Assembly: GCA_902727985.1 (NCBI GenBank)
Contig: CACVAY010000140.1
Location: forward strand, 25,855-65,778
Direction: 5' to 3'
DNA: 39,924 nucleotides
Source of the DNA: an uncultured Thiotrichaceae bacterium
GTDB lineage: Bacteria; Pseudomonadota; Gammaproteobacteria; Thiotrichales; Thiotrichaceae
The position numbers and the translations under genes are program-made. Shown here one piece after another: positions 1 through 39,924 of the stretch. The stretch's first letter is position 1; every line of letters begins with the position of its first letter. Under the pieces are notes generated by a model. The model was not told the origin of the DNA. It made no database searches and saw only the letters and a program-made list of their open reading frames with translations.

Positions 1-414
1 AATCGTTTCTTCCAAGATGCCATCACATAAACCACGCCACCCAGCATGGGTTGCAGCAACTACCGTTCCTTCTTCGTCACAAAAAAGAACTGGCAAACAA
101 TCCGCTGTCATCACCAAACACACAGAGCCTTTATCATGTGCTAGAGAACTATCTGCTTTGCAAACTCCCTGCCCTTTTACATCTGCATCAACAACGGTTG
201 CACTATGCACCTGATCAAGCCACAACGGCTCACGAGGCAAGCATAGTTTCTCCCTCAAAATCGCACGATTGCGTAATACCAAAGATTCATCATCTTCAAC
301 ATGCAGACCCAGATTCAATGAATCGTAAGGTGTATTACTTACCCCTCCTTCCCTCGTAGTCGAGCAAGCTCTAACATTTTCAGGAGCTGGCCAATTTGGC
401 GTAATCCAAGTCAT
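1..414 (-). CDS. pgeF: Purine nucleoside phosphorylase / laccase-domain protein PgeF (YfiH), 3'-truncated
   Basis: The reverse strand encodes an open frame from an ATG at 414 through the window edge (138 codons, stop not reached), so the C-terminal part is missing. The family (YfiH/LACC1, about 240-250 residues) is a Zn-dependent purine nucleoside phosphorylase/adenosine deaminase. In E. coli it is also linked to clearing mis-incorporated residues from peptidoglycan precursors. Visible family motifs include the N-terminal W-x-x-P start with S-T-T-R-x-G-G-V-S, then L-D-Q-V-H-S, T-A-D-C-L-P-V-L-F and T-H-A-G-W-R-G, which carry the His/Cys/His metal ligands. The start overlaps the rluD stop by four bases (ATGA), so the two genes are almost certainly cotranscribed and translationally coupled. 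The rluD-yfiH order is conserved in gammaproteobacteria, which supports the call. Confidence 0.93.
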   Translation of the reverse strand, partial: MTWITPNWPAPENVRACSTTREGGVSNTPYDSLNLGLHVEDDESLVLRNRAILREKLCLPREPLWLDQVHSATVVDADVKGQGVCKADSSLAHDKGSVCLVMTADCLPVLFCDEEGTVVAATHAGWRGLCDGILEETI

Positions 415-1340
415 ACCTCTTCCAAAGTATCCATCAAGGCATACATATCTGCGGGCATATCCACTGCCCAACTCATAAGCTCTGCAGTATCAGGGTGAAC
501 TAATGATAATTTGGTGGCATGTAAAGCCTGTCGGGGAAACTGTTGCACAGCCTCTCTGGCTTCTACCGTGACCTCTTTGGGTATTCTTGGTCGTCCTTGG
601 TAGGTTGTATCCCCTACTATTGGGTAATGCTTCCAACTAAGATGCACGCGAATCTGATGCGTCCGGCCTGTTTCGAGGTTCACTCTCAATAATGTATGCC
701 CAACAAAACGACGTTCTACCCGATAATGCGTAATGGCTGTTTTGCCGCCATCAACAACCGCCATCTTTTTTCTGTCAACTGGGTGGCGCCCTATATTTCC
801 CTCTATCGTATCCCCCGAAATCACATTACCTTGTGCCAATGCCAGATACTCACGCTTAACACTACGCTCTTGTAGCTGGTCAACCAGAGATTTATGCGCC
901 TTCATACTTTTAGCGATAACCATCAAGCCTGTTGTGTCTTTATCCAGACGATGCACGATACCCGCACGTGGCAAATGCTTTTGCTCAGCGTTATGGTGCA
1001 ACAAACCATTGACGATAGTTCCTGTCCGGTTTCCCGCTCCAGGATGAACCACTAAGTTAGCGGTTTTATTAATCACCATAATGTGCTCATCTTCATACAT
1101 GATATCAAGCGGAATATCTTCGGGCAGATCTTCCAGAGGCTCATTATCAACAGGCTCTATCGCAAAGATTTCCGCACCTAGTGTCTTATACCGTGCCACG
1201 ACAGGCTTACCATTCAAGGTGACATTTCCAGACTTTATCCAACGCTGTAATTGACTGCGTGAATACTCAGGACATAGCTTAGCTAGAACTTGATCAAGGC
1301 GTTTGTTACGCATTTCAAAGGGGATTTCGATAGTTAACAT
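411..1340 (-). CDS. rluD: 23S rRNA pseudouridine synthase RluD
   Basis: The 309-residue protein has the expected length for RluD, which makes pseudouridines 1911, 1915 and 1917 in helix 69 of 23S rRNA and is needed for normal ribosome assembly. An N-terminal S4 RNA-binding domain (about residues 13-75, with R-L-D-Q-V-L-A and S-R-S-Q-L-Q-R-W) precedes the RluA/RluD catalytic domain. The signature H-R-L-D-K-D-T-T-G lies at residues 130-138, with the catalytic aspartate at 133. The substrate-binding segment E-T-G-R-T-H-Q-I-R-V-H-L follows near residues 223-234. The gene starts at ATG 1340 and overlaps pgeF by four bases. In many gammaproteobacteria bamD lies divergently upstream. Here that place is taken by an SNF2-type gene, so the synteny is broken on this side. 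Confidence 0.96.
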   Translation of the reverse strand: MLTIEIPFEMRNKRLDQVLAKLCPEYSRSQLQRWIKSGNVTLNGKPVVARYKTLGAEIFAIEPVDNEPLEDLPEDIPLDIMYEDEHIMVINKTANLVVHPGAGNRTGTIVNGLLHHNAEQKHLPRAGIVHRLDKDTTGLMVIAKSMKAHKSLVDQLQERSVKREYLALAQGNVISGDTIEGNIGRHPVDRKKMAVVDGGKTAITHYRVERRFVGHTLLRVNLETGRTHQIRVHLSWKHYPIVGDTTYQGRPRIPKEVTVEAREAVQQFPRQALHATKLSLVHPDTAELMSWAVDMPADMYALMDTLEEV

Positions 1341-1523
1341 AGTCGATATTAGTGGCCATACGTTTTAAGCAGGCATCATACCTTATTTCAACACAATAAT
1401 TAGCCAACAACCGAAAACTCTCAGTATCAATTGGAAAATTTTCATCACGCACTCAATACAACGACACATCATTGCTAAATCAGTGCTTCTTTTAAATAAA
1501 TACCCCTATATCAAGGACTATTC

Positions 1524-4500
1524 TTGACGGATGATGCCGCACAATCTACCCTTTGCCGTTTGCTACTACTTCCTTGGTGGATATCTGTGTTCGATAAAAA
1601 TAAGTTTAATGAACTAGCAATACAACATCGAAGTTTGATTGAATTACTCTCCATCATATATGTACCGGTCGCAGCCACCCCACTCGTACAATGTATCAAT
1701 AAGGCTGAAATCCTAAACCCTGAAAATGACTTAGCCTGGACAACCCGTAGCGTTAAGCTCTGCATGAATGATTTACACGAAATGGGGTTGGTTAACATAC
1801 ACAACAATCTATTCAGTTGCGCTGACGATACCGTTGATGAAATAACCTTCAATGCTATTGATGAAGATAGATTCCGACATCTCTCTGAAACCGTCCAGTC
1901 CGTATTCCCAGCGAAAAAAGCCTTCTCGGGAAAGCGTATATGGACATCATGGGAATCAGCAATCGCTGATGTTCGTATCTGTTTATACCAAGGTGATTAT
2001 CTCAGCATTAAGCCCATGCTAGATGACATTCAAAGCCAATTCCAATATTTACGCGAAGGGAGCACTTACCCCTTTCCCGATATTTTTGGCCCACAGATTA
2101 GTCAGCGTCACCTAAACTATCTGCCTGACGAAGTTATTACTCTTTCAATAGCACCTTTCTACCTTGCCTACGCTACTTTAGAGCTTGATAATATTGATGA
2201 ACTATGGGCTGAAATGCAACGTCGTCAAGAATCTATAACAGACGAAAACCAGCGCAATATTTTAAATACATTAATTGCTGAACAAAGCTTGGTTCGAAGC
2301 GAAACAGAATTTTTTCCCAACAAACCTGACAATAACTATTACTCCTCACTTTGGAACAACGCAAAATCCTTCCAACAGCTTACTCATAAAAAGCCGGATG
2401 ATGCACTAGAGACCTATGAGACAGGTCTTAGACTATTACGTAAAGCCACAAAAAAACCTCACGACGCCTACTTCGCAGATACCTTTGAAGTTTTTCATTT
2501 TCTACACTTGCTAGCGACCAACCAACCTGATGCTATTAATAAAACTATCCGCGCACATACGGCATTGCATGAGCAATTTGTCAGCTACTATTTATTAGTC
2601 GCTTATGCTGACCTTATTAGTGGCGGCAATGAAAATGAACTTAAAGATGAAATAGAGCTGCTACCGTATGAAACAGATGCATTTATTGCATTAATGATTC
2701 TCCTGATAGCTTACTGGTCTGGAATCAAAGTCGAAGACAACTGGTTAGTCACTGCTAAAAACATGCAGAAGAAAGCACGAAATAACGGCTATGCATGGTT
2801 TGCTTCGGAATTCTCTACTGCTCTAGGCTTATTACTCAATAACACCGATGTAGACAAGACTGACTATCAAAAATACGGTGAAAAAACACATAAGCAATAT
2901 GGCACTACAACCCTATTCCAGCTAGTTAATCCGCAACATGGATGGGAACGTTCACTGAATGCCTTATCCGTATTCGCTGAAACCACCAAACCTAAAGAAA
3001 AAACCACTGACCGCATTATTTGGGTAATTGATGAAAATGCTGATTTAGGCTGGAATATCGCACCAAAGCTACAAAAACAGACTAAATCTGGAGGTTGGTC
3101 AAAGGGTCGTAGTATTTCGGTTAAACAGATGTATGCAGAACAACTCACCAGCGATTTGTTAAGCACTGAAGACATGAAAGTTTGTGAGGCAATTCGATCT
3201 CTGAAAACTTATCATTTCTACTCTAATGAATTCAGTATTCCTCTTGAGTCATTATGGTCATCTCTAACAAAGCATCCCCGAGTATTTTGGGATAAGTCTC
3301 GCTCGACACCCGTAGATATACTACAGGGGGAAGTCGAGCTTCTGGTCACTGAAGAAGGCAGTGAAATCCGTGTAAGCTTATATCCTGACATTCACCATCA
3401 CGGAACACTGCAATCGCAAGTTGCGATTGTTAAAGAGACACCGACTCGCCTACGTTTCTACAACATCACCGAACAACACGAACAACTGCTTAATATTTTG
3501 GGTAATGGTTTACTGGTTCCCTTGGATGAAGAGGAAAAACTCCGTTCAACCTTGTTAAGCCTGGCTCCGATGTTGAATATTCAGTCGGATATTTCAGGCG
3601 TAGATAACGCCACAGAAGTTGAACCCAACAATACATTACACGTTCATTTACTACCCTATGCTGACGGATTGCGCATGTCGATGCGCGTACAACCCTTTGC
3701 TACCGATGATACGCCCATGTATCCACCTGGTGAAGGACGACAAAAAATTCTCATCGAAATTGATGGCAAAAAAGTAAAAACCAAACGCGACCTGGACACC
3801 GAAAAAACCTTTGCAGAACACCTCGTTGATAACATCAATGTATTTGCTGACTGGGATAACTTTGCTGATGAATTCATTCTAGAGTCACCCGAGGAAGCCC
3901 TAGAAGGACTCTCCGGCCTACATGAGTTAGGTGACGCTATTGTTCTAGAGTGGCCTGAAGGTGAGGTGATGCGTATCAATGCATCACTGAGTCCGCATAA
4001 TATGCGCATTAATATTAATGAAAAAGGCAAATGGTTTGAATTAGATGGTGAAGTTCAAGTCAGTGATAATCTCATCATAAGCCTTGGTCAACTGCTTGAA
4101 ATGAGTCGTAATAGCAAAGGCCGCTTCTTAAAAATGGGTGAAGGCCAGTATCTTTCCCTTACCAATAACCTACGCAAAAAACTTCATGCTTTAGAGTCTT
4201 ATTCAGAGCAAATTGATGGCAAAACCCATATCGACGGACTTGCCAGTTTAGCCCTTGAAGATTTCCTCGATGAAGTCGACCTTCTCGAAGGGGATGGTAA
4301 GTGGCAGGAGCACGTTCAACGCTTAAAAAACATCCAAGATGAAGCGCATATATTACCGACCAATCTTGATGCAGACTTACGTGACTACCAAGTAGAAGGC
4401 TTTAATTGGATCTCGCGGCTTGCAAAATGGGGCGTTGGAGCTTGTCTCGCTGATGATATGGGGCTGGGTAAAACCATCCAATCACTAGCATTTATCCTCA

Positions 4501-5756
4501 CACAAGCTCACAAGGGGCCATGTTTAGTTATTGCACCGGTATCGGTCTGTAACAACTGGCATAGTGAAACTGAAAAATTCGCGTCATCATTAAATCCAAT
4601 TTTTTATCGAGGCAAGGATCGAATCGCGCTTCTAGAAAGCCTTAAACCCCATGATGTTTTAATCTGTAGCTATGGATTATTACCACAAGATGCAGATCAG
4701 CTAACAGCCATTCATTGGAATATGGTTATTCTCGATGAAGCTCAGGCAATTAAGAACATTGGTACTAAACGCACACAAGCAGCATGGGGATTAAACGCAG
4801 ACTTTCGTTTGATCACCACTGGTACACCCATCGAAAATCATTTGGGTGAATTATGGAGTTTGTTCCGCTTCCTAAACCCCGGACTATTAGGCACGCAAGA
4901 ACACTTCATGCGTCAATACATGTCACCCATTGAGCGCTATAAAGATCAAAATGCCAGTTATAGTTTGCGCCGCATCATCCAGCCATTTATCTTACGCCGC
5001 ACTAAATCACAGGTATTGAAGGAGCTCCCACCCCGCACTGAAATTACCTACTCGGTACCATTAAGCACCGAAGAACGTGCCTTGTATGAAGCTGTACGCC
5101 AGAAAGCAATGGCTAAGTTTGAAAAGAAAGAACAAAACCCGAATGCAAAAGGTGCCGATCATATTGAAATTCTGGCTGAGATCACTCGCCTACGCTTAGC
5201 AAGCTGCCACCCCAAATTAATTATGCCTAATACACCGCTTCCAGGAAGCAAACTACAGGCATTTGGAGTGATTCTGGAAGAACTGCTCGATAATAATCAT
5301 AAAGCCTTGGTCTTTAGCCAGTTTGTAAAGCATTTGGCTATTTTAAGAGAATACCTCGACGAAAAAGGTATTAAGTATCAATATCTGGATGGCAGTACAC
5401 CACAAACACGGCGTAAAAAAGCGGTGGATGATTTTCAAGATGGTTCGGGTGATGTCTTCTTAATTAGCTTAAAAGCAGGTGGCTCTGGCCTAAACTTGAC
5501 TGAAGCTGATTATGTGATCCATATGGATCCATGGTGGAATCCTGCTGTTGAGGATCAGGCATCTGACCGCGCGCACCGTATTGGTCAACAACGTCCTGTG
5601 ACGATTTACCGTTTAGTCGCTGAAAACACCATTGAAGAAAAGATTGTGAATTTGCATCGCCATAAACGTGATTTAGCTGATAATTTACTACAAGGCAGTG
5701 AGGTGAGTGGCAAAATGTCAACCACAGAAATGCTACAACTCATCCGCGGAAATTAG
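1524..5756 (+). CDS. SNF2/RapA-family DEAD/DEAH-box ATPase, 1410 residues
   Basis: The C-terminal 450 residues form a complete SNF2-type helicase-like motor: D-D-M-G-L-G-K-T (motif I, about residues 977-984), D-E-A-Q-A-I-K-N (motif II, about 1070-1077), T-T-G-T-P-I-E-N (motif III), F-S-Q-F-V-K-H in the second lobe, and S-D-R-A-H-R-I-G-Q (motif VI, about 1348). Such motors translocate on double-stranded DNA and remodel protein-DNA complexes. The first roughly 850 residues have no motif I can name. They look mostly helical at first (an apparent winged-helix-like stretch near residues 35-90) and beta-rich later. No SWIM-type Cys/His zinc finger is visible. The start is TTG at 1524, chosen because AAGGA lies six to seven bases upstream and no in-frame ATG occurs before residue about 80. 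It is a single-gene unit, divergent from rluD. RapA (RNA polymerase recycling) is about 970 residues and differs in layout, so I do not assign that symbol. Confidence 0.9.
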   Translation: MTDDAAQSTLCRLLLLPWWISVFDKNKFNELAIQHRSLIELLSIIYVPVAATPLVQCINKAEILNPENDLAWTTRSVKLCMNDLHEMGLVNIHNNLFSCADDTVDEITFNAIDEDRFRHLSETVQSVFPAKKAFSGKRIWTSWESAIADVRICLYQGDYLSIKPMLDDIQSQFQYLREGSTYPFPDIFGPQISQRHLNYLPDEVITLSIAPFYLAYATLELDNIDELWAEMQRRQESITDENQRNILNTLIAEQSLVRSETEFFPNKPDNNYYSSLWNNAKSFQQLTHKKPDDALETYETGLRLLRKATKKPHDAYFADTFEVFHFLHLLATNQPDAINKTIRAHTALHEQFVSYYLLVAYADLISGGNENELKDEIELLPYETDAFIALMILLIAYWSGIKVEDNWLVTAKNMQKKARNNGYAWFASEFSTALGLLLNNTDVDKTDYQKYGEKTHKQYGTTTLFQLVNPQHGWERSLNALSVFAETTKPKEKTTDRIIWVIDENADLGWNIAPKLQKQTKSGGWSKGRSISVKQMYAEQLTSDLLSTEDMKVCEAIRSLKTYHFYSNEFSIPLESLWSSLTKHPRVFWDKSRSTPVDILQGEVELLVTEEGSEIRVSLYPDIHHHGTLQSQVAIVKETPTRLRFYNITEQHEQLLNILGNGLLVPLDEEEKLRSTLLSLAPMLNIQSDISGVDNATEVEPNNTLHVHLLPYADGLRMSMRVQPFATDDTPMYPPGEGRQKILIEIDGKKVKTKRDLDTEKTFAEHLVDNINVFADWDNFADEFILESPEEALEGLSGLHELGDAIVLEWPEGEVMRINASLSPHNMRININEKGKWFELDGEVQVSDNLIISLGQLLEMSRNSKGRFLKMGEGQYLSLTNNLRKKLHALESYSEQIDGKTHIDGLASLALEDFLDEVDLLEGDGKWQEHVQRLKNIQDEAHILPTNLDADLRDYQVEGFNWISRLAKWGVGACLADDMGLGKTIQSLAFILTQAHKGPCLVIAPVSVCNNWHSETEKFASSLNPIFYRGKDRIALLESLKPHDVLICSYGLLPQDADQLTAIHWNMVILDEAQAIKNIGTKRTQAAWGLNADFRLITTGTPIENHLGELWSLFRFLNPGLLGTQEHFMRQYMSPIERYKDQNASYSLRRIIQPFILRRTKSQVLKELPPRTEITYSVPLSTEERALYEAVRQKAMAKFEKKEQNPNAKGADHIEILAEITRLRLASCHPKLIMPNTPLPGSKLQAFGVILEELLDNNHKALVFSQFVKHLAILREYLDEKGIKYQYLDGSTPQTRRKKAVDDFQDGSGDVFLISLKAGGSGLNLTEADYVIHMDPWWNPAVEDQASDRAHRIGQQRPVTIYRLVAENTIEEKIVNLHRHKRDLADNLLQGSEVSGKMSTTEMLQLIRGN

Positions 5757-5784
5757 CGCCCCCTTCCTGCTCTATATAGATACT

Positions 5785-5809
5785 GCTAGCCTATTGTTGT
5801 TGGGCTAGC
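5785..5809 (+). terminator. Possible terminator hairpin after the SNF2 gene
   Basis: A perfect 7-bp stem (GCTAGCC / GGCTAGC) with an 11-base loop lies 29 bases after the SNF2 stop. It is followed by a C/T-rich stretch, not a clean U-run, so intrinsic termination is plausible but weak. Confidence 0.4.
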
Positions 5810-5935
5810 TCCCCTTCCCTCATATCAGTAGAACTTACTTACATTGCTTCGCTCATCTGACAATATTGACTGCCAACCGCTCAATACTTATTATTTATAG
5901 AAACCCCATAAAAAAATAATAACAATAAAAAAGTC

Positions 5936-6256
5936 ATGAACATACACAGCCCCATGAAAAGCACTCTCACGCTTGTGTTTTTTGCAACAACCTTGGCAGC
6001 ACTCCCTCAAACAAATGCTGACGATCTACATTTAAAAATTCATATTGATTCCGAAACCGATGAATTATTACAAACGCCATCTAGTCATAACATAGCTACA
6101 AAAGAAAATACAACGCGAACCACACAACGATTATTGAGTATCGAAGCATCACCGGTTATAGGCGGAGGATTTATCGTCACCCCCAATGAAGTACTTTTAC
6201 CACACATGTCCATGCATATTGGTGAAAATGGACAGATGCACACGCTTTGTCGGTGA
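5936..6256 (+). CDS. Small secreted protein of unknown function, upstream of the metalloprotease
   Basis: I do not recognise a family. The 106-residue product begins with a clear Sec signal peptide: Met-Lys near residues 7-8 (M7 at 5954 is an alternative start), a hydrophobic core with V-F-F-A-T-T-L-A, and a likely cleavage after N-A around residues 27-28. The mature part is about 78 residues, polar and Thr/His-rich, with a short glycine cluster (I-G-G-G-F) near residue 77 and a C-terminal H-x-G-E-N-G-Q-M-H-T-L-C-R ending with the only cysteine. There is no strong ribosome binding site. It lies 6 bases upstream of the protease gene and in the same direction, so the two should be one operon. 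An inhibitor, propeptide-like chaperone or cofactor of the protease would fit the position, but this is inference. Confidence 0.65.
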   Translation: MNIHSPMKSTLTLVFFATTLAALPQTNADDLHLKIHIDSETDELLQTPSSHNIATKENTTRTTQRLLSIEASPVIGGGFIVTPNEVLLPHMSMHIGENGQMHTLCR

Positions 6257-6262
6257 ATAAGC

Positions 6263-7663
6263 ATGAAAGCCTACCTTTTAAAAGCGCTTAGTTTCTTAGT
6301 GCTTTGTGCGACACCAATTACCCACGTTAATGCAGCCACGATCAACATCATTACAAACGATCAAATAGATGAGGGCTTCAATGACCCCTCTCCTTTCACA
6401 CCGGTCGGTGGAAACTCAGCAACAACATTAGGTCAAGCCAGATTGAATGCCTTTCGATATGCCACATCGATAATAGAGAAAACCTTGCCCTACACCGCTG
6501 AAGTTACCATTCATGCCAATATGGATCCACTGGGAGGGTCTGCTAACAGCGCTATTTTAGCCAGTGCTGGAGCAAGGAGCATGGTATTCAATTTTAATAA
6601 CGCACCAAAAACCAACACTCTATATCCGGTTGCATTAGCCAACTATCTCTTTGGGCAAGATATCAACCCCAACACCTCTGATATCATCACACTAATCAAT
6701 AGCGATATTGATTCCACAAGTATTTTACAAAATAGCCGCTGGTATTATGGTCTGGATGGTAACCCGCCAAATCATCATCCTGATTTCGTAACCGTGCTAA
6801 CTCATGAGCTTTTACATGGTTTAGGTTTTTCAAACCATGTAAATTTAGTTACTGGTGAAATGCCATTCTCAAAAGAAGATGTTTACAGCAACCATCTAGC
6901 TATTGACAATGATAATATTCAAACCATCTATACCGATGCCACCAATAACCAACGTGCTATATCGCATATCACTCCAGATACTCTGCTATGGAACGGCGAG
7001 AAAACCAATTTAGCAGCACTCTCCAAACTCAGTTCAGGAATCAAAAACCTCAAAGTAAAAATGTATACCCCCTCGCAACTGGAGCACCCCTCGTCGGTTT
7101 CTCATTTCGCCACAGATTTATTCCCCGATGAAACTATGGAACCTTTTTATACAGGCCCAAATCACTCATTAGGATTAGCTGCTCATGCGTTAAGTGATAT
7201 GGGCTGGGGAAAGCTTGCAGATCTCGACATAAATGCAATACGAACGCGAGAAACTGAGTCTAGCGAATTACAACATAATTTTCGTATTACTGTTACTAAC
7301 TCAGATTATGATAGTGCCTCGGAAGTCATCATTAGCCTTCCTCTCAACTCAGGCATCAATGTTGAGAATTACCAATCTGAGCACGGTGAATGCTCAATAA
7401 CAAGTAACATATACATCTGCAAACTTGGTGACATCCATACTGGAGGACAAAAGACACTCTATCTAGCGATAATAAATAAGCATCTTGAAGATACAAACTT
7501 GGCATTTTCTGTGTCAGCTAATAACGTAGACCCTATGATTACTAATAATACCTCGACTCATACGCTACAAAATACAAGTGCTGGTGGTAAATTCAACCAT
7601 ACTCTTCTTTGCTTATTAGTCATCGCTCTAATAGCACGTCGAGCATATAAGTCTGGTATTTAA
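6263..7663 (+). CDS. Secreted zinc metalloprotease with GlyGly-CTERM-like tail
   Basis: The 466-residue protein has a Sec signal peptide (residues 1-24, cleavage after V-N-A) and a metallopeptidase core. The zinc motif H-E-L-L-H-G-L-G-F is at residues 181-189: His181 and His185 would bind zinc and Glu182 would act as base. The metzincin third ligand position (191) is Asn, with His192 one residue later. A Met-turn-like S-V-S-H-F followed by T-M-E-P occurs at 278-294, as in secreted bacterial peptidases with the H-E-L-G-H-G-L-G-F signature. Residues about 335-440 resemble a DUF11/CARDB-type beta-sandwich. The C-terminus (about 440-466) has Gly-Gly, a hydrophobic run and Arg-Arg, the layout of a GlyGly-CTERM signal that rhombosortase processes after type II secretion. 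It probably shares a transcript with the small secreted gene before it. Substrate unknown. Confidence 0.8.
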   Translation: MKAYLLKALSFLVLCATPITHVNAATINIITNDQIDEGFNDPSPFTPVGGNSATTLGQARLNAFRYATSIIEKTLPYTAEVTIHANMDPLGGSANSAILASAGARSMVFNFNNAPKTNTLYPVALANYLFGQDINPNTSDIITLINSDIDSTSILQNSRWYYGLDGNPPNHHPDFVTVLTHELLHGLGFSNHVNLVTGEMPFSKEDVYSNHLAIDNDNIQTIYTDATNNQRAISHITPDTLLWNGEKTNLAALSKLSSGIKNLKVKMYTPSQLEHPSSVSHFATDLFPDETMEPFYTGPNHSLGLAAHALSDMGWGKLADLDINAIRTRETESSELQHNFRITVTNSDYDSASEVIISLPLNSGINVENYQSEHGECSITSNIYICKLGDIHTGGQKTLYLAIINKHLEDTNLAFSVSANNVDPMITNNTSTHTLQNTSAGGKFNHTLLCLLVIALIARRAYKSGI

Positions 7664-7694
7664 TTACACAGGCACTATTGCCTTTGTTCATGAT

Positions 7695-8885
7695 GTGACA
7701 GTATTAGTTTTCTACTTTTACTGTCATCGATTGATTTTGAAAAACGCCCAAAGTATCACTGATAATTATTTCTCATCCCGAACAATCTCAACACAAGGTA
7801 CGATTTATTGTTTTGGTATACTTTTCATTACACGACACACCATCCGAAGGTTTTTGCAGCTTTCTGATACTCCCCCTATTTTTGTGCAATCAGCTACCCA
7901 AGCTATACAAAAAGGATTTACATCAACGGATCATATTTTATCGTGGGGAAAAAGAGGAGAATATGAAGCTCAAAAACTATCAGAGCAAATGTCTGTTGAT
8001 GTCTGGCAAATCGAGGACGGTTTTCTAAGATCCTTTGGTCTAGGCTCAGATTTTAATCGTCCAGCATCACTCGTCATTGACACTAAAGGCATTTATTATG
8101 ACCCTAATACTTCAAGTGATTTAGAAAATATACTTAACAAGCATCCATTTTCCAGAAAAGAAATAGAACATGCCTTCCAATTTAAAAAAGCGCTGGCGGA
8201 ATCCTCAATTAGTAAATACATTCTTGGAGATAAACGAACACTTAACATTCCCACAAATTCAAAAAAAAGCATTTTAATTCCAGGACAAGTTGAGGATGAT
8301 GCATCAATCCAAAAAGGTACTTTTGATATCAGTACAAATAAACAGCTCATCATAGCTGTTCGTAAAAGCAACCTAGATGCTTATATCATCTATAAGCCTC
8401 ACCCTGATGTACTCTCCGGAAATCGTAAAGGCACTGTAGACGAGAATATTGCCCTAACGTATTGCAATGCAATAGAAACACAAGCAAGTATCGCGCACTG
8501 TTTAAAAGCAGTGGATGAGGTACATACAATGACCTCTCTAGTAGGATTCGAGGGGCTTATACATGACTGCAAAGTCTACTGCTATGGTTTACCGTTTTAC
8601 GCAGGCTGGGGGCTAACCCAAGATAGACATAAATGTTCTCGTCGGAACTCCCCAAGGAGTTTGTCGCAACTGATTTATGCCAGCTATTTCCTATACCCCC
8701 TCTATTATGATTGGCAAAAAAACCAATACACGAATGCAGCAGATACACTTTCTTATTTCACCAAAGCATCAGAAAAAACCCGAGTAGCGCCTCCCAAAAG
8801 CCTTATCTTTCAGCGCCTTTTAAAGTATAAAAATGTTCTACGCGGCTTTTATAATTCGCTTTTTTCAGACATAAAAAAAACATGA
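7695..8885 (+). CDS. Single-domain KpsC-like capsule polysaccharide (beta-Kdo) transferase
   Basis: The product matches the capsule polysaccharide synthesis family (Capsule_synth, KpsC/LipB). Recognisable motifs are S-W-G-K-R-G-E-Y-E-A, then V-W-Q-I-E-D-G-F-L-R-S-F-G-L-G-S-D, V-I-D-T-K-G-I-Y-Y-D, the nucleotide-sugar site region Y-K-P-H-P-D-V, then T-M-T-S-L-V-G-F-E and Y-G-L-P-F-Y-A-G-W-G. KpsC itself has two tandem domains (about 670 residues) that build the poly-Kdo linker on lyso-phosphatidylglycerol. This protein has only one. The annotated start is GTG 7695 with no convincing ribosome binding site, and homology seems to begin about 40 codons later, so the true start is uncertain. No other capsule genes are nearby, so it may be an orphan acting on lipopolysaccharide or another surface glycan. 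It is cytoplasmic or peripheral to the inner membrane. Confidence 0.8.
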   Translation: MTVLVFYFYCHRLILKNAQSITDNYFSSRTISTQGTIYCFGILFITRHTIRRFLQLSDTPPIFVQSATQAIQKGFTSTDHILSWGKRGEYEAQKLSEQMSVDVWQIEDGFLRSFGLGSDFNRPASLVIDTKGIYYDPNTSSDLENILNKHPFSRKEIEHAFQFKKALAESSISKYILGDKRTLNIPTNSKKSILIPGQVEDDASIQKGTFDISTNKQLIIAVRKSNLDAYIIYKPHPDVLSGNRKGTVDENIALTYCNAIETQASIAHCLKAVDEVHTMTSLVGFEGLIHDCKVYCYGLPFYAGWGLTQDRHKCSRRNSPRSLSQLIYASYFLYPLYYDWQKNQYTNAADTLSYFTKASEKTRVAPPKSLIFQRLLKYKNVLRGFYNSLFSDIKKT

Positions 8886-8906
8886 CAAAATGTCATGCTT
8901 TTTTTT
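8873..8906. terminator. Bidirectional Rho-independent terminator
   Basis: A perfect 7-bp stem (CATGACA / TGTCATG, 8881-8897, three-base loop) is flanked by eight A on the left and eight T on the right. It therefore works for both converging genes, the KpsC-like gene (+) and fimV (-). It overlaps the stop codon of the KpsC-like gene. Confidence 0.9.
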
Positions 8907-8945
8907 CGCTCAAATACCCTTACCATTCAAACGTACAGTAATTAC

Positions 8946-11699
8946 CTAGCCAGTTTGTTGAAGCAATTCTTCAGCTTCACGCTTTTGATCATCATTACCT
9001 TCTACAACAACTTCTTCCAAGGTACAACGGGCACCTTCAACATCCCCCATATCCAGATAAGCACGCGCTAGATCAAGCTTCGTACCAATATGAGCCTCCT
9101 GCATTTCCTGATCATCATCTGACAAGTCAAGGAATGAAAGTGCATCGTCCAAGTCCTCGTCATCAGCACTATGACTCGTGTATGTACTATCAGCTGGAAG
9201 AATCTTGTCAATACCAGAAGCACCATCAATATCAAGGCTCACACCTTGAATATCTCCACTATGACTTTTGGTTTCTGAGCCAGCAACATCAAAGTTCAAG
9301 ATATTGTCTGCTTTAGTATCAATATCTTCTGTTAACTCATTTAAGCCGAAGTCAGTATCTTCCATACCAAAATCAAAATCGTCAGTATCGATTTCGTTTT
9401 CCAAGCCAGAGAGCTGCGCCGTGTCGTCAAGCGATACATCTTCATTCGAGAAGTCAATAAAGTCGCTATTCAGATCATCGTTAACATCCTCAAGAATCGA
9501 ATCATCAATATCCACACTATCAGATAGAAGATCATTACCCGGAGGTGTAAATAAAGCAGCTGCAGCAATGACATTCTGCTCAGCAAAAAGACCATTTTCT
9601 GGAGCTGCTTTCTTACCTAAAATAACAACCTTATCCCAAAGCGCTTGTTTTTTATCACCTTCAGCATTTAGAAAATCTTTTGCAGTCGACACAAATGCAT
9701 CACTATTATTAGCCGCCTCATAATTTTCCATGAGTTTAACCCGATACTCCAACTTCTCAGGTTTCTCGCTAATTGCTTTTTTAAGCTCTTCTTCTGCCTG
9801 CTCATGCAACCCATAAACAATATAAACATCAGCTTCTTGAAGAATCTCATCTTCATCATGAGATTCTTCAGAAAGTAATGCATCTAACTCATCTGAAGAA
9901 GTACCAATCGTCGCCACTTCTTCAGAAAGTGCGCTGCCGCCAGTATCTGAATGTTCAAATTCATCAGCTACTGCAGCATCAGTAAGATTATTGGTTGCAA
10001 AGTCTTCTTCCAACAAAGCATCATCATGAGTGCTATCAAACTCATCTTCAACGATAAAGTCAGTATCATCATTGCCTGATGATCTTCTCCTCATATAGAG
10101 CATAGCAAGTACTAAACTCAAAAGAGAACCTAGACCAACAGCAGCAACCACCGGTGATTTCAGCAAATCTAAGATACCACTTTCAAACTCCGCCTCTTTA
10201 GCAAAAGGATCATCAATGCGTGTTTCTGTATCTACGCCAGCATTGGCTGTTGCAATATTATTTCCTTCCTGAACTGGAGGTATAGCTTCTATATCATCAA
10301 CTTCAACTATTGGCTCATCATTGCGGATAACACGATCATTTTGTGGATTATCATTTGCGGCTTGCTGCACGAGATCATTTTCTGTTGCACCTGCTGTCAT
10401 TGCCGCATCAACTATCGAAACTGGTGCTGCTGGTTCTTCATCAGACGAACCTACACTGCCAAGCTTACCTTCCAATCTTGCTAAACGGTCATTTTTAAGT
10501 TGAATTAAGCGGTCTTTTTTACGAACGATCGCTTCAAGTTTGCTAACTCGCGACTCAAGCTCAGCATTTTCACTCTTACTACTTGCTAGTGCTTCTTGAG
10601 CTAGCGCCAGCTTATTCATTAATTCACTGCTATCACCAGAAGCACTTACCTTTGATGAATCCTTTGTATCTCCAGTACTACCTACAATCTTTAAATTAGC
10701 TTGTTGCTGTGAAACTACTTCTTTAGTACTCGGTACGCCAACAGGAGAGGCGGCAGCTACTGTTGTTGGTTTTTGAGACTGAGTACCTTTCGCCAAGCTT
10801 GTACGGTAATTTTTCCATTCAGTATAGTGCTGCTTGATTAGGCGTTTGGAGTCTTTTGTTGAAACAGCAGTTACTTGCGAATTAACAGGTTCAACAATCA
10901 ATGAACCAGCTTTGAGGTTATTGATATTTCCACCAAAAAAAGCCTGAGGATTTGCCCTAAATAGAGCCACCATCATTTGATCTGTACCAACATTACGATC
11001 ATTAAATTTAGCAGCAACCTTACGCATAGTATCGCCACGCTTTACACGATACTTCTTTTTCGAACCAAATGACCCAGAGGATTTTTTAGCCTCTTCTCGT
11101 GCAGCAATCGCAGCTTGCTGGGCAATAATATCTTGCGCAATTTTTTGTTGTGTATTGTTCCGTGCTGGATCTGCTACCTGAATTTGTGTTCTTGAATTTG
11201 GAGCAGGTTTTGCTTGAGGTGTGCGCTCAACAACACCTGATGCCGACTTAGGTTCAGCACGTACTGCAACAGCATTATCAGACCCCGTCTTCCCCGCCTG
11301 AAGAAGCACTGGTGGATCAAGTAAAACGGTATACTCCTTTAACAACTGCCCTTGAGGCCAAGACACCTCTAAAAGGAAATTAAGGAAGGGTTCGTTTAAA
11401 GCTTGATCAGAACTAACCATAATAACGGGCTTACCATTTTTCATGGTAGGGGTGAATTTCAGGTTATCAAGAATGGGGGGACGATCAATACCTACGCGAC
11501 TGAAAACATCGGGTGATGCCAAACGCACTTGTAACTTCACTGCTTCTTCAGCAGAGGTAGACAGCAAGTCAATCTGTGCTCTAAGGGGTTGGTTTAGCTG
11601 AGAATTAGAATGAATTTCACCTAGTCCTAAAGCACTCAAGGAAACTGGATATGAAAGTGCCATTGATATGGCAAAACCAAGCACAGTATGTTTTTTCAC
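8946..11699 (-). CDS. fimV: FimV/HubP-type polar hub protein
   Basis: The start is taken as GTG at 11699 (917 residues) because the purine-rich AAGGGGA lies directly upstream; an ATG six codons earlier would overlap it. Order of parts: signal peptide ending near A-L-G; the FimV N-terminal signature L-G-L-G-E-I-x-x-x-S-x-L-N-Q-P-L-x-A-x-I; a LysM-like peptidoglycan-binding module (Y-R-V-K-R-G-D-T, about residues 215-275); a coiled coil near 360-410; one transmembrane helix near 510-535 followed by R-R-R; a long acidic Asp/Glu-rich cytoplasmic stretch; TPR-like repeats; and the FimV C-terminal domain (K-L-D-L-A-R-A-Y-L-D-M-G-D). FimV/HubP proteins recruit polar type IV pilus, flagellar and chromosome-origin partners. 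The neighbouring leu/asd block matches the conserved Pseudomonas order. Confidence 0.95.
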   Translation of the reverse strand: MKKHTVLGFAISMALSYPVSLSALGLGEIHSNSQLNQPLRAQIDLLSTSAEEAVKLQVRLASPDVFSRVGIDRPPILDNLKFTPTMKNGKPVIMVSSDQALNEPFLNFLLEVSWPQGQLLKEYTVLLDPPVLLQAGKTGSDNAVAVRAEPKSASGVVERTPQAKPAPNSRTQIQVADPARNNTQQKIAQDIIAQQAAIAAREEAKKSSGSFGSKKKYRVKRGDTMRKVAAKFNDRNVGTDQMMVALFRANPQAFFGGNINNLKAGSLIVEPVNSQVTAVSTKDSKRLIKQHYTEWKNYRTSLAKGTQSQKPTTVAAASPVGVPSTKEVVSQQQANLKIVGSTGDTKDSSKVSASGDSSELMNKLALAQEALASSKSENAELESRVSKLEAIVRKKDRLIQLKNDRLARLEGKLGSVGSSDEEPAAPVSIVDAAMTAGATENDLVQQAANDNPQNDRVIRNDEPIVEVDDIEAIPPVQEGNNIATANAGVDTETRIDDPFAKEAEFESGILDLLKSPVVAAVGLGSLLSLVLAMLYMRRRSSGNDDTDFIVEDEFDSTHDDALLEEDFATNNLTDAAVADEFEHSDTGGSALSEEVATIGTSSDELDALLSEESHDEDEILQEADVYIVYGLHEQAEEELKKAISEKPEKLEYRVKLMENYEAANNSDAFVSTAKDFLNAEGDKKQALWDKVVILGKKAAPENGLFAEQNVIAAAALFTPPGNDLLSDSVDIDDSILEDVNDDLNSDFIDFSNEDVSLDDTAQLSGLENEIDTDDFDFGMEDTDFGLNELTEDIDTKADNILNFDVAGSETKSHSGDIQGVSLDIDGASGIDKILPADSTYTSHSADDEDLDDALSFLDLSDDDQEMQEAHIGTKLDLARAYLDMGDVEGARCTLEEVVVEGNDDQKREAEELLQQTG

Positions 11700-12063
11700 A
11701 GAAATTCCCCTTTCCATATAGCTGTTTAACTTTATCTTTAAGTCTCTATTTTAGTTCAAAATGACATAAAAGATAATATTTGGAATTGTTATTATTTAAG
11801 TTAATTTATCTAAACTATATATTATAAGCTATTGATTAGCAAAGTGCATAGCTTGAAAAACGAGCATCGCAGAATCAACAAAACCCTACTCTGGGGCATT
11901 AAATCAAGAAATCCATTAACATGCACTGAATCACTAACTTATAATCATCAATTAGAATTTTTCTACTTATTATGCATTAGACACAACGTAATTTTTTGTT
12001 TATTCAGGTGCATTTATAACGGCAAACTGCAGCCTGTAAATCACTGTGCAGTTTGCCATTCCA
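11700..12063. other. Intergenic region fimV-asd
   Basis: This AT-rich stretch separates asd and fimV, both on the minus strand. It holds the hairpin at 12018-12060 next to the asd stop, and the fimV upstream region. A weak promoter-like pair on the minus strand (TTATCT, 17 bases, TAAAAT) lies about 50 bases before fimV. A plus-strand 83-codon open frame at 11832-12083 lacks any ribosome binding site, runs into asd and looks random. Confidence 0.5.
12018..12060 (-). terminator. Strong hairpin downstream of asd
   Basis: The 11-bp perfect stem GGCAAACTGCA / TGCAGTTTGCC (12021-12031 with 12047-12057, 15-base loop) extends by two A-T pairs past a mismatch. It begins four bases after the asd stop. 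The U-tract on the minus strand is poor, so it may end the leu-asd transcript only partly or protect its 3' end. Confidence 0.55.
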
Positions 12064-13089
12064 TCAATTTAAATAGTCTTTAATCAACCTTTCCGCTATT
12101 TGAATACTATTCAAAGCAGCGCCTTTTCTTACATTATCAGCAACAACCCAAAGGTTTAAACCTGATTCATGCGAGATATCTTCACGAATACGACCCACAT
12201 ATACCGGATCAGTATTAGCTCCTTCAGTAACAGCAGTGGGATAGCCACCGTCATTACGTTCATCGAGCACAACAATACCATCTTGAGCAGAAAGAATTTC
12301 TTTCGCCTGCTCAGCGGTCATTTTATCCCGAGTTTCGACATGAATAGCCTCAGAATGACCATAAAAAACAGGTACACGCACCGCTGTTGGATTTACTTGA
12401 ATATCATCATCCTCCATGATTTTCTTCGTTTCCCAAACCATCTTCATTTCTTCTTTGGTATAACCATTATCCATAAACACATCAATCTGTGGCAACACAT
12501 TGAACGCTATTTGTTTAGGGTACGTTTTTGGATCATCAATTGCACCACCATTGAGTAGCTTAGCCGTTTGGCCCGCGAGTTCTTCAATCGCAGGTTTACC
12601 CGTTCCAGAAACAGCTTGATAGGTAGCAACATTTAAACGCGTAATTTTTGCAACGTCATGAATCGGCTTTAGAGCAACTAACATCTGAATCGTTGAGCAG
12701 TTTGGGTTAGCGATAATCCCGCGTTTTGTATAATTCGCAATCGCATGCGGATTAACTTCTGGAACCACAAGAGGAATATCATCATCATAACGGAACTGGG
12801 AAGTGTTATCGATCACTACACAGCCAGCCTCAGCTGCTTTAGGGGCATATTCTGCCGAAATACTTGCTCCAGGCGAAAACAAACCAATTTGCACCTTAGA
12901 AAAATCAAACTCTGCAAGATTCTCGACACGTAACGTCTTATTACCGAAGGTTATGGGCTTACCCACTGAACGCTCACTAGCAAGCGCATAAACCTTACCG
13001 ACAGGGAAATTACGTTCTGCCAATATTGACAGCATGGTTTCACCAACCGCGCCTGTTGCTCCAACAACAGCCACATCATAAGTTTTCAT
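12064..13089 (-). CDS. asd: Aspartate-semialdehyde dehydrogenase
   Basis: The 341-residue enzyme reduces aspartyl phosphate to aspartate semialdehyde with NADPH, the branch point to lysine/diaminopimelate, threonine and methionine. Visible features are the N-terminal dinucleotide loop V-V-G-A-T-G-A-V-G (8-16), the catalytic cysteine in N-P-N-C-S-T-I-Q (Cys131), a substrate-binding segment around residue 240 with V-P-V-F-Y-G-H, and the closing motif W-V-V-A-D-N-V-R-K-G-A-A. The start at ATG 13089 has AGAGGATAAG just upstream and is only six bases from the leuB stop, so it is the last gene of a leuCDB-asd operon. The length and motif set fit the shorter asd form found after leuB in Pseudomonas and relatives (E. 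coli-type Asd is about 367). Confidence 0.96.
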   Translation of the reverse strand: MKTYDVAVVGATGAVGETMLSILAERNFPVGKVYALASERSVGKPITFGNKTLRVENLAEFDFSKVQIGLFSPGASISAEYAPKAAEAGCVVIDNTSQFRYDDDIPLVVPEVNPHAIANYTKRGIIANPNCSTIQMLVALKPIHDVAKITRLNVATYQAVSGTGKPAIEELAGQTAKLLNGGAIDDPKTYPKQIAFNVLPQIDVFMDNGYTKEEMKMVWETKKIMEDDDIQVNPTAVRVPVFYGHSEAIHVETRDKMTAEQAKEILSAQDGIVVLDERNDGGYPTAVTEGANTDPVYVGRIREDISHESGLNLWVVADNVRKGAALNSIQIAERLIKDYLN

Positions 13090-13095
13090 TTTTTC

Positions 13096-14175
13096 TTATC
13101 CTCTTAATTCTGCAACCACAGCATCACCCATCGCTGCAGTACCAACTTGCTGTGTTCCTTCCTGATAGATATCCGCTGTACGAATACCCTTTGCCAGAAC
13201 AGCCTTTACTGCATTCTCGATCTTGTCTGCCAACTCAATTTCGTTGAGTGTATAACGCAACATCATGCTAACTGACAAAATCGTTGCTAATGGGTTAGCA
13301 ATATCTTTGCCTGCGATATCAGGCGCAGAACCATGAATGGGTTCATACATACCTTTACCGGCGGCATCTAATGACGCAGATGGCAACATACCAATAGAAC
13401 CTGTAAGCATAGCTGCAGCATCTGACAAAATATCACCAAACATGTTTTTGGTGACCATGACATCAAACTGCTTTGGATCTTTAATAAGCTGCATTGCTGC
13501 ATTATCGACATACATATGCGACAGCTCAACTTCAGGGTAATCAGCGCCTACTTTAGTAACAATTTCACGCCACAGCTCAGAAACTTCAAGAACATTTGCT
13601 TTATCGACTGAACATAGACGTTTATCGCGCTTCATTGCAATGTCATAAGCTGAACGTGCGATACGCTCAATTTCTGATTCAGTATATTCAAGCGTATTAT
13701 AACCACGGCGCTCACCACTATCTAAGACCTCAATACCACGAGGTTGGCCAAAGTAAATACCCCCCGTTAATTCACGTACAATCATAAGATCAAGGTTAGC
13801 AACCACTTCGGGCTTTAACGTAGAGGCATCAGCCAATTCTGCATATAACAATGCAGGCCTTAAATTTGAGAATAATTTCAACTCAGAACGTATAGCTAAT
13901 AAACCACGCTCAGGCCGTAGCTCACGAGGAAGTTCTTCATATTGGTAACCACCAACGGCACCTAGTAAGATGGCATCTGCATCTTTGGCTAAAACTTGTG
14001 TACTTTCAGGGTATGGAGATCCTTCAGCATCATAGCCTGCACCACCTATGTATCCCTCTTCCATTTCCATGGATAAACCAAAATCAGCAACAAGGCAGTC
14101 AAGAACCTTTTTTGCTTCAGCAATAATTTCGATACCAATGCCATCGCCAGGCAATACAAGAATTTTATGTGTCAT
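13096..14175 (-). CDS. leuB: 3-isopropylmalate dehydrogenase
   Basis: The 359-residue protein carries the isopropylmalate/isocitrate dehydrogenase pattern: L-P-G-D-G-I-G near the N-terminus, the substrate arginines in P-E-R-G-L-L-A-I-R and [23 protein letters not shown], the Mg-binding family signature with [12 protein letters not shown], and [14 protein letters not shown]. It oxidises and decarboxylates 3-isopropylmalate with NAD+ in leucine synthesis. The length is typical. It is preceded by leuD with a 65-base gap and followed immediately by asd in the same direction. Confidence 0.97.
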
Positions 14176-14240
14176 AGCGTCACTATATGTTTATTTTCAT
14201 CAGCTACTTAGAGCTGAATATTAATTAAATACCTAAGAAG

Positions 14241-14879
14241 TCAGAACAACCAAGGTGCTTCCGCTTTTCTCTTCTTTTCGTAAGCACGAATATCATCTGC
14301 ATGCTGTAGCGTTAAACCAATATCATCCAGGCCATTAAGCAAACAGTATTTTTTAAATTCATCGACATCAAAGTCATAAACCAAAGAAGAATCACCATTG
14401 ACCACAACTCTCTGACTGTCAAGATCAATGGTTAATTGCAACTCCTTACCAGCTGATAGCGCAAACAACTCATCAATCACATTTTCTTTTAAAACAATAG
14501 GTAACAAACCATTCTTAAAGCTATTGTTAAAGAAAATATCTGCAAAACTGGAGGCAATCACAGATCGAATTCCGTAATCAGTCAATGCCCATACCGCATG
14601 CTCGCGAGATGAACCACAACCAAAGTTTTCACGGGCAAGTAGAATGCTACCACCCGCATATTCGGGCTTGTTCAAAACAAAATCTGTATTCACAGTACGT
14701 TTACTATGATCCATATCGGGTTCGCCTGGCTCAAGATAACGCCAGTCATCAAATAGATTAGGGCCAAAACCAGTACGTTTGACAGATTTCAAATATTGCT
14801 TAGGGATTATGGCATCGGTATCGACATTCGGACGATCTAGTGGAATCACCAGACCGTTATGTTGAGTAAACTTTTCCAT
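14241..14879 (-). CDS. leuD: 3-isopropylmalate dehydratase small subunit
   Basis: The 212-residue product is the swivel-domain subunit of isopropylmalate isomerase and pairs with LeuC. It has the N-terminal [12 protein letters not shown] and the loop [13 protein letters not shown] that closes over the substrate. The start ATG 14879 lies two bases after the leuC stop and has an AGGGA ribosome binding site inside the end of leuC, implying coupled translation and balanced subunit amounts. Length and sequence are ordinary for gammaproteobacteria. Confidence 0.97.
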
Positions 14880-14881
14880 AA

Positions 14882-16282
14882 TTACATTTCCCTCACATCG
14901 ACGAAATGACCAGCGATTGCAGCACCGGCTGCCATAGCTGGGCTCACTAAATGCGTTCTGCCACCTTTCCCTTGACGCCCTTCAAAATTACGGTTTGAGG
15001 TTGAAGCACAGCGTTCACCCGGCTCAAGTCGATCAGCATTCATTGCCAAACACATCGAACACCCTGGTTCGCGCCATTCAAAACCAGCTTCAAGGAATAT
15101 TTTATCCAGACCTTCCTGCTCTGCTTGTTGCTTCACGAGACCAGACCCCGGAACAACCATTGCCAGTGTGATATTTGCAGCAACTTTCTTGCCTTCAGCT
15201 ATCTCAGCTGCAGCACGCAAGTCTTCGATGCGAGAGTTGGTACATGAACCAATAAATACCTTATCAACATTAATAGAGGTAATTGGCGCATCCGCAACAA
15301 TATCCATATACGCAAGCGCTGCCTCCATACCTGAACGTTTCACTGCTTCATTTTCTGTAGCGGGATTGGGAACACTATCTCCAACACCAACAACCATTTC
15401 AGGTGATGTACCCCAAGTCACTTGAGGCTCAATACTTGCACCATCAATATTCACAACTTGATCGAAGACCGCATCATCATCAGATTTGAGATCTTGCCAT
15501 GCCACAACAGCCTTATCCCAGTCATCCCCCTTAGGCGCGAAGGGACGATCTTTGACATACTCAATAGTTTTCTCATCGACAGCGACCATACCCGCACGAG
15601 CACCACCTTCGATTGCCATATTACACACTGTCATGCGGCCTTCTATTGATAGATCTCGAATACCCTGCCCGGCAAATTCGATAGCACAGCCCGTTCCGCC
15701 CGCCGTGCCAATCTCACCGATAATGCGTAAAACAATATCTTTCGCAGTGACACCTTTACCAACAGGGCCTTCTATGTTGACCAACATATTTTTCATTTTG
15801 TTCTGGATCAAACACTGGGTTGCCAGCACATGCTCGACTTCAGAGGTTCCGATACCATGCGCCAGCGCACCAAACGCGCCATGAGTAGATGTGTGAGAAT
15901 CGCCACACACAACTGTCATACCAGGTAGTGTTGCACCCTGCTCTGGGCCAATCACATGCACAATACCTTGACGAATATCATCCATCTTGAATTCGGTTAC
16001 ACCAAACTCATCACAGTTATTATCTAGCGTTTCTAGCTGAATTTTTGCAACGGGATCAGAGATCCCTTCGTTTCGACCAACCGTTGGAATATTATGATCT
16101 GGAACAGCTAGTATTGAATCAACACGCCAAGGTTTTCGATTCGCCAGGCGTAACCCCTCGAATGCTTGTGGCGAAGTAACTTCGTGAACGAGATGACGGT
16201 CGATATAAAGCAATCCTGTGCCGTCGTTTTCTTGCCTTACAAGGTGTGCGTCCCAAACCTTGTCGTAGAGAGTTCTAGCCAA
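14882..16282 (-). CDS. leuC: 3-isopropylmalate dehydratase large subunit
   Basis: The 466-residue aconitase-fold protein isomerises 2- to 3-isopropylmalate using a [4Fe-4S] cluster. The cluster cysteines lie in F-I-G-S-C-T-N-S-R and in [11 protein letters not shown], and the [14 protein letters not shown] motif is also present. The start is TTG at 16282, supported by AGGTG about eight bases upstream and by the family N-terminus A-R-T-L-Y-D-K-V-W. No in-frame ATG fits better. As first gene of leuC-leuD-leuB-asd it has a leader of roughly 100 bases after a candidate promoter, with possible alternative hairpins. Confidence 0.97.
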
Positions 16283-16386
16283 ACTGATACACCTACAATG
16301 AATTTAGAGAAAAACAACATAGTCTACGACACGGCCAAAGATTTCACAATCCTGGCCTTGGCAAAATCTCTGTGATCTGTAACGTA

Positions 16387-16415
16387 TTGATATTGGCATC
16401 ATCATCGGATGTAAA
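16387..16415 (-). promoter_or_regulatory. Candidate sigma-70 promoter for leuCDB-asd
   Basis: On the minus strand TTTACA (16415-16410, 5/6 match to the -35 consensus), a 17-base spacer and TATCAA (16392-16387, 4/6) would start a transcript near 16380, about 98 bases before leuC. This rests on a pattern match only. Confidence 0.35.
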
Positions 16416-16444
16416 TTTAATATTTGTAAATGTTAGAAAAACAA

Positions 16445-16473
16445 TTCCAATTGATTCCAAGTTTTTTTATACT
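16445..16473 (+). promoter_or_regulatory. Candidate sigma-70 promoter for the rfaH-like gene
   Basis: TTCCAA (3/6), a 17-base spacer and TATACT (5/6 match to the -10 consensus) would give a leader of about 110 bases before the start codon at 16590. Confidence 0.35.
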
Positions 16474-16589
16474 GAACGTAGAGTGTATACAAAAAAACAA
16501 GAATTAATTTTTTGTATTGTTAAAAATACGGGGCTTCACACATGATTTATCTACGAATCTAAAAGCTCCAATGAAATTAAGAGGGGCAA

Positions 16590-17102
16590 ATGGAAAATTC
16601 TAACGACAGAAACTGGTGGCTCATTAAAGCTAAACCTAATAAAGATGAAATCGCTCAAAGCAACCTGATAAGACAAGACTACGAGACTTACCGACCTCTT
16701 GCACGACGAATGAAAAAGAGAAGAGGTAACATGGTTGAAGTAGAAGAATCCTTATTCCCAAGTTACTTCTTTATACATCTTGATCAAACAACTGATAACT
16801 GGGGACCAATTAGAAGCACTCTTGGCGTAAACAGCATTGTCAAATTTGGCAACAAGCCAGCACAAGTTCAGACTTCTGTCATCGAAGCTCTAAAAAGACA
16901 AGAGGAAGAGTTTTCTAGTCGCACCATCAACCTTGATCGCTTTAAAAAAGGGGAGAAAGTCATCATAAACGATGGCCCTTTTCTTGGTTACGAAGGCATT
17001 TTCCAGAACTATGATGGTGAACAACGTGCGTTTCTGTTGATAGACCTACTTCAGAAAGAGACCAGAATGGCTATTAGTACGGCAAGTCTTTCTACAGCTT
17101 AA
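16590..17102 (+). CDS. RfaH-like (NusG paralogue) transcription antiterminator
   Basis: The 170-residue protein has the two-domain NusG/RfaH layout. An NGN domain (about residues 8-115, starting N-W-W-L-I-K-A-K-P and containing E-E-S-L-F-P-S-Y-F-F-I-H) binds the RNA polymerase clamp. A KOW domain (about 120-165, F-K-K-G-E-K-V-I-I-N-D-G-P-F-L-G-Y-E-G-I-F) follows. It is closer to RfaH than to NusG in length and in the sequence around L-F-P-S-Y. RfaH reduces pausing and Rho termination in long operons for surface polysaccharides, pili or toxins. The start ATG 16590 has AGGGG seven bases upstream. It stands alone, with no ops/JUMPstart-like element or long surface-glycan operon in the window, so its target is elsewhere or unknown. 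The gene symbol is withheld because specialised paralogues are common. Confidence 0.87.
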   Translation: MENSNDRNWWLIKAKPNKDEIAQSNLIRQDYETYRPLARRMKKRRGNMVEVEESLFPSYFFIHLDQTTDNWGPIRSTLGVNSIVKFGNKPAQVQTSVIEALKRQEEEFSSRTINLDRFKKGEKVIINDGPFLGYEGIFQNYDGEQRAFLLIDLLQKETRMAISTASLSTA

Positions 17103-17611
17103 GAGCTATCAACAGCCTAAAAACACTTAGACTCAGTCATTCCCGCTGATGCAAGAATCAGGTCGAGCGAAGCAAGTATTTTATGAGGAGCAAAAAACAC
17201 GGCTTAGAGTTCGCTCTTTGCCAGTGTTCTGCCACTTAAATACGCTGTCGATCAGTTACTTCCTGTTACCTGTTATTCATGATCCCGTATCCGGCCAGTC
17301 AGGCTGACTAGGTATTTCTCCCCATACACCAGTAGCTTTCCAGTACGCCTTGCTTTCCCACTCTGGGAGTTTCAATAATCAAAAAACTTGAAAGCCGCAA
17401 GACCGAGAAGAAAGAGTACACCGGGTCAACACCACCAGCAAATAGCTTTAGTTGGTATCTCCATTAGTATCATCAGGAAGAACCAACAGATATATCAATG
17501 CTTTGTTAGATATCAAGATACAGCATGGGACAGTGGGAGAAACTACAGGCACAAAAAAACCCGCTACAGTGCGGGATTTTAGGCGTTTATAGATTAACAT
17601 AAACTATGTTA
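17103..17611. other. Gene-poor region between rfaH-like gene and tRNA-Ser
   Basis: About 500 bases without a convincing gene. The short open frame at 17388-17582 has no ribosome binding site or recognisable motif. Small inverted repeats are present (for example AGTCA-GGC-TGACT near 17307 and TCCCA-CTC-TGGGA near 17358), and the tRNA terminator sits at the right end. It may be decayed sequence. Confidence 0.4.
17553..17580 (-). terminator. Rho-independent terminator of tRNA-Ser
   Basis: On the minus strand CCCGC, a six-base loop and GCGGG are followed directly by seven T (17559-17553). It lies about 35 bases downstream of the tRNA-Ser 3' end. Confidence 0.85.
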
Positions 17612-17701
17612 TGGCGGAGAGGCAGGGATTCGAACCCTGGGACGGTTTAACCCGTCGCCGGTTTTCAAAACCGGTACTTTCGGCCACTCAGTCACCTCTC
17701 C
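17612..17701 (-). tRNA. serT: tRNA-Ser (anticodon TGA)
   Basis: The 90-base minus-strand sequence folds as a class II tRNA. The acceptor GGAGAGG pairs with CCTCTCC, followed by discriminator G and an encoded CCA (17614-17612). The anticodon arm CCGGT / ACCGG encloses the loop TTTGAAA with anticodon TGA. A long variable arm is present (CGACGGGT...ACCGTC type), and the T arm contains GGTTCGAATCC. It reads UCA and, by wobble, other UCN serine codons. A terminator follows at 17553-17580. Confidence 0.97.
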
Positions 17702-17800
17702 AAGAAGAGGCGTAGAATAATGAAAACTGATTCAATATTCCAGCATTTTTTTCATAAATCACCAAAAAAATTATCGACAACAAAATAGAGACAGAAAGGG

Positions 17801-19195
17801 CTATTCAGCACTCTCCGGATTACTTGGTTTTTGAGGGGTCGGATTACGTCGACGCTGATGATTATTGTTCGGTTTGTTACTCTTAGAGGTATTTCTACGT
17901 TTATTGCCATTAGAGGAACGCTTCCCTTTAGCTTGACCGCCCCTATTCCCTCCATTTTTACGCTTGTCATTTTTATCATGACCATTTACCCGATCACGTT
18001 GGACGCGCACGGGGCGTTTGATTTCAGGTAATAACTCGCTTGATATGCCTTCTACCGGAATGCTCATGCCAATATATTCTTCGATCTCCGGCAAATAGAA
18101 TGCAGTATCTTCACAAGCAAAACTGATGGAGTCGCCAGATGCACCTGCGCGTGCTGTACGCCCAATACGATGCACATAATCTTCTTGATGCTGTGGTAAA
18201 TCGAAATTTATCACATGAGACACATCTGAAATATGTAAACCACGTGCTGCGACGTCAGTCGCGATCAAAACACTGTGTTTACCCTTCTCGAATTCCTCAA
18301 GTAATCGCTGACGTTTATTTTGTTTCACATCACCTGAAATCATGGCCGCAGAGATTTTATTTCCACGTAAGAAGTCATCAATTTTTTCAGCATTACGCTT
18401 GGTATTAACAAACACAATGCTACGGAACGGCTGCTCTTTCTGAAGAATGCCAATCAGCAACGGGATCTTCTCACTGTTTGCAGGATAGTAAACTTTTTGA
18501 CTAACATTTTTTGCACTAACAGATTCTGCCTTGATCTCAACCTTTTCAGGATTGTCCATATGATCATAGGCCAACTCCAATACACGCTGAGACAATGTTG
18601 CCGAAAACAGCATATTTAAACGCTTGGAGGGCGTAGGTAAGCGACGTAGCAAAAAACGGATATCATTAATAAAACCAAGATCAAACATACGATCAGCTTC
18701 ATCCAGCACCAAACCTTGTGCGTGACGTAGTGTGAAACACTTCTGCTTGAAATAATCGATGATACGCCCTGGTGTACCTACAAGAATATCCACAGGTTGT
18801 TCGAATTGGCGTTTCTGCTTTTCATAAGCAGTTCCGCCATAAACGAGTGCCGTCTTCAAGCCGGTATGCTTACTCATCTTCTTCGCATCATCAGCAATCT
18901 GAATCGCAAGCTCACGAGTTGGGGCAAGAATTAAACAACCGATATTACCAGGCTTGGTGCCTTCATCAGTTTGAGTACTTAACAGTCTTTGCAAAACAGC
19001 AACTAAAAAGGCCGCTGTTTTTCCTGTTCCAGTTTGTGCTTGCCCTGTGACATCTTTGCCTTCTAAGCTATATTTCAAAGTTTCTGCCTGTACGGGAGTA
19101 CAGAATTCGAAACCGATTTCATCAAGGGATTGTAAAATGGTGGGATCGATGGGTAAATCCGCATAGCGGACATCACTAAGGTGGTTATCATTCAT
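17801..19195 (-). CDS. rhlB: RhlB-type DEAD-box ATP-dependent RNA helicase
   Basis: The chosen start is ATG 19195 (464 residues). A GTG at 19228 would add 11 residues but its upstream AGG is too close. The Q motif F-E-F-C-T-P-V-Q and the RhlB-like G-K-D-V-T-G-Q-A-Q-T-G-T-G-K-T precede P-T-R-E-L-A, D-E-A-D (motif II), S-A-T (III), a second RecA domain with T-D-V-A-A-R-G-L-H-I and the motif VI H-R-I-G-R-T-A-R-A-G. The C-terminal roughly 85 residues are a disordered Arg/Lys/Asn-rich tail, typical of RNA-annealing or RNase E-docking extensions. RhlB unwinds RNA for the degradosome. RhlE is the alternative, but the Q-motif and nucleotide-loop flanks read as RhlB. tRNA-Ser follows on the same strand about 100 bases downstream. 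Confidence 0.88.
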   Translation of the reverse strand: MNDNHLSDVRYADLPIDPTILQSLDEIGFEFCTPVQAETLKYSLEGKDVTGQAQTGTGKTAAFLVAVLQRLLSTQTDEGTKPGNIGCLILAPTRELAIQIADDAKKMSKHTGLKTALVYGGTAYEKQKRQFEQPVDILVGTPGRIIDYFKQKCFTLRHAQGLVLDEADRMFDLGFINDIRFLLRRLPTPSKRLNMLFSATLSQRVLELAYDHMDNPEKVEIKAESVSAKNVSQKVYYPANSEKIPLLIGILQKEQPFRSIVFVNTKRNAEKIDDFLRGNKISAAMISGDVKQNKRQRLLEEFEKGKHSVLIATDVAARGLHISDVSHVINFDLPQHQEDYVHRIGRTARAGASGDSISFACEDTAFYLPEIEEYIGMSIPVEGISSELLPEIKRPVRVQRDRVNGHDKNDKRKNGGNRGGQAKGKRSSNGNKRRNTSKSNKPNNNHQRRRNPTPQKPSNPESAE

Positions 19196-19418
19196 GCATG
19201 GCAGAATACCACAATTATTTTGAATCACCTATGTATCAAAAGCATTAGCACGAATGCTTAATCACCACTAGGGGTAAATACTCCAAGCCTGTGATCTAAC
19301 ATTCAAAATACCGAATAAGGCCAACTCATGAATCAACGCCTATGGCCAAATCCTAAAACAACAATATCAACTCCTTACAGATATCTACCGACACGCCACA
19401 AACCATTTATCACGTTTA

Positions 19419-19448
19419 TTGTATTTCGAAAATGAAGTATCCTAGTAT
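19419..19448 (+). promoter_or_regulatory. Candidate sigma-70 promoter for the OmpA-like gene
   Basis: TTGTAT, an 18-base spacer and TAGTAT lie about 45 bases before the start codon at 19493. The matches are partial (3/6 and 4/6). Confidence 0.3.
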
Positions 19449-19492
19449 TTATCAGTACACAAACAATAATAATTAAAAATAAGGTGTCTTTC

Positions 19493-20074
19493 ATGAACTT
19501 GCTGATTAAATCTGCAGTTAGTACTGCTGTACTTGCTATTGCCTCAACAAACATAGCTTCCGCCTATGATCCATTTTCATTTAGCAACTATCAAAACCCT
19601 CCTTCAATGCCGAATCAATCAGCATTCTATGTCGGTGGCAGTATTGGAAGTATGACGGCTGACGGCTTTTGTAACAGCTGCGATGACTCTGATATGGGTT
19701 GGAAGCTCTTTGGTGGTTATGATTATAGCGACGTTGTAGCCGTTGAAGTGGGATATAATTCACTGGGGAAAGTAAAATCTACAACACAATCTAGCGAAGT
19801 GACTGGTTTCTCAGCTGCTGGTGTTGGTAAATTTAAGATCAATGACCAAATTGGTGTATTTGGTAAAGCAGGTATTTTTAAGTGGGATGCTGAAAACACT
19901 AATGAAGATCGAAACGCTACCGATCTCATGCTGGGTGCAGGTGCTAATTATCAGTACAACGACAACATCAAACTTCGTGCAGAATGGGAGCGCTTCATGG
20001 ACGTTGAAACCTCCACTACTTCACGTTCTGATCTTGACTACTTAAGTGCTGGTTTTACTTACCAAACGATGTAA
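19493..20074 (+). CDS. OmpA-like eight-stranded outer-membrane beta-barrel protein
   Basis: The start is ATG 19493 (193 residues), with AAGGTG seven bases upstream; an earlier GTG would overlap that site. A Sec signal peptide covers residues 1-24 (cleavage after A-S-A). The rest alternates polar and hydrophobic residues in the pattern of a small porin-like barrel (OMP_b-brl/OmpA_membrane): F-Y-V-G-G-S-I-G-S-M near the N-terminus, W-K-L-F-G-G-Y-D-Y, V-A-V-E-V-G-Y, G-V-F-G-K-A-G-I-F, and the terminal strand S-A-G-F-T-Y-Q-T-M. An unusual C-N-S-C pair lies in the first extracellular loop. There is no OmpA peptidoglycan-binding domain. The function is probably structural or adhesive, not further defined. 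It is monocistronic. Confidence 0.82.
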   Translation: MNLLIKSAVSTAVLAIASTNIASAYDPFSFSNYQNPPSMPNQSAFYVGGSIGSMTADGFCNSCDDSDMGWKLFGGYDYSDVVAVEVGYNSLGKVKSTTQSSEVTGFSAAGVGKFKINDQIGVFGKAGIFKWDAENTNEDRNATDLMLGAGANYQYNDNIKLRAEWERFMDVETSTTSRSDLDYLSAGFTYQTM

Positions 20075-20660
20075 GCAAAGAATAATACTCCTTGCCACTC
20101 ATTGAATTGTTAAGTATCAGCTTACCAATCTACAGCAACTTAAGCTGGTCTGAAGTCGCCTCCTAGAGACAGAATGCGGAGAATCTACCTCCACCGATAT
20201 TGTAGGCTTGAAAAAGTGAATACATTATGGAAACTGTTGTGCCTAATACAGAATATCGAAAAGCTGGCTAATTATGGAAAATCAGTAACATAACATGCGT
20301 CATATCCAGCAGAGAAGATACTCAAGAAAATAAGACAAAACATCTCATTCTAGCTTTACAGGGGGCATATCCTGAAAACAATAATCATTTGATACTCCAT
20401 CAAAAATAGGGCAATCTTAGAGCCCTAAAAGCAACACAAATATGGGCTTGCCGCATCTCCTCTAAACAGGTTTTTCTACAAGCTCCTTAGGCATAAAGAG
20501 ATCAACACCCCTATCTTAAATATTTCTTGAGCTTTTTGTTTACAGAGTTTAATTTCAATATGTTCAAAAACAAGATAATTAGCTGTCAGTTTAGTCAGTG
20601 AAATTATCATAAAATCAACACACTTCACGCTACCTCCTTATTATCAACCTAAACAACCAT
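20075..20660. other. Intergenic region between OmpA-like gene and endonuclease I
   Basis: 586 bases with stop codons in all frames and no recognisable gene or RNA. The only structure noted is a 6-bp stem (TAGGGC / GCCCTA, 20407-20427) that on the minus strand is followed by five T. No minus-strand gene leads into it. Confidence 0.4.
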
Positions 20661-21437
20661 ATGATTAGAAACAAAAAAAATCTTTTATTGCTCTTGCTAA
20701 TGTATTTCTTGTCCCTAACTTTTTCAGGATGTAGCAGCAATAACATAGATAAACAGGAAAGCCCTAATATTGGGCAGTTACCTAATACACCAAAAACGTT
20801 TAGTACTACTAAAAAGGTACTCTATAACGATGTTTATAACGGCCATAAAAAAACATTTTATTGTGGTTGCAAATTTACATCTACGAATAAAGTGTATCTG
20901 GGTACTTGCAATGCAGAACCGAGGAAAAACGTAAGTCGAGCAAAACGATTGGAAGCTGAACATGTTTTTCCAGCCTCACATTTCGGGCAACATCGCCAAT
21001 GCTGGCAACAAAAGCTATGTACAGACAGCAAGGGTAATAAATACGGAGGACGTAAGTGCTGTAATAAAATAGATCCTGTCTTTAAAACAGCACACAATGA
21101 TTTGCATAACCTGTTTCCCGTGATAGGTGAGATCAATGGAGATCGGAGTAATTATAACTGGGGTATGATACCTGGTGAAAAACAAAGCTATGGACAATGT
21201 GATATTGAAGTTGATTCTTCGATCAGACGCGCCGAACCACCTGATAATGTCAAAGGCAATGTTGCAAGAGTGTATCTTTATATGTCGGAAACCTATGGTA
21301 TTCGATTATCAGACCAAAGTAAGCAGTTATATCAGGCATGGAACAAGCTTGACCCTGTTGATTCCTGGGAAGAAGAACGTAACAAACGTATTAAAGAAGC
21401 CCAAGGTAATACGAACCGCTTTATCAAACGAGGATAA
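20661..21437 (+). CDS. Endonuclease I family nuclease, predicted lipoprotein
   Basis: The 258-residue protein contains the Endonuclease I (EndA/Vvn/NucM) core: the beta-beta-alpha-metal motif R-L-E-A-E-H-V-F-P-A-S (catalytic His in E-H-V-F-P), the cysteine-rich segment with C-W-Q and R-K-C-C-N, D-L-H-N-L-F-P-V-I-G-E-I-N-G-D-R-S-N, and R-A-Y/R-V-Y-L-Y-M. This family cuts DNA and often RNA nonspecifically in the periplasm or outside. The N-terminus is hydrophobic and ends in F-S-G-C-S-S, a near-standard lipobox, so anchoring to a membrane by a lipid is likely, unlike the soluble E. coli EndA. A possible role is DNA scavenging or barrier to incoming DNA. The start ATG 20661 lacks a strong ribosome binding site. 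A hairpin follows the gene. Confidence 0.88.
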   Translation: MIRNKKNLLLLLLMYFLSLTFSGCSSNNIDKQESPNIGQLPNTPKTFSTTKKVLYNDVYNGHKKTFYCGCKFTSTNKVYLGTCNAEPRKNVSRAKRLEAEHVFPASHFGQHRQCWQQKLCTDSKGNKYGGRKCCNKIDPVFKTAHNDLHNLFPVIGEINGDRSNYNWGMIPGEKQSYGQCDIEVDSSIRRAEPPDNVKGNVARVYLYMSETYGIRLSDQSKQLYQAWNKLDPVDSWEEERNKRIKEAQGNTNRFIKRG

Positions 21438-21446
21438 GTCCTGACG

Positions 21447-21490
21447 GAGAGACCTTCGACTTAGCAAAACAACAACAGTAAAGGTCTCTC
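21447..21490 (+). terminator. Long-loop hairpin after endonuclease I gene
   Basis: A perfect 10-bp inverted repeat, GAGAGACCTT (21447-21456) and AAGGTCTCTC (21481-21490), with a 24-base loop begins nine bases after the stop codon. The following sequence is AT-rich without a clean T-run, so it is a possible terminator or 3'-end stabiliser. Confidence 0.45.
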
Positions 21491-21543
21491 ATCTATTTAA
21501 TAAATAGGAATATTGGCATACCCCTGTGCTTGGTAACCAATAA

Positions 21544-21756
21544 GTGAAACAAACGTATATTTTTAAAAAGAGAGTTTACAATCAGGCGGGTCTTGACATC
21601 ATGCAGAAATTTGGTGATAGAAAAGCTGATAATGCCGCTAAACGTCAATTAGCAACAGTATTCCCTAATCATCGCATTGAGCAAATTGCCATTGATGGCA
21701 TAGCCAGTGGGGGTGGAAGTATCCACTGCGCCACACAACAGCAACCAAAGGGCTAA
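21544..21756 (+). pseudogene. C-terminal remnant of agmatine deiminase (peptidyl-arginine deiminase family)
   Basis: The last 50 or so codons match the end of agmatine deiminases: Q-K-F-G-D-x-K-A-D, V-F-P-N-H-x-I-E-Q-I-A-I-D-G-I-A-S-G-G-G-S-I-H-C-A-T-Q-Q-Q-P. The cysteine of G-G-G-x-I-H-C is the catalytic nucleophile in intact enzymes of about 350 residues. Only this end is present. The frame is closed by a stop at 21541, and nothing upstream in the preceding 100 bases resembles the rest of the enzyme. It cannot be an active deiminase and is best read as a truncated gene left by a deletion or recombination. The intact family hydrolyses agmatine to N-carbamoylputrescine. A short translated peptide is possible but there is no evidence for one. 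Confidence 0.8.
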
Positions 21757-21763
21757 AACAACT

Positions 21764-22486
21764 ATGGCAAATTTCAATACTCACATTACGGTTGCGGCTG
21801 TTGCTTCTGGCTTATTATCCACACTATGCTTTCAAGTTGGCTTTATCGGATCTAGTGATGCCTTACTACTAACCCTGATAGGAACTATTGGTGGAATTTT
21901 ACCCGACGTCGATTTACAGCACTCGTACCCTAGTCGAATAATATTTTCCCTGTTAGGTATTATTGTTGCTTTTTTATGGATGTTTTCAACAAAAAATCAA
22001 TGGTCTATTCTTGAATTATGGATTATTGGGGGAGCTATTTATGTCCTTATACGTTATCCCGTTTGGATGGTTTTTCATAAATACAACAAACATAGAGGAG
22101 CCATTCACTCTCTTATCGCCGCTATTTCCTTTGCTCTTTTTGCAACCACTATTAGTTTCACTGTCTTCTCAAAAACAGAATTTATTTCTTGGTTAGTGGG
22201 TTTTCTGATTTTTTATGGTTTTATCATTCACTTGCTGCTTGATGAGCTTTACAGTGTTGATTTTATGAACCGAAGGATTAAACGCTCCTTTGGAACGGCA
22301 ATGAAGATCATTGATACTCGGCAGCCTGGCATATCAGGAATTATCATTGCTATTGGTGCCATCTCATTCTGGTTTTCACCCAGTGCAACAACTTTTTTTG
22401 ATACCATCTCCTCACATGAAACCTATCAAATTATTTGGCATAGAATGCTTCCAGCAGAACTAGCCAAACTCATCTATGAACAATAG
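21764..22486 (+). CDS. YdjM-family (DUF457) inner-membrane metal-dependent hydrolase-like protein
   Basis: The start is ATG 21764 (240 residues), preceded by AAAGGG and by the family-typical N-terminus M-A-N-F-N-T-H. An earlier in-frame ATG at 21707 lies inside the agmatine deiminase remnant. Several hydrophobic helices alternate with conserved polar motifs of the LexA-regulated YdjM/DUF457 group: G-G-I-L-P-D-V-D-L-Q-H-S (about 42-53), H-R-G-A-I-H-S-L (about 108-115) and H-L-L-L-D-E near 160. These His/Asp residues probably bind metal, as in the related phospholipase-C-like membrane proteins, but no substrate is established. No LexA-box palindrome is obvious upstream. It lies seven bases after the deiminase remnant and probably uses a promoter before that remnant. 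Confidence 0.82.
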   Translation: MANFNTHITVAAVASGLLSTLCFQVGFIGSSDALLLTLIGTIGGILPDVDLQHSYPSRIIFSLLGIIVAFLWMFSTKNQWSILELWIIGGAIYVLIRYPVWMVFHKYNKHRGAIHSLIAAISFALFATTISFTVFSKTEFISWLVGFLIFYGFIIHLLLDELYSVDFMNRRIKRSFGTAMKIIDTRQPGISGIIIAIGAISFWFSPSATTFFDTISSHETYQIIWHRMLPAELAKLIYEQ

Positions 22487-22589
22487 CCATTACCCCAAAC
22501 ACTAATAATATTGCGGCGCTTAAACTCCTCCCACAAAACTTCCTGATTTTGCAGTTGCCATAGGCTCGTTGTTAACGCCATACTACTAA

Positions 22590-22715
22590 CACGGGATTAT
22601 GATGGTGGTTTTCCAGCAGAGGACTTTCACCTCATTAGTTCATACCCATGCTGGGCGTACACAAATACATGCATCTGACCAACAAAAGTACGGCTCCTAT
22701 GTCACCCTACTTTTG
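22590..22715. other. Unusual intergenic segment with inverted repeats, possible mobile or cassette remnant
   Basis: Within the 276-base gap after the YdjM-like gene, a stretch near 22593-22675 reads as a short open frame (D-Y-D-G-G-F-P-A-E-D-F-H-L-I-S-S) with a small CCCA-TGC-TGGG hairpin at its end. It is followed by the inverted repeat CAAAAGTA / TACTTTTG (22683-22690 and 22708-22715). No ribosome binding site fits. The composition differs from the AT-rich flanks. I could not identify it. Confidence 0.3.
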
Positions 22716-22762
22716 CAGTCGACATATGTAGGTATCATACAGAAATTAGGAGTGTATATTTA

Positions 22763-23203
22763 GTGAGTGAAAGTATCGACAAAGTTGTTTCTTTAGTTCG
22801 TATAATAAAAAAGTGGATGTCGTTTATTGTTTTAATTCTGATGACGGTAATTGTTGCTATCGCGATAGTAGAGCTTGGTATAATTCTTTATTTAGATTTA
22901 TTTGACTCCACAGATGATGTGCTTTTTCTTGAAATAGACGAAATCTTCAGGATCTTTGGTTTCTTTTTTATTATTCTCATTGGATTTGAGCTGATAGAGA
23001 CAATAGAAATGTACTTCAAAGAAAATATCATACATGCAGAGGTTGTTTTATTGGTGGCAGTTATAGCTGTTGCTCGAAAAGTAATTTTACTAGATCTCGA
23101 GAAATATGATCCCTTGGCAATAATAGGGTTAGGCATTATCATTCTTGCTTTAGGAGGTTGTTATTGGTTTATTAAGCTAAGTCACAGAGGAAAAAACGCA
23201 TAA
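22763..23203 (+). CDS. PsiE-family phosphate-starvation-inducible membrane protein
   Basis: The 146-residue product is a four-helix inner-membrane protein (hydrophobic stretches near residues 18-42, 62-78, 90-106 and 112-136). Between helices it carries the PsiE family pattern, including I-L-I-G-F-E-L-I-E-T-I-E-M-Y and H-A-E-V-V-L-L-V-A-V-I-A-V-A-R-K-V-I-L-L-D. PsiE is induced by phosphate starvation in E. coli and has no known biochemical role. The start is GTG 22763 with AGGAG ten bases upstream. No Pho box was recognised. It is followed by a 9-bp hairpin, so it appears monocistronic. Confidence 0.82.
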   Translation: MSESIDKVVSLVRIIKKWMSFIVLILMTVIVAIAIVELGIILYLDLFDSTDDVLFLEIDEIFRIFGFFFIILIGFELIETIEMYFKENIIHAEVVLLVAVIAVARKVILLDLEKYDPLAIIGLGIIILALGGCYWFIKLSHRGKNA

Positions 23204-23238
23204 CAGGTCAATCAGGTTCGTCAGAAATGAGTAGGGTT

Positions 23239-23269
23239 TGCGAGAAGCTAAAACATTTCCCTTCTCGCA
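23239..23269 (+). terminator. Putative terminator after the PsiE-like gene
   Basis: A perfect 9-bp stem TGCGAGAAG / CTTCTCGCA (23239-23247 and 23261-23269, 13-base loop) lies about 35 bases after the stop codon. A T-rich run follows only 18 bases later. Confidence 0.5.
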
Positions 23270-23429
23270 CTACCTTTACCGTAATTTTTTATTAAAACAA
23301 TCAAAAGGTTAAAGAGATACTTGGTTTAATATAGCTCACTGAGAAAATATTATCAACAACTTACGAGTTCTTTGATAGGCTGGAGCGTTATGTGTAAATA
23401 GATTTAGTAGAAAACGTAGAGGAAAATAA

Positions 23430-23720
23430 TTGGATAACAAAGACTTAATTAAGTTAATAAAAGCTGTTGCTGAAGAGCAAAATTACATGGTTGATAATGG
23501 AGATAAGAAATTTTCCATAGATTTTGATCAATGGCACTCGGTCGCATATGAAGTTTCAGAAAATTCATCGGGTTATATACAAGCAAATCAATGGGAATAT
23601 AGCCATGAGTCAGATGAATGGGTTTTGGGTAGAGCTGTGTATTCTATAAGAAGCCCTTCAGATGTAATAAAATTTTGCAGTATTCTAATCAACAGTAGAG
23701 ACATTAAAGCAAAACGCTAA
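23430..23720 (+). CDS. Small hypothetical protein (96 residues)
   Basis: Not recognised. The start is TTG 23430, supported by a good AGAGGAAA ribosome binding site seven bases upstream. The product is soluble and mildly acidic, with one cysteine near the C-terminus and two tryptophan-containing stretches (D-Q-W-H-S-V-A-Y-E and N-Q-W-E-Y-S-H-E-S-D-E-W). There is no signal peptide or transmembrane helix. It stands alone and converges with the hydrogenase operon. Coding potential is supported by the site and the uninterrupted frame, not by homology. Confidence 0.55.
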   Translation: MDNKDLIKLIKAVAEEQNYMVDNGDKKFSIDFDQWHSVAYEVSENSSGYIQANQWEYSHESDEWVLGRAVYSIRSPSDVIKFCSILINSRDIKAKR

Positions 23721-23950
23721 TTTTTCGTTTTTCTCTAGGAATTGTGAGCTAGCCTTAGAGTTACATACGCCCCCTCCACTACGTCATTGCCATGCTTGAG
23801 TTTAGTGGTTTCAATGAGTAATAAAAGGCTTGCAAGTATGTGGACGTTAGGGTTAAACAGAATTCTGGTGAAAGATCTCCTTCGATGTTTACGCGATAAG
23901 TAACTGAATTTAAGTTTCGATAAAACCCCGAAGCTGAAACATTCTCATTC

Positions 23951-25672
23951 TCACACCACCTTCACTTTCATAATTTCTTCACCATCAGGATCGGTTAAAT
24001 GTACCGCACAGGCGATGCATGGATCGAAGCTGTGGATAGTTCGTAGTATTTCAATCGGCTGTTTTGGATCATGCAAATCGGTGCCTTCCAATGCCGCTTC
24101 ATAAGGACCTGCTTGGCCTTTCGCATCACGCGGCCCTGCATTCCATGTGCTTGGTACGACGGCTTGATAATTGTCGATAATGCTATCCTTGATCACAATC
24201 CAATGCGCTAGGGCGCCTCGTGGCGCTTCCATATAACCCACACCACGTGCTTCGCTTGGCCATTGTGAAGGATCCCATTGTGTCTCGTTAAAGGTCTTGG
24301 TATCCCCTGCTTTGATATTGATGATCAGGTCATTCAACCAACCTTGCATGGCATCACCAATAATTTTTGTTTCCAGCGTTCTGGCGGCCGTTCGGCCTAA
24401 GGTTGAGAACAATGCTTCCACGGGGAGATCAAGATGCTTCAGCGTCATATTCACGAGTTCTTGGGTTTGTTCATGCCCTTGAGCATATAGATTTAGTACG
24501 CGTGCCAGTGGCCCAGTTTCCATGACTTGACCATTCCAGCGTGGTGATTTCATCCATGAATAGGATTCATCAACATCAAGCTGCTTATAGGGTGGTTTTG
24601 GTCCGGTGTAATTGAGATTCGTTTCACCGTCATAGGGATGCAGACCTTTTTCCTTACCACCTTCATAGTCATACCAAGAGTGTGCAACGAATTCCTGAAT
24701 CTCATCCTGTTTGCTCATGTCGACTGGATGCACTTTGGTCAAATCACGATTGAGAATAACACCCCCAGGAATCATAAATGATGACGAATCACCCATGCCA
24801 TTGCTTGGGAAATCGCCATAGCAAAGGAAGTTACCAACGCCCTCACCTTGCTTACCCCATTCTTTGTAATAGCTCGCGATAGTTAAGGTATCTGGGATAT
24901 ACACTTGCTCAACGAAGGTCATCATTTCGGTGATAATGTCTTGCACCTGACTCAAGCGTTTCATATTGATGGCTGAATCTGAGTTCAGGTCGATTGGGCA
25001 AGGCACGCCACCCACTAAAAAGTTTGGATGCGGATTTTTACCGCCAAAGATGGTGTGCAATTTAACGACATTACGTTGCCAAGTTAGCGCTTCCAAATAG
25101 TGAGATACCGCCATCAAATTGGCTTCAGGTGGTAATTTATAGGCAGGATGCCCCCAATAACCTTTGGCGAAGATACCTAGCTGTCCTCCCTCAACAAACC
25201 CTTTGAGCTTTTTGCGCATATCCGAGAAGTAGCCAGGTGAGGATTTTGGCCAATGCGGTGATACGCTCTGCGCTAATTCAGAAGTCGCCTTAGGATCAGC
25301 CGACAATGCCGATACGACATCCACCCAATCCAGTGCGTGCAAATGATAAAAATGCATCACATGGTCATGCACATATTGTGAGGCGACCATCAAGTTACGG
25401 ATAATTTCAGCATTCTTGGGGATTTTATAATCCAGCGCATCTTCCACGGCTCGTACAGAAGCGATGCCATGCACCAAGGTACATACTCCACAAATACGCT
25501 GTGCAAATGCCCACGCATCACGCGGATCTCGCCCTTGCATAATCAGCTCAATGCCGCGCACCATCGTGCCAGAGGAATAAGCCTGTTCAATGGTATTACC
25601 ATTCATTTGCGCTTCGACACGCAGATGGCCTTCGATACGGGTAATGGGGTCAACTACAACACGTTCACTCAT
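23951..25672 (-). CDS. hynL: [NiFe]-hydrogenase large subunit (Isp-type, HynL)
   Basis: The catalytic subunit, 573 residues from ATG 25672, is chosen because GAGAGAAAG precedes this ATG and it gives the family start V-V-D-P-I-T-R-I-E-G-H-L. The four Ni/Fe-binding cysteines are in R-I-C-G-V-C-T (Cys61, Cys64) and D-P-C-I-A-C-A-V-H (Cys552, Cys555). The 15 residues after His558 are the C-terminal peptide that the maturation protease removes after nickel insertion. The pattern fits group 1 uptake or bidirectional hydrogenases. It is the last gene of the leftward operon, separated from hynS by isp1, isp2 and an unassigned gene, the hallmark of Isp-type enzymes (HydDB group 1e). A 77-base gap precedes it, unlike the overlaps upstream. 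Confidence 0.95.
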   Translation of the reverse strand: MSERVVVDPITRIEGHLRVEAQMNGNTIEQAYSSGTMVRGIELIMQGRDPRDAWAFAQRICGVCTLVHGIASVRAVEDALDYKIPKNAEIIRNLMVASQYVHDHVMHFYHLHALDWVDVVSALSADPKATSELAQSVSPHWPKSSPGYFSDMRKKLKGFVEGGQLGIFAKGYWGHPAYKLPPEANLMAVSHYLEALTWQRNVVKLHTIFGGKNPHPNFLVGGVPCPIDLNSDSAINMKRLSQVQDIITEMMTFVEQVYIPDTLTIASYYKEWGKQGEGVGNFLCYGDFPSNGMGDSSSFMIPGGVILNRDLTKVHPVDMSKQDEIQEFVAHSWYDYEGGKEKGLHPYDGETNLNYTGPKPPYKQLDVDESYSWMKSPRWNGQVMETGPLARVLNLYAQGHEQTQELVNMTLKHLDLPVEALFSTLGRTAARTLETKIIGDAMQGWLNDLIINIKAGDTKTFNETQWDPSQWPSEARGVGYMEAPRGALAHWIVIKDSIIDNYQAVVPSTWNAGPRDAKGQAGPYEAALEGTDLHDPKQPIEILRTIHSFDPCIACAVHLTDPDGEEIMKVKVV

Positions 25673-25749
25673 GATTACTTTCTCTCTGTGATCCATCCTT
25701 CCCATGCTCCGTACATTCAGTCACTTGAGAAAGGGATAGGTCTTATCAG

Positions 25750-26220
25750 CTAATCAGCCAAGAATTTATTAATAATATCGTATTGATTTTGTGCTTCAGG
25801 ATTAACGGAATCATCATCCTTGGCAATCAATGCACAGTTTCGTGCCATACGACAGCTTTGTACGGTTTGCCATAGCGGATCTTTAGCAACACATTGCCCT
25901 TCTGGAGCAACGACGGCTGTTGCTGCTCTAGCAACAAAATGTACGGCTTGGTCATCCCAATCACAGTCAGCACCACAGCGTGTCCGACTATCAATCATCG
26001 CGCGTTTGACTGCCTTAAAAACATCCTCTAGTTCTTCAGGCAAGGCTACAGGATCATGCGCGGTTCTAATCGCTCGACTTACCCGGATGTCATCCGTTAG
26101 GAAAAGCACACTACTTACAAACGATGCTCCGACTTCACGCTTGTCTTGCACACTCAGTTTCTTTAGCACCGACCGTAATTCAGTATCGTTGCTGACCTTC
26201 TTAGCCGCTAACTCTGTCAT
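25750..26220 (-). CDS. Unassigned cysteine-containing protein within the hydrogenase operon
   Basis: I do not recognise a family. The 156-residue soluble protein has five cysteines, at 82, 86, 110, 123 and 129. They are grouped as R-C-G-A-D-C-D-W-D-D, E-G-Q-C, and S-C-R-M-A-R-N-C, with histidines at 55 and 94. That could suit a metal or iron-sulfur site, though no standard ferredoxin or rubredoxin spacing is present. There is no signal peptide or transmembrane helix. Its ATG overlaps the isp2 stop by four bases (ATGA), so it is translationally coupled to the Isp2 subunit and belongs to the operon. Position and composition suggest an electron-transfer, assembly or regulatory partner of Isp2 or HynL. 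Characterised Isp operons, as I recall them, are hynS-isp1-isp2-hynL without it. Confidence 0.85.
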   Translation of the reverse strand: MTELAAKKVSNDTELRSVLKKLSVQDKREVGASFVSSVLFLTDDIRVSRAIRTAHDPVALPEELEDVFKAVKRAMIDSRTRCGADCDWDDQAVHFVARAATAVVAPEGQCVAKDPLWQTVQSCRMARNCALIAKDDDSVNPEAQNQYDIINKFLAD

Positions 26221-27503
26221 GATGTTTCCTCCTCAACAGGTTTATCCTCTTTCAAATGCTCTGCTAGCATTTCGGTAAGCCCCAAGATTGGAATATCCAT
26301 TTCATTAATCTCCAAGCCATCTTCCAATTGAATACGGCAGTTCGCACAGGCTGTTACTACAACGTCTATATCCAGTGATTCCAGTTGCTTTTTCTTGCGA
26401 TTGAAAGCCTTATTACGCACCTTATCAGCATCTTCATTCGCGCTAACGCCACCACCAGCACCGCAACACCAGTTCATCACACCGGAATCCTCCATTTCTA
26501 CAAAATTGGGAGCGATCATATCCAGTAGATTACGTGGCTGCTCAACCACTCCGCCTCTGCGGACTAATTGGCAGGGATCATGGAAGGTTAATTTCGCTTC
26601 TTCTATACCTTCGGTTTTCAGCAAGCCCTCAGCTCTGAGTTCATCTAACACTTCGAGAATATGCTGTACCTTGAAGCCAAATTCTTTATGCACAAGATTA
26701 GGCCCTTCCCAACGAATTGCGGTATAGGCATGTCCGCATTCTGGGCTAATCACTGTTTTGACCTTGAGCTTTTCGGCAGCCGCAACCACTCGGCCTACCA
26801 GTTCAGCGGCGATATCTGAAGAACCGATTTGAATACCTGAGTTAGTTGCTTCGAAAGCCTCAGAACATAGCGTCCACGTTTTACCAGCCTGATGGAAAAT
26901 TCGCGTTATCGCATGCAGATATTCGGGATAATTCATGATTTCCATGGAAGACAACAAGACCAGATATTCAGCACCTTCAACATCCATCGGGATCGCTAAA
27001 CCTGTGTCTTTTTCAGCATGCTTAATCTGTGCTTTCAGTGCAGGAAGTCGCACTCCCATAGGACTGCCAATTTCAACAGCTCGTTCGGATGCGCCGATTA
27101 ATCCTTCTGGCGCAAAACCACCAGCCGACATGCCTTCGCGCATTTTGCGAATCATGCCAGTAATGTCGTTCCCAACAGGGCAAACCATGCTGCAACGTCC
27201 ACAAAGCGTGCAGGTGTTGTAAACCTTGCTTTGCCACTTCTCCAGCTCTTCTTCAGTAATCGGTTTGCTCAGTCCCAATGCTTTCTTGGCACGCCCTAAT
27301 AACGTATATTCCTGCTCCCACAAGCGCCGCATCGGTTCCACTTTGTAGATCGGCGTATAGGTAGGACAACCTGTCTCTGTATGAAATAGACAAGCATCCG
27401 CACACATACCGCAATGTGTACAACTACTAAAAAAAGCCGCCACAGGTGCATCAATCTGTTCTTTTAGGGCTGCAATGCCGCGTTCTAAACTTGCTTCACT
27501 CAT
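26217..27503 (-). CDS. isp2: Isp2: HdrD-like iron-sulfur electron-transfer subunit
   Basis: The 428-residue protein has two N-terminal [4Fe-4S] ferredoxin motifs (Cys28, 31, 34, 38 and Cys98, 101, 104, 108 with C-x-x-C-x-x-C-x-x-x-C-P). A C-terminal CCG domain follows with C-X34-C-C-X38-C-x-x-C, matching the noncubane cluster-binding motif of heterodisulfide reductase HdrD/HdrB. A first CCG copy (around C-S-E-A-F-E and S-P-E-C-G-H) looks degenerate. No membrane segment is present, so it probably docks on Isp1 at the cytoplasmic face. It overlaps isp1 and the following gene by four bases each. In sulfur-metabolising bacteria Isp1/Isp2 connect the HynSL hydrogenase to electron carriers, and DsrM/DsrK is the closest known analogue. 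Confidence 0.93.
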   Translation of the reverse strand: MSEASLERGIAALKEQIDAPVAAFFSSCTHCGMCADACLFHTETGCPTYTPIYKVEPMRRLWEQEYTLLGRAKKALGLSKPITEEELEKWQSKVYNTCTLCGRCSMVCPVGNDITGMIRKMREGMSAGGFAPEGLIGASERAVEIGSPMGVRLPALKAQIKHAEKDTGLAIPMDVEGAEYLVLLSSMEIMNYPEYLHAITRIFHQAGKTWTLCSEAFEATNSGIQIGSSDIAAELVGRVVAAAEKLKVKTVISPECGHAYTAIRWEGPNLVHKEFGFKVQHILEVLDELRAEGLLKTEGIEEAKLTFHDPCQLVRRGGVVEQPRNLLDMIAPNFVEMEDSGVMNWCCGAGGGVSANEDADKVRNKAFNRKKKQLESLDIDVVVTACANCRIQLEDGLEINEMDIPILGLTEMLAEHLKEDKPVEEETS

Positions 27504-28162
27504 GACTTCACTCCTTTTTCTCCCATCATTGATCCGCTATACCAACGCGCTATAAACAAGGTGAAGGCGTGAGATAATTTGGTAAATGGGAGGAAAATCA
27601 TTAGTAACTCGACAGACAGGATGTGTATACCTAACATCCAGTTATAGTTGAGGAAAAGGTGGTGATAGCTCAAATAGCCTGTGATCAATGGCACAAAGGT
27701 TAAGGCCCATACGAAGTAGTCTTGTTTGGTTGATAAAAACTTCAGGACCGGGTTGGTTAAACGATGATATAAAATCGCCAATAGCGCTATCATCGTAAGC
27801 ACCGCGAATAAATCGACAATTGGCGTGCTTATGGAAGGCCATCCAAAACCAAATATGCCTTCAAACAAACTGATGTGTGGAGCGAGAAGGAAGATCACCA
27901 CGAATAAGCCAATGTGCAGTACATAACCCGTCACAATGGTAAACATAGAGCGTCTTAAGGTGTTCTTATCTCTGGGTAAAGATCGCGTTAGAATATTACG
28001 AAAACCTTCCTTGAAGCCGCTACCTCGTGTTACCGCCAGATTCTTTTTATGCCCTAGCGTAAGAATCTCAAACAAGCGCAACACAACACCGAATACGAAG
28101 ATGACAGTTGCAATCTGCAATCCGGTTCCCCGTACCCAGAGTAGAAAATCTGCTGAGTTCAT
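27500..28162 (-). CDS. isp1: Isp1: NarI/DsrM-like membrane cytochrome b subunit
   Basis: The 220-residue integral membrane protein has about five transmembrane helices (near residues 14-32, 78-98, 112-130, 148-165 and 175-198). Histidines are placed as heme b ligands in G-Y-V-L-H-I-G, M-L-G-I-H-I-L and L-S-H-A-F, as in nitrate reductase gamma subunits (NarI, PF02665) and DsrM. It would carry electrons between periplasmic HynS and cytoplasmic Isp2 or the quinone pool. The start ATG 28162 directly abuts the hynS stop and the end overlaps isp2 (ATGA), so expression is tightly coupled. Confidence 0.92.
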   Translation of the reverse strand: MNSADFLLWVRGTGLQIATVIFVFGVVLRLFEILTLGHKKNLAVTRGSGFKEGFRNILTRSLPRDKNTLRRSMFTIVTGYVLHIGLFVVIFLLAPHISLFEGIFGFGWPSISTPIVDLFAVLTMIALLAILYHRLTNPVLKFLSTKQDYFVWALTFVPLITGYLSYHHLFLNYNWMLGIHILSVELLMIFLPFTKLSHAFTLFIARWYSGSMMGEKGVKS

Positions 28163-29281
28163 TTAGCTATCCTCCGCTTCTGTTTTTGACGGGTCATTTC
28201 TACGTAAATCATGAATGGTGACGGTTTGATGATCAGTAGCGACATCTGCTTTCTTTTTCCGGTTCAGCGCTGCGATGCCGAGACCGGCTACCGCACCAGC
28301 ACCCAAGGCATAAGCGGCTGTTTGACTCACATCCACCGCAGGTTGCGATAGCGCCTTATAAAAACCGCCCATATCCCAGAAATTGGGTTCTGAACAACCT
28401 AAGCAACCATGACCTGACTCAATAGGGAAACTGGTTCCTTCGTTCCATTTAGCCGTTGCACAAGCGTTGTAGGTAATCGGCCCTTTACAACCCAGTTTGA
28501 ATAAGCACCAACCTTTCTTTGCCCCTTCATCATCGAAAGTTTCTGCAAATTCGCCACGCTCATAGAAGGGACGACGATAACAACGATCATGAATATTATT
28601 GCCATAAAAGACTTTTGGGCGACCTAGCTCATCAAGCTCAGGGATTGTGCCAAAGGTGAGAAAGTGCGCGAGTACACCAGTAATCACCACGGGAATAGGC
28701 GGACAACCTGACACATTAACAATCGGCTTATCTTTGATAATATCGCTGACTGATACAGCACCCGTCGGATTTGGATTGGCCTTGGGAATCCCACCGAAGG
28801 TTGCACAGGTTCCAACAGCTACAATCGCTGCTGCTCCTTTCGCGGTTTCTTTCAACATATCAAGGTTAGAGATACCTGCAATGGTGGAATATCCAGGATT
28901 ACCTAATGGAATCGAACCATCCACGACCAGAATGTACTTTCCCCAGTTCTCCTTCATCGCTTCTTCACGTGCTTCTTCTGCGGCATCACCCGCAGCTGCT
29001 TGTAAGGTATGTTGATAATCTAAAGAAATCGCATCGAAGATCAAACCTTCGACGGTGGGAGAATGGGATCGGGTTAAGGATTCGGCACAGCCTGTGCATT
29101 CCTGAAAAGACAACCAAATAACGGATGGCCGTCTTGCTGATTCAAGTGCTGCGGCAATAGCGGGAACCATGCTTGGCGGAAGTGCCATTATGGATGCTGC
29201 TGTTGCACAAAATTTTAAGAATCCTCGGCGAGATACACCGTTTCTTGTTAGCGATTCTTTGAGCGTTTCATCATGTGACAT
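28163..29281 (-). CDS. hynS: [NiFe]-hydrogenase small subunit (HynS) with Tat signal
   Basis: The start ATG 29281 (372 residues) is chosen because GAGGAG ends five bases upstream; a GTG two codons earlier overlaps it. A twin-arginine signal S-R-R-G-F-L-K-F (Arg18, Arg19) targets the folded heterodimer to the periplasmic side, carrying HynL along. Cluster ligands are visible: proximal E-C-T-G-C (Cys62, Cys65), V-G-T-C and G-C-P-P; distal H-D-R-C and W-C-L-F-K-L-G-C; medial C-A-T-A and C-L-G-C-S-E-P-N-F-W-D. A C-terminal hydrophobic helix (about 315-335) followed by R-K-K-K anchors it in the membrane. It overlaps nothing upstream but abuts isp1. Family knowledge: three Fe-S clusters relay electrons from the NiFe centre. 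Confidence 0.96.
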   Translation of the reverse strand: MSHDETLKESLTRNGVSRRGFLKFCATAASIMALPPSMVPAIAAALESARRPSVIWLSFQECTGCAESLTRSHSPTVEGLIFDAISLDYQHTLQAAAGDAAEEAREEAMKENWGKYILVVDGSIPLGNPGYSTIAGISNLDMLKETAKGAAAIVAVGTCATFGGIPKANPNPTGAVSVSDIIKDKPIVNVSGCPPIPVVITGVLAHFLTFGTIPELDELGRPKVFYGNNIHDRCYRRPFYERGEFAETFDDEGAKKGWCLFKLGCKGPITYNACATAKWNEGTSFPIESGHGCLGCSEPNFWDMGGFYKALSQPAVDVSQTAAYALGAGAVAGLGIAALNRKKKADVATDHQTVTIHDLRRNDPSKTEAEDS

Positions 29282-29312
29282 GTTCACTCCTCGCGTGTTG
29301 TTTTTTGTAGTA

Positions 29313-29699
29313 CTAAACCAATAGTTGATGGGTCAATTGCTCTAGTGCTACTTCAATATCTTCGTGTTGTGACGCCAAAATCGATGGCAGTTTGCTGATT
29401 TCGATAAACTTACCGAGTATTTCGTCCTCGGTGTTGTAGTGAGTGATTAACCAGGCACCGGAAAAAGCGGTTTCATTTATCGTAGACTTGCCAAGGGCAT
29501 TCAATGTTGCTGATAATTCGCCTTGACCGAGCATGGCTTCGATTCTGGCTTCTTCACCTGGAGCCATGGGGATAGCTCGCAAATCGATAATGGTTGATTC
29601 ACCGTCATCTAATAATTTCCGAAGTGCATGACGAATTTCGTGCAAAATCAGGATGTCATTGCCTGTATCCAACGAAGCACATGTATTTACATTAGACAT
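29313..29699 (-). CDS. Short HupH/HyaF-like hydrogenase maturation protein
   Basis: The start is ATG 29699 (128 residues), which overlaps the hupD stop by eight bases; a longer frame runs inside hupD and is not credible. The core I-D-L-R-A-I-P-M-A-P-G-E-E-A-R-I-E, then G-Q-G-E-L-S-A-T-L, G-K-S-T-I-N-E-T-A-F-S-G-A-W-L-I-T-H and E-I-S-K-L-P-S-I-L matches the HupH C-terminal domain (PF04809) of HyaF/HupH proteins. These assist maturation of the small subunit and oxygen protection. HyaF and HupH are about 280 residues, with additional sequence; only this domain is present here. Such short versions occur beside Isp-type hydrogenases. It probably acts as a cytoplasmic chaperone for HynS before Tat export. 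Confidence 0.85.
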   Translation of the reverse strand: MSNVNTCASLDTGNDILILHEIRHALRKLLDDGESTIIDLRAIPMAPGEEARIEAMLGQGELSATLNALGKSTINETAFSGAWLITHYNTEDEILGKFIEISKLPSILASQHEDIEVALEQLTHQLLV

Positions 29700-30174
29700 G
29701 AGCCACCTCGGCTTGCTTCCATTGAGATAACAAATCAAGCGCATGCTGGACAGCGACGGGAACCGCTTTCTGTACATCTTCAGACAAGGAATCACCCCAA
29801 TCGATAATCTCGGGTTGAATACCTATTAATGCACGTTGCTCTGGGAGAGATTCAGTGAGGCGTGAGATATCCAACAGATCAAGCAAACCAATCTCATGTA
29901 CGCTTCTTTTGCATGCACCTAAAAACTGATCCATTTGTTCGTTCACCATGCAATCAACCGTCCCGGCCTGCCCCTGTAATTGCGCCGCATCTATGACAAT
30001 AAGATTATCTGCATCGCTTACTGCACCCGCTAAGGTGAAGCTCAGAGTACCTCCATCCAGATACAACGTGTCTTCCGTTTCAGGATGTGTTTTTTGCAGC
30101 TCATTAAGGACATGTAACCCAGCTCCTTCATCGCTGAGCAGTTTGTTACCAATCGCTAGCACAAGTGTCTTCAT
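29692..30174 (-). CDS. hupD: Hydrogenase maturation endopeptidase (HupD/HynD/HyaD family)
   Basis: The 160-residue nickel-dependent endopeptidase trims the C-terminal extension of HynL after NiFe cofactor insertion. Key residues are G-N-K-L-L-S-D-E-G-A-G (Asp15, Glu16, the first nickel ligand), the second acidic site in V-I-D-A-A-Q (about Asp62), and H-E-I-G-L with the His ligand near residue 93. Its substrate is in the same operon, where HynL carries the 15-residue tail. It is the first gene of the leftward operon, about 20 bases downstream of a predicted transcription start controlled by an FNR-like site. Confidence 0.94.
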   Translation of the reverse strand: MKTLVLAIGNKLLSDEGAGLHVLNELQKTHPETEDTLYLDGGTLSFTLAGAVSDADNLIVIDAAQLQGQAGTVDCMVNEQMDQFLGACKRSVHEIGLLDLLDISRLTESLPEQRALIGIQPEIIDWGDSLSEDVQKAVPVAVQHALDLLSQWKQAEVAHV

Positions 30175-30201
30175 AACTCTCTCGCTTATTGATGTACCTA
30201 A

Positions 30202-30207
30202 TATATA
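30202..30207 (-). promoter_or_regulatory. Predicted -10 box of the hupD-hyn operon
   Basis: TATATA on the minus strand lies 29.5 bases from the FNR-like centre to the middle of the hexamer region. It places the start near 30195, which is -41.5 spacing from the palindrome centre. The TA-rich run allows a shift of two bases. Confidence 0.5.
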
Positions 30208-30229
30208 TACCCTAAACCCCTTATCTCAC

Positions 30230-30243
30230 ATGACTTAGGTCAA
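30230..30243. promoter_or_regulatory. FNR/CRP-family operator in the hydrogenase divergent promoter
   Basis: ATGAC-TTAG-GTCAA matches the TTGAT/C-N4-A/GTCAA consensus of FNR, ANR/DNR and FixK-type regulators, with TGAC-N4-GTCA as a perfect palindrome. It lies between hupD and hypC. Its centre (30236.5) is 41-42 bases from a predicted start site in each direction, the class II activation geometry. The regulator gene is not in this window. Confidence 0.6.
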
Positions 30244-30265
30244 TTGATTTCTTTGAGAATAGATT

Positions 30266-30271
30266 TATCTT
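30266..30271 (+). promoter_or_regulatory. Predicted -10 box of the hyp operon
   Basis: TATCTT (4/6 match including the key TA and final T) is positioned so that transcription would begin near 30278, with the FNR-like site centred at -41.5. This mirrors the leftward promoter. Confidence 0.4.
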
Positions 30272-30337
30272 AGACCTCTGCATTAGTCCTTGGCTTTGGT
30301 CATATTTGAACTAGGCTTGAAGGGAAGGGAGAGAACT

Positions 30338-30568
30338 ATGTGCCTTGGCATACCCATGAAAATTAAAACCATTGATGGCTTCCTCGCTCGCTGTGAAGCA
30401 AAAGGTGTAGAACGCGATGTGAATTTATTCATGATGCAAGATGAAGACTTTGCAATTGGTGACTTTGTGATGGTGCATGTGGGTTATGCAATCCAGAAAA
30501 TGACAGAGCAAGAAGCGCAATCAGCATGGGAAATCTACGACGAAATGTTGGCAGCTGAACATGCATGA
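30338..30568 (+). CDS. hypC: Hydrogenase maturation chaperone HypC
   Basis: The start ATG 30338 (76 residues) gives the invariant N-terminus M-C-L-G-I-P, whose Cys2 binds the Fe(CN)2CO unit and the large-subunit precursor, and is preceded by a strong GAAGGGAGAGA site. An earlier in-frame ATG would bury it. The rest fits the OB-fold family (G-D-F-V-M-V-H-V-G-Y-A-I-Q-K-M and E-I-Y-D-E-M-L near the end). HypC partners HypD in making the iron-cyanide centre and delivers it to HynL. It overlaps hypA by eight bases. Confidence 0.96.
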   Translation: MCLGIPMKIKTIDGFLARCEAKGVERDVNLFMMQDEDFAIGDFVMVHVGYAIQKMTEQEAQSAWEIYDEMLAAEHA

Positions 30569-30911
30569 GTTGGCAATTTGTCAGGCATTGATTGGACAAG
30601 TTGAGCAAATCACATTAGACAATAATGCAGAAAAAGTCACACGCATTGTGGTGAAAATTGGCCCTCTTTCAGGCGCAGAAGCGCCCTTAATAGAAAGAGC
30701 CTATCCAATGGCAGCCGCAGGTACGATAGCTGAGAATAGTCTGCTTGTACTTGAAACAATGCCCATTCGAGTTCGATGCAAAAGCTGCTTGGCAGAAACT
30801 GAAGCCAGTGCTAATCGATTATTGTGCGGTGAATGCGGTGACTTTCATACTGAACTGATCAGCGGTGATGAAATGCTATTGGCAGCTATAGAGTTTGATA
30901 AAGCGAATTAA
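30561..30911 (+). CDS. hypA: Hydrogenase nickel incorporation protein HypA
   Basis: The 116-residue protein starts M-H-E-L-A, where His2 is the nickel ligand, and carries the zinc ribbon C-K-S-C (Cys73, Cys76) and C-G-E-C-G (Cys89, Cys92). Together with HypB it loads nickel into the large subunit. The G-P-L-S-G-A-E segment and length are standard. Its start overlaps the hypC stop by eight bases. The REP-like element lies between its stop and hypB. Confidence 0.96.
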   Translation: MHELAICQALIGQVEQITLDNNAEKVTRIVVKIGPLSGAEAPLIERAYPMAAAGTIAENSLLVLETMPIRVRCKSCLAETEASANRLLCGECGDFHTELISGDEMLLAAIEFDKAN

Positions 30912-30914
30912 ACA

Positions 30915-30985
30915 TAGGGAACCGCGACTTTAGTCGCGTAAATATCGTTATCGTAATTACTGCGCAGATGAAGCAGCGGTTCCTA
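30915..30985. repeat. REP-like inverted repeat pair between hypA and hypB
   Basis: Terminal inverted repeats TAGGGAACCGC (30915-30925) and GCGGTTCCTA (30976-30985) enclose a 6-bp hairpin CGCGAC-TTTA-GTCGCG (30923-30938) and a second, degenerate inner repeat in inverted orientation. The layout resembles a short head sequence plus palindrome, paired in opposite directions, as in REP/BIME elements or a small MITE. Only one copy was noticed in this window. Confidence 0.55.
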
Positions 30986-31022
30986 AGCTTAAACAAAAAA
31001 TCAGCAAAACGAGGAATTACGT

Positions 31023-31856
31023 ATGTGCGATACCTGCGGCTGTAACATTACCTCTGGCAATGCCCATCTCGTCACCAACGATGGCAAACTGGCACAAACC
31101 CCAGACGGAAAATCAGCGGTATTCGTCTTAAAAAGCCTACTCACCGAAAACGACTATCAAGCCATTCACAATCGTGAACACTTCGATAAAAACGCGGTAT
31201 TGGCTATCAACCTGATGTCATCCCCCGGCTCTGGCAAAACAGCACTCCTCGAAGCCACCATTGAAGCATTAGGCGATGAATTCTCAATTGCCGTCATTGA
31301 AGGTGATCTGGAAACTGAAAATGATGCTGACCGAATCCGTGCCAAAGGTGTTCCCGCCGTCCAAATCAGCACTGGTAGTGCCTGTCATCTCGATGCGTAC
31401 ATGGTACATGATGCCGTACATAAGCTTGACTTGGAAACACTCGATATTGTGTTTATCGAAAATGTTGGCAACTTGGTGTGTCCTGCAAGTTTCGATCTCG
31501 GACAACACCGTAACGTCACCTTATTATCGGTTACTGAAGGTGATGATAAGCCTGCTAAATACCCCGTTATTTTTCGTGCCGCAGATGTGGTTTTACAAAC
31601 CAAGTCGGACTTATTAGAAGTACTCGATGACTTCAACCCAGCTAAAGCGGAACAATGCTTGCGCAATCTAGCCAGTGAAGCGCCAATGCTACCATTATCC
31701 GCACGCCGCAACATTGAAATCGATGCTTGGCTAACCTGGTTGAGAGATGAGGTTGCCACACAAGCAGAAAGAGTCGCAAAACATGAAGTGACTAAACCTG
31801 CTATCCAGCCTGATGGCGCAGCCCTGCATCTGGCAGAAAAAGGACAATCTGCATGA
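31023..31856 (+). CDS. hypB: Hydrogenase nickel incorporation GTPase HypB
   Basis: The 277-residue G3E GTPase has an N-terminal nickel motif M-C-D-T-C-G-C, the P-loop S-S-P-G-S-G-K-T (about residues 66-73), E-G-D-L-E-T-E-N-D-A, the internal Ni/Zn site region C-H-L-D-A-Y-M-V, E-N-V-G-N-L-V-C-P and the guanine-specificity N-K-x-D-type segment T-K-S-D-L-L. There is no histidine-rich nickel storage stretch. It supplies nickel to HypA and HynL with GTP hydrolysis. The start ATG 31023 has GAGGA seven bases upstream; the stop overlaps hypD (ATGA). Confidence 0.95.
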   Translation: MCDTCGCNITSGNAHLVTNDGKLAQTPDGKSAVFVLKSLLTENDYQAIHNREHFDKNAVLAINLMSSPGSGKTALLEATIEALGDEFSIAVIEGDLETENDADRIRAKGVPAVQISTGSACHLDAYMVHDAVHKLDLETLDIVFIENVGNLVCPASFDLGQHRNVTLLSVTEGDDKPAKYPVIFRAADVVLQTKSDLLEVLDDFNPAKAEQCLRNLASEAPMLPLSARRNIEIDAWLTWLRDEVATQAERVAKHEVTKPAIQPDGAALHLAEKGQSA

Positions 31857-32950
31857 CAGCCACCGCCCGCCAGTGGCTAGAGGATATCCGCAAACTCAAG
31901 CTACCCAATAAAATTCGCATTATGAATGTCTGTGGCGGGCATGAGCGATCCATTAGTATGGCGGGATTGCGAGGTGCACTGCCCGAACCAATCGAATTAA
32001 TTCCTGGCCCAGGCTGCCCGGTTTGCGTTTGTCCTGAAGAAGATATCTACGAAGCCATTCAAATTGCCTTACATGAAGACGTTATTCTAGTGGCATTCGG
32101 TGATATGTTGCGCGTCCCCGTGAATGTCCCAAAATCACAAGCCCGATCCTTAGAGCAAGCCAAAGGGTTCGGTGCAGATATTTGGCCTATCGCCTCCCCC
32201 ATGGAAGCGGTACAGATTGCTCAAGAAAACCCTGACAAAGCCATTGTGTTTTTTGCTGCGGGGTTTGAAACAACTACGGCGCCCGTTGCGGCCATGCTCG
32301 CCCAAGGAGCGCCTGATAATCTTTCAGTCTTACTGTCAGGACGCTTAACCTGGCCTGCAGTCGCGATGTTATTGGATTCAGGTGAAGCCGGATTCGATGC
32401 GCTGATTGCCCCAGGCCATGTAGCAACCATTATGGGGGCTCAGGAATGGGCATTTGTGGTCGACCAGTATCACATCCCTGCTGCGATTTCCGGCTTTGAG
32501 CCAGACAGCCTTTTAGCAGCCACCTATTCTGTATTGCGGCAAAAACTTGAGGGTAAACGCTTTCTTGATAATTGTTATACGCAACTCGTTACCGATGACG
32601 GCAATAGCAGTGCCAGGAAACACCTGTCACATGTCATGAATGTCGTTGATGCAAACTGGCGTGGCATCGGCATTATTCCACAATCAGGATTTGCCTTGAC
32701 CAAAGCTTACGCCGCTCACAATGCACGCTTAATCTTCTCTGATTATGCGGATGATGCACGTCACAGAGCCGGAGAAATGCCACCTGGCTGTGATTGTGCA
32801 AGCGTAGTACTTGGCAAAATTTATCCTAACCAATGTCGTTTATATGGCAAAGCATGTACCCCAAGAGAACCTATTGGCCCCTGCATGGTTTCTGATGAAG
32901 GCGCTTGCCGCATCTGGTGGGCGAGTGGATTGCGAGAGAGTGTCGCTTAA
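31853..32950 (+). CDS. hypD: Hydrogenase Fe-cyanide assembly scaffold HypD
   Basis: The 365-residue [4Fe-4S] protein has all family signatures: N-V-C-G-G-H-E (Cys27), G-P-G-C-P-V-C-V-C-P (Cys55, Cys58), G-F-E-T-T-T-A-P, A-P-G-H-V-A-T-I-M-G, I-S-G-F-E-P, and the C-terminal cluster ligands P-P-G-C-D-C, N-Q-C and G-P-C-M-V-S-D-E-G-A-C. It holds the iron while HypE transfers cyanide, in complex with HypC. The frame is coupled to hypB at its start and to hypF at its stop (TAATG). Confidence 0.96.
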   Translation: MTATARQWLEDIRKLKLPNKIRIMNVCGGHERSISMAGLRGALPEPIELIPGPGCPVCVCPEEDIYEAIQIALHEDVILVAFGDMLRVPVNVPKSQARSLEQAKGFGADIWPIASPMEAVQIAQENPDKAIVFFAAGFETTTAPVAAMLAQGAPDNLSVLLSGRLTWPAVAMLLDSGEAGFDALIAPGHVATIMGAQEWAFVVDQYHIPAAISGFEPDSLLAATYSVLRQKLEGKRFLDNCYTQLVTDDGNSSARKHLSHVMNVVDANWRGIGIIPQSGFALTKAYAAHNARLIFSDYADDARHRAGEMPPGCDCASVVLGKIYPNQCRLYGKACTPREPIGPCMVSDEGACRIWWASGLRESVA

Positions 32951-35220
32951 TGGCTGAAAGTCGCCACTTGGTCTTAACAGGCAAAGTGCAAGGTGTTGGG
33001 TTTCGCCCCTTTGTTTACCGAATTGCAATGCAATACCAATTAGTGGGCTGGGTACGTAATACCGTCGGATACGTTGAGATTCTGGCACAAGGCTCAGCAC
33101 AAACGCTTGATCAATTTCAAAAAGATTTAATGGCCCAAGCACCGACCATCTCTGAGCCAAAAATACGGTTAAGTGAGGCATGTGAGTCTGATGAATTTGA
33201 TGACTTCAAGATTCTTGCCAGTGAAAAATCTGACAAGCCTGATATTCATATCCCCGCCGATTTTTATAGTTGCCCTGATTGCATCGCTGAGATACAAGAT
33301 CCCAATAATCGGCGTTATCAATATCCTTTTATTAACTGTACACAATGTGGCCCACGCTATACGCTTATCGAAAAGCTCCCCTACGACAGACCCAACACCA
33401 GTATGGCTTCTTTCAGACTCTGTGAGACTTGCCAACAGGAATATGACAACCCCTTAGATCGCCGCTTTCATGCAGAACCAACGGCCTGCGCGGATTGTGG
33501 TCCGCAATTGCAATATCGCCATTCTATTACGGACATTGCAGATGGCCAAGCAGCTCTTCAAGCCTGTATACGGGATATTCAACAAGGACAAATTGTTGCC
33601 GTAAAAGGTGTAGGGGGTTATCACCTGATCTGTGATGCCAGTAATGATTCCGCGATTGCAGAACTGCGCAGACGAAAAGGACGACCAGATAAACCCCTCG
33701 CGGTGCTGTTTCCTGCTCAAGGCTCTGATGAACTCAAAGTCGTCAAACAGGTTGTTAAACTAAACAATGAAGAGGCAGATTTATTACGCAGCCCAGCACG
33801 TCCTATTGTTTTGGTCGAAAAAAGAAGTAATGAATTATTATCAGAACTCATCGCACCCAACCTCGGTGAGATTGGCGTGATGCTCGCCTATAGCCCTTTG
33901 CATCATCTCTTACTGAATGAACTAAACAAGCCACTTGTCGCAACGTCTGCTAACTTCTCAGGAGAACCTGTTCTAACGAATCCAACTGAGGTTGAAGAGC
34001 GTCTCGGGCAGGTCTGCCAATCCTTTCTCCATCACAATCGCCCTATTGTTCGTCCAGCTGATGATTCGGTATTCCGTCGTATTGCAGGCAAATGTCGTCC
34101 AATCCGACTGGGACGTGGACACGCACCTATTGAAATGGCCTTACCCTTTACGCTTGCAGAACCTTTATTGGCGTGCGGCAGTCACATGAAAAATACTGTA
34201 GCACTGGCGTGGGGCAACCGCCTCGTTGTTTCTCCCCATATAGGTGATCTTGATAGCCCTCGAAGTATGCACGTCTTTGAACAAACCCTTCATGATTTGC
34301 AGGCGCTCTATCAAGTCCAGGCCAAGCAACTCATCTGTGATGCTCATCCACATTATGCCTCGACACGGTGGGCACAAAATCAGGGATTACCCGTGCATAA
34401 AGTACAGCATCACAAAGCTCACGCATCTGCGGTATTGCTTGAGCATTGGAACAAAGAGCCTCATCTGGTATTTACATGGGACGGTACAGGTTATGGTGAT
34501 GATCATACAATGTGGGGCGGCGAGGCATTTTATGGAACACCAGGAAACTGGCAACGTGTTGCCAGCATCCGTCCTTTTCATTTACCTGGAGGTGACAAAG
34601 CTGGACGTGAGCCTTGGCGCAGTGCAGCGGCTTTATCGTGGGAAGAGGATCACGATTGGGAAGGTCTTCCAGCTAATTCCGATTTACTAAAAACGGCTTG
34701 GCAACAGGGTATTAACAGCCCGAAAACCAGCAGTATTGGACGCTTATTTGATGCTGCCTCGGCATTTACAGGTTTAACTAAACAGGCCAGTTTCGAGGGG
34801 CAAGGCCCCATGCAACTTGAACAATGTAGCCAGCAACTATTTGCTACCGATGCCTTGCCAATGACATTGAACGAAGACGGTATTTGGCAAGCTGATTGGT
34901 CATCATTACTGGCACCGCTTCAAGACGCAAAAATAGGCGTTTCAGAACGGGCAACTTTATTTCACTCAGTAATGGCGCACACGTTGCTCGAACAAGCCAA
35001 ACTGATTCAGAAACAACATCCTTTCACACACATTGGGCTGTCGGGTGGTGTCTTCCAAAATCGACGTTTGACAGACTATGTCGTATCACAACTCGAACTC
35101 GAACCAGACTATACGGTTCATATCCCCGAAATCTTGCCAGTCAATGATGCGGGCATCAGTGCCGGACAAATTATTGAAGCAGCATCACAAACTAATCTAA
35201 GCAAAAGGAGATCAGAATAA
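32950..35220 (+). CDS. hypF: Carbamoyltransferase HypF
   Basis: The start is ATG 32950, which overlaps the hypD stop by one base (TAATG) and gives 756 residues, the usual HypF length. Domains in order: acylphosphatase (G-K-V-Q-G-V-G-F-R-P-F-V, residues 10-21), two zinc fingers of C-x2-C-x18-C-x2-C type (S-C-P-D-C, N-C-T-Q-C-G-P-R-Y, then C-E-T-C and A-C-A-D-C-G-P), a YrdC-like nucleotide domain (K-G-V-G-G-Y-H-L-I-C-D-A), and a Kae1-like domain with Q-H-H-K-A-H-A-S-A, D-G-T-G-Y-G and L-S-G-G-V-F-Q-N. It carbamoylates the HypE C-terminal cysteine from carbamoyl phosphate and ATP. Confidence 0.96.
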   Translation: MAESRHLVLTGKVQGVGFRPFVYRIAMQYQLVGWVRNTVGYVEILAQGSAQTLDQFQKDLMAQAPTISEPKIRLSEACESDEFDDFKILASEKSDKPDIHIPADFYSCPDCIAEIQDPNNRRYQYPFINCTQCGPRYTLIEKLPYDRPNTSMASFRLCETCQQEYDNPLDRRFHAEPTACADCGPQLQYRHSITDIADGQAALQACIRDIQQGQIVAVKGVGGYHLICDASNDSAIAELRRRKGRPDKPLAVLFPAQGSDELKVVKQVVKLNNEEADLLRSPARPIVLVEKRSNELLSELIAPNLGEIGVMLAYSPLHHLLLNELNKPLVATSANFSGEPVLTNPTEVEERLGQVCQSFLHHNRPIVRPADDSVFRRIAGKCRPIRLGRGHAPIEMALPFTLAEPLLACGSHMKNTVALAWGNRLVVSPHIGDLDSPRSMHVFEQTLHDLQALYQVQAKQLICDAHPHYASTRWAQNQGLPVHKVQHHKAHASAVLLEHWNKEPHLVFTWDGTGYGDDHTMWGGEAFYGTPGNWQRVASIRPFHLPGGDKAGREPWRSAAALSWEEDHDWEGLPANSDLLKTAWQQGINSPKTSSIGRLFDAASAFTGLTKQASFEGQGPMQLEQCSQQLFATDALPMTLNEDGIWQADWSSLLAPLQDAKIGVSERATLFHSVMAHTLLEQAKLIQKQHPFTHIGLSGGVFQNRRLTDYVVSQLELEPDYTVHIPEILPVNDAGISAGQIIEAASQTNLSKRRSE

Positions 35221-36230
35221 TGGCAATGACCGATACTCATATCAGGCTGGCACATGGCAATGGTGGGCGTTATATGCGTTCGTTGATTACTGAGATCTTT
35301 GCCCGTCATCTGGCAAGCCCTTCTTTGGATATTCAAGCAGATGCTGTGACTATACACCCTGGTGAAGGTGATTTGATGTTCACTACAGATGGTTTTTCGG
35401 TAAATCCCCTCGAATTCCCCGGAGGTAACATCGGTTCGTTAGCCGTGCATGGCACAAGCAATGATCTTGCTGTTGCAGGAGCCATTCCACGATATTTAAG
35501 CCTCAATGCATTTATCGAGGAAGGATTTGAGATTGCACGTTTAGAACACATTGTGGCGACACTCGCCGAAACCGCAAAAGCCGTTAACGTCGAAATAGCC
35601 GCTGGTGATACCAAAGTCTTACCCCGAGGTGAAGGTGGTGGCATCTATCTTGCCACCACAGGCATTGGTGTACGTGACCCCAAGATAAAACTTGGACTCG
35701 ATAGAATTCGGACAGGAGACAAAATCCTTATCAGCGGCCCCATTGGTGATCACGGCATATGCGTTATGCTAGCCCGCGAACAATTCGGCTTACAGGGCGA
35801 TTTACAATCGGATGCTGCCAGCGTGTTGCCACTTACCACTGCCCTGCTAGACCTGGACGGCCTGCACTTTATGCGAGACCCAACGCGTGGTGGTTTAGCA
35901 ACCGTAGCGCATGAAATCACCATGGCAACGCAAACGCATATTTTGCTTGAACAAGCTAACATTCCGATTCGCGATACCGTGCAATCTGTCTGCGACATGC
36001 TTGGTTATGATCCCATGTATCTCGCCTGTGAAGGACGTGTCGTTGCGATTGTAAGCGCAGAGCAGGCTAACCAAGCCCTAGCTCGCTGGCAAGCGCTTCC
36101 ACAAGGAAAAGAGGCAGCAATTATTGGAGAAATTCTTGTGGGCAAACCCTTTGTCACACTTCGCACCGAATTGGGCGGAGAACGTATTTTGGAAGAGCTT
36201 GAAGACGATCCACTACCCAGAATTTGTTAA
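35220..36230 (+). CDS. hypE: Carbamoyl dehydratase HypE
   Basis: The 336-residue ATP-dependent enzyme converts the S-carbamoyl group on its C-terminal cysteine to thiocyanate and donates cyanide to HypCD iron. The C-terminus P-R-I-C has the required final cysteine. The AIR-synthase-type ATP motifs are visible: H-G-N-G-G-R near the N-terminus, T-T-D-G-F-S-V-N-P, G-D-T-K-V-L-P, and R-D-P-T-R-G-G-L. The start ATG 35220 overlaps the hypF stop (TAATG) with AGGAG nine bases upstream. An ATG two codons later is possible. It is the last hyp gene. Confidence 0.96.
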   Translation: MAMTDTHIRLAHGNGGRYMRSLITEIFARHLASPSLDIQADAVTIHPGEGDLMFTTDGFSVNPLEFPGGNIGSLAVHGTSNDLAVAGAIPRYLSLNAFIEEGFEIARLEHIVATLAETAKAVNVEIAAGDTKVLPRGEGGGIYLATTGIGVRDPKIKLGLDRIRTGDKILISGPIGDHGICVMLAREQFGLQGDLQSDAASVLPLTTALLDLDGLHFMRDPTRGGLATVAHEITMATQTHILLEQANIPIRDTVQSVCDMLGYDPMYLACEGRVVAIVSAEQANQALARWQALPQGKEAAIIGEILVGKPFVTLRTELGGERILEELEDDPLPRIC

Positions 36231-36277
36231 TAAATAGCATGATAAAAATTAACCATTAAGTGTTCATTAAACACACA

Positions 36278-36294
36278 CTAACTATGATAGTTAG
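36278..36294. promoter_or_regulatory. 17-base perfect palindrome upstream of the FIST/kinase operon
   Basis: CTAACTA-TGA-TAGTTAG lies about 48 bases after hypE and about 90 before the FIST gene, with an extra CTAAC half-site near 36313. There is no T-run after it, so an operator is at least as likely as a terminator. Confidence 0.4.
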
Positions 36295-36384
36295 CACGAT
36301 TCAACATACATACTAACCATAAAAACAGGCTGAATCGGCATACAGAAACAACGAAAAACTATAATAATAATGAGGAGAGTAACG

Positions 36385-37524
36385 TTGAAAGTCATTACAA
36401 CGAACTTCAAGAAACACACCGGCTGGAGTAGCCCCCTCCCCTATCTCGATTCTCCCCAAACACTGATACTTATTTTTGGTGCACCATCATTTATTGACAA
36501 TCACGAACCTTTCCTTGAGCTGAAAGAAAAATATCCAACATCGATCATTGCCGGCTGCTCAACCGCTGGAGAAATCTTTGATGACCAGGTTTTAGATGAG
36601 TCCTTAGTGGTTTCATTCACCCGCTTTACCCACACCCATTTACGTTTGTACACCACACCCATTTCGGACATGGAGCAGTCACTTAAAACGGGTTCCAACA
36701 TTGCCAAAAATTTGAAAGATAATGAACTCTCCTCTGTACTGGTCTTAACTGATGGTTTACTCGTCAATGGAACGGACTTCATCAAAGGTGTTAACTCACA
36801 ATTCGAAGAAAAAATTCTTGTTACTGGCGGCTTAGCTGGTGATGGTGGAAACTTCAAACAAACATGGATTTTAGCAGATGGTATTCCTCAATCAGGCTAT
36901 GCCTGTGGAATTGGCTTTTATGGTGATGCCATTAAAATCGATCACGGCTCACAAGGAGGCTGGAAAGCGTTTGGTCCAGAACGCCTAGTGACAAAGTCTC
37001 ACAATAATGTTCTTTATGAACTAGACGACAAACCCGCTTTGGAACTCTACAAGGGTTACCTCGGTGAAATGGCAGATGGTCTTCCTGCCACAGGCTTACG
37101 TTACCCCTTATCACTTTATGACAAATCGTCAAACAAGAAACTGGTACGAACCATTCTTGCCGTCAATGAAGACGAACAATCATTAACTTTTGCTGGTGAT
37201 ATTCCAAACGGCCATAGTGTCCAACTGATGTATGCTACCTTTGACAACTTAATTGATGGCGCTGAAGACGCTGCTAAGATGCTTGATATCAATGCAACAC
37301 CAGAACAAGAAGTATTAGCGATTGCAATTAGTTGCGTTGGACGTCGCATGGTCATGGAAGAAGACCCTGGTGCAGAACTCGAAGCCGTTAAAGAATCTCT
37401 GCCAGAACAAACTAAACAGGTCGGATTTTATTCATACGGAGAGCTTTCCCCCTGTCTCAAAAACGGCATTTGCGACCTTCATAACCAGACAATGACTTTG
37501 ACTACGATCTATGAACAAGAATAA
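36385..37524 (+). CDS. FIST-domain sensor protein (NosP-like)
   Basis: The start is TTG 36385 (379 residues) because AGGAG lies seven bases upstream; an ATG at 36370 overlaps that site. FIST_N (about residues 20-210, with I-A-G-C-S-T-A-G-E-I and T-G-G-L-A-G-D-G) and FIST_C (about 215-375, ending G-F-Y-S-Y-G-E-L-S-P ... L-H-N-Q-T-M-T-L-T-T) fill the protein. There is no signal peptide or membrane helix. The gene overlaps a histidine kinase by 14 bases. That pairing and the length match NosP, a heme-containing nitric-oxide sensor that controls its co-cistronic kinase in Pseudomonas, Legionella and Vibrio. Heme binding cannot be shown from sequence here; other FIST proteins may bind small ligands such as amino acids. 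Confidence 0.9.
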   Translation: MKVITTNFKKHTGWSSPLPYLDSPQTLILIFGAPSFIDNHEPFLELKEKYPTSIIAGCSTAGEIFDDQVLDESLVVSFTRFTHTHLRLYTTPISDMEQSLKTGSNIAKNLKDNELSSVLVLTDGLLVNGTDFIKGVNSQFEEKILVTGGLAGDGGNFKQTWILADGIPQSGYACGIGFYGDAIKIDHGSQGGWKAFGPERLVTKSHNNVLYELDDKPALELYKGYLGEMADGLPATGLRYPLSLYDKSSNKKLVRTILAVNEDEQSLTFAGDIPNGHSVQLMYATFDNLIDGAEDAAKMLDINATPEQEVLAIAISCVGRRMVMEEDPGAELEAVKESLPEQTKQVGFYSYGELSPCLKNGICDLHNQTMTLTTIYEQE

Positions 37525-39367
37525 TAAAACTGAAAAGCTCGAACGCTCGCTTACACGCCAACTGAAATCTGTCAACCTTCACTTTGATGAGGTTCCTCCT
37601 GATCTTGAGCAATGGCAGGCTTTCCTTAATTCTGTCAATAGCGCTTATGTAGGAAACAAAGAGACACGTTATATTCTTGAAAGATCACTCGACGAATCTT
37701 CTCAAGAAATGAGCAAGTTGTATGAAGACTTAAAGCAGGAGACAGAACAGCGTATCAAAGCCTTGCAAGAGTCGGACGAAAAAACCCGATTCATGGCAAA
37801 TATGAGTCATGAGATACGCACCCCTATCAATGGGGTACTCGGGTCATTAGAAATTGTTAAAAATAATACCATCTTAAATAAGCAACAAAAGCTGTTCGTT
37901 GGAACAGCGGCCAAATCAGCTGAAAATTTACTCGATATCATTAATAATATACTCGATTTCTCGAAAATTAGTTCTGATCAGCTTGAGTTAGAAAATATCA
38001 ACTTCGACATCTACCAATTGGTAGAAGACATTACCAGCATCGCATACGTGAATGCCAATGATAAAGGCATCGATGTCAGTTGGAACATAGATAAAGCCAT
38101 ACCTGCACGCATTAAAGGAGACCCAACAAAAACCAGACAAATCTTGTCAAACCTCTTAAGCAATGCGATTAAATTCACAGAAAAAGGAAGCGTCACAACA
38201 CGCATTAGTCTGCTCAAAGAGGACTTGGCTAGTTGTAAACTTCGATTAGAGGTAGAAGATACTGGAATCGGTATTTCACCTGAAATGCAACAAAACATTT
38301 TTGACGCGTTTATCCAAGAGGATTCGTCGACGACACGTCGCTATGGTGGAACCGGTTTAGGTTTAACGATTATCAAAGAACTCACTCAGTTGATGGGTGG
38401 ACAAGTTTTTGTGAAAAGCAACAAAGGACAGGGCACCACTTTTTGGGCAGATATTCCTTTTGAAACCCTGGTCGATGAGAACATAGATGCCTTCGATGAT
38501 AGCTTGTCAGGATTGCGCATTCTGGCGGTTGACGAAGATAAAGCTAACCTTTCTATTCTTGAGCACTACCTAACACACTGGAACATCGACGTAGATGTCA
38601 CTAGTTCTGCAGGTGAAGGTCTAAACTACCTTAGTAATAGTCTTGCCGTGGCTAATCCCTATGATATTTTCATTGTTGATTGGTTTTTATCAGATGCTCA
38701 GGGGCTAGAATTCTCCAGAGCCATTAATACGCAAGAAGCCTTTAGGAATATTCCCAAAATCATGCTCAACCCCAGCAGCGAACAACTGCAAAAAATCCCG
38801 GGAATCACGTTAGAAAAACCCATTCGTAACAATATGCTAAAAGATGTCTTACTTGAATGCCTGCATGCACATGGCAACAAGCATCTTCAACGTATACAGA
38901 AAAAGAAAACCTTAGAAGCTAATTTGAATACTCTTAAGAAAACGCAAATGAAACCTCGTAAAAAAGACCCCAACACAATTGATGTATTACTTGCAGAAGA
39001 TAACGAGCTGAATGCGTTAATTGCTGTCACCATGATGGAAGAAATGAACTTGACTGTGCGGCATGTAAGCGATGGAAAACAAGCCCTAAATGCCATGAAA
39101 ATAGCTAAATTTCATATCGTATTAATGGACATGCACATGCCTGTTATGGATGGCTATGAGGCCACACAAAAAATCCGTGAATGGGAACGTGAAATGCAAA
39201 AAGAACCGATTACTATCATTGCATTGACGGCCAATGCACTTTCAGGTGATAGAGAAAAGTGTCTGGCTGAAGGAATGAATGATTACGTATCAAAACCGGT
39301 TACCCAAGAAGGTCTCACAAGCGTTGTTTCGCGCTGGATTGATCGTGCTTTATTAGCTGAAGCTTGA
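37511..39367 (+). CDS. Soluble hybrid histidine kinase (HisKA-HATPase-REC-REC)
   Basis: The 618-residue kinase has no transmembrane segment or own sensor domain. Residues 25-90 form a coiled-coil signalling helix (P-P-D-L-E-Q-W-Q-A-F-L and L-E-R-S-L-D-E-S-S-Q-E-M-S-K-L), typical of kinases encoded next to FIST proteins. HisKA has M-S-H-E-I-R-T-P with phospho-acceptor His100. HATPase_c shows N-A-I-K-F-T-E-K-G, D-T-G-I-G-I, and Y-G-G-T-G-L-G-L. The first receiver (about 335-455) is divergent but keeps I-V-D-W and a distal Lys. The second (about 490-615) is classic, with L-A-E-D-N, L-M-D-M-H-M-P-V-M-D-G and a C-terminal S-K-P. There is no Hpt domain, so a separate phosphotransfer protein is expected. 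Translation is coupled to the FIST gene. Confidence 0.93.
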   Translation: MNKNNKTEKLERSLTRQLKSVNLHFDEVPPDLEQWQAFLNSVNSAYVGNKETRYILERSLDESSQEMSKLYEDLKQETEQRIKALQESDEKTRFMANMSHEIRTPINGVLGSLEIVKNNTILNKQQKLFVGTAAKSAENLLDIINNILDFSKISSDQLELENINFDIYQLVEDITSIAYVNANDKGIDVSWNIDKAIPARIKGDPTKTRQILSNLLSNAIKFTEKGSVTTRISLLKEDLASCKLRLEVEDTGIGISPEMQQNIFDAFIQEDSSTTRRYGGTGLGLTIIKELTQLMGGQVFVKSNKGQGTTFWADIPFETLVDENIDAFDDSLSGLRILAVDEDKANLSILEHYLTHWNIDVDVTSSAGEGLNYLSNSLAVANPYDIFIVDWFLSDAQGLEFSRAINTQEAFRNIPKIMLNPSSEQLQKIPGITLEKPIRNNMLKDVLLECLHAHGNKHLQRIQKKKTLEANLNTLKKTQMKPRKKDPNTIDVLLAEDNELNALIAVTMMEEMNLTVRHVSDGKQALNAMKIAKFHIVLMDMHMPVMDGYEATQKIREWEREMQKEPITIIALTANALSGDREKCLAEGMNDYVSKPVTQEGLTSVVSRWIDRALLAEA

Positions 39368-39415
39368 TAAGCATCCATTAGTAAGGGTAAAGTGCTATTG
39401 CCTCCTGAAGGATTC

Positions 39416-39924
39416 TCAAAGGCTTACCTTGGCGACAGCAACCTCTACATTGCCATTCACTCGATCAATCAACTGCACAACCTTGGTCACATCCGCTTCA
39501 TCAAAAAGGCCAAACAAGCCTTGATCGTGAATATTGGTAAACGGTGGTTCAAACAGCATTTTCTTATCAATCACTCCATTCTTAGTGATATAAGTAATAA
39601 TCGTATTCATAAACGTCATCTGATCAGCCTGTAAATGTGCAGACTGAATAAAGTCGGCAAACACTTCCTGCGCCGCACTGATATCCAAACCGACAATACT
39701 ACGAATAAACTCACCCAAGGGCTTGTCACCATAGTTATCAATATAGTCTTGTTTGGTTCCTATGTTTTCATCATCAAACAAAATCGTTTCCAGCGTCTGA
39801 ATATCCGTCTGCGTAATCGGCTTATTACTTTTCAGCTTTTGGATCACAAGATGATCGTTGTGCTTGCGAACATAGCTTGCGACACGATCCTTATAACTTT
39901 GTAACGCCACATAGTTTGGAATGA
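39416..39924 (-). CDS. hsdR: Type I restriction enzyme R subunit (HsdR), C-terminal part only
   Basis: The minus-strand frame is open through the right edge; codons continue upstream of an internal GTG at 39910, so the gene is cut by the window. The 168 or so visible residues match the EcoEI/HsdR C-terminal domain (PF08463): T-L-E-T-I-L-F-D, G-L-D-x-x-A-A-Q-E-V-F-A-D-F-I, Q-M-T-F-M-N-T-I-I-T-Y-I-T-K-N-G-V-I-D and L-F-E-P-P-F-T-N-I-H-D-Q-G. This domain contacts the HsdM/HsdS methyltransferase. The motor and nuclease domains, and probably hsdM and hsdS, lie beyond the edge. It converges with the histidine kinase gene with a 48-base gap. Confidence 0.87.
   Translation of the reverse strand, partial: IPNYVALQSYKDRVASYVRKHNDHLVIQKLKSNKPITQTDIQTLETILFDDENIGTKQDYIDNYGDKPLGEFIRSIVGLDISAAQEVFADFIQSAHLQADQMTFMNTIITYITKNGVIDKKMLFEPPFTNIHDQGLFGLFDEADVTKVVQLIDRVNGNVEVAVAKVSL

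Follow-up and report, generated by a model that had tools for sequence, protein, structure and literature searches.

A family of small, predicted helical proteins encoded between isp2 and hynL in Isp-type [NiFe] hydrogenase operons

The Isp-type hydrogenase operon of an uncultured Thiotrichaceae bacterium contains, between isp2 and hynL, a gene for a 156-residue protein (labelled X here) that is an undescribed extra component of the operon and belongs to a family absent from Pfam. Its reading frame is under purifying selection, and in the one class that we sampled X is confined to genomes with Isp2. The predicted fold of X is like that of DUF416 and probably like that of the immunity protein SsdAI. 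From these results we tentatively propose, at a little under an even chance, that X is a soluble, cytoplasmic helical accessory factor of Isp-type [NiFe] hydrogenases that binds Isp2, a partner and function that we infer from gene arrangement and predicted fold.

The window, that is, the whole stretch of 39,924 nucleotides analysed here, carries the hydrogenase operon on its minus strand, with the following features.

23951-25705 (ORF limit), minus strand: hynL, hydrogenase large subunit (ORF and Pfam)
25750-26220, minus strand: X, all-helical protein of 156 residues from no known sequence family (ORF, Pfam search and predicted fold)
26217-26220, minus strand: ATGA overlap of the X start and the isp2 stop (from the sequence)
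26228-26233, minus strand: AGGAGG ribosome-binding site of X, within the end of the isp2 coding region (from the sequence)
26217-27503, minus strand: isp2, DsrK/HdrD-like Fe-S protein with a CCG domain (profile searches)
27500-28162, minus strand: isp1, TmcC/HmcE-like membrane anchor subunit (NCBIfam profiles)
28163-29287, minus strand: hynS, hydrogenase small subunit with a Tat signal (profile searches, hydA)
29313-29795 (ORF limit, start uncertain), minus strand: hupH-like maturation gene (HupH_C match)
29692-30174, minus strand: hynD, maturation protease (profile searches)

The best NCBIfam profiles were DsrK, HmcF and TmcB for Isp2 and TmcC for Isp1. The hynL ORF (window 23951-25705) opens 11 codons ahead of the likely true start (MSERVVVDPITRIEGH); translation probably begins at the inner ATG that precedes SERVVVDPITRIEGH. 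The operon resembles Isp-type operons (group 1e, an assignment taken from the Isp operon literature) in the order of its four structural genes, in having hynD and hupH upstream, and in the hyp genes, named by eye, which run opposite to the hydrogenase operon. It differs from the Isp operons in the parts of the literature available to us by the additional overlapping gene X between isp2 and hynL. Directly after the hyp genes, at 36370-39367, a FIST-domain gene is followed by a hybrid histidine kinase, a pair that could sense something for the hydrogenase cluster.

The X ORF comprises 156 codons, from an ATG start to a TAG stop, and its AGGAGG motif sits 7 nt upstream of the ATG. The original prediction, of a 156-residue gene between isp2 and hynL that overlaps isp2 by four bases, is thus borne out in its coordinates, its ATGA overlap and its neighbours. 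The five cysteines (82, 86, 110, 123 and 129) and two histidines (55 and 94) that it named are likewise present. The 37 aligned relatives are 29-59% identical to the window X, and dN/dS ranges from 0.03 to 0.23 across nine diverged pairs of relatives, a tenth pair being identical. X is therefore more than a chance ORF. Of the other junctions that could be measured, 20 of 32 show the four-base overlap with isp2 as well, a count for which start codons were picked by a length rule and which includes loci L014 and L045, whose X coding sequences are identical. The overlapping start suggests that X and Isp2 are made in matched amounts through translational coupling.

Searches against known families returned little. 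Nothing in Pfam, HyaE, HybE and HupH_C included, matches X at E up to 1, and NCBIfam yields a single meaningless match; across the 38 members of our alignment no consistent Pfam family emerged (22 families, each in at most four members, best E 0.015). No solved structure matched the X sequence (best E 0.078). Short peptide patterns of X retrieved no relatives from the genome and viral contigs, and neither did tblastn of X against plasmids. The parts available to us of the literature on Isp hydrogenases and DUF416 do not mention X, and the portions seen of PMC4744846 and PMC7787665 hold nothing on it. The 38-row alignment omits L014 (identical in coding sequence to L045), L001-L008 (the window itself or genomes already represented), L059 and L060, and retains the near-identical rows L033/L034 and L012/L013.

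Structure prediction was more informative. An AlphaFold model of X built from 23 sequences has seven helices, with a pLDDT of 94.6 and a pTM of 0.90, and a second model, of the Rhodobium sequence, reached 93.6 and 0.89; the two are not independent because their alignments share most rows. VIA-align matched 3f7c, 2q9r and 7jtu_B over 137-144 residues, at Z 10.7-11.2; for the two models the rows that followed reached Z 5.8 and 5.5. These scores are to be read in the light of the aligner's own caveat that unrelated helical models may score up to Z 13 by arrangement alone. The gap in Z and the nearly full coverage nevertheless argue for a fold shared by X, DUF416 and 7jtu_B. Foldseek on its own returned no solved structure under E 0.4 for the X model, and the best row in a viral structure library was A0A516MPQ3 (E 0.008).

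The DUF416 proteins (PF04222; YjaG, 3f7c and 2q9r) align with the predicted seven-helix fold of X over 139-144 residues at Z 10.9-11.2. At the level of sequence, however, none of the 38 X members matches PF04222 at E up to 1, the hhalign probability against a small, four-sequence DUF416 alignment is about 1.1%, the C-terminal SNxG that is invariant in four aligned DUF416 proteins is missing from X, and X has 156 residues against the 196 of YjaG. Membership of DUF416 by sequence was accordingly rejected, as no profile or profile-profile kinship was detected. PF04222 itself was found in none of 66 class genomes, the window's included. The third structure, 7jtu, is the SsdA-SsdAI complex, in which, from the part of PMC7901873 available, SsdAI is exclusively α-helical and forms a large interface with the toxin. 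Chain B is probably SsdAI, judging by its length of 193 residues. Taken as SsdAI, it matches the X fold at Z 10.7-10.8, but shares 9-10% identity with X and comes from another setting, the X operon having no toxin-like neighbour. The fold of X is predicted with high model confidence, and it is like that of DUF416 and probably like that of SsdAI.

Given a fold that is probably like that of a protein-binding immunity protein and a start that overlaps isp2, an accessory protein that binds Isp2 is the most economical reading. X would be made in step with Isp2 via the coupled start codon and would act by binding a protein partner, with the cytoplasmic Fe-S subunit Isp2 as the leading candidate; it may then help to assemble the Isp1-Isp2 module or control what docks there. 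As no export signal is apparent in X by eye, it should be cytoplasmic, whereas HynS bears a Tat signal. In archaeal Isp hydrogenases, Isp2 has been modelled on the cytoplasmic side (PMC11018855, seen in part). Set against this reading are the aligner's warning on helical Z scores, the unconvincing result of Foldseek alone, and three features of the distribution of X described below: its dispensability, its absence from five genomes of the same genus, and a homologue in a genome lacking a match to the [NiFe] hydrogenase family PF00374. The absence of Cys82 from a few X copies, also given below, counts against it too.

The tie to Isp-type hydrogenases, which the original prediction had raised, is supported. 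Among named genomes we found 23 X loci, two of them from one MAG, and all 23 have the order isp2-X-hynL; the carriers include Thiothrix, Sedimenticola, Thiolapillus, Ectothiorhodospiraceae, Arenicellales and the alphaproteobacterium Rhodobium orientis. In a class sample of 369 genomes, 47 have Isp2 (E up to 1e-60) and 71 have HynL matches at that level. X was found in 18 of the 369, or 16 after removal of two weak rows (G074 and G284, E 0.001 and 0.009), the first of which lies antisense to an ORF that by eye resembles carB. All 16 fall among the 47 Isp2 genomes (hypergeometric P about 4e-16, or 5e-14 when the two weak rows are counted, values that are overstated because the genomes are related).

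The stricter suggestion, that homologues would be restricted to isp2-hynL loci, held in part. Ten of the 16 class carriers have X in the gap, counting G153, whose contig breaks inside isp2. In G055, X follows isp2 and hynL lies on another contig; in G240, X lies 700 nt downstream of hynL. Four carriers (G071, G106, G230, which has two such copies, and G371) hold X away from any hydrogenase gene. For G106 and G371 the X contigs measure 61 and 195 kb, enough to regard X as unlinked, while those of G071 and G230 span just 4-9 kb, so that distant linkage cannot be judged there. All four nonetheless have Isp2 (P about 2e-4, overstated, with G106 and G230 belonging to one genus), and the tie is therefore not only one of neighbourhood. 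In a phylum sample of 398 genomes X was found in three, the window's own included, after removal of two weak rows (G744 and G755, E 0.007-0.008). Of these, G734 has isp2-X-hynL, and G487, which is 90% complete, has a clear X homologue (E 3e-37) but lacks any match to PF00374, and its Isp2-like protein reaches just 31%.

Several observations accompany these loci. In G240 (L052, 7940-9044), the X copy downstream of hynL stands behind a 205-residue protein with weak similarity to DsbD_2. In G487 (L069, 715-1980), the X homologue adjoins a 243-residue ORF whose X-like beginning (MINIDNDTEFNAYI) runs on into a protein with a CxxCH motif, and a sigma-54 regulator lies nearby. Second Isp2 homologues, 59-65% identical, occur at G106:C9:119822, G371:C24:42916, G153:C96:3774, G175:C150:4610, G176:C114:5956 and G230:C335:18880. 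None has a HynL match beside it (the nearest in G106 is about 40 kb off), and a 4Fe-4S ferredoxin-like ORF was seen by eye near the one in G230 (L078). These second copies are possibly Isp1/Isp2 modules that serve another oxidoreductase.

X is also optional. The class sample contains 38 isp2-hynL junctions, ten with X and 28 without, and X is thus dispensable for an Isp hydrogenase; among the 29 junctions with an Isp2 that shares 56% identity or more with that of the window, ten have it. For 26 of 27 measured X-less gaps, the span between alignment ends is -8 to 198 nt, too short for X; the 28th junction (G358) was taken from Isp2 and HynL match coordinates. The remaining gap, in G199, is 913 nt long and is filled instead by an unrelated, coiled-coil-like ORF of 250 residues (L071, 5440-6192). 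A divergent, undetected X hidden in the X-less operons is unlikely given the short gaps and the unrelated G199 ORF. Characterised operons show the same absence: those of Thiocapsa, Allochromatium and Acidithiobacillus are described without X in the portions seen of PMC2621215, PMC7735108 and PMC10892978, in agreement with the order hynS-isp1-isp2-hynL given in the original prediction. The hydrogenase stretches fetched for Methylovirgula HY1 and Bradyrhizobium BTAi1 contained no X. Closer to the window, relatives of X occur in five of 39 near-relative genomes, the window's own included, and X was not found in five other genomes of the window's genus, which may or may not carry a hydrogenase.

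To place this distribution, a HynL plus Isp2 tree was built from 52 of 64 loci, leaving out 12 duplicate or partial ones. X occurs only within the part with close Isp2, which is split off by a branch with a support of 100, and its presence requires nine or ten changes. In a locus set biased towards X carriers, this pattern suggests an ancient gene that was lost or moved several times, though some gains by transfer may have occurred.

The explanation that ranks next after an Isp2-binding accessory is that X acts on HynS or HynL as a chaperone before export, replacing chaperones of the HyaE/HupG or HybE type. The presence of hynD and hupH in the operon, the position of X directly before hynL and the lack of any match to HyaE (PF07449) or HybE (PF11939) in the window's genome all accord with such a role. 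It is unlikely, however, as the gene overlaps isp2 while its distance to hynL, measured in part of the loci, varies; many Isp operons have no X, and X itself has no Pfam match.

The pattern of conserved residues bears on the other alternatives. Trp88, Gln91, Phe95 and Gln146 are invariant in all 38 members, and Arg124 and Glu142 are kept in 37. Among the cysteines, Cys82 is present in 35 and Cys129 in 34, with both together in 31, whereas Cys86, Cys110 and Cys123 are found in 10, 10 and 8. Cys82 is absent from the X of G071, from one of the two G230 copies and from that of G351. All five cysteines occur in three members, at least four in ten, and just two of the five in 22. His94 is kept in 14 members and replaced by Tyr in 24. 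With so few members carrying the extra cysteines, the cysteine-rich X of the window is a local elaboration, one seen also in Sedimenticola-type loci.

DsrC is thought to serve DsrK, and this pair is the model for a reading in which X is a thiol-disulfide carrier or a substrate of the HdrD-like CCG site of Isp2, acting via Cys82 and Cys129. In the predicted fold Cys82, in the loop that follows helix 4, may be close to Cys129, which ends helix 6, and the 31 members with both cysteines fit the idea, as do a proposal, in the part seen of PMC5944118, of a DsrC-bound disulfide as the destination of Isp electrons, and the presence of dsrA in 16 of 16 X genomes (E up to 1e-50, with partial genes in G230 and G241). 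Yet one or both of these cysteines are missing in seven of 38 members, and 25 of the 31 Isp2 genomes without X also have dsrA (Fisher p 0.08). Since dsrA is common with and without X, X does not stand in for Dsr, nor does it clearly depend on it, and we consider the carrier reading rather unlikely. The further notion of X as a DsrC substitute was rejected, there being no anti-correlation with dsrA among the Isp2 genomes. A more specific proposal, in which X serves Isp2 as its own redox partner in the cytoplasm, with a DUF416 fold and a Cys82-Cys129 pair that the HdrD-like site of Isp2 reduces, seems to us quite improbable.

It is improbable, too, that X has a separate job, regulatory or immunity-like, and merely travels with the operon. 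Such a job would suit the DUF416-like and probably immunity-like fold, the G487 homologue in a genome with no PF00374 match, and the X copies that adjoin non-hydrogenase genes, including, by eye, a pilT-like one; but the off-operon copies of the class sample are all in Isp2 genomes, and the gap position recurs across a broad set of hydrogenases. Least probable is the metal or Fe-S site, bound through cysteines and histidines, that the original prediction had put forward: Cys82, 86, 110 and 129 do co-occur in 9 of 38 members (the window, L026, L027, L009 and five Sedimenticola/Thiolapillus/Chromatiaceae loci) and four members have a sub-threshold Pfam match to Metallothio_2 (best E 0.015), but four-cysteine conservation fails in most of the family, Cys110 would lie, in the predicted fold, at the end of helix 5 that is distal to Cys82, and, with Cys82 and Cys129 alone widespread, such a site was rejected as a family trait.

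One described accessory gene invites comparison. Orf2 of Alteromonas macleodii, according to the part seen of PMC3102683, is likewise an unassigned accessory gene of a hydrogenase operon, and maximal activity in E. coli depends on it. The gene at its place on plasmid pAltEZ55, identified by gene order in strain EZ55, a strain other than that of PMC3102683, encodes 407 residues, and the X profile finds nothing in that locus (L063); the identity of X with Orf2 was therefore rejected.

The cytoplasmic target of Isp2 electrons is unsettled. The acceptors proposed, in the portions seen of the respective papers, are a DsrC-bound disulfide (PMC5944118) and low-potential ones such as ferredoxin or NAD (PMC11018855). 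Because its gene overlaps isp2 and, in the sampled class, occurs in Isp2 genomes alone, X offers a direct handle on this question, and it could prove relevant to the heterologous expression of Isp-type hydrogenases. A DUF416-like fold would, moreover, acquire a cellular context. Were the redox-partner proposal to be true, H2 would have a thiol-disulfide route of its own into sulfur metabolism, a counterpart of DsrK-DsrC.
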